From assembly GCA_037355855.1 (NCBI GenBank), contig CM074765.1, positions 4,278,001 to 4,342,000 on the forward strand: DNA of 64,000 nucleotides, in the 5' to 3' direction. This document shows positions 1 to 64,000 of this stretch, piece by piece. Positions within the stretch are counted from its first letter, which is position 1. The number at the start of each line of letters is the position of its first letter. Source of the stretch: Pseudo-nitzschia pungens (Eukaryota > Bacillariophyta > Bacillariophyceae > Bacillariales > Bacillariaceae). A program made the translations under genes and the position numbers. The notes below the pieces were generated by a model. That model was not told where the DNA came from and ran no database searches. It saw only the letters and a list, made by a program, of their open reading frames with translations.

Positions 1-613
1 GTTGCTACGATACACGTAACCTTACTGCCTATCGTTTCGGGACGAAATGGAATATTGTTCTTTCGTATTTTCGGCTGGTCGACTTGTGTTCCAGAGTCGA
101 TTACTCACATCAGCTGTTGATGTTGACGATACTCTGTATCTTCTCCGTCGGTTAGCTACACCCAACTGGTGATTGGCAGGGAAAGAGAATGGTAGACACT
201 ATCACGGGATACCGTGGGGGCGAGCAGGGAAAAGAAATACTTCCACTATTCTTGTTTTGAATAGCAGCCAATTCATGATCACTTCGTATTTTTTTCCCTT
301 TGGTTTAGGCATTATTTTGTCTTCGCCTGCCGCTTTATTCATCACTGGGACAAAGAACAAAGAACCGTTGGGGGGAGTGACAGGATCGGAGTGATTTTCT
401 TGGTGCCGGTATCATTTCTGTTCAACGGACGGGAAAAGCGTGGCCTGCGTTTTCACCTTCGGTTCCAGCAAGTCAGGAAACCAAGACTGAGGAAGTCTCT
501 CACAAAACTCGACACCACGAAAGGTGGGGTAGTAAACCTTACTCGTAACCTTACTGTGTTACGAAGTGCGTTGTGCTCGTACTAATATGAATAGTACGAA
601 TGAAGAAATAAAG
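1..613. other. Intergenic DNA, no gene seen
   Basis: No open frame with convincing protein character. The stretch carries several copies of the short word AACCTTACT and relatives that recur across all intergenic parts of this window. Confidence 0.6.
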
Positions 614-708
614 TACTACGGAATTCCTATCAGCTGTCCCCCGACTTCCGTAAAAATGAGTAGTTGGGGATGTAGAACCGGGGGACAGCTGATAGGAATT
701 TTGTAGTA
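614..708. repeat. 95-bp foldback MITE, family 1, copy 1
   Basis: The two ends are inverted copies of one another over about 30 bases. The left end reads TACTACGGAATTCCTATCAG and continues CTGTCCCCCG; the right end, read on the other strand, begins TACTACAAAATTCCTATCAG and continues CTGTCCCCCGG. Outer TA dinucleotides with a TIR starting CTAC resemble a Tc1/mariner (Stowaway-like) non-autonomous element; the family assignment is inference. Full-length copies lie at 2962-3056 (inverted) and 34452-34546. Confidence 0.8.
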
Positions 709-2503
709 ACCTTACCGTAATTACCACTAGTAGTACCTTCGAATCAATTTTAATCTTCGAATATTACTGTACTTGGTAATTGTTTCGGTACGGTAGGTAT
801 GCAAACGAAACATCTAGCTGACTACTCGTATGGATTACATCATGATGTTACGCAAATGAAGCATTGATTGAATACTGGGTAAATCTTACCCTAAGATTAC
901 GATAACCTTACTTCGTATTGATTTTGGAATAATCTTACCGTAAGGTTAGTAGCAAGGCGCCTACCGGTACCGTAATCTCGTTAGCAGTAATTTTTCTCTA
1001 CGGTACCGTACGAGTAAGGTTACCTGTTGTGGTGATGAGCTTGGTAGTTGGGATGATGCTCATAACCTGCGAAATGCTGTTGTGCTCCTATTGACGTGAT
1101 TAACGCATGTATTACAATAAGAGTGAGGTTATTCACTAGTTGCTAGGGATTCATTCTCACAAAGATTACGACTAACAATTACTGGTACCGGTAAACTAAG
1201 TTACTTTGACTTCGTGCATGATAACTTTGGGACAACAAGAAATTTGGGACAAATGGCAAGGATTTTTGAAAAATTACCGGTATTACCAGTATGTCTTGTG
1301 ACAAAGAATATTTTGTTTACCATTAATGGGTAAACCTACCTTTAGGAATCCATTATTTAACGACCTATACTTCACTTCGTTTCCATATCGGAACCACTAT
1401 AGTGCCCTTTCGATTCGCACCTGTATATTTCAATTAATAAATAATGGGGCTCCTTTCTTCCATGAACCTCTCTTGGAATTGAAGGTACTTGCAATAATCA
1501 AGGCTTTTTTAATAGAGTATTCAATTACCATTCAGGATACGCCACATATCGTACAATGATGGATGAATTAATAAGAAGTGACACATATTTCGTCGCGACT
1601 GACATCCTTCCGAATTGCTTTAGAGATAATAATTTTACAGTACCATCGAACGTACCGGGACTGGTATGTTGTGATCATTAGTTGTGGTAATTATGGTTTT
1701 ACGGTAGTAATTTTTGTTTCGTAAGAAAGAGGAACCAGCACGAGTACAGATAAGAACCTGTACCGGTAAGGTTTACACCATTGGCTTGTATTCGTCGCGT
1801 TCTGTGACGAAATTCAGTTCTTTTTTTAAAAATCCCTAAAAGTTCTTTTGATTTAAATTGGTTCTTTTTTGTTATCTTACGAGTACTATGCATTCTAGTA
1901 GGATTCATTTTTTGTTGGTGATGAGAAGAAGATTACTACGGAATTCCTAGTATCATCCTATGTCGGAGTGCATGTACTCTGTGCTCACATTTGGCTATGC
2001 TAGGTCATACGTGGTATACAGTATGGCTATGCTGCAGTGATGGCGGATTGACTAAGCTCTAGGCAAATGTGTGGTGTAGGGTAGCCAGCGAGTGGACGCG
2101 AACAGTGTGGCATTGGGGAGTAGCGTCGGCAGTGCTGGGGCGTCGTCATTGAGGGTGTGTGTGGAGGTGTGTGGCTGGGGAGAGAGATAAGGTTTTGTTG
2201 ATCCGCTTCCACAGGGAAAGAGCACTCCTCATTGTCGTCAACTTGGTGTTGGCCAAGAGACAATGAGGTGAGCAGATGGGGAAGGCATCGTCCCGCACCT
2301 CTGTGCCTGGCAGCGGCTGCGTACCTTGTGCGGGCACCACATTGTGCCCGTCTACGGTTCGCGCGCTGTCTGCCCTCTCTTGGCACTTACCTACCTACCA
2401 TTGGGACCTTCCTCACATACATTGGAGGTGCGGGCGTGTCCCCACCCGCATCCTGCAGTTGCGGTGACCTGTGTCTTGCCCACCAACATGATCAGCTGAT
2501 CCA
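709..2503. other. Intergenic DNA with dispersed short motifs
   Basis: No convincing gene. It is rich in variants of GTAAGGTTAC and TTACCGGTAA. A truncated end of the family-1 MITE (TTACTACGGAATTCCTAG) lies near 1934-1952. Open frames at about 2030-2520 on both strands lack any recognisable domain and are treated as spurious. Confidence 0.5.
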
Positions 2504-2906
2504 GTTTAGGGCATTTTGACCCTTGTCTGGTAGTAGATTTTGTACAGGAGTCTACTACACAACTCAGACATTTCCCAGAAAGAAACTCTGTTACTAATTT
2601 TCTACACAAATTCATGTACAAATTAGGCTACAACTCCTCCTGACCATGGTCATTGAATTGGAAGCAGTTGCAATAGACTTGTAATCATGCCACCCATGTC
2701 CATCCAACCCTTGTGCCCAGAGTTGGTTTATCTGGTGTTATCAAGTCAAGATTGGTTGAGTAGGAGCCAAAATGTAATTTTGAACAATATCATGTAGAAT
2801 TACTAGTAGTACTGGAGAGATTTCTCAACGAGTTGCCTAGGAGCTGCTCTGTAGAGCTGTGTAGAAAAATCTACTACCAGACGAGGAGGGTCAAAATGCC
2901 CTAAAC
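2504..2906. repeat. 403-bp TIR element (MITE family 2)
   Basis: Inverted ends of about 40 bases: GTTTAGGGCATTTTGACCC followed by CTGGTAGTAGATTTT on the left (2504-2544), with the reverse complement at the right end (2864-2906) and a three-base gap difference between arms. The interior has no coding capacity, as expected of a non-autonomous DNA transposon. Superfamily not determined; the target duplication is unclear. Confidence 0.75.
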
Positions 2907-2961
2907 TCCCAGAGTTAATCTGATTTTAAAAAGGGGGGGGGATCAGCTGATACGAATCCCG

Positions 2962-3056
2962 TACTACAAAATTCTTATCAGCTGTCCCCCGGTTCTACGT
3001 CCCCGACTACTAATTTCTACTGAAACCCGTGGACAGCTGATAAGAATTCTGTAGTA
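2962..3056. repeat. 95-bp foldback MITE, family 1, copy 2 (inverted)
   Basis: Same length and same TIRs as the copy at 614-708, but in reverse orientation. The body between the arms reads as the reverse complement of copy 1. A truncated extra end lies directly upstream at about 2941-2961 (ATCAGCTGATACGAATCCCG), suggesting two insertions side by side. Confidence 0.75.
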
Positions 3057-3128
3057 CGTAGTAGTATTGTACTGAACACGGAATCGAGGGATGAGCGCTC
3101 ATTAACAATTACTTCGTAACTTCCATAA

Positions 3129-3530
3129 TGAGCGATTCCCGAAACTAATATGCACGTGCCATATCACATTATTTCTGACGTGGCACACACAGATCTATGT
3201 GCTCCCACATAGAAAAATAAGAATCTATTAACCGATTTCTCAGAATCTGGAGGACACATATCTGCCTCCTCCAGATTTTAAGCACCAATTCATATTTTCA
3301 AGGAATCTTGAAAACAATAATCGCGCGCTAAAAATTGTCGATAGACGCGCAGTTAGGGAATAAAGAGAGCATTTTTTGTTTTTCGAAACAAGATTCCAAA
3401 TTCCCAAATAGGCCTTCTGCACGCCTGTCTGTCATTCGTTTTTAATGCCTGTCCGTTGGGTGCGCCAAAAACAATGTGGACATTGAATTTAGGATATGAT
3501 ATTACACATATTAGTTTCGGGAATCGCTCA
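3129..3530. repeat. TIR element, family 3, about 400 bp
   Basis: A perfect inverted repeat of 24 bases bounds the segment: TGAGCGATTCCCGAAACTAA plus TATG at 3129-3152, and its reverse complement at 3507-3530. No coding capacity inside. It abuts the related element at 3532-3879, which has similar but not identical ends. Confidence 0.7.
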
Positions 3531-3531
3531 A

Positions 3532-3879
3532 TGAGTGATTCCCGAAATAGAAGTTACATATATCGTTTATGTAACCCCCAGTTACTTATTTATGGCGCGC
3601 ACGAGGCCCTTTTTAGAAATTTGGAATCCCATTAAATGAAAACAAAAACTATCAGTATAGTTATTGGCGGGTTCCAATGACCGGCAAGCGTTGTGGGATT
3701 CGTTTTCATTTAGTCAAGAATTCCTTACTTATTTTTTATGTCGCTACAGTGAGACCCCCCTCACTGTAGTCATTTAAGTAAGTGGTTACTCAGATGACCC
3801 TTTTATGTGTTCCCGAAATACAAAGTTTCATGTATATGTCTACTTAAAAAATAAGTAATCCTATTTCGGGAACCACTCA
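3532..3879. repeat. TIR element, family 3 relative, about 350 bp
   Basis: The left end TGAGTGATTCCCGAAATAG (3532-3550) is matched by the inverted right end ending at 3879 (TGAGTGGTTCCCGAAATAG on the other strand), one mismatch in 19. Inside is a perfect 10-bp stem hairpin (CTACAGTGAG, loop ACCCCC, CTCACTGTAG) at 3744-3769. Another partial end lies near 3808-3820. Confidence 0.65.
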
Positions 3880-4202
3880 ATTTCTTATCTGGACAAAACA
3901 ATACCACCAACAGTGATCTTAAAAAACCTTACTTATTACGAAGCAGGAGTTATTATTTCCATTGAATACGGGTGCACGATAAGTGAAATATACGGTATAT
4001 ACAGTCTACCTAAAGAAGGTCAAGAACACATCGTCTTGACTTTCGCGTTAAGAATTCAGAACACATAAAATACAATATCACCAATACGAAATCTACATGA
4101 TACGTATGTGATCGTATCTGATTTGCACAAAAATCAATAGCTTGCGATAGACAGCAGCGTTATGTGGTAGTCAAACAACCCGGACTACTGCATCCCTGGA
4201 CG
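3880..4202. other. Upstream region of the CRAL-TRIO/DUF6824 gene
   Basis: AT-rich DNA immediately 5' of the first gene. A three-codon upstream reading frame, ATG TGG TAG, lies at 4162-4170, 32 bases before the chosen start. If transcribed it would be a minimal uORF. No TATA-type promoter could be assigned with confidence. Confidence 0.4.
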
Positions 4203-6152
4203 ATGAAAAATGAATACCGTCAAAATTCTTCTCGAGGACAAGAAAGCCAGCGTCCTGTGACACTCCCACCGACCGAATTTACGGTAGCGGATTCCATTTC
4301 CAAGGAGCTCCTCCGGTTGTCCCTCGAGGCCCGCAGCGCAGTCTACGAAGAAATCCATGGGGTGAAATGCCTAGCCACGAACGAAACGCCCGAGCTGACC
4401 GAGAGGAGCCTGAAGGAATTCGATCGGGTGCTGATAGAAGTGGTACAAGACCGAAAACGCGCGCGAGAAAATATCTTTAGGTCCAACAGTAACAACGACA
4501 GAAACACTCGTACCGCAGAAAAATGGAAGTCCGCAGACAGAGATGTGCTGAGGAATGTGAAGAGTCTTTATGCAGACAAAGACATTGACAACACCAACAC
4601 CAACGACCATTGCTACCTGAACGAGTCGAATATACGGCTATGTTTTTTGCGCACCGAATTCTTTGACGTGAAACGGGCCGTTCGACGCTTTGTCGGCTTT
4701 CTGGAATATACCTCCGAGCTCTTTGGCGACTTTGTGGCTGAACGTCCGATCCGGATATCGGATTTCGAAAACGACGAGAGGGTCGCCCTCAAGAACTCTC
4801 ACCAGCAGCTCCTCCCCTTTCGGGACCGGAGCGGCCGCCAGGTCTACGTTTCCGTAGGGAACTGCGGGTTCGATCTGGACGCCGTGCTGCGCAACAAGAT
4901 CCGAATGTTTCTTATGTGGACCGCCATGCAGGACCACGAGACGCAGTGCAAGGGAATCGTAGCCATCTCGTGGCCCTTGGGCGACGCATGGCCCAAGATC
5001 CTGTCCAAGATTAGCCAGAGGGACCAGGAGGAGCGCCAGCGATTCGTGGACTGCAAGCCTCTGCGGTTTGCGAGCTTTCACTTGTGTTTCCAGGACACCC
5101 CGTTCTTTCGGTCTCTGGCGGCCCTGTGCGTCTTTTCGTTGGATTCCCAAACGCGGGTCGTGACGAAGATCCATTTTGGTGAGTATCGAAGTGCGCTGAA
5201 GCGTAGTATTGTAGCAATGTAGTGCAGTGAAGTGCACTGCAGTTTAGTGTAGAGTCGCTCGGTGTCGGTACCATGCAGCACCCTGAGTGCTTTGTTTTCC
5301 CGTCCATTCGAGCTTGACAATAATGGGTAAACCAACAAGCAACGTTCTAATACAGTGTCATCGTTGATTCCATCTCTACGTAAAAATTGATGCATCGATG
5401 AATCCTTAAATCCGTTCGGACCGTTTTACGCAACAACAATATCAACAGGTGAAGCCATCGAAATCCAATACAAACTGATGGGATATGGCATTCCCGTCGA
5501 TCTGCTACCCTTGTCACACACGGGCAACGTCAAGACCACCAACCATCTACAATGGATGAACGCTCTGCACTGGCAACTCAAAGAGGAAGAAGAAGAGGCA
5601 AAATCTAGAACTATAACCACAAACACCACCACCCACGTCGTGGTATGCCCCTCTTTCTACGACGTCTTATCCCGAAAGGGACAGCGCTACACCAACAACC
5701 CCGGCAACATGTTCTTTCGGGGTCTGATCGAGTCCGCATCGGTGAGGCACGAGGCGTCTTCGCGCATCGATAAGTACAATATCACCCAGGGCATCCTCCA
5801 AGAGATCGAGCAGAAGGGAGGACGCTTTCTGGAGTGGTCGTCCGCCAAGAACGCCTGGTTCGTCACGGTGGACCGCAAGTCGATCCACTCAAAGATCGCC
5901 TGCACCTTCCGGGAGCTAAAGCGGGGAAAGCGGCCCGCTTCCAAGCCGGACGGCAATCCCAACAGCAACAAAAAAGGCAAAGTCAACGCTCTTTCCGGGG
6001 AGGCGGCGGCAGACGTCTCCGTCCCCACCGCCGCGGTTTTCCGGGAGACCCTGTGTAATACTCTGTTCCTGTCATCAAAGCGACAGAAACTAGGATTTTG
6101 TAGGGATTTTGGAGGTGCCGGCGAGGACAACCCCGAGACTTCTTCATTCTAA
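4203..6152 (+). CDS. CRAL-TRIO-like lipid-binding protein fused to DUF6824
   Basis: Two exons, 4203-5178 and 5449-6152, give 559 residues. The first ATG in frame is at 4203; the frame upstream is open only from a GTG. The donor G|GTGAGT and acceptor ACAG|GT join in phase as Gly-Glu-Ala. Residues about 30-345 look like the diatom CRAL-TRIO/SEC14-like family: an EEIHGVK motif near residue 49, FLRTEFFDVKRAVRRF, then LLPFRDRSGRQVYVS. Residues about 388-486 match DUF6824, with YDVLSRKGQRYTNNPGNMFF and GGRFLEW. CRAL-TRIO proteins bind small lipids or phosphoinositides; DUF6824 has no known function. A basic, Asn/Lys-rich linker follows. Neither domain assignment was checked by a search; DUF6824 is the surer one. 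Confidence 0.85.
5179..5448 (+). other. Spliceosomal intron, 270 nt
   Basis: GTGAGT donor after base 5178 and CAACAG acceptor ending at 5448. Removing it joins the CRAL-TRIO-like exon to the DUF6824 exon without a frame change. The unspliced frame would stop at 5222. Confidence 0.9.
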
Positions 6153-7830
6153 CAACCAACACCGACACTGCTTATTTACACACCGCATGCATCCAAATCT
6201 GGGAAGAAGATCAACACTAGCAACTGCGCAAGTTTTGTTGCATTTGCACTCAACCAAGGGAAATAGTGGAGATACTACTACTAGGGGCTACTACTAGGGA
6301 CTACTACTAAGGACTACTACTAAGGACTAGTACAACTAAGCGGGGGGAGGCCTTTCCTTTGTTTCGCTTATTCGTTTGTTCCTTCATCCTGCAGGTACTA
6401 TTACTAGTACTGCTGTTGCAGAAGAACTTAATTTTTTCGTATCGTAACTTTGGTCATGTGGAGTTATGTCGTCGTTGCTAGACCCGATAGGTTCGTTCAA
6501 TGCATGCCTTTCCTGCGCCTGCTTCGACCATGACAGGTGGAAGCATTTTGCTACGAACAAGCAACCCTTTTGCAGAATTTGAACACTGCCACTACCTTAC
6601 CGTAAGGTTACGTGTAAATTACCGTCTGATTGTGGTAACTTAACATTCATTCCAATAACTCTGAACTGAAATTAGAAATTACCTACTCTGGTAGGTGAGG
6701 TTTACGGTAACCTTACGGTACGTACAAGAACCTCCCAAAAAGTTCTTCCGACTGATGCCGGCTCGGGATTTGAGGTTGAAAAGAAAGCAGAAGAAAAAAT
6801 ACTTCGTACAGTATCAACTTTCCGCTAACCTCTCCTCATCTCAGCAACCAGCGATTCAAGAAACGGTCTGGACCAAGAAGACCCTCATATTCTCGGAATC
6901 GGAGCATCCAAAGAACTGTAAATGATTAGAAACATGCAGTACGGTAAACCTTACGCACTCCTCATGGTCACGTATTGCTACCGTATGGTTGGTTGCTTGT
7001 TTCTTCTACTGGGGGGAAAACGTTGATTGATGTTTGGATAATTGTTGTGTTTGACACTGTTTCCCGTTGTTGGATCGAAGAACGAGAAATTTGTCGCGCG
7101 GCCCAACATTTTGCACGTGCTATGGCCATAATTAATTAAGTTACGAAGTAACCTTACTGTAACCTTACTTAGTAACCTTACTTCGTAATCCGCAGACTCA
7201 CAAAAGCCAAACGAGAGAGCAATTTCGAAGAACGGGTCCCCAACCGGTTCTGGATCACCTCTACGTCACTTCTACGATAGAAATCGCACTGTGCGAAAGC
7301 TACGGTATTGTACGGAGAACCAAACACCGTTACAAGATAACTGCAGGCTGTTCTTTGTGCCTTCGCGATGTGATTTTTTTTACCGCAAGATTAAAATTAC
7401 TCGTAGTTGAGACGGAGGTTGGGTTCACAACAACTGAGCGCTTTTGGGAGATAACCTTACCGTATGGTAGATTAGATCGATCCATTCGTTCATTCATTCA
7501 TTCATTGTCGATTGTTTTGAATTCATTCATTCATTCCAACGTTACAGGACAGTAACCTTAAGGATACAATACAAGTACGACTTACGAGTTCGTACACGTA
7601 CGTATTTTGCGATCCCAAGAATATCCCTTCAGGCCCGACAACCGATTCTTTATTTCTTCCTCCACCAAACATCGGATTTCGAATTTCGGATTTCGGATAT
7701 TGTGATGGACCATCGAAACACCATGCATTGAGAGAGGAAGCCGCAAATTTTAGATTGATTGCAGATTGATTGCAGATTGTGAGGTGCGAGTTTGGGTGTG
7801 AGTGTTCCACAGACAAAGACAACCACAACC
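6153..7830. other. Intergenic region between two plus-strand genes
   Basis: No convincing gene. It starts with an imperfect array of GGACTACTACTA-like units (about 6270-6330). The dispersed GTAAGGTTAC words are frequent (about 6600-6720, 6940, 7130-7190, 7450). A short ATTC tetranucleotide run lies at 7484-7506 and again at 7521-7536. Confidence 0.5.
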
Positions 7831-10608
7831 ATGGGCAAGTCTTTTCCGCTGCCTGCGTCTCCGTCCCCATCGACCAAGAGCGCCATGTCTCAATCGCAAT
7901 TCGGTCACAGCCACAGCCAAGGACATGGGCAACACCATCCGCACCAATATCCGCTGCAAACTCTTGCGGGCACGAATTCAAAAAATGCACACATGCATTC
8001 CGATTCCAATCCGCAGTCAAACTCCAACAGTTACAGTTCCAATTCCAATTCAAATTTGGATTTGAATGCAACTTTAACTTTAAAATCGCAACAGACAATC
8101 GATCCTTCCGTGTCGATGGTTGGCACGATCACTCCGGAGCAAGCGAGTTCGAATTCGTATCTACGTACTCATCCCCAATCGGCATCGCAATTGGCTTCGA
8201 AGCTGGCTGCGTACATCATCGCCCAGAACCGTTTTCAACGACGAGAACAACAAGAGAGCACGATGCAACAATATCATCAACAATACCTACGACATCATCA
8301 ACAGATAATTATTCCAGTGCCTCTTCCTCCGATCCATCCGCATTCGAATCCGACTTTGAACCCGAATCCCAATTTGAATCCCAATTCGAATTTGAATTCA
8401 CATCCACATCCACATCCACATTCAGTACAGTCGACACGGTTCCCACAAAATAATTATTCTTTCCAACCCCAACCCACAGTGTTGTTCCCTAAGCCGTTGC
8501 GTCATGACTCCTTGCAATTGCAGCCCGAGAATCGAAAAGAATCGAGAAGCGGAACAGGAGCTATGATGCAACGGTCAGTGCAGCAACCCACAGCGATTAG
8601 GACTGTTTCCGTCCAACCACAAAGTGACACGCAATCGAATTTGCAGTCGTTTTCGCAATCGCCACCCCAAAGAGGGATCACACTGGTCGCCGTCACACTG
8701 GAGCGACGATCGCTGGACAAGCCCTGGGGACTCGGATTTGTCTCGGCCAGGAACCCCGGCTCTGCCAATCCGTTCGACGACCGCGTTTTGCTGGTCAGGG
8801 CTCCGTCATTATCGGAAACATCATTGAAATCAATATCGACATCGGCATCGGCTGCTGCCAACCGCAATGCAAAAGCCTCCGACCATTCTCCCCTGCAAGG
8901 TTCTGCTCATCATCCTCATGCTTCTCCCCCCAACGTTGCAATTTCCATGTCCCATTCGCTGCACGAAGGTTTGGATCTGGATCGTCTGCTGATCGCCGTC
9001 CGGAACGGTTCGTTCTTTGCGTCGGGAGGAGACGACCACCTGGAAGCGCTACGCCGCGCCCTAGACGATCGGTCGTCGTCGCCTTCGTCGTCGTCCTACA
9101 AGGGATTGTTTCCGGGGGATATGGTGCTGGCAATCGATGGACGCCCGGTGTCGGCGGTCAAACTGACGGGCAGCGACAAATCCAACATTGTTGCTACAAA
9201 CCACGACCACGACCACAACAACAACAAATGTATCTCGGTCACGGCGGCCATTGCCAACTACCTGAGACCCATCCGGTCCGCGTCGGTGTGGGTCTTGCGA
9301 CATTCGACCGTCGTCCACGCCGCGGCCTGTGCGGCGGTGAGCCAACAAAACCAAAACCACAATCACCTGTGGATATCCTCCGCGGCCAATGCGGCGTGGA
9401 ATAACGTCTTGATGACGGCGTCCTCCTCGTTGCACAACCCTTCCAAGCACCCGAAACCGAAACCCGTGGTTTTCCCGGGCATTATACATAGAAACCCATG
9501 GTTTGTGGAAGAAAACATCGAGGGTGAGAGCGAGAACGAGGCAGGGAACCAAAATGAAAAGAAGAATATTCCTTACAGCGACAACACATCGAGTCTCGAC
9601 TTTTGGTTGTACCTGGAACAAGATGGAACACGTGCCAGCCAATTTCTGCCACCATTGGTTTCGTCCTCGTTTGCAGCTGTCGATAATGATGGCAATGACA
9701 AAAGCGATGTCCAAAACGAGAACGAAAACGATGGCGATGAAAATGGGAAAGATTCGAAACAAGCAACAACACCATTCCGGGAATGGCTGTCGAGTCGCAA
9801 GTCCACGTGGAGAAAACGGTACAAGGTATTCCGGCACCCTGACGAGGAAAAGTATCAACGCAAACCTCAGAAACAAAACCACAGGGAAGAATCTTCCAGG
9901 ACGGGCGGAGAAACCAACCCGTACTTCGATCGCTGTGCATCGGCGGTGGCCGTCGACTTTTGGACGCCCCAGGGCTTTGATTCCTTCGCCGACTGGCTGC
10001 GGAAACGGTCCGCCCAGTGGCATCGCTCCTACAGCTGGAACCAACGGAAAAGACAGCGGATCGAGAAGGAATGCTTCGAAAAAGTCGTCCACCTGCCGTG
10101 CAATCTGCCACCTCTCCCGGTGGCGGCAACAACGGCCTCCAAGGGCAGGTCCAAGTGCAAGTCCAAGTTCAAGGCCAACCCCAAGTCGCTGGAGTGCATC
10201 GACAGTGACAACAATAACAACAACAACAACAACAACAACAATAGCAATAGCAATAGCAATAGCAATATCGGCACTGACACGGGTCATCCTTCCGAGCCAA
10301 CAAATCCGTCCGGTACCTGCACGGCCCAAGAGTTCGAAGAATGGCTCAAGGTGCGACGGTATCAATGGAAAATGGCGCGGCGGAAACGAAAACGAGATAG
10401 GCGATCGCGCATCGCCTCAAACGAAAGAGGAGGGGGAGGCAACGCGACAAACCATGCTGAAGGGTCGAAGTCGGATAATCACCACCACTACCCTTGTCCA
10501 CTGGCATCCGTAGACCCATCTCTCGGCGAGACCGCTAGTGGTTCTCCCAACGGCCTCTCGTCCTCCACCGGAAAGGAACGGAACGATGGGACAACCCGTG
10601 ACAACTAG
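7831..10608 (+). CDS. Low-complexity protein with split PDZ-like domain and WL repeats
   Basis: 925 residues from ATG 7831; the frame extends upstream only through a TTG. The N-terminal 270 residues are Ser/Asn/Gln/His-rich. Residues about 280-495 resemble a PDZ fold: GITLVAVTLERRS, WGLGFVSA, then after a long insert LFPGDMVLAIDGRPVS and a final strand SVWVLRHSTVV. The C-terminal half carries a repeated motif F-x-x-W-L-x-x-R-x-x-x-W at about residues 648, 718 and 833, each followed by a basic stretch. A poly-Asn run with Asn-Ser repeats sits at about 10206-10266. PDZ domains bind C-terminal peptides in scaffolds; role here unknown. The end overlaps the next gene by 23 bases in the +1 frame, so both may be one gene. 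Confidence 0.7.
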   Translation: MGKSFPLPASPSPSTKSAMSQSQFGHSHSQGHGQHHPHQYPLQTLAGTNSKNAHMHSDSNPQSNSNSYSSNSNSNLDLNATLTLKSQQTIDPSVSMVGTITPEQASSNSYLRTHPQSASQLASKLAAYIIAQNRFQRREQQESTMQQYHQQYLRHHQQIIIPVPLPPIHPHSNPTLNPNPNLNPNSNLNSHPHPHPHSVQSTRFPQNNYSFQPQPTVLFPKPLRHDSLQLQPENRKESRSGTGAMMQRSVQQPTAIRTVSVQPQSDTQSNLQSFSQSPPQRGITLVAVTLERRSLDKPWGLGFVSARNPGSANPFDDRVLLVRAPSLSETSLKSISTSASAAANRNAKASDHSPLQGSAHHPHASPPNVAISMSHSLHEGLDLDRLLIAVRNGSFFASGGDDHLEALRRALDDRSSSPSSSSYKGLFPGDMVLAIDGRPVSAVKLTGSDKSNIVATNHDHDHNNNKCISVTAAIANYLRPIRSASVWVLRHSTVVHAAACAAVSQQNQNHNHLWISSAANAAWNNVLMTASSSLHNPSKHPKPKPVVFPGIIHRNPWFVEENIEGESENEAGNQNEKKNIPYSDNTSSLDFWLYLEQDGTRASQFLPPLVSSSFAAVDNDGNDKSDVQNENENDGDENGKDSKQATTPFREWLSSRKSTWRKRYKVFRHPDEEKYQRKPQKQNHREESSRTGGETNPYFDRCASAVAVDFWTPQGFDSFADWLRKRSAQWHRSYSWNQRKRQRIEKECFEKVVHLPCNLPPLPVAATTASKGRSKCKSKFKANPKSLECIDSDNNNNNNNNNNNSNSNSNSNIGTDTGHPSEPTNPSGTCTAQEFEEWLKVRRYQWKMARRKRKRDRRSRIASNERGGGGNATNHAEGSKSDNHHHYPCPLASVDPSLGETASGSPNGLSSSTGKERNDGTTRDN

Positions 10609-11455
10609 ACCGGGTGGAAGCAACAAACGCAAAGCCCATCAGCTCTTGTCGAAGGAGGACCAAGAAATGGCCTTGCTAGACGAGATTCTGGACCAGAAAG
10701 AACAAGAACGGGAAGAGGTTCGGCGCAAGCGAGCGGAGCGTCCTCCCATCGAAATCGCACGCTTTTTCGACGCCACCCAGGGAATTCCCGACGACGTGGT
10801 CGCCCACTGTTTCACCTACCTGGATCCGAAGGAACACGGCAAGCTCCTGGCCATCTCCAAGGCAACGGCCAAGTCGCTAAAGGATCGGCACGGGGTCTGG
10901 CGGCAGCTCTGCCCGAGCCACTGGGTGCTGCCCCGGCGTCCGAGAAAGCCCTGGCACGAGTTGTACCTGACCCGGCTGCAAAGGGAACACGAGCAGCACC
11001 AGAAAAGATGGGACGATCTACTCGTCAAGTGCTCGGCGGCATTGTTCAAGAGGGACGACCTGCAAAAGATCGAAAAAATCGTCGAAACCGCCGAGCGGGA
11101 ATTCGGCTTCGACCTCAACTACGCCAGCGGCGTCGTCTGCGAGCGGAATTCCATACTGAACCTCGCGGTCATCCACGGCCGGCACAAGGTGGTCCGCTGG
11201 CTGGTCGACACCAAGGGGGCCGACATCGAAACGTCCGACCGGGGGAATTTTACCCCGCTGCTCAACGCCGCCTGGTCCGGGGATCGGTGGCTGGTCCGGT
11301 ATTTTCTACAGAGGAGGTGCGATCGCAGCGTAGTGGGACTACAACACTACACCCAGGGCATTGCTCCTCCCGGGTTCCGGGGAAGGACGGCGGACGAGTG
11401 GGCCGTAAAAAGGGGGCATCCCGAGGTGGCGAAACTCATTCGGCTGGGACTGTGA
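10586..11455 (+). CDS. F-box-like ankyrin repeat protein
   Basis: 289 residues from ATG 10586. After a charged, coiled-coil-like Glu/Arg segment (about residues 20-55), residues 66-115 resemble an F-box: IPDDVVAHCFTYLDPKEHGK, then LLAISK and VWRQLCPSHWVLPRR. Residues about 185-289 contain ankyrin units: LNLAVIHGRHKVVRWLV, GADIETSDRGNFTPLLNAAW, and a degenerate last unit WAVKRGHPEVAKLIRLGL. F-box proteins recruit targets to SCF ubiquitin ligases; the ankyrin part would bind the target (inference). The chosen ATG lies inside the end of the preceding gene, whose stop is at 10606-10608. A true start could instead lie upstream after a +1 frame change, making a PDZ/F-box/ankyrin fusion. Confidence 0.75.
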   Translation: MGQPVTTRPGGSNKRKAHQLLSKEDQEMALLDEILDQKEQEREEVRRKRAERPPIEIARFFDATQGIPDDVVAHCFTYLDPKEHGKLLAISKATAKSLKDRHGVWRQLCPSHWVLPRRPRKPWHELYLTRLQREHEQHQKRWDDLLVKCSAALFKRDDLQKIEKIVETAEREFGFDLNYASGVVCERNSILNLAVIHGRHKVVRWLVDTKGADIETSDRGNFTPLLNAAWSGDRWLVRYFLQRRCDRSVVGLQHYTQGIAPPGFRGRTADEWAVKRGHPEVAKLIRLGL

Positions 11456-11836
11456 GTGCGAGAGGGGACCGACCGACCGGAACGGAACGGAACGGAACGG
11501 AACGGAAAAAAATATGATGAACCGGATAGGAGTGGATTAGATTGGATTGAATTGGATTGAATTGGATTCATCGCGTTAGGAGATTAAGTCATATTCTACA
11601 ATTGAACGGCGCTGATTCGTAACATAGTATGTAACGGACATTTATTGCGTGTACAAAGAATTTCCCAAAGAAATCGAAAACCATGTCTAAGCTACTATGA
11701 AGTCCCAGATATATTCTAGCTGCACTTATCCCCATCAGTGGATTATCTTTCTATCCGAATCAGCTTCGACCGACTGCTCCAATTATTCGATGCAAGCAAT
11801 ACCCCAAATGTCGGTCGGCATAACAGGTGTGTTGGT
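11456..11836. other. Tail-to-tail spacer with pentanucleotide arrays
   Basis: Lies between the 3' ends of the F-box/ankyrin and DUF4116 genes. It contains about six GGAAC units at 11477-11506 and an imperfect GGATT array at 11528-11570. Otherwise nothing recognised. Confidence 0.6.
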
Positions 11837-12920
11837 TCACTTTGCGCGGTGCTTCTTTTTTGGGTGACCTTGCTGGGCCACTTCTTGGGCAACGTTCTTC
11901 CTCTTCGCTTGGGCTTTGGAACCGCCCGTTCTGTGTTCGAGACGGTGTCTTGCAAGAGCAACAATGGATTTTCGTGATAAAAATCTTATGGCTCTCCTGG
12001 GAGACCGTAACAGAGCTGCAAGAACAATCTCGCCATTGGTGTCCCTCAGGTTGTCGGATGCGAATCGCAAGGCATTCGCATCTTGTTTGACAGCGCTCAA
12101 GACAACGTCCCTGTCCCCCCTCAGCTGTTCGGATGCGAATTGCAAGGAGTATCCAGCAATTCTGACAGCAGCCATGACGAAATTTCTGTCAGCCCTCAAT
12201 TCTGTGGATGCACATTCCAAGGCCCATCCAGTATTTCTGATAGCAGCCATGGCCACGTGTCTGTCGCCCCTCAACTCCACGGATGCCGAGAACAGCGCAG
12301 TTCCATTTGTTCTAACTGCAGCCAAGACCACTTCTCTGTCACCCCTCAACTCTTCCGATGCAAACGCCAAGGCATGTCCATATTTTTGTACAGTTGCCAA
12401 GACCACTTCCCTGTCAGCCCGCAACTCATTGGATACATGTTCAAAAGGAATTCTACTACCTCTGGCACAAGCCAAGACCACTTCCCTGTAAGCCCTTATC
12501 TGCTCGGATGCGCTCTTTAGAGCGGCTCCATTGTTTGCAACAGCTGCCAGTACCACTTCTGTGTCGTCCCGCAACTCCTGGGATGCACATACCAAGATCC
12601 GCCCATCGATTGCGACAACTGTCAATACCAATTCTCTGTCCCCCTTCAACTCTTCGGATGCATAGCTGAATGACCATGTATAGTTTCTGGCAGCAGCTAA
12701 TGACCACTTCTCTGTCTTGTTTTACAGCCGGGCCAAAATATTTCAGGGACATGCCGTATCGTGTCACCATTGCAATGGCAACATCTCTGTCCTCTAGCAA
12801 TGGAGAGAGATGTGGATGATTTCGTAGATAGATCAATGTGTTTTTGATGTACTCGTGTGTTGGTGGTGGGTGCATTTGAATACGGACCAAGATAGCCTGC
12901 TTCATTTCGTAACAGTTCAT
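11837..12920 (-). CDS. DUF4116 repeat protein, one frame break
   Basis: Starts at ATG 12920 and ends with the stop at 11837-11839. About eleven tandem units of roughly 25 residues follow the pattern DREVVLAAVxxxGxALxxASxEL, the signature of DUF4116 repeats, common in large protist families; function unknown. The C-terminus (about 40 residues) is Lys/Arg-rich and could be a nuclear localisation signal. Units 1-2 are in one frame and the rest in the next. A +1 step near 12684-12699 restores an uninterrupted array, joining QDREVVI to SYASEELKGDREL. This is either an indel in the sequence or a broken gene. The repeats are regular on both sides of the break, arguing against old decay. Confidence 0.75.
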
Positions 12921-13949
12921 ATTGCTTCTGTTTGTAATGGTTTGCAGATCAATGGGGAAATGATAGAAATAATAGTTATAAGGAATGCAATAGTTCAGAT
13001 TCGATTCTGTAACGTAATGTGATGTTAAAAGAATTTACCGGTATGTGTCTTATGTCCCATTCGAGAAAGGAAAATACTGTGGTAGTAATACTGTACGTAT
13101 CATACCATCGTATGAAAAACTGTTGCATAATGAATGAATCAATCATCCCATGACGCATGACCAAGAATCGTAAGTTACTCGTACGAGCAATGAATAATGC
13201 ACAGCGCTAAACCTTACTGTAGCTCGTGAAATGAGAGACTCACTCGTGACCCATTGCTTTCATGTTGTTCCCGGCCAGTACGTAAACCTTACGCCTACAC
13301 GTACGGTGATGGTACATGGTACGCACGTGGCCCTGCTTTCAGAAAGGGAAATAATACAGTTAAGGTTAAAGTTACCGTACCGGTATACTTCTATTTTTTC
13401 AAAATAAGGTTTAATTATTAGTACTAGTTCTTGTATTATGCAACAGAATAAAGTGACTGGGCTGGGCAGTTCATGTCTCTGCGTAGGCCTTGCATTACAA
13501 ACTGCTGATGTTACTATGAGTCCTGTTCAATACCGTATATGTCTAGTACTACTGCCACCGCCTGTAGTGCTACTAGTATTACTACTAATTTTCGAAGATA
13601 GAACTTTACTTGAGAACAGACGAGTACTCCAATGGTGAACAATTTTATCTATTCTTTGATTTGCACATTTTCCATTAGGGGCTTCACCATATTCCGGTAC
13701 TGGCCTTGTGAAGAAGACGGATTCACGCAAACAGGATTCAGTGTAGAATATCGACTGGGATTCGATAGATTCGATAGTCCAAAGAAGAATGAACAAGGAA
13801 ACTGAACTAGTTTGGGTTCTTCCGATCATGTTTATATGGAGAAGTATTGTTACATTAGAATACACACCAGCAGCACCCAAATCAGTATAGTGTTAAAATC
13901 CGATGGCGGATGAGGCAACGGGAATAAGTGAATCCAAAGCTTGCCAAAC
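12921..13949. other. Intergenic region
   Basis: No gene supported. Dispersed GTAAGGTTAC-type and ACTAGTACT-type words occur, for example around 13205-13385 and 13415-13575. Confidence 0.5.
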
Positions 13950-16838
13950 TCATTTGTCGCCGTCATCGTCGTCGCTCGCGTACGAGTACAATTCCACATC
14001 AAGAGAATAGGAAAAGGCGGAAAAGGTCTTGTCGATGACGTGGGTGGAATATCCCTGATCCGCACACCTCCCCCTGGAAATCGGAACCTTCTTTTTCCGC
14101 AGCACGGCTTGAAAAACGGGAACCACCAGGTGGGGTATGCAAAACTCTGCACACTCGTATCCCCCATCGTTTTCGTCGTTTCCACCGGCCAGCCATCGCA
14201 CAAAGGATCTCGAGGTGTCTTCGGCGGCAGCGACCACCAGGTTTCGTCGTCCCTCGTTGTTTTGGTCGTCATCGGTGCTGGTCAAAAAGGATGAGGCCGC
14301 TAGTTCGTCAATATCCACCGTGTAAAAAGATTTGCATCCGGTGTAGAAGGGCTCGGCATATAACTCGTTGGGTTTCGCCACGACTGTCACAAAGAGCGGA
14401 ACAACCAAGAGCACAAATAAGGCGAGTAATCCGCAGCAGACGGCCCTCCTCACGAATTTCCAGCGTCGGCTGCGGTTGTGATCGGGACAGGTCGACCGTT
14501 GCTCGTCCATGGTTTCGTAGTTGTTGCTGATGTTTCCATCGAAATTGCTGTATTCGCTTTCGGTGTTGACGGTGGTGGTAGCGGCCGAGAGGGCCGCGGA
14601 AGGAAAGTTCAGTGCCGTGCCGAAGGAGGTTTGGTGGTTGCCAGCATCGTTGTTTTTCGGAATCCGTGCTGCCCAATTCCATGGTGATCCCGCTCTTTTT
14701 GAGTACATTCATCATTGGGCCAGGGAGCCAGATGTCAAAGGTCCGGGCCATCTTGGCCATAATCCAGCCCGCAATGAATGCAGCCACGATCATGACCCAG
14801 CTGTTGAAGGGAAAGAATGTTACCACCAGAATAAACTCAAACAGAACGGCCCCGATCGATAAATAGGGCCGCACAAAAGAATTCCAGTAAAACGTCAGGT
14901 GAAATATCTGGAGTCCAATGAGGAGGGGAATCGCCGTTGTGCTGGCCCCTCGCCGGGGTGGCACCAGGCAATACGCAGCGTTGATGATCGTTGCCAGAAT
15001 GATAATGACCGTCACAAAGAGCCACGGACTCTTGAAGTCGTGGATCATTCGCTGCTCCAGACGTCGGATCCTGAAAAACAAGTAAAAAAGGGCAAGACCA
15101 AAGGTCAAGAGCCCACTCACCAAAAAGTTGCTGGTAAAGAGACGGATCCACTGATGTTCGTATACGATCAACGACGGGTTGTTGATTCCAAAGACGGAGA
15201 GGCCCAACGCGCTGGGACCGAGTGAGGGATTGTTGATCGGATGCGCAAAGCCCTCCTTGATCAGCATGGCGATGAGATAGACCGTGACACACAAGGAGTA
15301 GCCCGCGGTGACGGGATACTCTTCCATGGCGACCCGGAGGGACAACAAGCGTTTCTTGAGCGGACGTTTTTTTCCTCGTGTTGATCGACTCGCTGTCGTC
15401 CGCTCCCATCGCTGTGTTCCAAATTCCCTCCGAGTTCATGGTCGCAAAGACGTCCTCGTCGTCTACTTCGCTTGGTTGGAGGGAAGACTGGCGGCGAATC
15501 CGATGAAATACCAGGTAGCCGACGAGGCAGGACCCCATGGTAGCCGCGAGAAAGAAGGACCGGACGGCCGGTCGGGGCGACAGGGCAAGGTGATCCTCCT
15601 TGAATACTGAGGAAGCGAAGTCTTCGAAATTCTCTTCTTGGAGGGCATAGTACAGACCAAAGGAGCAGTGGCCCTCCGAATCCATCCAGAACGATTTGAC
15701 GTTGTGGTGTTTCTTTTGTATGTATTTCAAAGACTTTGTCAGTTCCTTGTACCATTGGTCTTCGAGGTCGTCGTCACCTTTGTTGTCGTCGTCGTTGTCG
15801 TCGTCGTCGTCGTCGCCACCGTTTACGTTTCCGTTCCCGCTCATGTATTGGTAATAAGTCAAACTGACCGGATCGTCCGTGTGAGAAACAAACCCCCATC
15901 GGTTCTTGTTGTTTCCTTTCCGCAGTATGTAATCCCACATCATGGTCGGATACTCCTCCGAATTCCTGTACTTGGCATAGGGAACGCCAATGCTGGACAG
16001 AATCGGTTGGGGATCCCAGTTGCTCAGAGCGTTGTTTCAGGAAATAGGACGGTGTCAGGTAGACGGGGGAGTCGGAAATGGCTGCCACCTGTGTGCCGCG
16101 ATTCCCAAAGTGGTTGTAGTGCCGGTGGAGGAGTGCCTGGACCACGGGAACGGCGGTTCCTCCGGCGGAGCATCCCGTGACGGCCGCGTGTCGGAGGCCC
16201 GGAAAGTTTGAAAAGATCCATTTCATAACGAATCTCAGGTTCTTGGCACCCATGTGATGGACTGTCCGGCTGTTGTCATTGTTACCACCTCCACCGTCGT
16301 CGTCAGCGTTATTGTTTTCGGTGTAGACCATGGTGTTGGATCCCAGGTGCACATCCTGGGTGCAATAGGGAACGATGATGGTGTTGTATTGTTGAAAGTT
16401 GACCTTGTCACCGAATTGGACACTGCAGAGCATGTTCGTCTGCTTGTTGTCTTGTCGCATCCCGTACTGAACTTCCTGACAAGATCGTCCCAGAGCATCG
16501 TCCATGTTCTCGTTTACATAGAGCATATCTTGTTGCCTTTCGCACGTGTCAGCGTCCCAACAGGCACCGCCTCCCATCAGCTCGATCAGCAAACGGTCCT
16601 TGTTGGCTGATTTTTGGGAGGGCTTGGAAAAGTAGAAGCAAAAGGGGGAACCATCGCCGCAGATTGGACCGTCCGGACTCGCGGTTGCTGCACTTCCATC
16701 GCCATCGACGCTCTCCCCAGAGAAGACGCTTTTCGGGCAGATTTTATAGAATTGATTAGGATTCAGCAAGTGCAGTGGCTTTGCGGCACTGACTGTGTAA
16801 GACACATCGTCGGGGGAATACCACGACGATGACGACAT
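13950..16838 (-). CDS. Pectinacetylesterase/Notum-like hydrolase fused to inactive rhomboid, three frame breaks
   Basis: From ATG 16838, the N-terminal 400 residues are a pectinacetylesterase/Notum family serine hydrolase: LIELMGGGACWD, the nucleophile motif VTGCSAGGTAVP, then SDSPVYL, and the His-Cys motif DSEGHCSFGLYYAL near 15630. A membrane helix follows (SFFLAATMGSCLVGYLVF). Next comes a rhomboid-like region of about six helices with NPSLGPSALGLSVFGINN and HQWIRLFTSNFL. The catalytic GxSG becomes RGASTTA, and the His residues of helices 2 and 6 are absent, so it is probably an inactive pseudoprotease. A last helix and a Cys-containing tail end at 13950. Frame changes, all +1, are needed near 16034, in the A7 run at 15367-15373, and near 14651-14690. 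The hydrolase assignment is firm; the fusion depends on the frame corrections. Confidence 0.65.
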
Positions 16839-18558
16839 TGCGACTGTCTCTACTGTTTGGAGATTATACTGATTGTCTCTGGAATGCAAAATGCAAATTG
16901 CAAAGTCGATCGTATCCCTACTGTACAAATATCGTATTCCGAATCAAAGATTCTCCTATTTTCCATTCGCTTTTTTAAGATGCTACGGTATCGGAGTGCC
17001 TGTATCAAAGTTATGTCGCAATTGTGCTTCTACTCCGATTTGGAGACCACTATTTCCTGATAGTAGTGTGCGTTTTCTCTAGCCTTTGGGCAGGGAGGAT
17101 GATCTCCTAGAAAGTAGGATGTGTGGTTGTGTTTACTGCACAAAAACAAATACTTTTCCAGAAAGACACATAAAAAATGGCGGCAACTCCTATGGAGGGG
17201 ACGAAATAACGTCCGCAGTTGCGCGAGATCGTTCAAATGGGGTCGACTCTTCCTCTCTCGCACTAAGATACCCGTACAACGAGAAAAGTGCTCGTACCAT
17301 ACTCGTAAAGGCTCGTAGACCGATTTTTTCAGTTCGCACGTGCACGACTAAGCTGAGCAGTTTCGATTTAAATTCGATAGTTGGTCGCACCCCGCCTTCG
17401 ATGCATAAGATACGCGTGCATCGCTGAAGAACAAGAAAGAGGAAGAATCATCGATAGTAAAAGAAATTCCCATTCATGTGACAGAACATAGTATGGAATT
17501 TTGTGAGATGCATCAATCACAAAATACCATAACTAATACAAGTAGTATTAAAATGAAACTCAGATAGATTCATCCGAACCCTCATGATAAAAGAAGCCGA
17601 AATTCTCTCACTGCACCTATTGCACTACCGGTAGGTAAGGTTACCTTATTGGATAGAGCATTCTGTTTTCAGAGATACCGGTACTAGTAAGGTTAACCTT
17701 ACTCATTGACTAGGAACGTACTGCACCACATGTACCGTACTTGTCCCAGGGACACGCTGTTTTCAATGTTTCTAAGACTGGCAAGCGTCTTTCATTTTCA
17801 ATGCATTCTACAACCATTCTTTCGACTCCAATGCTTGCATCCCTGGATGCCGTGCGACACTCGCCTCTGAATGATCGAGTGAATCCCCAACTGCTCCGAT
17901 GAACAACCAACTACAGGAGCGCTCCCAGTACTGGTACAGTTAAAGATGGGCTGTCGGAGAAAACTTCGCGTGATGCCCCAATTGGACCGATTTCTTTTGA
18001 TCCTCAACTCCTATTCCGGTGACTATCCATGCCAGCGCTGAAGTTCGGAACGAAACACACGACACGAATCCAACTGTACCCGCCTTGTACGTTTTCGAAC
18101 CATTCAAATCGATCCGACGAATGTGTCCCGTCGGTTCGTCGAGTCTTTCCGCAATTTTTTTGCGGTGGATCCATCTAGGAATCCAAAATTGACGAAACGA
18201 ATTGGCATCGAACTGTGGTAGCCGTCTTGCCTCGACTCCCGGCTAGATCGATTGCCTTTGATTCCGGATGGCGCCTACTTAGATTCGAAATGCAATTGGC
18301 GTTGCGTCCCATTCTCAAGCGAATGACTACCTGTCAGTGAGGTGCACAATCCCGTTGCTCCCGTTATGGTTGCTTGCATAAAGCGTAAGATTTTTGTTCC
18401 ATCACTGCCGCCATGAGCATCACAATGAACCTTTCTTTCATCACAAACCAAAGTAATCTACCTACAAACTAACGAACTAAAATCACAGGCGCATCATTGC
18501 CACGAAACAGACGGCCTCAGAGGCCTATCCACAGAAAACAACAGCAACGACAACCACA
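16839..18558. other. Divergent intergenic region
   Basis: Separates the minus-strand hydrolase gene from the plus-strand orphan gene, so it must hold both promoters. Short open frames (for example 17086-17427 plus, 17710-18007 minus) show no domain and are not called. A possible splice acceptor (AATCACAG) at 18483-18490 may end a 5'-UTR intron of the next gene; unproven. Confidence 0.45.
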
Positions 18559-20127
18559 ATGATATCACCGATTGGCATCCGGTCTCGCATCAATCAGGCT
18601 CGCAGGGACGCAGAGGCCATCGACACAGATGCCGAGAACCTTGTCTTTCCACCCGGTTCAACTCGCTTCGATGGGACCACCCCGCCGTGGAGCGATTTGC
18701 AACAAATCAAACAGGAGGCAAACGAGATGGCCATGTTGGTACCATTTCGCAACCTCTTTGTGCAACCCATCTCCAAGCCAATCAGTCATGAGTTTCCCGT
18801 AGTCTTTGACGAGAACGACCTTGCACCCGACGACGAATGCGAGGTCCATGCCAATGCTTGGACTCACACCGCGGCGGCGACAGCGACGACTACTACTACG
18901 ATCGAACGCAAACGGAGCGATGATACCTTTTCGCAACCTCGTTCCACGGCTTCTCTCCAATTCACCTCGTTTTCAAACTCATCGGAGAGGTTGTTCGACG
19001 CAAACTTTCCGGCGGCAACAACGCTTCGCGACGAGCCTTGGGCCGTCGACGAGAGCCAGGAGTACACCATCGAGCATTTCCACCGAATCATGAACCGCGA
19101 TCGCGCTGCTGCCATGGGCCAGTTTGCCCTTTTGTCGAGCGATGAGGAATCGGCAGAGAACAGCTCGAACCTTCCCCACTTTTCCTCGCAGGCAATTCCG
19201 GGCCAGTGGCCCGGGCCGTTGCTGGGGTCCAAAGATCTGCTGCCGGATGCTCCCTCGGGCATCTTGCTCGTGTTTGACCGCGTGCTGGACTGCATCGACC
19301 CGCACGGCGCGTCCAGCAAACCCCGGGACTTCGGATCGCTGGACGAGGACGACCTGAGCAGCTTGTGGTCCCTGGCCATGAGTCGATCCTCCCTGGTGAG
19401 GGAACTCGAGGCCGGCAGCACGTATTCCGGGACGACAGACGAGGACTGCAGCCTCGAGGTGCATCCCAAGGGCAACGGCTCCCGCTATCGGCTTGCCACA
19501 AAACGACGACCCATCCCGAAACCCGTCCCGCTGGAGGAGCTCCACGACACCTTTGACTGCATGTTTCCTTGCTGGGAGGATCCCTTGGCGGAGCGCTCGC
19601 GGCCCACCAAGAGCCTGCGGGATCTCGCGGCGGCCGACGTTGGGAGAAAACGAAAGTGGAAGAGCAAGAACCTCCCCCGACCCGGCGCTGCAGATGCGGT
19701 GGCAGTGGGACCCGGCGTCGTTACCACCTACCACTACACCGACGTGGAGCTCGTCAAGGCGACCAGCTGGAGAAGCAAGGGCAGCGAGCAAGGGCAATCG
19801 GAGGACGATGCACCCCGGTTTCGTGACTTTGGAGCGGAGTCACCGAACGCTCGTTCGTGCGAGAGCAGCCGGTTGCTGAAGCTTCACGATCCCGTACCGA
19901 TCGACGAGGCCGTGGTGGTGCGTGTCGCCAACGGCGACGAGAGCAGCAGCAGCAGCCTCTCGGAACTCTTTGACGGGCTGATGGTCTGGACGCCCTCGGA
20001 CCTGAAACAGGAGGAGGAGGACAACAACGACGAGGAGGAACTCGACGAGCTCGGCCGCATCCTGGACCGGACGTCGGTAACGGAGGAAACCAGCACGCTC
20101 AGTTACAGCAGTTGCACGTACTCATAG
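18559..20127 (+). CDS. Orphan protein, no recognised domain
   Basis: 522 residues in one uninterrupted exon from ATG 18559. No signal peptide or membrane helix is visible. It has a Thr/Ala run near residue 110, an acidic middle, LLSSDEESAENSS near residue 190, and a well-mixed central part including GILLVFDRVLDCIDPHG and ELHDTFDCMFPCWEDPLAE. A basic patch (VGRKRKWKSK) lies near residue 357. The C-terminal 60 residues are Glu/Asp/Ser-rich. The balanced composition and high coding GC relative to its flanks support a real gene. Function unknown; candidate lineage-specific nuclear or cytosolic protein. Confidence 0.7.
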   Translation: MISPIGIRSRINQARRDAEAIDTDAENLVFPPGSTRFDGTTPPWSDLQQIKQEANEMAMLVPFRNLFVQPISKPISHEFPVVFDENDLAPDDECEVHANAWTHTAAATATTTTTIERKRSDDTFSQPRSTASLQFTSFSNSSERLFDANFPAATTLRDEPWAVDESQEYTIEHFHRIMNRDRAAAMGQFALLSSDEESAENSSNLPHFSSQAIPGQWPGPLLGSKDLLPDAPSGILLVFDRVLDCIDPHGASSKPRDFGSLDEDDLSSLWSLAMSRSSLVRELEAGSTYSGTTDEDCSLEVHPKGNGSRYRLATKRRPIPKPVPLEELHDTFDCMFPCWEDPLAERSRPTKSLRDLAAADVGRKRKWKSKNLPRPGAADAVAVGPGVVTTYHYTDVELVKATSWRSKGSEQGQSEDDAPRFRDFGAESPNARSCESSRLLKLHDPVPIDEAVVVRVANGDESSSSSLSELFDGLMVWTPSDLKQEEEDNNDEEELDELGRILDRTSVTEETSTLSYSSCTYS

Positions 20128-21277
20128 TTCATCAATCAACAATCGTTGCGCTTTATGGTTTACTACGTAGTTCGGAAGCGCAATTCGAACCATATTCGGA
20201 CACTCGACTTGTGTAGCTGGATGTCGACCTTGCAGTTTCCACACTAAATGTTGCATTTCATTTCATTTTTGAGAGAAGGCTTTGACGCAAGTCGTTTCTT
20301 CGAGAAGAAACCTATAGTATTGATTGTTTACCCCTAACTACTGATACGTTTTCGTGGAAACCCAAACAAGAATATTGACGAAAATTGAGCGTACGTAGTC
20401 GTAAGATTACCTGGCACCGTTTCAATGTGCACCTTGGAGATGAAACGACAATTTTTTTAGTTGCATAGTGATGAGTAACTTACTGGTACGGTCAATTTTT
20501 CTTCGAGAGATGTCTCGAAGGAAATGACTTTTTTTCGTAAATTCCTGCTTCAAATATTGTATGGAAAGAGAGAGAGAGAGAGAGAGAGATGGAACACAAT
20601 GACCACTTTGTATTTGATTGATACTATTAGTAAGAACAAATTGCTCCTGATGATTCTTTCCGGAAAGAGAATCACAAAGGAAGCACGACTTTCATCATAC
20701 TTAAAATATTATTCGATTTGCTATGAATATAATCGCGTCATGCGAAAGCTGTTCTTGCAGAACACAAATGACCTTCAGCTATGTGAAGGCGAACCAAGCC
20801 AACGGTGTGTTTGCTGCCCTCAACAACACTGGACAATGATTTTGATACTGTGGAGCAGCAGTGTGTATTGCTTTGGCATTCATTCTATCGATGATCATCT
20901 TATATTCCTTACGAATAGAACTACGTGCGATGCGTCGTACTGTACGTGTACATACATTGGGTTGGTGACAAAAATAAGTAATTTACAACGCCTTTCGGGA
21001 TATTGCGCGGTACCAAGCCTAGCTTTCAGAGTTGGCTCGCCGCGTTCCACAACCCCAGACCTATGAGTGTATGAATGCATGCCAAACCCACTCACTCCAA
21101 CGGATGGAAATAAGGGTTCTGGTGTGCCAATGTGTGATATGATGTTTCTGTTCTGTCGAGTGTTGTCCTGTCAACTTGTCCTGCCCTATCGACTGCCGTG
21201 CCGTGCCATGCCCTGACCTGCCCCGTTCTGTCCCTACTTCACGGATTGCATTACGAAGTACATCACAAGTGATGTAA
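20128..21277. other. Intergenic region, convergent gene ends
   Basis: Lies between two 3' ends. An AG dinucleotide run at about 20567-20589 is the only clear repeat. The open frame at 20524-21066 has no domain and is not called. Confidence 0.5.
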
Positions 21278-24200
21278 TTAGCATCTCGGAAAGTCAGACA
21301 CCTTTTGAGGCGACGGGGAGGAAAAGGAGGTCGTTCCAAACTTTTGTCGGTACGCAGCGGCGCCAATGTCTCCGGCGTCCCCAAAGGATTCCCAGTTTCC
21401 AAAGTCCAGGGCCTCCTCCTCAAAGTCGTCGAAGGAGAGTTCCTTGGTCTCGTCCTCGAAGGATTCCTCGTTCACGAGCCGATTGGTGGTGGCAATCTGC
21501 GCCGCCGCCTTCGTGGTGCGCTCCCCAAAGCCGAATCCGTCGTCGAAGGACCGGTCGAAGGTCCTGATTCGGGGTGGGGGGCCGCTGGAACGATTCGTTT
21601 GCAGTTTCCGTGGACGTTGCCGTTGTCACCGATTCTTCCGTGGTCGTGGTCGGTCGTCGTGCCGATGGCAGGTCGGGCGATGATGGCGATGTCAATGGTG
21701 ACGGCGACTGGATGGGTTCCGGATCGGGTTCCGGGGTGGCCACCGTGTCTCTGCCAATCTTGGGTCCAAATTCCACCCAGTCGGCAGCTTCGGCTCCTTT
21801 CGGAGCATCACCGGAACCGTTGTCGCGGGCCTCGTCGGGGGACGACGATTGGTTTTGATTTGGTCTTGGTCTTGACCCTGGGTTTGGTTTTGATTTCGCG
21901 TGACCAGCTGATCAAAGTCGGCAAACTCGTCGAATTCCTCGGGGACGGCAACGGCAACGGCAACGGCTGCCTGCTCGGCAACGGGTTGGAGGGATTGATC
22001 CTTTGTTTCCGGTTTGGAAATCATTTGGGGGGCCTCCTCGACCGCTACCACGCGGGCCTTGGGCGGCGCGATTTGGGCCTGATCGGTTTTTCTCGTGGCT
22101 GTGGCTGTGGCCCTGCTCTTGATATCGTTGCTGTGGTTGCCCTTGCTGATTTCGCTGTTGTCTCCCTTCTTTTTCTTGCTGAACGAGAGGCGCATCAATC
22201 CCTTGAGACCAAACTTGGATTTCTTCTTGTTGCTGCTGCTGTTGTTGTTGTTGCTGTTGCTTTGTTCGGTGGGTTCCGACCCCTTGGAAGGTGTACTCGG
22301 CGTCACTGTTGCTGTTGATGTCGCTGCCGATGTCTTTGGTACTACCGTAGGAGCCGGGGCCACCACGGTCGTGGCCGTAAACTGCGGGGGCTGTTCGGTT
22401 TCTACCACGGAGTGTGATTTGGATTGCGGAACAGCAGTAGCAGTCGCAGTAGCAGTCGCAGTAGCAGTCGCAGCAGGAGTGACTCGATCCACGGACGACG
22501 AGTCGATAGCAGCCGATGGAGCAGGAGCAGGAGCATAAGCGATGGCTGCGGCGGCAGCTGCTTGCTGTTCTTCCTTGAGTGCGGAGGCCGCCTCTTCCAG
22601 TGCAATGGCAAAGGGCCGGGTGGTCCAATCGGCGTCGGTGATGGCACCGACGCGATCGCCCTCGCCCTTGCCATTCTCCTCCTTCTCATCGTAGTCGTAG
22701 TCGTCGTAGTCGTCGTAGTCGTCACCGTCCTCTTCCTCGACCGGCAGGAGGGACTTCTCGGTGTTGTCGTAATCGTGTTCGTATTCGTTCGTTTCCCTGG
22801 ACATGGTGCTGCACTCGTCCAGGACCCTCACCAAGGAATCCTGTTCGTCGTCGGTGGTCGGGTAGGCTCCCAGCAAATGGGTCGGAGCGGCGACCTCCAG
22901 GACTTCCTCGTCGTCCCGGAAGAATTCGACTTCCTGGTCGGCAGCCACGAGGTTGAGTGCCTCGAGGGAGGTCGTTGCGGGGTGACCGAGAGATGATGCT
23001 TCGTGCTTTTGTTCTCGAGCTTGTTCCTGTTCTTGTTCCTGTTCCTGTTGTTCTTTCCGTTGGTCTCGCGGAGAAAGCGGTGGCAGCGCTTGTAGCGTTG
23101 AGAGTTGCGATAACGGCGAGAGTGGTGAGAGAGGCGGTCCCTGCAGGAGATCCCGGCGAGAATTGGGGGTTGCGGTGTCGGCCGTGGTGAGGGATTCCCC
23201 GGCCGCCGATACCGTTTCGAAGACGTTGATCTCGAATCGGTTGCCAAAGTCGCTCTCGGGACCGGTAGCTTCGTTCGAATTCGCACCGTCCGCATCGTCC
23301 CCGCCGTTATCGGAATTGGAATCCGCATCGGTTGCGTCCCGATCCTCGAAGGACTCTCCGCCGGCAAGTTTCCCTCCTTCTCCGCCGTTGGCAGCAGCTT
23401 TCGACGCTCCCTTTTTCTTGTTGGCCAACAACGAGGTCAGTGGCCGGCTCGGGGACGGTGGCAGCCGCAACGCCCGCTTGACGGGTGAGATTTCCTCCCG
23501 GATGACCTCGAGGGGTTCCGATGCGTTGCTGAGCGTGTGGGTCAGGTTTCGGGACTGGGCCGAGGTCAGCGTCGAGACGCCGTCCGTATTGATGGTGGCC
23601 GAGTCCACGTCGACATCGACATCGACGCCGACACCGACTTCCAGGGTGCTGGGGGATTCGCTTCCGTCGTAGGAATGTGCCGGCGCCGTTCCGAGGAATC
23701 CCTGTAGGGAAGTGACCATAGAGCTGGCCACCGTGAGGAACTTGTTGACGTTGACATCTCCAAACATGGTCTCTCCGTCCTTCAACTCCAGGAGATCAAT
23801 GGGCTCGAAATCCGGTTCGGCAGCCGCCGCGTAGAGATCTTCCGAGTAGACTCCCGCGTTCTTGTTGGATTTCGCATTGGGTCGCTGTCGTTGTCGTTGT
23901 CGTTGTCGTTGCAGCTGCTGTTGCTGTTGCTTCGAAGGACCTCCCGCAATGGCTGCTGCTTCCGCTCGGGCGTCCTCGGTGGATGTGGCTGCTGCCCTGC
24001 CACCACCGACTCCGCCGCCTCCGACCTTGTAAATGGGAATCGGTGCCATGGGTGCCATGGGTGCCATGGGTTGCGCGTTTGGACCCATGGAACCCATCGA
24101 ATGCGGATCCGAGGGACGTCTCCGATGCCCCCGAAACATCCTGTCCTTGGAAAAGTCCGCCAGTTCTTCCGTCGTCTCGTAGGAAAAGGCCGAGGACAAT

Positions 24201-26577
24201 CCCGACAGGACCGACCCGCTCATGTTGGATCCGGTCCGGACGTGCCGCACCGTGGTCAGGTAGCTGGATTTTCCGGTGTTGGTCGATTCCCACCCGGTGT
24301 GGGTCGAGGACTTGCCGGTGTGGGTCGTCTCGACGGTTTCCTCGTCTTCCTCCTCGTCCTCGATCGTGTCCTCGATAGTGTCGTCCTCGATCGTATCGTC
24401 CTCGACCGTGTCGTCTTCTTCCTCTTCCTCCTCTAGGTCGTCCTCGACTCCCATCATCGGGTAGTCGTCGATCGTCTTGACGCTCTTGGCACCGCGGGGC
24501 ACCGAGCAGCCAAATGTGCTGAGGAGGGCGTCCTGCAAATCGTGGATGATGTTTTCCGATTCGTCCGAGGAGTATCCGCCCTCGTCGTACTGCCATCCCA
24601 GCATCTTGTCAAAGGCGTTGCTGACGGCCTGTCCCATGGTGCTGGGATTGTTGGACGACGAGGCCCGGGACATGCTTCCGTCGTCGTTCTTGCTGCTGCT
24701 GTTTTTGGACCTGGACTTGGACGACCTCGTGTTGTTGTTGTTGTTGGTGGTGCTGCTGCTGGTGCCGGTGCCACGCTTGCGACGCTTTCGGTTGGAAGAG
24801 GAGGACGACGACTTTTTCTTGACCCGGGCCTTGGCGCTTCCGCGGAGCGAATGGTTGTGGTGGTGATGCCGGGGAGGGAACGAATGCGACTGAGAGTGCG
24901 ACTGCGAGTGTGTTTGCGAATGCGAATGAGAATGAGATGCCTCGTCGAGGGTCCGACCGTCCTCACTCTTGGTCTCGGCTTGTTCGATGAGACCCGCGGT
25001 GGTATCTTCTCCCGCCACGAGGGTCTCGTTGGTGTGTGGACGATGATAGACCCTGGTGCGGTCTCGATTGTCTCGATTGTCTCGTTCTCTTTCTCGTTCC
25101 GCCAGTGGCTTTTTGGTGGGGACAGGCGGAGCGGTGGTAACCTGTGTGATTCCCTGGTTCCGGGGAGTCGAGGGACCCTCGTTTTCATCAACTTTTGCGT
25201 TACCATTGTCATTACCATTGTCATTACCATTGTCATTACCATTGCCATTACCTTTGCCTATACCGTTGTCGTTCACAGTACCGTTGCCATTGTGGTTGTC
25301 CTCTTCCGGTGTGTTGGGGATCGCGGCAATGATTTTGAAGAGGGCGCTGTTGTTGCCCTCCGTGTTGATGGATCCCATTTCGTCCGGATCGTCGTCGTCG
25401 TCGTCGTCGTCGTCGGGAATGATGGAGAGCGGCGGATCGTCCACTGCTTGTGCTTGTGCTTGTGCTTGAGCTGATGATGATGACGATGATGATGGTGATG
25501 ATGATGCCTGAGATTTGGATTTGGATTTGGATTGCAACTGCTTTTGCAGTTTGGCTTTGGATGGGACCTTGAGTGGTTGCGATGGTGGAGGATGTTGTAG
25601 TTGTAGTTGTAGTTGTAGTTGTGCTTGTGCTTGCGCTTGTGCTTGTGCTTGTGCTTGAGCTTGTAGCTTGTGCATTCTCGGCGTGATCCTCTTGCGCGGG
25701 TGCCTCGGGAGAAACCAACCGGTGCTCCCTCGGCTCGGGAGTCGCCGGTGGCGTCTTCACCAGGCAATCCCCAAAGCCAAAGAGTTTCTCATCGGAGACG
25801 ACGGCATCTGGCGAGACCACCGGCTTGTTGCGAGCGGAAGCAGAAACGGAAGCAGAAGCGGAAGACTCAAAAGCCTTGGCAGTCTCTCTGGCGGAAGGAG
25901 TTCGCGGGTGTCGATTCCTTCTCGGGAGGAGGCGTCGGCTTGGGGGAAGTCTGCAAAGTCTGTGGAGCTGCGGAGGGAGTCTTCTTTCGGGTGGGATACG
26001 GATACGATTTCACATTGGAATTGGAATTGGAATTGGAATTGGCAATCCTGGATCCCCTCCGAGTGACCGGCAGCACGATGGGAGTCGCCGGAATGGGTGC
26101 CGCTGGCTTGGATCTCCTTCCGTTCAGCGGAAGAACGACCGGAGTCGCCGGAACGGGCGATGCCGCGATTCTCGCTTTGGGTTTGGAAGGGAGTTCTTCT
26201 TGTTCTTGTTGTTGTTCTTGTTGTTGTTCCTGCTGTTGTTCCTGCTGTTGTTCCTTCTTGAAGGGAGTGGAGCTAGAAGTGGAGGTGGAGCTAGAAGTGG
26301 GAGACGGCGCTTCTTCCGGAATTTTGTTCACCTTGGGTTTCTCCGATTCGTTGGGAAACACCACGACGGGCGACGTCTTTGGAGCTGGTGGTTCTGGCTC
26401 TGCCTTTTCTGCTTCTTTTTCTTTCTCTTTCTCTTGCTGCTGCTGCTGTTGCTGCTGCTGTTTCGCCGCCCCGTAATTCTTTGGAAAGACCACCACGGCC
26501 GACTTTTTCTTGGGAGCCGGTTTGGGAGTCGCCGTTGTTTCTTTGGGGGCGATGCTTCGCAGCTTGGGCCTCTGGAA

Positions 26578-26615
<38 letters not shown>

Positions 26616-26836
26616 CGTTCAGTCGCTGCTGGGCCGGGGGATTGAAACCGGAACGGGAAGTACCGTCCGGTGCGAGAATACGAGGGAAGCCTCCCCGAGC
26701 GACGAATCGCGCTGGGCTTGGGAGCCACCACGTCGTCCTCGTCGTTGCCGTTGCCGGTGTCGTTGCCGTTGTCGTTGTCGTTGTCGCTTCTCACCGGCTG
26801 CGGCGGCTGATGCTGCTGCTGCTGCTGGACCATCAT
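21278..26836 (-). CDS. Very large low-complexity acidic/Gln-rich protein, five frame breaks
   Basis: A run of open frames from ATG 26836 to the stop at 21278 adds up to about 1,850 residues. The longest single frame, 25675-21692, is 1,327 residues. Content in order: poly-Gln and DN repeats; KKKSAVVVFPKN and TSPVVVFPNE short repeats; AQAQ and LQLQ repeats; poly-Asp; SHSQ repeats; Ser/Arg/Lys-rich basic stretches; and a better-mixed core near 24630-24450 with NAFDKMLGWQYDEGGYSSDE and GCSVPRGAKSVKTIDDYPMMG. The ordered C-terminal tail includes DFGNWESFGDAGDIGAAAYR. Frame changes are required near 26666-26674 (+1), 25884-25893 (+1), 25661-25672 (+1), 21851-21858 (-1) and 21571-21582 (+1). Composition matches on both sides of each. 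No family recognised. Confidence 0.6.
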
Positions 26837-28698
26837 GGCGAAGCAATGATTCGACTCTCACAAACGAACTGTTGCCTTTGCTTCGCTTCGCTTCGTATTG
26901 CGGCCGATGGGATCTGCCGATGTCAGTGTTCCACTTTCACTTTCACTTTCTCGTTGCCGATGCTGTCGGAAAGAATGATATCGAACCGGGAAAGGTTGTA
27001 TGTACGTTTCGCGCACCGAAGAAAGAATCGATGATTGTTGTTGTGGATGTGTCTTCCTTCTTCCAATACAATACAATACAATAGAATACAATTCGATACT
27101 CTGCTGCTTCGTTGCGCAGCTAAGTTACCGTACCGTATTGTGCCGCGTTGGTGTAATTGTTTCTTGCGATTCCAACAATTCAAAATTTATTTAGCCATTC
27201 AATTTTCTTGTACGGTAAGTACGCATATAAGTTCGTTCGTACGGTAAACCTTAGTGTGTTCAATTTTAATTAATTAGATCATTGTCGGATACCGGTGCCT
27301 GCGATGTGATGCGGGTGTGTGATCGCGGTGCGTTCTTCCATCCGAGGAGGTGCGGACCGGTTTTGACACAAACCAAATTCTCCCTCGACGACAAACAAAC
27401 CGTCGTCCTCCTAAGTAATCTTGGTCCTCCCTATGTCGACCGCGCCCACCGGTGGGAGATCGACGGAAAAGCGTTACAGTACGGAGTCCTACGAGAAGGA
27501 CAAACGAGCGTTACGGAATCGATGGGATTGGGGACCAATCGCCGAAATCCTGTGAGGCGTTATCGGCCACCAATAGGGCCCCCGCGCCGGCTCCCGGCAA
27601 ACCCACGAGGAAACTCCCGCCAAATTCCTGACGCACGCAATCGTACGAATGGATGGCTCGCCGCGCCGAACCCACAAAATTTGGCTGCGTCATTTTCCTA
27701 TTTTTGGGACGGAGTCTTCGTTTTTGTCGAGAATAATCGAATCAATCATCCGAAAGTCGCTTTTGATTCGTCTAATTCGTCCATTCCTCGCGGGTTTCGA
27801 TTGGGGACCTACGGTACCGTACGGTACAGTACGAGTACAAGAGTAATTACGAGTAACTTACCGGTAGGTGTTCTGATAGGAGCATGTTCGAGTACCGTAC
27901 GGTTACTCTTAAGGTAATTTACTGTAGTAAGATCTTACTTAGTACATACTTCCTACCTGGTAACTTACGTGGTACAACGTAGATCGTGGTATGTCAGTGT
28001 GTTTTGTCGAAAGTCCGAACGAGGATGATTCATTCATTTGTTCGAACGAGTCAAGCCGAGTCGAATCAAAATACAAAAAAATACAAAATACGAAGTAAGT
28101 TATGTAAATTATAACATACCCCATTCTTGTTTGTTCCCGGATATTCGGGACTCCAATTCGGCATCATCATGTCGTTCTTTGGTTCGGAGAAAAGATCCAT
28201 CCATTCCTTCGTTCACATCTTTTCGCTTTTTGCCGTAAGGTTTACTCGTAAGGTTACCGTACGGCAAGTTACCGGGTGCAAAGTAAGGTTACCGGTACAT
28301 AGTACTGTGGGTGATGATGATGATGATGATGATGATTCATTCATCCGTTATTCGTTATTCGTTATTCGTTGCGGAATCCTGACACGATGGGAAGTTGTCA
28401 CTACAAGATCATCTGCTCGATAGAGTCACCATTTCTCGTGCACTGATATCGGTGAGAATGCCGACCCTAACGATACAAAAGAACCAGGTCTGCAAGGAAA
28501 ATCCAAACTACTCCTCGAGGTGGCATCCGGTGCTGCGGTTTCTGCCCCCGAGAATTCGAAGCGAGTGCTACGGGTGGAACGGTTGCGTTCTCTTCGTCCT
28601 AGCTTGTTCTCGGAATGGGATCGCGCAATTCGACCCTCCAAAAGAAAACCGTTGCGAGCGCGACAATCCAATCTCCCATTCGACACAACGCGTCAACC
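26837..28698. other. Divergent intergenic region
   Basis: Contains the promoters of the large low-complexity gene (minus) and the ADP-ribosylglycohydrolase gene (plus). Seen: an AATAC pentamer run at about 27065-27087, many GGTAACCTTAC-type words (about 27840-27950, 28235-28300) and a GATGAT run at 28313-28335. A 211-codon frame at 27282-27917 starts with TTG and has no domain. Confidence 0.5.
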
Positions 28699-30185
28699 AT
28701 GGCATCCAAGGACGAGCTCGAAAACAGAATCCGCGGAGCACTATGGGGGTGCGTATCGTATCTATATATTGATATATATATATATTAGAATACGAACTAT
28801 ACACATACATATTATTGCAATGTCATCATGTATTGTGCTTGCAAAGATCGAATTCGGTGGGATGAGATACGAGGACAATGCATGGCGTGACATGACATGC
28901 GATTCCATACCCCGTCGAACGAAACAACCTGTATCATCCCGGATTGAGTGCCGACATTCATCGTCCGATCGAAGCGAAACTGCATCCATCTCATGTCGCT
29001 CACAGTTTTTCATTCTGTCTTCGTTCACCTCCAAAACATACCCCTCTCTTTCCCCAGATTCTTTGCCGGTGACGCTCTGGCGAGCCCCACGCACTGGTAT
29101 TACGGTGGCAGACGCCAGATCAAGAGCGAATACGGCCACCTCATCAAAGATTACACCAAACCCAATCGACACCTGCCCGGGAGCATCCTCAACAAATCCG
29201 ATCCCAACGGGGGAGGCCGCAGCAAGCCGGGAAGCAACACCAAGGACAACATCAAAACCATTATTGGGGACGTCATCAACCACGGCAAGCTCCCCCTCTG
29301 GGCCCCGGGGCAAAACAACCACTACCACGCGACGCTGAAAGCGGGAGAAAACACCCTCGAGGCATCGCTGGCCCGCGTCCTCATGAAATCCATCGTTGCC
29401 AACGGGGGCAGATTCAACGCCGACCACTTTCGCGATGCCTACATCGAGTTCATGACGACCCCCGGGAGCCACAACGATACGTACGCCAGCACCTGCCACC
29501 GCATGTTCTTTGCCAACCTCGTGTTTCGGGGGTTGCCCCCCGAGGACTGTCCCGACAACGACCAGCACAACGTCGACACGATCGACGGGCTGGTCCTGCC
29601 GACCATTGCGGCGCTGGTCGGGAGCGTCGCATCGTCGACCGCAACCGCAGCAGCAAACAACAACCCGGTGGAAAAAGAACCGGTCTCCGTTTCGAGATCC
29701 GCCTCGAGCTGCGCCTCGGTCACGCGGCGCTCCCCCGTCCTGGAAGAGGTCGCAGGCGCCTGGAGCGGCGTCGTGGTGGAAGCCGTCCGCGCGCATTCGG
29801 ACGAGGCCTTTGCCGAAGCACTGGAGGCCTTTGCCCGCTGCGACGATCCGGAGGCGTCCCGACCCCTCGGTCGAGGACGACTCGACCCTGTCGGCCTGCT
29901 ACCTGGGATCATCCCTCCCCGGGGTGATCGATCTGATCGCCAAGTACGCGCCGAGAGGGGTGGGCAACAGGGGCGATCGCGTCTGGGAGGGACTGCCTCG
30001 CCAACGCCAACGTGGGAGGCGAAAACGTGCACAAGGGATCGGTGTTGGGTGCCGTGCTGGGAGCCCGGGGGGGATGGGAAGCGCTGCCCCCGAGGCTCGC
30101 GGCCGGGCTGGTGCCCCGAGACGAGCTCGAGAAGGAAATCGACGACTTTGTCCGTGCCGTTTTGTCTCCTCCGTCGTCCGAGTAA
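28699..30185 (+). CDS. ADP-ribosylglycohydrolase family protein, two frame breaks
   Basis: Exon 1 is 28699-28748; exon 2 is 29058-30185. The spliced start reads MASKDELENRIRGALWGFFA then GDALASPTHWYYGG, the typical N-terminal helix and Gly-Asp motif of the family that removes ADP-ribose from proteins or metabolites. Further matches are KSIVANGGRFNADHFRDAYI and, at the C-terminus, ANANVGGENVHKGSVLGAVL. Two +1 frame changes are needed: near 29863-29869 (a CCCC run) and near 29993-29997. After them the sequence runs cleanly to the TAA at 30183-30185. The intron donor GTGCGT and acceptor CCCCAG are sound. Conserved motifs on both sides of the breaks suggest consensus errors or a very young pseudogene rather than old decay. 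Confidence 0.75.
28749..29057 (+). other. Spliceosomal intron, 309 nt
   Basis: Donor GGG|GTGCGTATC and acceptor TTTCCCCAG|ATTC. Its removal joins Gly-Ala-Leu-Trp-Gly to Phe-Phe-Ala-Gly-Asp, the expected start of an ADP-ribosylglycohydrolase. It contains a TATATA run at about 28767-28783. Confidence 0.85.
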
Positions 30186-32037
30186 ACCCCAAAAATTAGA
30201 ACAAGCATGCGTGACCTCGGAATGGATGTCCGCGTGGCCGTGGCGGGAGGAACGTCGACAGACCGGATCCAAGTGTGGGAACGAGATTCCGGAATTCATC
30301 ATCGATCCATCTTTCGCGAGATTATTTGCTTTTTTTTTCCTTTGCTTTTGCCGCCTGGAAACACAGAAACCGCATTGCACCACGATTCGTAACTCTGTGG
30401 AAAGGACCATGTATTTGCTGGATGCAAATTGAGAAAGAAACAGAATGCAAAAGTTGGATTTATGATGGAACAGTACGCGTAACATGCTATGCGTCGATTG
30501 CAAAAACGGCAATGGTAAAAAAAATAAACCATGTCCACACCCCGAGCACAGAGAAACAGAGACAAAAATGCAGTCTGGAAGCTCGGAGCGATAGAAGAAA
30601 CCTGGCACTGGACTATTAAGATAGAACACGAGCACGAGCTCGAATTCACCCTCCAAAAAAAGCCGTACAGCTTGTTTTCTATTTCAATCTCATCTTGAAT
30701 ACAATGAAACATTTTTGCTCCAACTGTTCAATTTTCATTTATATTTTCAAATGATGCATAAACCATAATTCAAAAGACATTGAAAATAACTGGGTAATTT
30801 TTTGGGATAGTCAGGGAACAAATCAGACAAAATTCATAACGCAAGCAATGAGTTTTGTTACAAGCGAACACCAGAAGGTTGTTGTAGAATTCAGATCAAA
30901 CTTACTAGTGGAGGTTGAAAACAAGGCATAAATCGCGAGTACTAGCGATACCAAGCAAAGAACAAAAGTGCCCGACCACAGCATAGGAACTAGCTACTAG
31001 TAGTACTGCTGATAGCGTGCATTTGAACCATTAGAATCACTACTAGTACTACTAGAAGCAGTAGCTACGAGCAATCAAAGACAAGTTTGCGCATCCCCAA
31101 GAAGCTGCCACCAGTCATATCTTCACCACCATGCACTATACTACTACTACTACTACTACTAGTATTGGCTGGCTGTGAAAGCCCCACACTTGAGAATAAT
31201 TCTCCCAACAAAAAGATGATGATCGCACTGGGTAATGTACCTTTTGTTTGAAAAGCACAATTCAAAACATTTGATGAATGAGTAGTAGTACTAGTATCAT
31301 TAAGAGGATTAGTAGTACTAGTACTAGTAGGACATCAGCAGTACTACTACTAGCATTAGTATTTCTACTATTGAAATATCTCAAAAGGATGCATGATGAT
31401 TTAGCATTGGAGGGTTCTGGTATTGCCCCGACGATGCTTCATCTGCCACAACTGCTAGTACCACTAGTAGTACAACCCGGCGACGGGCTCCAGAATGCCA
31501 CCGCTTCAAGAAACTGCACCCTTACTACTAGTAGTACAGCATTTATAGTAAACAAGACTCTCTCGTGCCACATCCACCACACTGCCTACTTCTTGTTGTT
31601 GTAGTAAGACTTACTACTAGTAGTACTACTAGTAGTAGTAGCATTGATACTCGTATCCCAACTTCATTCGAACAATGATTCAACCATATTTATTATTGCT
31701 GCTGCTTCCATCGCAAGCAATGTTTGGCATGACATCGGTCAGGGAACCGTGCAACACCCCTGTTTTCCTATCTAGCAATGGGCCCATGTCCAGTAGCGAG
31801 CTTTGTTTCTAATAGTATTGTACAACAGAGGTGGATTACTATGATTCTTCATGGAAATGTTGTATTGATGACCGATAGACCCGCCGTACACGAAACGGCC
31901 ATGCCCTCCTACTCTTCCATTCCGTTCCCGAATGCTTTTGTTTTTGATTTTTGCTTCTTTTGTTTTTGCTATACAATAGCTAGCTAGCTAGCTAGCTAGC
32001 TAATTAGTAGTACTACCAAGCACTACTACTAGTAGGA
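30186..32037. other. Intergenic region rich in ACTAGTACT words
   Basis: Convergent spacer between the glycohydrolase and the RNA helicase. From about 30990 to 31660 it is filled with ACTAGTAGTACT-type palindromic words and ACT triplet runs (for example 31141-31162). A TAGC array of about six units lies at 31977-32001. No gene supported. Confidence 0.55.
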
Positions 32038-33858
32038 CTAAAGCAGATCCCCGACATTGGCCGGCATTTCGTCGATTTGCGTGCTATAAAACTGTTCGAT
32101 GTCCTTTAGGGTCCGGACGTCGTCCTCCTTGACGAAATTGATGGCAATCCCCTTGCGGCCGAATCGTCCCGACCGGCCGATCCGGTGAATGTAGAGTTCC
32201 CGGTTGGTCGGCAGGTCGTAGCAGACCACCAGCGATACCTGCTGTACGTCGATGCCCCGTCCCCAGAGATCGGTAGCGATCAATACCCGCGAGGATCCGG
32301 ACCGGAACTCGTTCATGACCTGGTCGCGCTGGGTCTGGTCCATGTCCCCGTGCATCGCCGACACGGTGAAGTTGGATTCCCGCATTTTGTCGGCGAGCCA
32401 GTCGACCTTTTGGCGGGTGTTGCAAAAAATGACGGATTGCGTCACCGTCATGGTGTCGTAGAGATCGCAGAGCGTGTCGAACTTCCATTCCTCCTGCTCT
32501 ACCGAGACGAAAAACTGCTGTATGCCCTCGAGTGTCAGCTCGTCCCGTTTGACCAGAATCTTGATGGGATCGTTCATGAACTTGCGGGTCATTTCCAGGA
32601 CCGTGCTGGGAAGCGTCGCGCTCATGAGAACGACCTGGCAGGAGGACGGGAGAAACCGGTAAATGTCGTAGATTTGTTCCTTGAACCCTCTGCTGAGCAT
32701 CTCGTCGGCCTCGTCGAGAATCATGGCCTTGAGGCGGGACATTTGCAGTGCGTTGCGCTTGATGAGGTCAAAGACCCGCCCTGGCGTCCCCGATACGACC
32801 TGGACGCCGCCCTTTTCGAGTTCCTTCAGGTCGTTGCCGAGGGACTTGCCGCCGATGCAAGCGTGGCAGTGGACCTGCGGGAACAAGAGAATAATCAAAA
32901 TAATTATTGGGTGTATTGTACGTGTAGCATAACATAGTATAGTCGATGTCGTGCAACAGTATATCATGACATGATTTTGTTCACCAACCAGTGTTTCCAC
33001 AAAGCAGAGCAAGTCGCATCAAAAGAGGGTCAAATGACAGAAACAATTGCAAAGAGTAAATGAGAGGTCCGTTCAGTACAGTACACGTAGTAGATCGACC
33101 GACCAGCCCGAATGCACCAAGCATTTGATAGCATTCATCGTTTCGTCGCTTCGCAACATTGTCATGTTGTTATAAAAATAATATAATAGTATTTACTACT
33201 AGTATATTATTATATTATAATACAATATAACAATATATACAAGTATACACATTGCATCGATTGTTTCCTTTCCAAACCAGAGAAAAAATGCAACAAACAA
33301 CCACCATTCCATAACAATTCCATAACAATACAACATCAATCCCTCGCAAAGCTCTTACAACAACGTACGTACGTTCATGAAATCCCCCAGACTCTGCATG
33401 ACGCGCTGGCTCTGCTCCGCCAGTTCCCGGGTCGGGCTCAGAACCAGCACCTGCACTTCCCTCGAGGCCGAATCCAGCAACTGCAGCGCGGCGATCGAAA
33501 AGACGGCCGTCTTGCCGGTTCCGGACTGCGACTGGGCAATGACGTCCCGTCCCAGCACGATCGGTTTGATAGCCCGCTGTTGGATCGCCGACGGTTTCTC
33601 GAAACCGTACGCGTAGACGCCCTTGAGAAGATCGGGTTTGAGCTTCATGTCGTCGAAAGTGGCGCAGGGGGTGTGGATGGAATCGAAACCCGACCTGGAA
33701 GACGATTTGGAAGACGACCTGGAAGACGACTTGGACCGGCCGCCGCTGCTCTTCGAATGGTGTTTGCTTCTTCCACCGCGATTCGAATCTCGCTCTTCGC
33801 CTTCTTCGTACGGAGTTGATCGCCGACTCTTGCGGTTTTCGCGTTGGTGTTTCGGCAT
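32038..33858 (-). CDS. DEAD-box RNA helicase, eIF4A-III/FAL1 type
   Basis: Exon 1 is 33858-33373 and exon 2 is 32874-32038, giving 440 residues. All DEAD-box motifs are present: [10 protein letters not shown] (Walker A, residue about 108), [39 protein letters not shown] and [13 protein letters not shown]. The stretch [14 protein letters not shown] and the junction [12 protein letters not shown] point to the eIF4A-III/FAL1 branch, a component of the exon-junction complex and of 18S rRNA maturation, rather than translation factor eIF4A. The N-terminus has a Ser/Arg/Lys-rich extension of about 55 residues beyond the usual length (about 410). The start is the first in-frame ATG. The intron donor is AAC|GTACGT and the acceptor CCGCAG|GTC. 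The frame is intact. Confidence 0.95.
32875..33372 (-). other. Spliceosomal intron of the eIF4A-III-like gene, 498 nt
   Basis: Minus-strand donor GTACGT at 33372 and acceptor CCGCAG ending at 32875. It joins Met-Asn to Val-His-Cys-His-Ala. A very AT-rich block lies at about 33175-33245. No gene is seen inside. Confidence 0.9.
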
Positions 33859-34451
33859 GGTGTTGGTTGATTGCTTGCTTGCTTCTCTGCTTCGTTGCTT
33901 CTTTGCTTCTTTGTTTGCGGTACACTGACTACAGTACTGATTCGGTGGAGGACGGAAGGAAAAGACCGGCTGGCAAACGCGGTGCTGATGTACTCTATTC
34001 AATTCGAGTAATTTCTGTGAAATTAAAATGTACAAGTAAGCCTTACGTGTAGAAGTAATTCGTAATTGATTCTGGATTCACACCATGGTCGTCGAATGTC
34101 AAAGGTCGAGGGAACATTAGACCAGATGATAGATGATGATACCATAAGGTTTACGGTAAACCTTGCCAGGTACGAAGTAAGGTTACAATACATTACGATT
34201 ACGAGTAAGGTTACGAGTACCTGTATCAGATTGCCGCGATCTGCGATGTTGTTCTTCGTTCTGGGTGGTTTGTGGTTTGGGCTGTCTCTGACTGGTGGGT
34301 GATGAAATGGGGGAGGAGAGAGACTGAAAAGGGTGGAAAAGACGATAAGACATAAATTTTATCCCTGTAAAGTCGAATGAATCAAAAATCAAAACTAATT
34401 GCCTCGGGGCGACGGATTTTCGATTGCAACGTTTGCACGTTAAATTATCAT
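33859..34451. other. Upstream region of the RNA helicase gene
   Basis: Contains CTTGCTTCT-type runs just before the start and several GTAAGGTTAC words at about 34145-34220. No gene supported. Confidence 0.5.
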
Positions 34452-34546
34452 AGTACGGAATTCCTATCAGCTGTCCCCCGGCTTCCGTCGAAATGAGTAT
34501 TTGGGGATGTAGAACCGGGGGACAGCTGATAGGAATTTTGTAGTAC
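34452..34546. repeat. 95-bp foldback MITE, family 1, copy 3
   Basis: Same length and orientation as the copy at 614-708. The TIR GGAATTCCTATCAGCTGTCC is identical, and the body differs from copy 1 at only a few positions. The outer dinucleotide is TA at both ends. Confidence 0.8.
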
Positions 34547-34855
34547 GTTAAGGTTACGGTAACGAGCCATCTGTCGTATATCCCATAACTACCGTACGAC
34601 ACACAAAGAAACAATCTAGTTACGGATTTCAAAAAAATGTTTCTACAACCTAAAGGTTCTCCATAACCAATGACCTACTAAGACTTACCTCCGGTCCGGA
34701 ATACTGCAGCTTTTAGCACATATTTTTGAACTTGGGATCAATTTTTAACCGATTCAAATGATTCTTTTTGGGTCAAACTCTCCTCAACAAACTCCCTATG
34801 CCTGGAGCGGTCGGAAATAGAAAAACGTGCGCACCGCGCGACAGGTTAAGTTTTT

Positions 34856-35178
34856 GGACATGGGTCGAAACCACACTTTTGAAAAGTGCGAATATACACT
34901 TTTTTAACTTTGCTACTAATACTTACACTCCTACCCACGGAAACCAACAACAACCCCAACAACCCAACAATCCCAACCCCAACAACAACAACAACAACAA
35001 CAACAACCCCAACAGTGTTAAGAGTGGTGCAGTCGAGGTGCAAGTGTTTCGGTGATTCGATTGCTGGAGAAGAAGAAGAACATGGGTAATGTATGTAAGG
35101 TTACCGGTACAATAGTTTAAAAGTGTGGGTAAAAAGTGTGGATTAGACCTAAAATAAGTGTGTTAACGAACGGGTACC
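34856..35178. mobile_element. 323-bp nested insertion in the left TIR of element A
   Basis: Element B reads AGGTTAAGTTTTTTCAAAAT at the matching place, whereas element A has 323 extra bases flanked by TAAGTTTTT at 34847-34855 and 35179-35187, a 9-bp duplication. The insert ends share an imperfect inverted repeat (GGACATGGGTCG against GGTACCCGTTCG, then CACACTT). It contains a CAA-rich tract at about 34943-35010. A 9-bp duplication suits a Mutator-like MITE; that class is inference. Confidence 0.75.
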
Positions 35179-35930
35179 TAAGTTTTTTCAAAATGATACG
35201 TATGAACTTACCGTACATACTACGGTACATATATCAACGTGTGATTTACGTATTAATACGTAGAATGAGATAAGTAACATGAAAAAAATCTCCACGATAG
35301 GGGGAACCGGGAAACTCAAACCGGGAAACTAAAAATAGTTGTTTTTGGTTCACGTAATTAATTAATTACGTACGTAATTAATATTACGTACGATTGGATT
35401 TAATTACGTACGATTGCAGTTAATTACGTACGATTGAAGATTAATTACGTAACTATGTGGCTTAATTAGGTAAAGTAGCCAATTTAAAGATGCAATAATA
35501 ATTTAAACCTGCCCTTACGAATGTAAAACATAAGCCTTTTATTAAAGCCTCCAAATTGCTTCAATTTGATGACAAGGACGATGTATGCGCCTTTTAAAGT
35601 GCCGCTAACAGCGTTACCCAAGTTGAAGTAGGGGCTATCATCGCCACTTCTAAACTTACCGTTATACTGCAGAAACGCCCGTTTAAGTAGCGCTAATTAA
35701 GTACGTAAATAAGCCGAGTAATAAATGCTCCCCTAAGTGACGATTATAGCCTCTGCATGTGGCGATTGAAGCCCCTTTAAATGGTGATGGATCTATAAGT
35801 GACGCTTATAGCCCCTTTCATTGGGGCTCATAGCCTCTTTCAGTGGCGCTGATAGCCCCTTTTAGTGGGACTGCCCCTCTCAGTGACTCTGATAGCCCAT
35901 CTTAAAAGTGTCTATTTACAGGACGATGCT

Positions 35931-36262
35931 GTATAATCGACGCGTTGCTCCTTCTTGCTGCTGCTCGCTGCCCCCCCCCCCCTGTATTTTCGACGCGTTG
36001 CTGCTTGCTGCTGCTTGCTGTCCCCCCCCTGTATTATCGACGCGTTGCTGCTGCTTGCTGCTTGCTGTCCCCCACCTTGCTGCTGCTTGCTGCCCCCCCT
36101 GTATTATCGACTGCTGCTTGCTGTTTGTATTATCGACGCGTTGCTGCTTGCTGCTGCTTGCTGTCCCCCCTGTATTATCGACGCGTTGCTGCTTGCTGCT
36201 GCTTGCTGTCCCCCCCCTGTATTATCGATGCGACGCATTGTTGCTTGCTGTCCCCCCTGTAC
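35931..36262. repeat. Minisatellite of element A
   Basis: Tandem units built from GTATTATCGACGCG, TTGCTGCTTGCTG and a C-tract of variable length (about 5-13). Unit length is about 36-50 bases because TTGCTGC blocks vary in number. Identical in type to the right arm of the array in element B (40998-41186), which starts with nearly the same first unit. Confidence 0.85.
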
Positions 36263-37037
36263 TAGATTTTTTTTTCTACATATATCCCTGTACAATTTGT
36301 ACTGGAAAATCGAATTTTTTGATTGGCTCATTCACTCAGCGAAGTAAAGTGCCCTGAACCCTACCTTACGGTACCTTACCAGTAAAGGCGCCATTGCTGA
36401 CAGCCCCCGAACATAACCCAGTTGGGATCTTAGTAAGTGGCTATCAGCAGCACTTTAAATGGCGTGTACGTACAGGTAACCTTACGGCAGAGTGACTTCT
36501 AGGGTGACTTTTTGCGCCACTTAAAGGGGCTTATCTTACCAGTAAAGGCGCCATTTAAAGTGGCGCCGACAGCCCGTATGCTATCAGCGGCACTTGTATC
36601 TTGGCTTAAAATATAACCTAAGCGCTACATCGATAAACTTGAGTAAATTATTATTATGTTATTAGTTGGCTTATTTAATTATTATATAAGCCACTCAAGA
36701 GCTTTGTTGTGAAATCGTGCGTAATTAAATCCAATCGTACGTAATTAAATCCAATCGTACGTAATTAAATCCAATCGTACGTAATATTAATTACGTACGT
36801 AATTAATTAATTAGGTACGTAATTAATTAATTACGTAAAAAAAACCCAATTTTTAGTTTCCCGGTTCCCCCTTTTTAAATTTGAATCGTGGAGATTTTTT
36901 TTACTTATCTCATTCTACGTATTAATTCGTAGATCACACGTTGCTATATGCAGTATGTACGGTAAGTTCATATGTATCATTTTGAAAAAACTTAACCTGT
37001 CGCGCGGTGCGCACGTTTTTCTATTTCCGACCGCTCC

Positions 37038-37384
37038 TGGTTAGACACTAGTTAGGCTAGTGGTATTGGTCTACCTTTCATTGGGACTCAAAGTCAGCTG
37101 TTACTGCCCTAGAAATGTGATTTTACCTGGAAAGCTTACAAATTCTACACATTTCTACGCTAAACGATACAGTATTTGGACCGCACACAGAAGGGTAATC
37201 GATACAGTATTCCGGACCAGAGGTAGTATATGACAATTCCAAAGCTTTTCCATGTCTGTTTGCTTTTGTCAAGATAATTTCAACAATCCATTTTTTTGAG
37301 ATTGATACGGTACGGTACTAAAGTGGTTTGATCCAAACTTATGACAACGGTTGAGACTCCTCGTTTATTGTTCGTCCCAATGCA
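37038..37384. other. Spacer between element A and the HA gene
   Basis: 347 bases containing the 3' flank of the HA-domain gene. No further feature recognised. Confidence 0.5.
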
Positions 37385-38889
37385 CTAGGCGTTCCAGTCG
37401 AACCAAATCTGGTTCAGGAGGACCCGCTGGGCCGGATCGAGGCCCTTGCTCTTCCGCTGCCTCTGGCACCAATAGTAGAGCTCCATGTGGTCGTAATCGG
37501 AGCTGGTGGGTTCCTTGATCGTCCGGCGGCTCGATTTGAATTGCACCAGCCGGCGGTACATCATCTCCCAACCCTTTCCATCCGCTCCTCTCGGACATTC
37601 GCGTCCCACACGAAGCCGACCTGGTTGAGAAGTTCTACCCGGTAGCGCTGCAGCCGGTTCTGGGTGTAGCGCTGGCGCTGCACGCTGACCCAGTAGCCGA
37701 GCCTGCAAGGCGCGGCCCCCTTTCGTCTCTCCAGGGTGATGGGTTCGTGGACGTACTTGGACGGGACCCTCACCGAACCAGAGTGCTCTTTCTTGTACTG
37801 CTTGAGGACATCGTACATCTTCATCCAGTTGTTGTGGCACTTTTCCTTTGTGGGTTCCCACTGGAAGCCAATCTTGTTCAGGAGTCTCTTGTGTTTGGGG
37901 TCCATCCAGTCCCGTTGTTTCCGGATCCGGTTCATCCGCTGGTAGGTGTCTTTGGAGGGATCCTCGGCCGTTCTGTGATTTTTCTTGTTTTCGACGATCT
38001 TCTCGTATACGTAATGGAACTCTAGCTCGCTCCGGGCAACAAGTTGCTTCCATTCCGTGCATTCAAAATCGACGACCTTGGTGAGGAGGGACCGGAACTC
38101 CGGCGGGATCTTGTTGTATTTCAACAGTTGCCTCTGCCTCCGGATCCACGGCCCCAGAAGCCGGTTTCGCCGGTAGTGAAGGGGGACGGCGGTCGATCCC
38201 ATATGCCTTGACTTGTAGATTAGAAGGTCCTCGAACATTTCCATCCAAGCGACTCTGTCATCGTTGGTGAAAACTGGTTCCATTAGATCGTCGTCGTTGT
38301 CGTCGTCGTCATCGATCACAATTGTATCTATTTCTGCTATTGGTTTCTTCATTGCTGTTTTTGTTTTTGTTTCTGTTGCTGATTCTGTTTCTGTTGTTGC
38401 TGGTTTCTTCGTTTCTGTTGTTGCCGTGACACAAGGAGGTATCATTGTCGCTTTCTCCTCGTCGTCCAGACCGTCCAGATTGAAATCGTCTCGATGCAAA
38501 AGCGTCAACACGTCCTCGAATTCCTCTTCGTCTTTGTCGGTTGCATCGGAAGCGGTGGATGTCGGTGCTGCTGACCGTTGTGTTGCCGAAGCTTGTGCAT
38601 TCGTTCCATCGACTCGTGTGCAATCATTGCGGTCCCTGGTGTTCGTCCTTGTCGTGGTCGCTTGTGACACTGCTTTTGCGACCGCTGTCGGTTCGAGTTT
38701 GACGATAGGTGCCTGACTGAGAGGTGGCTGGCCGATAGATAAGGACTGACTGCTAGTAGGTGCCTGACTGAGCGATACCTCGGGAAAGGGACCGGACGGC
38801 AACAACACGGACTCGTACAGACTCATGTACGGATGTTCCACCACGTCTTGGGCGTCCGGTCGATCATAATTCGATTGGAGGAACGTCAT
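37385..38889 (-). CDS. Helicase-associated (HA) domain protein, one frame break
   Basis: From ATG 38889 to the stop at 37385, about 500 residues. The N-terminal 210 residues are Thr/Ser/Asp/Glu-rich with a poly-Asp run. Then come four repeats of the HA type, each with W, a basic centre and a final GFxW: WMEMFEDLLIYKSRHMGSTA, LLNKIGFQWEPTKEKCHNNW, GYWVSVQRQRYTQNRL with LLNQVGFVWDANV, and the last ending LLNQIWFDWNA. HA domains accompany some helicases and occur as free-standing repeats in large diatom families; a nucleic-acid role is presumed. A -1 frame change near 37567-37573 is needed to join ERMERV to WEMMYRRLVQFK. The gene lies between two copies of the palindromic element. Confidence 0.7.
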
Positions 38890-39056
38890 TGCGAGTGAAT
38901 AGTGTGTGCGATTGATTTTCGAAAGTCGATGTAGTGGTTGTTATGGATTGGATTGGATTGGATTGGATTGGATCGTTGCGGAATTGACCGCAATGGATTG
39001 TGTCGGATTATTGGTATATATGCAGAAGTGTGTAAGGAACATCTTGCCCTTATCGT

Positions 39057-39120
39057 TACTACAAAACTTCCTAACAGCTGTCCGTCGCTTCTACGTACCT
39101 TTGTTATAATTTCTACGTGG
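39057..39120. repeat. Degenerate half copy of MITE family 1
   Basis: TTACTACAAAACTTCCTAAC and AGCTGTCC match one TIR of the 95-bp foldback family. The body CTTCTACGTACCTTTGTTAT resembles the inverted copy at 2962-3056, but no second arm remains: element B begins eight bases further on. Confidence 0.5.
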
Positions 39121-39127
39121 ACTTGCG

Positions 39128-42037
39128 GGAGCGGTCGGAAATAGAAAAACGTGCGCACCGCGCGACAGGTTAAGTTTTTTCAAAATGATACGTATGAACT
39201 TACCGTACATACTACGGTACATATATCAACGTGTGATTTACGTATTAATACGTAGAACGAGATAAGTAAATGAAAAAATCTCCACGATTCAAATTTAAAA
39301 AGGGGGAACCGGGAAACTAAAATCGGGAAACTAAAAATAGTTGTTTTTGGTTCAAGTAATTAATTAATTACGTAATTAATTAATTACGTACGTAATTAAT
39401 ATTACGTACGATTGCAGTTAATTACGTACGATTGCAGTTAATTACGTACGATTGCAGTTAATTACGTACGATTGAAGATTAATTACGTAACTATGTGGCT
39501 TAAATAGGTAAAGTAGCCAATTTAATGACGCTATAATAATTTAAATATGCCCTTTATCAATGTAAAACATAAGCCTCCAAATTGCTTTTAATTTGATGAC
39601 AAGGACAATGTATGCGCCTTTTAAAGTGCCGCTAACAGCCACATATTCGGTACCGTACGGTACGTACAATCTACGACTTGCACTTGTAAGTGGCAAGTTG
39701 AAGTAGGGGCTATCATCGCCAACTTAGGTATACGCGCCATTGAAAGTGCCGCTGATAGCCACCTATTCGGTACGGGCTGTCGGCCACTGTCGGCGCCACT
39801 TTAAGTAGTCACTCTGCCGAAGAAATGGCTGTCGTGATGAGCCAATCAAAAAATTCGATTTTCCAGTACAAATTGTACAGGGATTTATGTAGAAAAAAAT
39901 TAATACAGGGGGGACAACAAGCAGCACAGAAAGCAGCAACGCCTCGATAATACAGGGGGGGGGACAGCAAGCAGCAAGCAGCAACGCGTCGATAATACAG
40001 GGGGGGGGGGGGACAGCAAGCAGCAGCAGCAAGCAGCAACGCGTCGATAATACAGGGGGGGGACAGCAAGCAGCAACGCGTCGATAATACAAACGCGTCG
40101 ATAATACAGGGGGGACAGCAAGCAGCAACGCGTCGATAATACAGGGGGGGGGGACAGCAAGCAGCAAGCAGCAACGCGTCGATAATACAGGGGGGGGGGA
40201 CAGCAAGCAGCAACGCGTCGATAATACAGGGGGGGGGGGACAGCAAGCAGCAACGCGTCGATAATACAAACGCGTCGATAATACAGGGGGGGGGGGGGAC
40301 AGCAAGCAGCAACGCGTCGATAATACAAATGCGTCGATAATACAGGGGGGGGGGGGACAGCAAGCAGCAACGCGTCGATAATACAAACGCGTCGATAACA
40401 CAAGGGGGACAGCAAGCAGCAAGCAGCAACGCGTCGATAATACAGGGGGGGGACAGCAAGCAGCAACGCGTCGATAATACAAACGCGTCGATAATACAGG
40501 GGGGGGGGGGACAGCAAGCAGCAACGCGTTGATAATACAAACGCGTCGATAACACAAGGGGGACAGCAAGCAGCAAGCAGCAACGCGTCGATAATACAGG
40601 GAGGGGACAGCAAGCAGCAACGCGTCGATAATACAAACGCGTCGATAATACAGGGGGGGGGGGAAAAAAGCAAGCAGCAACGAACGCGTCGATAATACAA
40701 ACGCGTCGATAACACAGGGGGGACAGCAAGCAGCAAGCAGCAACGCGTCGATAATACAGGGGGGACAGCAAGCAGCAAACATCAGCAACGCGTCGATAAT
40801 ACAGGGGAGACAGCAAGCAGCAAACAGCAAACAGCAACGCGTCGATAATACAGGGGGGGACAGCAAGCAGCAGCAGCAGCAACCCGTCGATAATACAGGG
40901 GGGACAGCAAGCAGCAGCAAGCAGTAACGCGTCGATAATACAGGGGGGGGCAGCAAGCAGCAGCAGCAGCAGCAACGCGCTGATACACCTATAGTTGTCG
41001 TATTATCGACGCGTTGCTCCTTGCTGCTGCTCGCTGCCCCCCCCCCTGTATTATCGACGCGTTGCTGCTGCTTGCTGCTTGCTCCCCCCCCCCCCCGTAT
41101 TATCGACACGTTGCTGCTGCTTGCTGTCCCCCCCTGTATTATCGACGCGTTGCTGCTTGCTGCTTGCTGTCCCCCCTGTATTATTTTTTTTCTACATAAA
41201 TCCCTGTACAATTTGTACTGGAAAATCGAATTTTTTGATTGGCTCATCACCATTTATTCTCAGCTTCTAGGGTGACTTCCGTTGTACTGCAGAAACGCCC
41301 GTTTAAGTGGCGCTAGAAGTCCTCACTCTGTCGGAGCTGAGTACCGTAGGTACATACTAAGGGGCGTTAATTACCTTAGGGTTTACAAACGCACACTTTG
41401 AAGTGGCGCTGACAGCCACTGTAACGTACGGTAAGATCTTAGTCCTAAGGTTTACGGTGCGGTACTCCGTACCGTATATCTGTCGTTCTAGTACGTAAGT
41501 TACCGGTATAAGTGGCTATCAGCGGCACTTTGAATGGCGCATATACCTTATACGTCTATAGTATCTTGGCTTAAAAAATAGCCTAAGCGCTAACTTGATA
41601 GGCTATAGTAAATTTTTATTATGTTATTATCTAGCTTATTTAATTATGATATAAGCCACTTAAGAGCTTAATTGTGAAATCGTGCGTAATTAAATCCAAT
41701 CGTACGTAATTAAATCCAATCGTACGTAATTAAATCCAATCGTACGTAATATTAATTACGTACGTAATTAAATCCAATCGTACGTAATTAATTAATTACG
41801 TACGTAATTAATTAATTACGTAAAAATAATCCAATTTTTAGTTTCCCGGTTCCCCCTTTTTTAAATTTGATGAATCGGTGAGATTTTTTCATGAACGTTA
41901 CTTATCTCGTTCTACGTATTAATACGTAAATCACACGTTTATATATTTAGTATGTACGGTAAGTTCATACGTATCATTTTGATGAAAAAACTTAACCTGT
42001 CGCGCGGTGCGCACGTTTTTCTATTTCCGACCGCTCC
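39128..42037. mobile_element. Large palindromic TIR element B
   Basis: About 2.9 kb with the same ends as element A (GGAGCGGTCGGAAATAGAAA) and an uninterrupted left TIR. Arms match inward in order: a TACGTATTAATACGTAGAAC region, a GGGGGAACCGGGAAAC box, TAATTACGTACGATTG arrays (39398-39490 and 41690-41790), GCCGCTGATAGCC units (about 39620-39800 and 41290-41540), then a box ending ATCAAAAAATTCGATTTTCC (39845-39864; inverted at about 41219-41238). At the centre two minisatellite arms face each other. The whole element is thus one imperfect palindrome. No transposase is encoded. Confidence 0.85.
39903..41186. repeat. Inverted pair of G-tract minisatellites in element B
   Basis: The left arm (39903-40985) has roughly thirty units of ACGCGTCGATAATACAGGGG with a G-tract of about 4-14, then GACAGCAAGCAGCA. 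The right arm (40998-41186) has about four units in the opposite orientation. Units are about 35-40 bases, and short 18-base ACGCGTCGATAATACAA units are interspersed. One strand of the left arm has no stop codon in any frame for about 880 bases. These frames (292, 388 and 496 residues) are artefacts of the repeat, not genes. Confidence 0.9.
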
Positions 42038-42689
42038 CGCTATGAAACTACTCACAACTCCACTAATTTTGACTAATTACACGTACTTAGAATAAGATTA
42101 CTTGTCGGACGCGTGGTAGACCTAATTAGCCATGTAGTACCGTATCTCATTGCCACAATATTTTTACGTGTAGTTGTCGTGTCTCCCAAAACTACGACAC
42201 ACAAGAAACAATCTATTTATGTATTAAGAAACAAACACATTTTCTCTATGACCGATGACTCAGGTTCTCTATGACTTCTTTAGGTTCTTTAAGACCATTC
42301 AGAGATACGACAGTAGTGCTTATTATCACTTCCCCAAAAAAACGTACGTGATTACAGTACAGTAACTTACGTCGCCATTACCGTATTGTTATTGATTTCT
42401 CGGTTTCTGGTAATTAAGGTTACTACTTACTGTCCTATATCGCTTTCGCAAAACTACGACACACAAGAAACAATTCATTAAGGCTCTGTGTGCTTGTAAC
42501 GGTACCAGGGTTTTATCACATTTTTTGGGTAACCTCAAACTTGTTAAGCCTGACAAATGTCATTGGTTCACTCGTTTCTTATCCGGGTTTCAAAAAAAAA
42601 CTCCGAGTCTGTGTCTATCATTTGTTGTTTCGCTTTTGGTTGCGAAATGTCTACGGTATGTTCTCTTTCTTACTAAAATTCAACAAATC
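42038..42689. other. Intergenic DNA
   Basis: No gene supported. The phrase AAAACTACGACACACAAGAA occurs twice, at about 42187 and 42450, so part of the stretch is duplicated; a similar phrase occurs near 34596. Confidence 0.45.
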
Positions 42690-43660
42690 GGAGCTTCCGA
42701 AACAAGAGAGTTGCAGCCGGCAAGCGGGGAACTGATGCATGGCATGCCAAGGTGCCCAGCATTATCAGGCAAGACGAGGCAGCGCAGCAGGTGTTCAGCA
42801 ATGGTAAGGGCTGTGAAGAATTCATGCCTTTGACCAAGCAGTGGAATCCAAGATCGGGGACAAGCTTTTGAGACCCCAACCGCCAGAGGAACTGTTTGGA
42901 CCAACTGTTTGAGAACCACCAGGATAGATCGCCAGACGATTCCACCAGCATCTATTCCAGACGTGGATGACCTGGTCCCCAACGGGGATAGTAATGACGA
43001 ATATATAATATTATATTATTATATACTTGTATACTAATATCGGAAACAAGGTCATGATTCGTGAACGGTTGAAGTGTGTTGTCAAGGCACGGAATGGCAA
43101 CCTTCTCGGCAAAAGGAACAATAACCCGATCCTTGACACCAGAATGTACGATTTGCAGCTCCCTGACGATAAGGTACCGTACGGTGAAGCAGTACTATAC
43201 TGCAAATATTGTTGCAGAAAACATGCACGGTACAACCCCAACTGACGAGGGCCGTACCGGTAGGATGTTCACTCTGCTAGACGAGATGAGGTTACTTGCT
43301 AGACCACGAGAAAGACGAATCCGCCGTTAAACCAAAGCAAGCGCCGCGCCCAAGGCGAATGGCGGGATGGTGGTCCGTCCCACTACGACCAAGGGATGGA
43401 GGCTCCCAGTCAGCTGGAAAGATAGATGGCACAGAATCATGGTGCAAACTCGGTGATACCAAGGAATCCTTCCCTGTTGAGGCTGCGCAGTAATTTATGC
43501 TGTTGATAACCAGATTGCGGATGAACCAGACTTCAAGTGGTGGGTACATCATGTGCTTAGAAGAAAAAGAAGACTCCTCAAGGCCACCAAGAAATCCAAC
43601 AAGTATTGGGATCGGACGCACAAACATGGTGTGGAGCTACCTCATAAATATGTACGGTAC
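42690..43660 (+). mobile_element. Degenerate copia-type retrotransposon fragment
   Basis: Conceptual translation, switching frames, gives pieces typical of diatom copia-type Pol between integrase and reverse transcriptase: GNLLGKRNNNPILDTRMYD (about 43090-43150), YYTANIVAENMHG (about 43193-43235), DHEKDESAVK (about 43302), LGDTKESFPVEAA (about 43452), and RRKRRLLKATKKSNKYWDRT with HKHGVELPHK (about 43557-43645). Frames are broken by several indels and stops. No LTRs, reverse transcriptase or protease were found. It is an old fragment. Family membership rests on recognition of these motifs, not on a search. Confidence 0.65.
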
Positions 43661-44599
43661 GGTAACCTTACTCAGTCCACACTTCTTGAGATTATTCTAC
43701 CTACCGGTAATTACGGTAAGCCACTCCTGTGGAAGTCCTGATATTTTTCCTCATACCGGTGCGGGTGCGGGTGCGGGTGCGAGTGCGAGTAAGTTGCGAG
43801 TAATTACGAGTCCGAGTTCAAATAATACCGGTAACCTTACTTACTACTACACACGTAGTAGCTGTCCCAAGATTTTTGTGCCGCAAGAAGAATAGTGAGC
43901 AGTGGAGTACAGTAAGTTAGTTGCTGTTAGTCGCTCGCAGTTGCTCGCAACTTGCTGCGCGATACGATACGATACGATACGATACGGTAGGTGCAAGCAA
44001 AACCGGGGGACAACTGTTGGCTCCGGTACGCGCCGATGCCAACCGCAATATCGTCGTGTACGGCAACTGCTCGAACCCGGAACTCGTGCTTGTACCGTAC
44101 TTGATTTGCGTCGTGTTTGGATATCGGACGGGATGCGTTGGGATGGGATGCGATGCGTTGGGATGCGATGCGTTGGGATCGTTGTTGTGACGTTGGATCG
44201 TTCCGTCCTGGCACCGACCGTGAAATTGCTGATCGTTGTGGGTGCGGTGTGTCTCTCGCCGGGAGAAGCCGAAGCCGCAGCTGCCGTCATCGTCATCGTC
44301 CTCGGCATCCCGTCCGATCCCATTCCAGTGGCGTGGCTTGACTTGACTTGACTTGGCTTAGTTTTGCTTCACTTCACTTCTTATTCACTTCACTTTAGTT
44401 CCGATTCACTTCTCCTTCCCATTCACTTTTCCTTCACTTCGCGGTCTCTTCGGACGCTGCATCGTTGTCGTTGTCACTTTTAATTTCATTGTTGTTGTTC
44501 TAGTTGTCGTTGTTGTTCTAGTAGTCTTTGTCGCTTTCGCTTTCGTTGTTGTTGTTGTTTTCGTTGTTGTCGGTTTCGATGCCTCCTCCTCCTTTGTAA
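43661..44599. other. 3' flank of the methyltransferase gene
   Basis: Repeat-rich: GGTGCG hexamers at 43760-43785, ACGAT pentamers at 43962-43984, GATGCGTTGG-type units at 44132-44178 and CACTT-rich DNA at 44340-44440. No gene supported. Confidence 0.5.
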
Positions 44600-46375
44600 T
44601 TACCCCCACCGCACACGCACCAAAACGGTCGGCTCGTTCTGCAATCGTTCCTGGTGATCCTTGCCATCGGCGGTGATCGCGTCCGGACCCCTCGGCGGCA
44701 TTGGGAGGGGGATCGTCTCGAATCGGAATCCGGAGTCTTGTTCTCGTTCTTGTTCGCCTTCTCGTTCTTGTTCGCCTTCTCGTTCGACCCGCCGCGATTC
44801 GTCTTGCCATGATGATGATGATGATGGCGACGATGATGATGGCTGATGGCAATGTCCGCTGCCGCAGGGCCCGCTCGAGCTCGGCCCGGGCCCCCGGAAA
44901 TCGTTCGTTTTGCGGATCGGTCAGCAGCAACACGGCGCTTGCCTTTGCCTTTGCCGTTGCGCTTGGGTTTGCATCGGCGTTGGCCTTCACCAGCGCGCGG
45001 CAGGTGCTCGCAAAGGCCGCAATGGTGGTCCCGTCGTACAAGACGTCGCTGGCCAATATCACCAAATTCTGGCCGCGGTGGCGTTCGTTTTGGCTTTGGT
45101 TTTGGCTTTGGTTTTGGCTTTGGTTTTGGCTTTGGTTTTGGATTTGGATTTGGAATCCATCGTCGTTCTCGCATCCATCATCGTCCTCGTTGCTGCGTTC
45201 GCGTTGTTTGCTTTCGCTTTCGTTTCCGCCATTCGGTTCGCTCTCGCTCCCTCCTCCTACTTTCCCTCCTCCTCCTCGTCGGTTTCGATTCGGTCGTTGC
45301 TTCAGGATTTGTTCGATCGCTCGATCCCTTTCGGGATCGCACCAGTCCAGCAGGGCCGCCTCCACTTTGGACTTCCAGGACGGGTGGCAGGCCGCCGTCG
45401 ACAGAGCGCAATGCAGAGCGTGCGGTTCCCGGTCGGTCAGCACGACGCGCACACTTTTCCGAGCACGTGCATCATCATCAATCGTTATCAATCATGATTA
45501 TCATCATTATCATTATCATCATGCTCGTCGCTGCCGAGTGCCGCCGCGGTGAGGCCCGCCAGACCGAGGCCGGCTCCCAGTTCGACGACCACGGTATCGC
45601 GGGACTCCAACAGAAGCGGCGTTTTTGGTGTTGTAGTTGTTGTTGTGGCATCCCTCGTTCGTGGATGTTGTTGGTTTTGATTGCATTCGAATTCGCATTC
45701 GCATTCGCATTCCACCAGGTGCGCCGCGAGGGAGACCGCCGTCGGCCACAGGACGCCCCAGCTCGGATCGGCGTCGGGATTTCCTCCCAGGGTGCAATAC
45801 CACTCGTAGAGTTCGTCGACGCTGGGAGGCTGGACCATTTCGGTCAGGTCGATCGGTGGAGGGGTGTTGTTGTTGTGAATGTTGTTATTAATGTTGTTAT
45901 TAATGTTCATGTTCATGTTGTTGTTGTTCGTGTTGGAATAACTAATGCCTGTTTGGAACGAGCAGGGGACCGAATTCATGGGGGGAAGAGTTCGGGTGCC
46001 GGAGGTCAATGATCGGGCACGATCGACGTCCAGGTGGAACCAGACTCCGGAAGAAGAAGAAGACGAACAAGAAGAAGACGACGAAGACGACGAAGAAAAG
46101 GACGCATCGGAGGTTGTTTGGAATCGTCTCGTCGTTGCGAGAGGTCTTGTTGTTGTTGTTGTTCTGGTTGTTGTTGTTGTTGTTGTCATGGTGGGTTTTG
46201 GTGCTGCGTGAAAGGCTCCGAATGCCTCCGCGGTCCTCCCGCAGATCGATTGCAATTGCAGCGCCATTGCAGAAACGGAGACCGAGACGGAGACCATTCG
46301 TGCCGCGGAAGACAAAGCCGAAACGGAAGCACCGCTCTTGCGAAGGCCACTGCCACTCGTGGTTCCGGCCCGCAT
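44600..46375 (-). CDS. Family-16 (lysine-type) methyltransferase, two frame breaks
   Basis: Starts at ATG 46375. A long low-complexity N-terminus (poly-Thr, poly-Ser, Met/Asn repeats) precedes PSWGVLWPTAVSLAAHLVE, the SAM-binding motif VVVELGAGLGLAGLTAAALG, motif II RVVLTDREPHALHCAL, and the conserved NLVILASDVLYDGTTIAAF. This order defines methyltransferase family 16, mostly protein lysine methyltransferases; the target is unknown. Two compensating frame changes occur inside repeats: -1 near 45488-45500 (ATGATA repeats just after motif I) and +1 near 44840-44858. With both, the protein ends DAITADGKDHQERL, VLVRVRWG at the TAA 44600-44602. An insert of SQNQ repeats (about 45090-45150) splits the domain. 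Divergent from the cupin gene. Confidence 0.75.
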
Positions 46376-47617
46376 TGTGTTGGATCGGATTAGATATTAT
46401 TTGATTGGATTCGATTGGATATTGGATTCGATTGGATGAGAATGAATTCGATTGATTTGATTGAATCAGACCGGATTGGATTGTGTCGTGTCGTGTCGTG
46501 TCGTGTCGTGTCGTGTCGTGTTGTGTTGCGTACGCCTCCTGCGTCGACTGGTTAAGTAAGTTACTGGTGTAAGGTTTACTGTACAAGGTAAGATCTTATC
46601 TTCCTCGTTCTTGTACTCGTAAATCTCATCGTCGTCCCTCCGATGACCGAGTGAAGTCGCAGTCGTTGTTCTGGTTTTTGATTTTGATTTTGATTTTGAT
46701 TTTGATTTTGAGAGAAAGAGAATGGAATGGATGAATCGAATCTCGAATCGAATCGAATCGGATCAATTCAACAATCATCTCAACTCAACAAAAAATCCAT
46801 CCCAAAACAAACAATCCAAAATCTTTGTTCGACTCCTTGGACTTTGTTTTTGTTTTTGATTTTGATTTTGTTGATTGTTTTTGGATTGTTGAGAAGAGAG
46901 AGAAAGAATGTCATAATTACTCGTAAGGTTTTACCCCATAAACAATACGCTACGTAACGTACTCAGTACGAGTAGGTACATTGAGTATGATCATATCATA
47001 CATACTATATTTCAAAAAATAAATGGTACGAGTAAATTACGGTACAAGTAAATCTTACCGATTGATTGGCACATTTGTTGGCGCGCCAAACGCTGACGTC
47101 TGACGTTGGTGTTCGTGTGGCAAACTTTTTGCACTTCGGAGTGAGTGAGCCTCAAAACAAAGGACGTAAGATTAATACCGGTACGGGTAAGATTACGGGT
47201 AATACGTAACTTTGAGGTTACGGTTATTCCAACTTTTTGCAGGCTCTCGTGTTCGGTGTCTTCTTGTGTGATACGGTATGAGAACGAACGCGACGCGACG
47301 ACCGGAAACCGGAAACGCCCGAACGAAAAAGGACGAACGACAAGCGACAACCGACGCCTCGTCCGTTCTCCGAAACAAATACGAACTAGTAGTAATACCG
47401 ATACGAGTATTCTTGCGGTGAAAACCTCATTCCGGAAGGAGCTCCATTTACATTCACAAGCTTGGGGAGCATCTCGGACACCGTGGTGAACCTCTACCGT
47501 ATCGCATAGCCACACTCGACACAACCACCACCACAAACAGCACCAACCAATCCAATCCAATCCAATCCAATCCAATCCAATCCAATCCAAAACCATTCAT
47601 CAATCCAATCCAAAACC
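46376..47617. other. Divergent promoter region with pentamer arrays
   Basis: Lies between the starts of the methyltransferase (minus) and cupin (plus) genes. Pentanucleotide arrays sit near both starts: GATTG at 46382-46440 and GTCGT at 46484-46521 on one side, CAATC at about 47544-47588 directly before the cupin ATG. A GATTTT hexamer run lies at 46678-46708. A 194-codon minus frame at 47012-47596 begins in the array and has no domain; not called. Confidence 0.6.
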
Positions 47618-48977
47618 ATGAACATTGCTACCCCTACTACTACTACCACTACTACCACCACTACCACCACTGCTGCTGCTGTTCACCCGAGGACATCCTT
47701 GCATTCGCATCGAATCATCGGCGCGCTGTTGTTCCTGTTGCTCGCGGACCGGGCGTCCTCCGTCCGCGCCTTTGCGCCAAAATCCCCGTGGCCGGTTTCG
47801 ACGGAGCGGGGATCCCGGAGGCAATCGGCATCGAAATCGGCATCGAAATCGGCATCGAAATCGGCATCGAAATCGGCATCGAAATCGACATCGAAATCGG
47901 CATCTTCATCGACACAAGCGGTGCCTCGTCCGCGGTTGCCCCGCCTCCCAACCCGGCAATGGTCGTCGGCAGCGGTGGGAGAGGAGGCGACGGCCACCGG
48001 CAACGAAAACAGCAACGTGAAAATCTACAACAACGAGAACGGCAACGACAATAGCAACAACGACGACGACGACGACGAAAGCATCCTGGCACGCCTGTTT
48101 GGGAGCCCTTCCGCCCGAGACGCCTTTTTCGCCAACGATTTTGGCAAGAACGTTGTGCACGTGCCGAGCTCGAACCGAGACGACGATGTTTGTTCCCTCG
48201 ACCTGCCCTGCATCGTCGACGTTGACGATGTTGACGACAACAATGTTTGCGACAACGACAACGCCGCCGCAGCGACACGGAAGGCCACCCGGCTCGACCT
48301 CGAGGTCCTCTTCGACTCGTCCGAGTTCATCGCCCTGCGCAAGCGCGGAAGCGTGGCCTACGTCGACAAGGAAACGACGTCCTACCGAGACTTTTGCGAC
48401 TACGTTGCCGGCGGGGGATCGGCCGTCGTTCCCGTGGCGGGGGGCAGCGTCCTGGCGCCCTTTCTCGAGGACCTGGGGAGGGATTTCGGCCGCCGCCTGC
48501 GCCCCGCGCCCGCTCTCTCCTCCAAGCGAGACCACCGAGAACGAGAACGAGAACGAGAACGCCGCCGGACTCGATTCGAATGCAAATGCCACCGCCACTA
48601 CTACTACTACTACTACTACGAATACCACTGCTACCGATAGCATCGCCGACACGCTAAAGGTCGGCATCAACGTCTACCACAGCGGACCGGGCGCCGTCGC
48701 ACTCAACCGGCACTTTGACCAGTACGACGTTCTGGTGGTCCACCTCGACGGCCGCAAGCAGTGGGAGATTGGCGTCTTTGGCGAGGAAGCGGAGCAGAAC
48801 GAGAAGCAGAACATCGACCTCACCGATACCAACCGCATCGAAAGCGTCGCCCACTGGATCAACGTGACACTCGTTCCGGGGGATCTCCTGTACATTCCCA
48901 AGGGAGTGTACCACGCGGCAACGACCGCGGACGGGTACGAATCGACGACCCACGCCACGATTGGGCTGGAGTACTGA
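47618..48977 (+). CDS. Plastid-targeted cupin/JmjC-type 2-oxoglutarate oxygenase, one frame break
   Basis: Starts at ATG 47618. A Thr run is followed by a hydrophobic signal core (IIGALLFLLLADRASSVRAF) and AFAP, the diatom plastid import motif with the critical Phe. Then come SASK repeats and a domain resembling cupin-4/RoxA-type ribosomal oxygenases: SARDAFFANDFGKNVVHVPS, VNVYHSGPGAVALNRHFDQYD with the iron-binding H-x-D, HLDGRKQWEI, and LVPGDLLYIPKGVYHAA with the distal His. Such enzymes hydroxylate ribosomal proteins using Fe(II) and 2-oxoglutarate; a plastid-ribosome substrate is inference. A +1 frame change is needed between about 48480 and 48530, after FLEDLGRDFG. The second frame then runs to the stop at 48977. 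The key residues are intact. Confidence 0.75.
47827..47910 (+). repeat. In-frame 12-bp coding minisatellite
   Basis: Seven near-perfect units of GGCATCGAAATC (one with GACATC, the last with a TTC change) encode Ser-Ala-Ser-Lys repeats right after the plastid-entry motif. As units are 12 bases, copy-number change would keep the frame. Confidence 0.9.
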
Positions 48978-51503
48978 ACGGAACGGAACGGAGCATTGCA
49001 TTGCAATGCAGCGCAACGCAGTGCAACGCAACGCAACGCAATGCAACGCAATGGAGGAACGCCAAACAATGGTTGGGTTTTTTTTTTTTGGGGGGGGGGG
49101 GGGGCGGGCAGGCAGGCCGACCGGCTAGAAGGCAGGCCCAAAACACCGTGGTTCACGCACTTTGTCGTGCGTTGGATCGATTCCATTGATCGATCGATCG
49201 ATCGATCGATCGAAACCAGAACGTTGCGATCCCGCTCTCCATGGACAGAGCAGAGCAGGGAAGAGCGGACTCGATCGGTGAAAAACGGAAAAAACGATCG
49301 AACAGAACGGGAAAGCGACGTGCCGATGAGATGGGATGGGATGGGATGGGATTGGATGGGATCAAAGGAACGACAAAGACCATCCAATCGAATCGAATCG
49401 AATCGAATCGAATCGAATCGAACGGCAGGGAATAAAGATTTCTTGATTGGAGGGATGGTTTCGAGGCACCGAAAGAACCTGTCGCGAAATGGAATGGAAT
49501 TCGATGAGATGCGATGCGATGCGATGCGAGGAGATGACAGTCGCCGCGCCACGCAATTTCGAACATAACCAATGTTACATCCCCGAAAATGAGTGCTTGT
49601 TCCATCATATATATTACGGATGCTGATGTTCGAACAGCCCTGCCAAAAAATAATATAAAGAATATCATTGCGAATCTAGTAAGTCACCGTACGGTACTGT
49701 GCTTTCAAATCCAATACCTAGACCGCACCGCACCGGATTGGATTGTCGGAAGCATTTTTTTTTGGTACACGTACACTTACGTGTGGCCAGCAAGTCGTGA
49801 ATTGCGTGCGCTCCCGAGGCAGCACCTCTGCGGTTGTTCTTTGGGTCGGTCTCGGATCGATTTGCAAAGCGCACTTCACCGGAACAACAAGTCTACTACT
49901 ACTACTACTACTACTACTACCACGGCACAGACCCCCCACAGCCACCAACAGAAATGTCGTGTGCCTCGGCAAGCGCAGCAGCACCACGCAATACACCACC
50001 ACGCTGCGAGCGAATGCACGAGAGACCATGACCACCACCACCACCGCCGCCGCCGTCACATTCTTCGTTGGAACACAACAGTAGCGGCGGCGGCAGCGGC
50101 GGCGGCAGCGACAACACGATTGAATTCTTGATCGTGACGCGACTCGAAGCGGAGCAAGTAGTCCCCATCACCAGTCTTCGTCGTCGTCTTCGAAACAAAA
50201 GAACCTAGTACAGGTAGAAGTAGCTACTACTAGCCGCCTATTAACGATTTTAGTGCTTTCACCAGCTGCTGCTGCTCTGAGGACAATCAGCAGCAACATG
50301 AGCTCCTGTTGTCCGCTCCATGACTTTGTATGGTACTAGTACTAGTAGTACTACTCCTAGAGTAGTAATGGTAGTAGTATTAGAACTAATTACTACTAGT
50401 ACGATTAGTACTAGTAGTACTAGTATCACCACCATTGCTGGCTGATGCTTTGTGGTATTTTCCACAATGACTTGTCACATTCATTCCAAATACTTCGTAT
50501 GACGTTCACCATCATGTTTAAAACTTTCCCACCAATTATTACAGTGGTGCTGGTGATTCCAGAGAAGTATCTTCTTGGCACCTGCTGGATGCACACTCCA
50601 ACTAGAGCTACTACAAGAGTACTAGTAGTTCAAGAAGTCCTAGTAGTATTAGTACTTCTACTTCTACGAGTAGTACTAGTAGTACTACTACGAGTGGTGG
50701 TATCTCAACAAAAAGATATAAACTCCCTGTGAGTAACAACAAGTTACGCTGGTACACATGACAAACACACACACAACAGTTTCCGGGACTCGTTATGAAT
50801 TCATATTGCATCATTCGTGTGGCGCCTTCCAATGCTTGCCCTTCGATGTCATAAGAGTCGGCGCGTCTGGAAGGTACGGTACGTATCGGCGCCAACAAGA
50901 ACTTTTCTCACGGGTGACAAGTGATAAAAAGGATATTAAAAAAATGATTTTTGCCGCACGGAGATTCTGTTCGTGCTTGATAATGTGTCGCAATAAAAAC
51001 CTTACCACTGGATCGTTAGTTTGTCTTCAATCGTGACATGGTCTGCGTTAAATCTCCACTCCGATGATTTTAAATGTTTGAAAAAATTAGGCTTAAAACA
51101 AATGGATCGTGGATCTGCCCTATGATTTACTTTGTTGAAATCGCGATCAAAACGAAGCCGTTGACGTATGATACACCTGCAATCAATGATCGATACACAT
51201 ACAATTTTCGCCGGTTGCGAATTCAAAATTGAAAAAATCTCGGATCACAGCGCACCTCTCTGGCAAGAAACACACGTGTCAGCATGCAACTCCGGTTGCG
51301 ATCCATTTGGCCCATCCATCCTCCTTCGAAATACAGACGATGCGATGAAACGAAACGATGAAACGAAATAATTACTGCATCACAAAGTCCGAGTAATTAC
51401 GAAGTTCGTACCGTCTATGGTTTTCTCACAAAACAAAAATCGGCATCGATCCAAACGCACCCAAACAAAAAAAAGCAACCGAGAAAATCTACCACCAGGC
51501 ACC
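48978..51503. other. Intergenic region dense in short tandem repeats
   Basis: Arrays seen: GGAAC at 48977-48991, CAACG/CAATG units at 49012-49051, a T9 then G14 run at 49078-49103, GATC at 49185-49212, GGGAT at 49330-49361, TCGAA at 49387-49424, GCGAT at 49507-49526, ACT triplets at 49893-49920 and GGCGGCAGC at 50089-50108. ACTAGTAGTACT words fill about 50330-50700. The open frames here are repeat artefacts; no gene is supported. Confidence 0.6.
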
Positions 51504-52154
51504 ATGAAGTCGTTCTTTTCCCTCTCGTTGCTCGCTCTCACCGCATCCATCCCTGGGATTGTTGCCAATGATATCGATATCGTTCCCAGTTCCAAGGAGG
51601 ACGTATTCGTCTTCGAACCCACGCCGGAGTTTTCCAAACCCCAAGCGGCGATGGAGTGCGAATTCAAGACCGTCTACGAGGTCTGCATAGCTGCCTTAAA
51701 CAAGGACCCAAGAGTTGTCGAACTGTATCAATTCTGTAAACTCAATGAGATTGTCGATTATTTGGACTTTTGGGTTGATGCGAAGACCTTTACGATTTTT
51801 GCGCCAACCAACAAGGCTGTCCAGAATCTATTCGAGGAGATCTGGGACGTCTCGTCCCTTGGATCACCCCTAGTTCAAGAAATACTGGAATCCACCGTAA
51901 TTGATGGCCGAATCGAATCGAGAGACCTCGAGTGCAAGTCAAAGCTCAACGTAATTTCCAACGCAGGAAAGGATCCTTCCCTATCGTGCAAGGGAGATAT
52001 TGCCGGCAACCCTGTGTCTTACATCAAGGGAAAGGGCAACAAAAATCCGTACATACCAAGATTCGTCAACCCCGCGAATCCCATCCGTGCCTGTAACGCC
52101 GACATTTACTTGATCGAGGACGTTGTCCTTCTCAAGAATTACAATTTCAATTAA
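51504..52154 (+). CDS. Secreted fasciclin (FAS1) domain protein
   Basis: 216 residues from ATG 51504, the first ATG after a TTG-opened frame. An N-terminal signal peptide (FFSLSLLALTASIPGIVA, cleavage expected near residue 22) is followed by one FAS1 domain with the conserved first motif FTIFAPTNKAVQNLFEEI, SPLVQEILESTVIDGRI, and the second motif IRACNADIYLIEDVVLL at the C-terminus. Four to five Cys residues could form disulfides. FAS1 proteins mediate adhesion to cell surfaces or extracellular matrix. No transmembrane helix or GPI signal is visible after the domain, so it is probably released or wall-bound. Single exon, frame intact. Confidence 0.85.
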   Translation: MKSFFSLSLLALTASIPGIVANDIDIVPSSKEDVFVFEPTPEFSKPQAAMECEFKTVYEVCIAALNKDPRVVELYQFCKLNEIVDYLDFWVDAKTFTIFAPTNKAVQNLFEEIWDVSSLGSPLVQEILESTVIDGRIESRDLECKSKLNVISNAGKDPSLSCKGDIAGNPVSYIKGKGNKNPYIPRFVNPANPIRACNADIYLIEDVVLLKNYNFN

Positions 52155-53106
52155 AATTAGTAATAAGCTCGTCACGGCACTAACAAAGTGAAAACAAAAC
52201 AAGGCAAGCGGAAACCAGTCGGAGACCCGGTCTTTGGAATCAGGAGTTTGTGTACCGACCGGGTGACCAGGGACGAGCATGGTTCCCCACACCACAGAGC
52301 GATAGAATCTCTGCATTCATAGTACATATGTGCGCGGGAAGGCACCCGCAAAATCCCTAGGAATCGTGGGCATAAAAGTAAACTAAACTAAACTAACTAA
52401 TATAGTAGGAGCAACAGTTATAGCCCGAGGCAGTGCCCAGCAAAGATTCGTTCCGGTAACAACGGCTCCTTTTAGTGTCTCTGTTTGCCTGCTCGTGGGA
52501 GGATTGCGGCCACAATAACTGTTCGAGGTGCCGTAGGACATTTGACTTCGCCCCGGTTTGGAATGCCCATGCTTGGGAATGCACCGTCGTCTACGACAGA
52601 ATGATGCGTGGAATGCGTTGTGTCGTCCGCACGAACGGTGACTTATGGCATCGACCCATTTGCAGGCATCCATCGGTGGACACGGCAGAAAAAAGTCGGG
52701 ATTCCTTTCGTTGAATACTGTAGAACAGGTACGTTTTGTCGGTAAAAGATGCCCGTAGTTTGGAACCGTGCTGATTTTAAGTGTCATTGCATACTAGTAG
52801 TAGTCATTTACCAAGCTAGCGCCGGAATGGAGCAAACGCAATTTCGAGCGCTGGTGCGTCCCTGTGGTTGCGGTCAAGAATGTTCCCGACGTTCGTTGAT
52901 GCCGAATTCGGGTCCCGATGGATTATTTCGATGCGGTTGCTTGTCAATTCTTCGCGCTTCGATTGTCAAAGAGATTACAATATTAAGTCTTTTTAAGTAT
53001 TTACAGGTATCCACACACATGAATCTGGCCCAAAAAAAAACACACTCTCAATCACACATGCACCTCTTTGCTTGTTGTTGCTCTTGTTGAGCGGAAGTTT
53101 TTCGCA
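52155..53106. other. Convergent spacer
   Basis: Between the 3' ends of the fasciclin and membrane-protein genes. No repeat array or gene recognised; open frames on both strands at about 52390-52790 have no domain. Confidence 0.5.
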
Positions 53107-53880
53107 TCAAACCCCCAGCGAGCGATCCCCAGCGATACCACCATCCCCCTGCATGAAGGACATGCGTCCCATGCACACCGCATTGATCATGCAGAGGGAG
53201 TACACCATGCCGGTAAGGGGATAGATGAAGATGGGCATCGACATGGCGACCGCCACAACCCAGAGGCCGTCGAGGAGCATCAGGACGTCCCACACGCGAA
53301 CCATCACGTCCACCGACAAAAAATTCTCGTCGAGTGTAAAGGCTCCGTTCATCAGGTTCTTGCGGGCCCTCCACATCGGGTAAATGTAGGAGACGATCGA
53401 AACCGCCAAAAACGTGCGAAAGTGTTTGAAGTTGTCCGTCGACCAGTCCCTGTAGGTGAGAAGGAGGACTATCACTGACACGACGGCCCAAGCGACGATT
53501 CCCCTCTTGATTTTCTCTCTGTTGTTGAAATAATACAGGTGAAGATACACAATGTTCATGATGAAGACCGCTATCACGCCCGTCACGGATCCCGCAAATC
53601 CCCAGGAGCCGTATTCGTTGTTTATGTTGTAGCGGTGGAGGGAGGTAAAGCAGCTGACCAGCTGCATCAGATGGGCGGCCATGGAGATCTGAGCGACATG
53701 GTTTGTCCAGAACTTTCGGGCAGCATATCCCTCCAGGAGGGCAAGGACTCCGACGTTGATGACGTTGAATGTCACAAACCCGAAATGCGAGATCAGGAAG
53801 AGGGCGTTCCGATCGACGGTGTCGACATCCAAATAACTATCTTTGTCGATAAAGTGGACAATCGGATCCGGAACACTCAT
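53107..53880 (-). CDS. Multi-pass membrane protein of unknown family
   Basis: 257 residues from ATG 53880, the first ATG in frame. About seven hydrophobic helices: NALFLISHFGFVTFNVINVG, a weaker helix around AAHLMQLVSCF, WGFAGSVTGVIAVFIMNIVY, GIVAWAVVSVIVLLLTY, FRTFLAVSIVSYIYPMW, VWDVLMLLDGLWVVAVAMS and FIYPLTGMVYSLCMINAVC. There is no signal peptide. Loops contain RYNINNEYGSWG and REKIKRG. The helix pattern does not match a transporter family I know; small lipid-modifying or sensor-like membrane proteins remain possible. Single exon, frame intact. Confidence 0.75.
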   Translation of the reverse strand: MSVPDPIVHFIDKDSYLDVDTVDRNALFLISHFGFVTFNVINVGVLALLEGYAARKFWTNHVAQISMAAHLMQLVSCFTSLHRYNINNEYGSWGFAGSVTGVIAVFIMNIVYLHLYYFNNREKIKRGIVAWAVVSVIVLLLTYRDWSTDNFKHFRTFLAVSIVSYIYPMWRARKNLMNGAFTLDENFLSVDVMVRVWDVLMLLDGLWVVAVAMSMPIFIYPLTGMVYSLCMINAVCMGRMSFMQGDGGIAGDRSLGV

Positions 53881-56525
53881 GGTGATAATAGCTTGCGTTC
53901 TTTGATTTCTTTCGTTCTCGGACAAGGGTATTGGAGTTATCTGTTTGTTTCGACTGCGAAATGGATGTGGGTAGATAGGAGGTACGGTAGTAGGTAAGCC
54001 TTACGGTAAGATTATGTTGTTGTTGTTAGTTGTTTTGGATTTTGGATCCGTTGGTAAGAAATATTATGGAAAACAGATATTGGCAAGAAAAAAAAAAAGG
54101 TGACACCCCATGGCCGTCTCATTAAAAATACTACTTCGAAATAATTAGTGTATCCATTCGATTTACAGTAACTTACCGGTAGTTGTGGTCACGTGTACAT
54201 CGGAGAAGTCATCGTGAAGTGGCGACTGTTTGGCCGTCCTCGGTGTCACGTATGGCCAATGGGGAATCGTGGGATCACGTGTTCACCGAGGAGGTCTTGA
54301 GAAAGTTTATCTTTTTGTTTCTGTAGTGAGGTATGTGTTGAAACTCTACGATAATTGATTGTGAAAGGAAACAATATTCTTTTGAAAAGATTCTCATAGG
54401 GCCACATTGTATTTTGACCGAAAACCAATCAGTGGCATACCCTGACATATTTCCCTTAGGATTTGAAATTCTTGGTCTAATTTTCATACTTAAATCATTT
54501 CAGAGGCTATTGATATTGCCATATATCTGTCGACTAGGAAAATTCCAAATCACGTCAAAATGAGTTCCATAATTCGTTCGGTTCGTGTTTTGAATCATAT
54601 ATTGAATAACCTTAGTTCTTTTGTGATAACATAATTTATGGCATCCGAACAAAAATCTCTTAAGATTTCAGACGAAACTCCGACGAAATTGGTTCAAGAG
54701 CCTTCAAAAAAAAAATAAGGCTCTTTTCAATAAACAGAAAAACCTGGTACTAGTCCAGCACTGTCCCGCTTAGAAGTTATTCTTGTTCTTGTCGAGACCG
54801 AACGATTGGTTCCGACCGAGCTCTCCTGCCACCGATAACAGCAATCCAAGAATGCGGCGTTGTTTCTATGGAAAAGCGAATGGATCGTGGATTGCCCGCG
54901 GGAGAAACCATTGATCCTGGTTCGGACGGGAAACGCTTGAATTCTCAGATCCAATCTCCTCGTCGGTTGAGGAGATTGTTATGCAGCAGTACTAGTAGTA
55001 CTAGTGATGCTGAAAATCACGCCTTTGTGACTGATGAGTGGGTAGGAGTAGTTTGAGGTGCTCAAAACCTGGAAATGTCTATACTAATATGCTCCCATTG
55101 TCGGTACTGGTATTAAATGAGAGTTAGTACTACTAGTTGTCCGGGGGCCTTTCGCGGAACAAAGATCATATCAAAAGTACGTACTAGTAGTGCTACTGCA
55201 CGACACTTAATGATGTATTGAAATGCAGTACTAGTTACTACGAAGTAAGATGAAGAAATACTTCGTATTATTTGATATTCGCACCCAGTGGTGGTGGTGC
55301 TGATACAACACGACGCATCAATGATACAGGAGGGCTTCGTCGTGGGACTAGTAAAGAGCGAATGCGGGGCGCTGGTGGTAGTCGTATTAGGTCCTCGTAT
55401 AGTCGCTGTATCATGCTTTTTGTTCCGGGTGCTGCGAGTTGTATCTTCCTGATATTATGAGACACGTAGTACGTCGTACTCGAGGAGTGGAGCATTCTTC
55501 CTGTGTTGTCGACCGTTGCTGTACCACCAGTATTCTTATCCCAGCAGCAGTATAACAATCTACTAGTAGAAGTACTATCTGGCAAGCAAGAAGGGAAATC
55601 GATCGTATTTACGGTGCCTACTAGTAGCACTACTAGTAGTACTATTGCAAATTTCTGGCAATGGAAACAAAAGAAACACCAGCATTGCGTGCTGCATGAT
55701 GCAGACGGTAATTCGTCATTTCGTTGCACACATGATGTCAATTGACGCACATTTTGCAACATCATATATGTTACTAGTAGTATGAATGACGGAAAAGATT
55801 GGGGCTCGGTGGAAATGGACGAGCTCTTCTTGTAGGCTATCGCAATATATACTACTACTACGGTATACTGTCCTAATACGAAGAAGTATTATCTTCTACT
55901 GTTACTATGGTTTATGGTGGATGCTCCTCGATTCATTCCTCGTGACACGGGCTTTTTGTTGCGTGAACTTGATATTTTGCGTCGCATTTTGGAATGCGAA
56001 CACATCCGTAAGGCTAATTACCCTAGTGTGCCATCTGCTGAAAACAAATCGCCACCTATCAGCATCTTAGAAGCATGCTTCTGCTGACAGTCTCAATCTC
56101 GCCGTTGGAACAATGAAAGCGCGTGTCACCCGGGTTCGGGTTTGGGTACTTTTTGATTTATGCCTCTTCAGGTCGGTTTTTCGCCCCCTCCGACTATGAC
56201 CAATGGTTTCCGACAACAAAATAATCATACCTAATCATTCCGTCGCTTCGCCCTTGGTCCCAGAAATGCCGTTGGTATTTTTGATCTTGTTGGTGTTCTC
56301 GTTATTGCATAAATTACACGTACTGTACTTATATTCATAAAGTTTTTAGCTTCTTCCCAACGTCTGGCAAGATAAAACAGTAATATTATTTCCAAGGCAA
56401 TACCAAAGAAGAAAGAACCACCACAGACTCCTCCTTGTGCATGTACGACATTAAAAGTATATTTGCGTGCGTAGTAGAGTACTTTTCGAAGTCTATTATT
56501 GATTGACTGATTGATTTGCACTATC
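53881..56525. other. Divergent intergenic region
   Basis: Promoter region for the membrane-protein gene (minus) and cytochrome b5 gene (plus). ACTAGTAGTACT words recur at about 54990-55010, 55120-55190 and 55560-55650. The minus frame 55268-55765 (165 codons, ATG start) is open but overlaps these repeats and shows no domain, so it is not called. Confidence 0.5.
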
Positions 56526-57152
56526 ATGTTTTGCCCCACTCCAAAACCACATTTGAGAATGCCCCAAGAGCGGAACGCGCTACAGTATCTCTGCAACACT
56601 ACCATCGCCGCCAACAATCTCGATCATCATGACGATGACGATGACTATGACTATGACGATGACAAAAAGTTCGAGATCCTCGATTGCCCCTCTACCGACA
56701 CGGAATCCCCGCCCGCCTCCTCGGAGTTGTCCGTGTCGTCTTCGGCGGAGTGCACGACCACAACCGCCCTCCCAACCCCGCAGCGATCGGCCCCGAGACA
56801 GCACCAACAAACACAGCTCCGGTACTACACCGCGTCGGAAATAGGTTCCCACAACTCGTTCGGATCGTCGGCGTGGATCGTGGCCGGCACCAAGGTGTAC
56901 GACGTGACAGACTATTTCGACGAGCACCCCGGCGGAACGCGATCCCTCCTGGGACGCCTGGGAGGTTCTGTGGATTGCACCCGGGACTTTTGGTTTCATT
57001 CTCGCAAAGGGCGGAAGGACTGGGAGCGCTTTCGCATCGGAACCGTCACCGAGCAGGACTCCCAGAACGGGCGGCCCGTACGTGAGGGTTACTGTGGCAT
57101 TCGTCATCACCACTGGTGTTATGATTGGTGGAGGATCTTGTTCGGAGAATGA
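56526..57152 (+). CDS. Cytochrome b5-like heme-binding protein
   Basis: 208 residues from ATG 56526. An acidic Asp/Tyr run (residues about 35-48) and a Ser/Thr/Pro-rich linker precede a cytochrome b5 domain at about residues 98-180: LRYYTASEIGSHNSFGSSAW, VYDVTDYFDEHPGGTRSLL with the first heme-ligand His in HPGG (residue 134), and FWFHSRKGRKDWERFRIGTV with the second candidate His (residue 158). The usual HSxxA second-ligand motif is modified to HSRKG. No membrane anchor follows; the C-terminus is Cys/His/Trp-rich (YCGIRHHHWCYDWWRILFGE). Such proteins carry electrons to desaturases, reductases or hydroxylases. Single exon. Confidence 0.85.
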   Translation: MFCPTPKPHLRMPQERNALQYLCNTTIAANNLDHHDDDDDYDYDDDKKFEILDCPSTDTESPPASSELSVSSSAECTTTTALPTPQRSAPRQHQQTQLRYYTASEIGSHNSFGSSAWIVAGTKVYDVTDYFDEHPGGTRSLLGRLGGSVDCTRDFWFHSRKGRKDWERFRIGTVTEQDSQNGRPVREGYCGIRHHHWCYDWWRILFGE

Positions 57153-58468
57153 GGCTGTGCATCGAATGCGAACGACTGAATCGAACGGAATGGTATGGAA
57201 ATGCAGCGAGGGAGTCCTCCGTGCATCCGTGGAGGAAAATCGAATAAAATGTATTGGGGAACTACTACGTACACCGTAATCGCAATCCATCTCGTTCGAT
57301 GTGACGGGAGAGAGAGAAAGCAATCCATATATGACAAACCATCCCTTCGAGGGACCGAGCCGAAAACGCTTTCCGAGGCCTCTCCTCGGTCGCTCACCGT
57401 GCCTTTTAGGCGGTAGACCATGCGAGGGCCCGCGCTTCCATGCTGCGCATAAACACAGAATAGAAAGACCTTGTTTTTGTTTGCGTGTGTGTTCTGGTGT
57501 GTTGTCGGTGATTTGGCGTTTTTGCAGCAACCTCTACGAGGGAATCACGGAGCGACAGAGTGGCATGTCCGCATCGTTACCTAGCTCCTCGTTATCAATG
57601 CTGGTGTTTGTCTTCGAGAATCTGAAAAGTTCAAAAAAGAAGAACACGCAAGTGTGAGTACGTACTCGTACTACGAGTAAGATTATCGTACGGTGATCTC
57701 TTTTAAAATCTTACTCTCCAATTTCTGTTCAGATTGATGACACAACTACCGTACGTACGCACTGGAGACACAATACTTACGAGTACGTATGTACGTACGT
57801 ATGTTGTTCACATGATCCAATGAAAGAGTCGACTAATTCGATTTCAAGTTCGATTTCGAATGAATCTGAATAGAAGTAGAATTTACCTTCCATTCAGTGT
57901 TGTCGTTCGGATTGCGAAAACAAGGCGATGACGTGTACAGCATCCAAAAGAAATCGTTTTGTTTTTAGTTGTAGAATCTACGATAATGTTGTGATGCCAG
58001 TCAGGTGCATACTTACCGTAGATTACCAGTCATATTATTGTTTGTTCTGATCGGAGGGAATGATGATTCGATTCGTAACGGTAAGATTACCGTATGGTAT
58101 GTACTGGTATCCGTACATACAAGCACATCATAATCATACTGAAATTCCGATGATTTTTGGGATGTGAATGTTACAGAAGGAAGAAAAAAAGATGGAACGA
58201 AGGAACAAAGGATTCATCTGGATGTCAGAGATGTGTTCTCCGTCTCGCTCAACGTTGCTTCTGACCTTACATAGTATTAACGTCCGGCACAAAGCAAACC
58301 AAACGAACGAACGAACCAACCAACCATCAAACTATCAACAAACAAAGCTTGCAGATTCGAATCGACCAACTATTTACTACTAATCTGATATTACAGCATT
58401 GTTTGTTATTCACCCCAAACTACCAGAACCACTGACCCCCGGTACAATTCTTGCCCATCCACCGAACC
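57153..58468. other. Intergenic region
   Basis: No gene supported. GTACGTAC-type words cluster at 57655-57800 and GTAAGATTACC-type words at 58080-58100. GAACGAACCAACC repeats lie at 58303-58325 ahead of the ankyrin gene. Confidence 0.5.
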
Positions 58469-59959
58469 ATGGCATCCCAATCGAGAATCATGGAGGGAAA
58501 GGAAATCCTAATCCGGTCCCTGCGCGACACCCAACCAGACGATCTCCGAAAGGCCCTTTGGATTCTCTCCCAGACGTCGCTGGCGACTCGCGTGGACAGG
58601 AACACGGACACCGAGATCGAAGCCGACGTTTCTGTTTCTGCCCTGCTCGAAGTCAACCTCCGCTGGTTTTTCTCGGATAGCGTTCTATCGCCGTATTTTT
58701 TGAGAGCCATCGGTCCGGATCCGCTGCAAATGCGCTTGATGCGCTGTCTACTGGAACCCCAGCGGTTCGAATCTGCGTCCGAGCATGGGTTTGCCCCTTT
58801 GTCGCCGTCGCCATCGCCGCAGTCGTCGGTGGTGGTCGTCATTCGAACCAACGCCAGGGACTGGCTGGATCGCGGGGTGGAGTTCTATTCTTCCCGCCAC
58901 AACAGCGGAATGACGGCCCTTGCCCGGGCCTGCCAGTCCTCGAGCTGGAACGCAAATTTTTTGGAAATGGCGAGGCTGCTGCTGGAGCACGGGGCCGATC
59001 CCAACGCCTGCGGGGCCGACGGGGTGACGCCCCTGATGCGGGCCATCAAGACGGGGAACGCGAGCGCGGCGCGGCTGCTGCTGGAACTGGAGAGAACCGA
59101 AACAAACAATGCCCAAAACGACGACAAAGACGACGACAAAGACGAATCACAATCCCACCCGCAATGGATATCGAAATGGGGGACCGACCTCTATCGGTAC
59201 GACCAGCAGGCCATGAGCGCGCTGATCCACGCCTGTACCGAGAATCATCTGGAACTGGCCCGGGAGCTGGTCGCTGTGGCGGTGCGCACGGGGTGTGGCC
59301 CCCGGAACAATAACAAACCGAGCACGAGCGCCAGCGCCATTGCCAACGCCTACAAGGTTGATCCACCGGTGTGGTACGCCAGCGCCCACGGCAACACGGC
59401 GATTGCAAAGTGGCTCATGGACGAGTGCTCGGCGACCACCGACTACCGAAAGCTGCCGACCGTGTACTCGTCGACGCCGCTCATGGAGGCCTGCGAGTGG
59501 GGGCACTTTTCCTGCGTCGAGGTGTTGCTGGAGCGGGACGGGTCGGATCCCCGGACCACCACCGGCAGGAGGGCCAGGGCTCTGGCGGCCCGGGCGGGGC
59601 ACTCTTCCATCGTGGAGCTCCTGGATCGGTGGACGGCAAGGTTGAACCGACTCGAGGAATGGGAGGGTAGTGGCAGTGGCAGTGGCAGTGGCAGTGGCGG
59701 CACCGAAAAGATTGATAGTGGAAGCAACGGCTGTCCGGGCATGGATACCGGCAACGACAACGAAAACAATGATGATTTTCCGGAGGCCATGAACACAGGC
59801 GGCGACGGCGACGGCGACAACAACGAAAACTTTCCGAAGGTCCTGTGTCTTCCGCGGGTGCTGGCCCAAACCGCAAAACGGCACGGTATTGCCTACCGGA
59901 TCCTGTCCCGGAACGTGGGGGAGATTTTGCCGTTTGTGGAAGGAACGCGCTCGGGATGA
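58469..59959 (+). CDS. Ankyrin repeat protein
   Basis: 496 residues from ATG 58469, the first ATG in frame. The N-terminal 140 residues (RSLRDTQPDDLRKALWILSQ onward) are helical and unrecognised. Residues about 148-390 hold six or so ankyrin units, clearest in GMTALARACQSSSW, LEMARLLLEHGADPNACGAD, GVTPLMRAIKTGNASAARLL, STPLMEACEWGHFSCVEVLL and ARALAARAGHSSIVELLDRW. Two inserts interrupt the array: an Asp/Lys repeat and a Ser/Asn stretch. A Gly-Ser repeat and an acidic Asn/Asp-rich tail follow, then a short ordered end (RVLAQTAKRHGIAYRILSRN). Ankyrin arrays bind partner proteins; no catalytic domain is present. Single exon, frame intact. Confidence 0.85.
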   Translation: MASQSRIMEGKEILIRSLRDTQPDDLRKALWILSQTSLATRVDRNTDTEIEADVSVSALLEVNLRWFFSDSVLSPYFLRAIGPDPLQMRLMRCLLEPQRFESASEHGFAPLSPSPSPQSSVVVVIRTNARDWLDRGVEFYSSRHNSGMTALARACQSSSWNANFLEMARLLLEHGADPNACGADGVTPLMRAIKTGNASAARLLLELERTETNNAQNDDKDDDKDESQSHPQWISKWGTDLYRYDQQAMSALIHACTENHLELARELVAVAVRTGCGPRNNNKPSTSASAIANAYKVDPPVWYASAHGNTAIAKWLMDECSATTDYRKLPTVYSSTPLMEACEWGHFSCVEVLLERDGSDPRTTTGRRARALAARAGHSSIVELLDRWTARLNRLEEWEGSGSGSGSGSGGTEKIDSGSNGCPGMDTGNDNENNDDFPEAMNTGGDGDGDNNENFPKVLCLPRVLAQTAKRHGIAYRILSRNVGEILPFVEGTRSG

Positions 59960-60368
59960 GACGTGTTTCGTCGAGTCGAGTTGAATCGATACAAATCCAT
60001 GCAAGAAAAATTCGTTTCGTTTCTTTTTTTGGTTGGATTCATTCATCATCACTACTCGCGGGCAACCGACATAACCGATCGCCAGCTATTTATCACCACC
60101 ATTGCCTACCCCGGGAGGACATGGATCATTTCTCCGATGTCGTGCTGCACACGCCAGTGCCGTCAAACTAGTCACACAAACGCACGGATCTAGTGGTTAG
60201 TTCCCCGCATCCTATTGGATGGGATTGGATTGGATTGGATTGGATTGAAAGGGATGGATTGGGACAGATAAAGACCAGAATCAATGATTCGACCTCTACG
60301 AGAGATTGGATGTGGGTACAAGTCCAGCAATAACTACCAGATTGCAGCTAGGGAATTGATTTTCGTAT
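59960..60368. other. Spacer with GGATT pentamer array
   Basis: Carries a GGATT array at 60218-60247 downstream of the ankyrin gene. No gene recognised. Confidence 0.55.
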
Positions 60369-61977
60369 ATGGGTACTGCACGCGAGGTTGAGAAGCCACT
60401 TTTGCCTTGGGAGTACAAACACCTTCTGGACAAACGAAACGAACAATGTCTTCCGTATCTCAGTTGTCACCACAAATCAAAGAGATTTTCACAGATCAAA
60501 AGGTCTTCAAGCTCACAATTAAAACAGAACAGTGGAGGATCGAAATGCGGGCTCGTCGGTATTGGTACTGTGCTCCCTTACATACACTTCAACCTTAAAT
60601 CGGTATCTCCGCGTCGGTCGGTTGCCCGGGCCCGTAGAGCGGCAGTTATGGTTCATCGACACAGTGCCGGCAAGAAGCGTTGCTATGATCCCATTCGCGA
60701 AACGAGGAGCGACCTGCACCCGCTTCCGTGCATTCGGTTTGGTGTTGTTGATATTCTCGATGCCAAAGAAGACACTCCTCCGCGATCCATACCATACCAT
60801 TCGGTCCCAACCGAACCTGCTGTTCCTGCTGCTGCCCAAGCGTTGTTGTGCCCCATGGATTGTTTTGCAGGTGTGGGAGAAACGAAACTCGCTGTCCATG
60901 CCCGGCGATCCCTATCGAAAAACCTGCGCCTGCTGTTGCGGGCGAAAGTGACGCTCCCGTCAACGTGATACTGCTTTTTGTCCGAATCGGGATCGCCCTT
61001 GTGCAATCTCGCGGCATGACGATACCCGCTGGACCACACTCGGGCGAGGGATTCTTGCCGCTAATACCCAAAAGCATCGACCAAGTTTTTCTACGGTACG
61101 GAAAACTTGAATCGTTGAGCGGTGTCACGCGTAGCGATGCTTCCTTTCGTTCGCGGATGCGATCTTTGTCGGCAAAGCCGGCGATTGGGAGCAAAGGATC
61201 GCAAAGCAAAGCAAAGAAAGAAGGCAAATACCACATATATTGGTAACGAGTTTTGACCAGATTGAAGCGAATGTGGCAGAGATGGATGAGAACTTTGCTC
61301 TCCAAAAAGAAACAGAACAGAACAGAACAGCACAAAGCCAGCTTGCACTCCAAGTCGATGGACCGAAATATGCTTTTTACGATAAGACCCGGTCAGTTCC
61401 CAGGTCTTTTTGGTCGGGTTCTGTATCAGTCGCGAAACAGTCGCACTGCCTCCGAAGGGTTTTGCAACGTAGGATTTTTCACGGTCGTGAAATTGTGTGT
61501 GATATCGGGGGACTTCATGTTGCCCTCATCGAAGCCGGCGCGGCACCCATCCAACAGATTCCCATTTTCAGCGGGCTGCCGTTGACAATCTCCATTGCCG
61601 GTAGTTTCTACAATGAGTTACCGGAGTTGCAAGAAGGAGATGTGCTACTGTTTGATGTCAGTCCCAGGGTTCCTTCCCCACTGTACCTGAAGGAAGTGGC
61701 AGCCCCGTTGTCCCCAAAGAATCCGGCGGTATCCACGGTGTGAAAGGCCTTGGCACCGGTCCGGGCTTCCTCTTCGGAGCTCGACCTCGCATTCGTAGCG
61801 TCGTCCACGAAGGATGTCAGAGCATTGGGCATGCAGTTGATGACTACCTATGGAACGGCATTGGGATGGCTGCAGGTCACGGACGCGAAGTTTGCGACGT
61901 TGAACACATTTGTCTTGTTTAGGTACAATACGTGTAAATCTCATGTAGGAACTCTGACAAGATGTTCTGTACGTTGA
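60369..61977 (+). pseudogene. Possible decayed coding region, unrecognised
   Basis: Several moderate open frames overlap in changing frames (60369-60968, 60848-61246, 61240-61743, 61750-61977). The last two are in the same frame and separated by a single TGA at 61741-61743. Protein-like character continues on both sides: YLKEVAAPLSPKNPAVSTV before, ALAPVRASSSELDLAFVASS and GMQLMTTYGTALGWLQVTDA after. I do not recognise the family. It may be a decayed gene or mobile-element remnant, or a gene with introns I cannot place. Minus-strand frames in the same stretch are also long, so even the strand is uncertain. Confidence 0.25.
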
Positions 61978-62725
61978 AACGCTTTGGATTGACTAAATTA
62001 AACAATAAGCGAGTTGTACTAAGATTCTTGTCCTCTGTCTGATTGAGTACGTCATCTTTTTGATTGTGAGAGGTGTAGTAATTCGTTTGTTTGTGGTGCT
62101 GATTATAGAGTATTTTGCATGATGCATGATGCCATGTGCGTTGAGTTGATACCTTGTTCGATAGGAAGCACGGAAGAGGAATAAAAGACAACAATGGGTA
62201 CGAGTAAGGTTACGTACCATATACCCGTGCCCGTACCATTCATTCCTACACGAACAGTGACAGTGCTTCCGACTCCCACATGTCCGTGGAAATGCTGTCG
62301 TGGACTCGAATATGGGATCAACATGGCAGAATGCTTCTGTGATTCATGTAGTTTGTTAACTCATGTACTGATTGTCGGATTCGACCGAAGCAACCGAATG
62401 CCTTTCTCCAACTACAATTCTTGCATTCACAGGCGATTGAAGTTGCCCTCTCTGCCGTTGGCGTTGTACTTTACTTGTCCGACCAAGACATTTCTCTGGA
62501 CAAAAACGAAATGATAATAATAATGCAATCTTTCCCGGTTTTGACTCTGTGATTTATACTAGCAATACACGTTGTACTTATATTATAATTTTCTTAATGT
62601 TCAATATTCCCATAAAAAGTGAATAGTCGTTTCCTGCCTACACGTACGATCCTCGACTATCAACAATTGTCCCCGGTCCCAATGGATGCCCCCCATTTTA
62701 TCGCAGAACACGCCGCTTCCATTAC
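61978..62725. other. 3' flank of the last gene
   Basis: AT-rich DNA. No repeat array or gene recognised. Confidence 0.5.
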
Positions 62726-63766
62726 CTACGTCTCCCATTTTCTCCGCAGCTTGTCAAAGGCGTTCGGATTCTTTTTCGTGTTGCGTCCCTGCTGTTGCTG
62801 CAGCTGCGCATTGTGTGCCAGGAACGGGAGGGGCGTATGGCTCTCACCGCTGGTGCTGCCGCTGCTGGGTTTGTTGGTTCCGGTGTTTCCGGTGTTTTCG
62901 TTTTCGTTGTAGTCGTCGTCCCAGGTAGATCCCGATTCCTCAAATACCCCGTTTCCCTGTGATCCACTGGTACCGACCAGATTCTTTTCCGAGTGGGATG
63001 TGTACTCGATCTCGTATTCTTCCTCTACGGTTTCGTATTCCTCGTCGTCGCCGTAATCGTCCAGGCCCTGGCGGTCGCTGGCATAATACCGGCTGGTGGC
63101 CGTTGAGTAATAGGATCCCGCCCGGTACTTTTCATCGTCGTCGTACTCACCATCGCTGTCGGTATCCTCGGGCTCCCGATCGCTGCTGTGCCGGAGGCTC
63201 GTGTCGTATTCGCTCGGGTTGCTCTGGACGGCCATTCCCGAGTGGGAAGTGCCCTTGGAGGTTCCGCTGCTCTTGGAGGGAGTCGACGTGCTCTTGGAGG
63301 GTGTCCGGCTGGTGCTCACCAAGTTGGTGCTGCCTGTCGCCGACAGGGAGCCGTTCGACTTGGAGATGAGCGTCAGGTCCCCCGAGGAGGGGGGAGTTGT
63401 ATTGTCCCCGCCACCAAAGACGTTGTCGCTGTCGTCGTAATACCGGGTGTCGGCGCCGTAGAGGCGGTTGTGGTGGCTCGAGAGATCCTCGGAGCGTTCC
63501 TCGGTGATGGGCTCGTCGAGATCGGGCATGAGGGAATCGCTGATCTGGTCGTTGGACGGATGAAAGTACTCGTTGCCGTTGTCGTCGTCCTCGTCGTAAC
63601 TCGGTTGGTAATTGTTATTGTCTTGGTCATCGTAGTCTTCGGGGTCTTGCATTTGGTGTGACGTATCGTAATGGTAGTCGTGTCCAAAGGACTCTCCGCT
63701 CCCGCTGGGGCTGCGACTTTGGCCCTCGCCTTCCGCACTGCTCAGTTCGCTGGATTCCTCGCTTGA

Positions 63767-63800
<34 letters not shown>

Positions 63801-64000
63801 CTATCGTTTCGATAGAACGTGGTGGTGTGGAATGGATTCCCCCCCTGGGCATTGGCGGTGGTGGTATCCTCTCCCCCTTCTTTCGATCGTCGATAGTAGC
63901 GCCAGAGCATCCAGAGCAGCCACAGAACAAAAAGCAGGACAAGGATCGATCCGACCCCGATAAGGGCAAAGGCCCACCACTCGAGGTCAAATCCCAGGAG
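62726..64000 (-). CDS. Single-pass membrane protein with acidic disordered tail (5' part outside window)
   Basis: The frame is open from the window edge (64000) to the stop at 62726, 424 residues, so the N-terminal part is missing. The first visible residues form a membrane helix, WWAFALIGVGSILVLLFVLW, followed by LLWMLWRYYRRSK, a basic stop-transfer signal. The rest is a long cytosol-side disordered tail by the positive-inside rule: Asn-Asp repeats, Ser-rich stretches (STSTPSKSSGTSKGTS), Asp/Tyr-rich blocks, a Glu/Tyr cluster (EEYETVEEEYEIEYT), and a basic end (KKNPNAFDKLRRKWET). The missing N-terminus is probably the extracellular part. Family unknown. Confidence 0.75.

Follow-up and report, generated by a model that had tools for sequence, protein, structure and literature searches.

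NuwaI elements (PHIS) have, by their published description, a PIF/Harbinger-related DDE transposase and a 3-bp CWG target duplication, and in a 2015 survey they were recorded in 16 animal genomes and in animals only (Han et al. 2015, PMC4482050). As summarized there, their terminal inverted repeats (TIRs) are 12–61 bp long and usually start with GGG, autonomous copies have a mean length of about 4.5 kb, and a Myb/SANT open reading frame (ORF) is usually present; mean lengths of about 4.1 and 4.5 kb are given for PIF/Harbinger-related elements (PMC4482050). In the mPing/Pong system of rice, a non-autonomous element is moved by PIF/Harbinger proteins (PMC4561436). The 430-bp mPing targets TWA, and its 3-bp duplication has a variable middle base and a 3-nt donor-derived overhang; the non-matching duplications in these accounts were built in assays, and natural copies with mixed middle bases are not described in them (PMC4561436, PMC11254759, PMC2836001). 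Tetris of Drosophila virilis is reported as a non-autonomous foldback element whose internal tandem repeats have relatives in satellite-like arrays elsewhere; the repeat lies inside the TIR, and no autonomous copy was found (PMC4079207). Harbinger-like DNA transposons have been recorded in a diatom, Thalassiosira pseudonana, the account drawn on here stating neither their size nor a target site and mentioning no palindromic derivatives (PMC2806351).

In the window analyzed here (64,000 nucleotides of the Pseudo-nitzschia pungens genome), two elements, A and B, are non-autonomous TIR transposons (Table 1) of a foldback-like, outsized PIF/Harbinger family. Very probably, they are non-autonomous foldback-like PIF/Harbinger (PHIS) transposons which were moved by the transposase of large relatives into CNG sites, with carry-over of an overhang and a palindrome made from joined halves.

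Table 1. Features of elements A and B in the window (minisatellite units counted with at most 2 mismatches).
Feature	Position	Strand	Basis
Copy A, non-autonomous TIR element, 2232 bp	34805..37036	.	exact ends and family membership
Left target duplication of A, CTG	34802..34804	+	flank triplet comparison
Right target duplication of A, CTG, matching the left	37037..37039	+	flank triplet comparison
Left TIR of A	34805..34855	+	self-inverted match, exact ends
Right TIR of A	36986..37036	-	self-inverted match, exact ends
20-bp subterminal array, left of A (candidate binding sites)	35359..35451	+	
20-bp subterminal array, right of A	36713..36785	-	
G-tract minisatellite of A, single orientation	35929..36261	-	
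Conserved minisatellite head in A (CCAAT-like, then AT-rich)	36269..36331	-	
Copy B, near-complete palindrome, 2908 bp	39129..42036	.	self-inverted matches, exact ends
Left target duplication of B, CGG	39126..39128	+	flank triplet comparison
Right target duplication of B, CCG, middle base unlike left	42037..42039	+	
Left TIR of B, 54 bp	39129..39182	+	self-inverted match
Right TIR of B, 100% complementary to left	41983..42036	-	self-inverted match
20-bp subterminal array, left of B	39401..39489	+	
20-bp subterminal array, right of B	41678..41811	-	
Minisatellite head, left, in B	39834..39926	+	self-inverted match
Minisatellite of B, plus orientation, 29 units	39908..40979	+	
Minisatellite of B, minus orientation, 4 units	40999..41184	-	
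Minisatellite head, right, in B	41158..41250	-	self-inverted match

Both elements begin with GAGCGG. Their sizes and layers agreed with the original prediction, and each end was placed 1 base further inward, since the G counted there as terminal is part of the CNG duplication. Three classes of subterminal repeats had been claimed: the 20-bp array was clear on both flanks of each element, and the GTGGCGCTGATAGCC class was dispersed and present in the large elements as well. The minisatellite runs in both orientations in B and in one in A (0 plus and 6 minus units), as had been described. Self-inverted matches covered 100% of B at a 700-base tolerance and 87% at 500 bases, compared with 29% of A and 0 in five shuffles of B; with the array masked, 42% of the total length of B was self-inverted, or some three quarters of what was left unmasked. 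Thus, B is palindromic nearly throughout and A far less, again as predicted. The foldback form (long inverted repeats, internal tandem repeats, and little or no middle) was found in B and in the copies L066, L068, and L070, all fully self-inverted; A, at 29%, does not have it, and the other nine of the loci L059–L070 reach 17–88%. Classical MITEs are short (under about 0.8 kb) with homogeneous copies; A and B measure 2.2 and 2.9 kb, and interiors varied among copies. No transposase is encoded in either element, in line with the earlier reading: the only ORFs of at least 100 aa inside A and B were read-throughs of the repeat. The two would be gene-less forms that retain, at either end, the TIR with some hundred subterminal bases. 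A composite transposon made of A, B, and the gene between them was considered and is not supported, as A has its own CTG/CTG duplication and the outermost triplets are CTG and CCG, a mismatch that is weak evidence when taken alone.

A genome-wide search for further copies had been proposed, and they were numerous. Matches to the 28-base TIR end (up to 3 mismatches) gave 163 ends (84 + 79) in the 66.9-Mb genome and 0 in the reversed control, so the family is not a product of chance. Facing ends among the matches in two listings (about 100 of 163 places in one and about 100 of 150 in the other) were paired, leaving out L044/L045 and unpaired ends, and the flanks of the resulting 48 pairs were compared, as had been proposed for defining the target duplication. 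A 3-bp duplication was exact in 35/48 pairs, against 706/2256 (31%) in a mispaired control (p = 4e-9); a 4-bp duplication matched in 1/48 and lengths of 5 to 10 bp in 0/48. Three cases had shared flanks (L071/072 with L101/102, L083/084 with L085/086, and C11 with L064), and 45 of the 48 sites are therefore independent. The target is CNG, mostly CWG (CAG/CAG or CTG/CTG in 30/48 pairs), with CSG also used; the exceptions were C8 (CCG/CCA) and C7 (CAA/CAA). The family thus shares with NuwaI the CWG duplication and a PIF/Harbinger-related DDE transposase (below); unlike NuwaI, its TIR starts with GAGCGG after the CNG instead of GGG, its large members reach 14–16 kb, their accessory ORFs are longer, and no Myb match came from the ORFs searched in one of them (C6). 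Numerous copies with target duplications, empty sites for copies other than A and B, and a likely autonomous partner bear out the suggestion of an undescribed non-autonomous family; a lack of further copies, named at the outset as a refutation, was not what the search showed.

The search for an autonomous partner, also proposed at the outset, yielded six elements of 14–16 kb elsewhere in the genome with ends like those of A and B, each holding a transposase gene and two conserved accessory genes. The transposase is of the PF13359 type (PIF/Harbinger) in all six; the genes are near-identical, lie each between a pair of family TIRs, and are unbroken in five, that of C12 being split over two reading frames. 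In C6, the PF13359 match had E = 2e-07 and 31.2 bits (cut-off 24.8). Across the query and 20 of the 133 relatives recovered, D144 and E255 never varied and D217 hardly did; these residues are presumably the catalytic triad. C6 and C2 were 98.8–99.8% identical over their long alignments, apart from one at 97.7% that contains tandem repeats, and they have terminal sequence in common with A and B and with every other copy compared. The six are the likely autonomous partner of A and B, and the DDE transposase and the 3-bp duplication together place the family in PIF/Harbinger.

Two other long copies, C8 (11.8 kb) and C11 (14.2 kb), were rejected as autonomous, since their Ty3/gypsy-like open frames mark them as short copies with nested retrotransposons; the stretch in C11 has many near-identical copies in the genome. 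A piggyBac-like ORF (L059) and a Tc1-like fragment (L062) occurred at one locus each among the loci read. Being confined to one, one, and two loci, the piggyBac-like, Tc1-like, and Ty3/gypsy frames look like nested insertions.

PIF/Harbinger elements usually have a Myb/SANT partner protein. Among the ORFs of C6, none of 16 searched with Pfam and none of 4 searched with NCBIfam gave a Myb/SANT match, a search that intron-split genes could escape. No homologues were found with residues 245–486 of the 486-aa protein as query. The structure prediction for the 510-aa protein was too poor for interpretation (mean pLDDT 43). Apart from the transposase, all Pfam matches of C6 fell below the cut-off: TMEM240, Cytochrom_B559a, and BHD_2, and ten weak ones for a 109-aa ORF (best Rv3627c_N at 3e-05). 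A viral origin, suggested by the size and ORFs of the 16-kb element, was rejected, as neither Pfam nor NCBIfam gave a viral family. Scans of viral contigs, which reach close relatives only, gave 6 pattern matches and 0 confirmed for the transposase and nothing for the 510-aa protein; a megablast search of phage records with B was without a match.

The transposase of the six large relatives would excise A and B and insert them at CNG sites, with the 20-bp subterminal arrays probably serving as its guide. The cuts probably lie outside the element and are staggered by 3 nt, and an excised copy would then carry with it a 3-nt overhang from its previous site. Joining of this overhang at the new site could leave one of the two duplications with a foreign middle base. 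The palindrome probably came from the joining of two inverted half-elements.

Insertion is confirmed for other copies, L069 and L064/C11, whose host repeats also occur as uninterrupted empty sites. L069 is flanked by CTG/CCG, and all nine empty sites read (of 11 listed) have CCG; L064 is flanked by CAG/CTG, and the empty sites read (11 of 29 listed) have CTG in 10 cases and CGG in 1. The large element C2 interrupts one unit of a minisatellite; other units have ATACAGGGG there, and the flanks of C2 are now CAG/CTG. In each of these three copies, for which the original site is known, the new base is on one side only, which fits carry-over of a donor overhang. Middle-base differences in copies lacking an empty site could stem from later exchange between copies.

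A one-sided change at known empty sites would be equally expected if the mismatch came from error-prone filling of the 3-nt gap, with no donor base carried over. Such filling would not be limited to the middle base, however, and the middle base alone differs in 12 of the 13 unmatched pairs (p = 1.7e-5 for a random position). The 13/48 discordant pairs also lie close to the 15.8/48 expected under full carry-over, and rice mPing carried its donor TTA along at Cas9-cut target sites (PMC11254759); we consider error-prone filling unlikely. The random-position test is weakened if insertion needs C and G, as carry-over and exchange between copies would then also each give changes in the middle base only.

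Most described foldbacks belong to other superfamilies, Mutator or P, and those related to them have been described with long inverted repeats and internal tandem repeats (PMC4079207). An origin of A and B in either superfamily is very improbable: it is largely refuted by the duplication length, with 0/48 pairs matching at 5 to 10 bp, and PF13359 is the only transposase found between the same TIRs in several copies. Target duplications of Mutator and P are 8–9 bp long. The palindrome and G-tract array could also belong to the host, as an origin of replication or as a recombination or fragile site whose transposon-like ends are coincidental, in keeping with G-tracts of up to 13 bases, a conserved CCAAT-like head, and a unit that is very abundant genome-wide (7,112 matches). 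Yet copies have target duplications and empty sites, and TIR and array are separable, the array being absent inside both 16-kb elements read and present in seven loci with no TIR; this explanation is hardly credible. The replication or recombination role once suggested is likewise unsupported, as the copies lie scattered among many contigs and at CNG sites, which is what a transposon would give. The TIR-less loci also mean that the G-tract minisatellite is not the family's own and no hallmark of it.

The preferred reading of A and B as foldback-like PIF/Harbinger derivatives differs from Tetris in that a transposase source is available and the minisatellite also occurs without TIRs, and from mPing in the CNG target. 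The CWG target rule would extend beyond animals, and the family is three to four times the usual PIF/Harbinger size, with conserved extra proteins. It also provides foldback elements with a likely transposase source in the same genome, and its mixed duplications with known empty sites allow a test in natural copies of the donor-overhang joining proposed for PIF/Harbinger insertion. It is possible, if slightly short of probable, that these copies represent a new PIF/Harbinger-related lineage outside animals with a CNG rule, autonomous elements of ~16 kb, four or more accessory proteins in place of a recognizable Myb partner, and regular donor-overhang splicing, in which mixed middle bases of natural copies record part of the previous address.

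For the joined flank of B, no spanning match occurred among the 44 matches listed, most of which came from two repeated flanks, so that this absence says little. Among the same 44, the left flank of B had two 86% matches to its last 72 bases, both ending at the junction.

A and B work like non-autonomous, foldback-shaped elements moved by a PIF/Harbinger transposase. The original prediction of shared ends, ordered repeat layers and absence of a transposase agreed with the sequence comparison within the window, and no transposase gene was present among the ORFs of either element. In B, self-inverted matches covered 100% of the length at a tolerance of 700 bases and 87% at 500 bases, and 42% of the total length was still covered with the minisatellite, a G-tract tandem array, masked. 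The corresponding value for A was 29%, and shuffled B sequences (n = 5) gave 0 coverage.

Directly inside its left TIR, A carries a 323-bp insert (34856-35178, region 34847-35187) that is not in B. The insert contains a tandem run of CAACAACCC and has the 9-bp direct repeat TAAGTTTTT on both sides; it resembles another small transposon whose insertion duplicated 9 bp. A short inverted repeat, CTATCAGCTGTCCCCCGG...CCGGGGGACAGCTGATAG (34464-34536), was located close upstream of A, and a resembling word, CCTAACAGCTGTCCGTCGC, upstream of B near 39070; these are possibly another small element.

Positions of the elements and of the gene between A and B
Feature	Sequence	Positions	Strand	Remark
Copy A	window	34805-37036		
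Copy B	window	39129-42036		
Gene with helicase-associated (HA) repeats	window	37561-38889	minus	between A and B
Large element	C2	6334605-6350252		
Large element	C6	3070483-3086660		
Large element	C7	2185282-2200472		
Large element	C9	45226-61267		
Large element	C10	2348057-2362407		
Large element	C12	1581620-1597806		

The genome containing the window (66.9 Mb, 28 contigs; prefix G000) was searched with the 28-base end, allowing at most 3 mismatches. Copies beyond the window, on which the idea of an element family depended, were found as 84 forward and 79 reverse matches (reversed control, 0). Among the best 40 of 164 candidates, the 220-base end of B matched at least 21 other places at 88-95% over nearly full length, and further places partially.

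Flanks of many copies were aligned, which defined the target duplication as 3-bp CNG. Outside the terminal GAGCGG, the adjoining triplet fitted CNG at 47 left and 46 right ends in 48 facing pairs, and both flanks matched exactly over 3 bp in 35/48 pairs, compared with 706/2256 when flanks of different copies were mispaired (p = 4e-9). Only one pair matched over 4 bp. The triplets are CTG/CTG in A and CGG/CCG in B.

Twelve of the 13 unmatched pairs differ in the middle base only, the thirteenth being CCG/CCA. For six of the copies whose middle bases disagree (L069, L064, L062, L065, B and the large C6 element), the two flanks were joined and used to search for empty sites. The best 40 of 653 candidates all crossed the junction uninterrupted, 11 for the L069 flank and 29 for the L064 flank; 9 and 11 of these, respectively, were fetched, and 20/20 were simple empty sites with one CNG. 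For the other four copies, neither junction-spanning matches nor their own flanks were present in the best 40 of 653, so this absence carries little weight. The last 72 bases of the left flank of B have two 86% matches (G000:C5:1478986-1479056 and 1479572-1479642), both ending exactly at the insertion point of B.

L069 is flanked by CTG (left) and CCG (right), and 9/9 of the empty sites fetched for it read CCG. L064 has CAG (left) and CTG (right), with empty sites reading CTG in 10/11 and CGG in 1/11; copy C11, which lies in a host repeat of the same type as L064, has CTG/CTG. The large C2 element lies within a minisatellite array whose other units read ATACAGGGG; its left triplet is CAG and its right one CTG. 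The new middle base is one-sided in all three. An excised element would take the donor triplet along as an overhang, and each end would then be resolved at random to the donor or target base; such resolution predicts 15.8 unmatched pairs in 48, and 13 were observed. Error-prone gap filling is a possible alternative source of the mismatch. For carriage of the donor triplet, a precedent is offered by rice mPing: one report proposed, on the basis of yeast excision sites, a 5' three-base overhang from the duplication (PMC4561436), and another describes donor-derived TTA at Cas9-cut target sites (PMC11254759). The portions of the literature searched described no natural copies that combine mixed middle bases with a known empty site.

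The same ends occur in six pairs spaced 14.4 to 16.2 kb. These large elements are the probable autonomous partner, sought since the original prediction, of A, B and other short copies. At matches of at least 150 bases, they have mainly the terminal 600-800 bases in common with the short elements, plus two matches of ~160 bases further inward at the right end. Long aligned stretches of the C6 and C2 elements show 98.8-99.8% identity, apart from one tandem-repeat stretch at 97.7%; given this near-identity, movement was probably recent.

The C6 transposase (319 aa) matches PF13359 (DDE_Tnp_4, E = 2e-07). The gene is present in 6/6 large elements: four copies are 100% and one is 99% identical over full length, and the sixth (C12) is split over two reading frames. 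Among 120 of the 133 relatives found, the named ones include a Cylindrotheca fusiformis record and 'Psemu1' (Pseudo-nitzschia multiseries) models, which makes a diatom the probable host. A 510-aa and a 176-aa protein are also encoded in 6/6, the former with two in-frame TGA in C2. At least two database relatives of the 510-aa protein (identity 49% across 64% of its length, and 31% across 78%) speak for a real conserved gene. The 941-aa and 486-aa ORFs are open at >99% identity in C6 and C2, the two of six copies checked; the 129-aa ORF of C6 had no match above the filter in that comparison. The 510-aa protein and other accessory ORFs had no domain above the Pfam cut-off.

In both transposase and duplication, the family agrees with the PIF/Harbinger superfamily. 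It follows the CWG target rule of NuwaI, but its ends start with GAGCGG rather than GGG, and no Myb (Myb/SANT) partner was found among the ORFs of the C6 element; it was therefore not filed as NuwaI.

Several copies have further features. The similar ~4.9-kb copies L060 (G000:C4:1946033-1951289) and L061 (G000:C1:1022177-1027448), taken in opposite orientation, possibly captured a host gene: the L060 open frame, which by eye resembles a prolyl-4-hydroxylase fragment, had no Pfam match. L059 (G000:C2:2937137-2943589) contains a 901-aa frame, probably a nested element, that matches the piggyBac-type DDE_Tnp_1_7 domain and, weakly and short of the cut-off, SAP. Two copy pairs (G000:C5:5601468 and 5687500; C2:5509906 and C8:2498054) have identical 20-base flanks in opposite orientation and are probably duplicated segments containing the element.

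The 18-base minisatellite core (at most 1 mismatch) had 3602 + 3510 matches genome-wide (control, 0). Units were found in 16/16 short copies or loci (A, B, C11, C8 and L059-L070, L062 holding more than one set of ends), inside neither of two large elements (C6, C2), and, with no TIR in the stretch fetched, at seven loci (L131-L137) drawn from the first listed core matches on contig C1. The conserved head of the array, CCAAT-like and then AT-rich, occurred in 16/16 short copies, 3/7 of those loci and 0/2 large elements, and at 211 places in the genome (at most 3 mismatches). This distribution marks the array as a passenger common to several kinds of locus, and it may move with several PIF/Harbinger families. 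At L158 and G000:C1:4763190-4763984, an array with the same head adjoins a different, distant transposase gene of the PF13359 type (31% identity).
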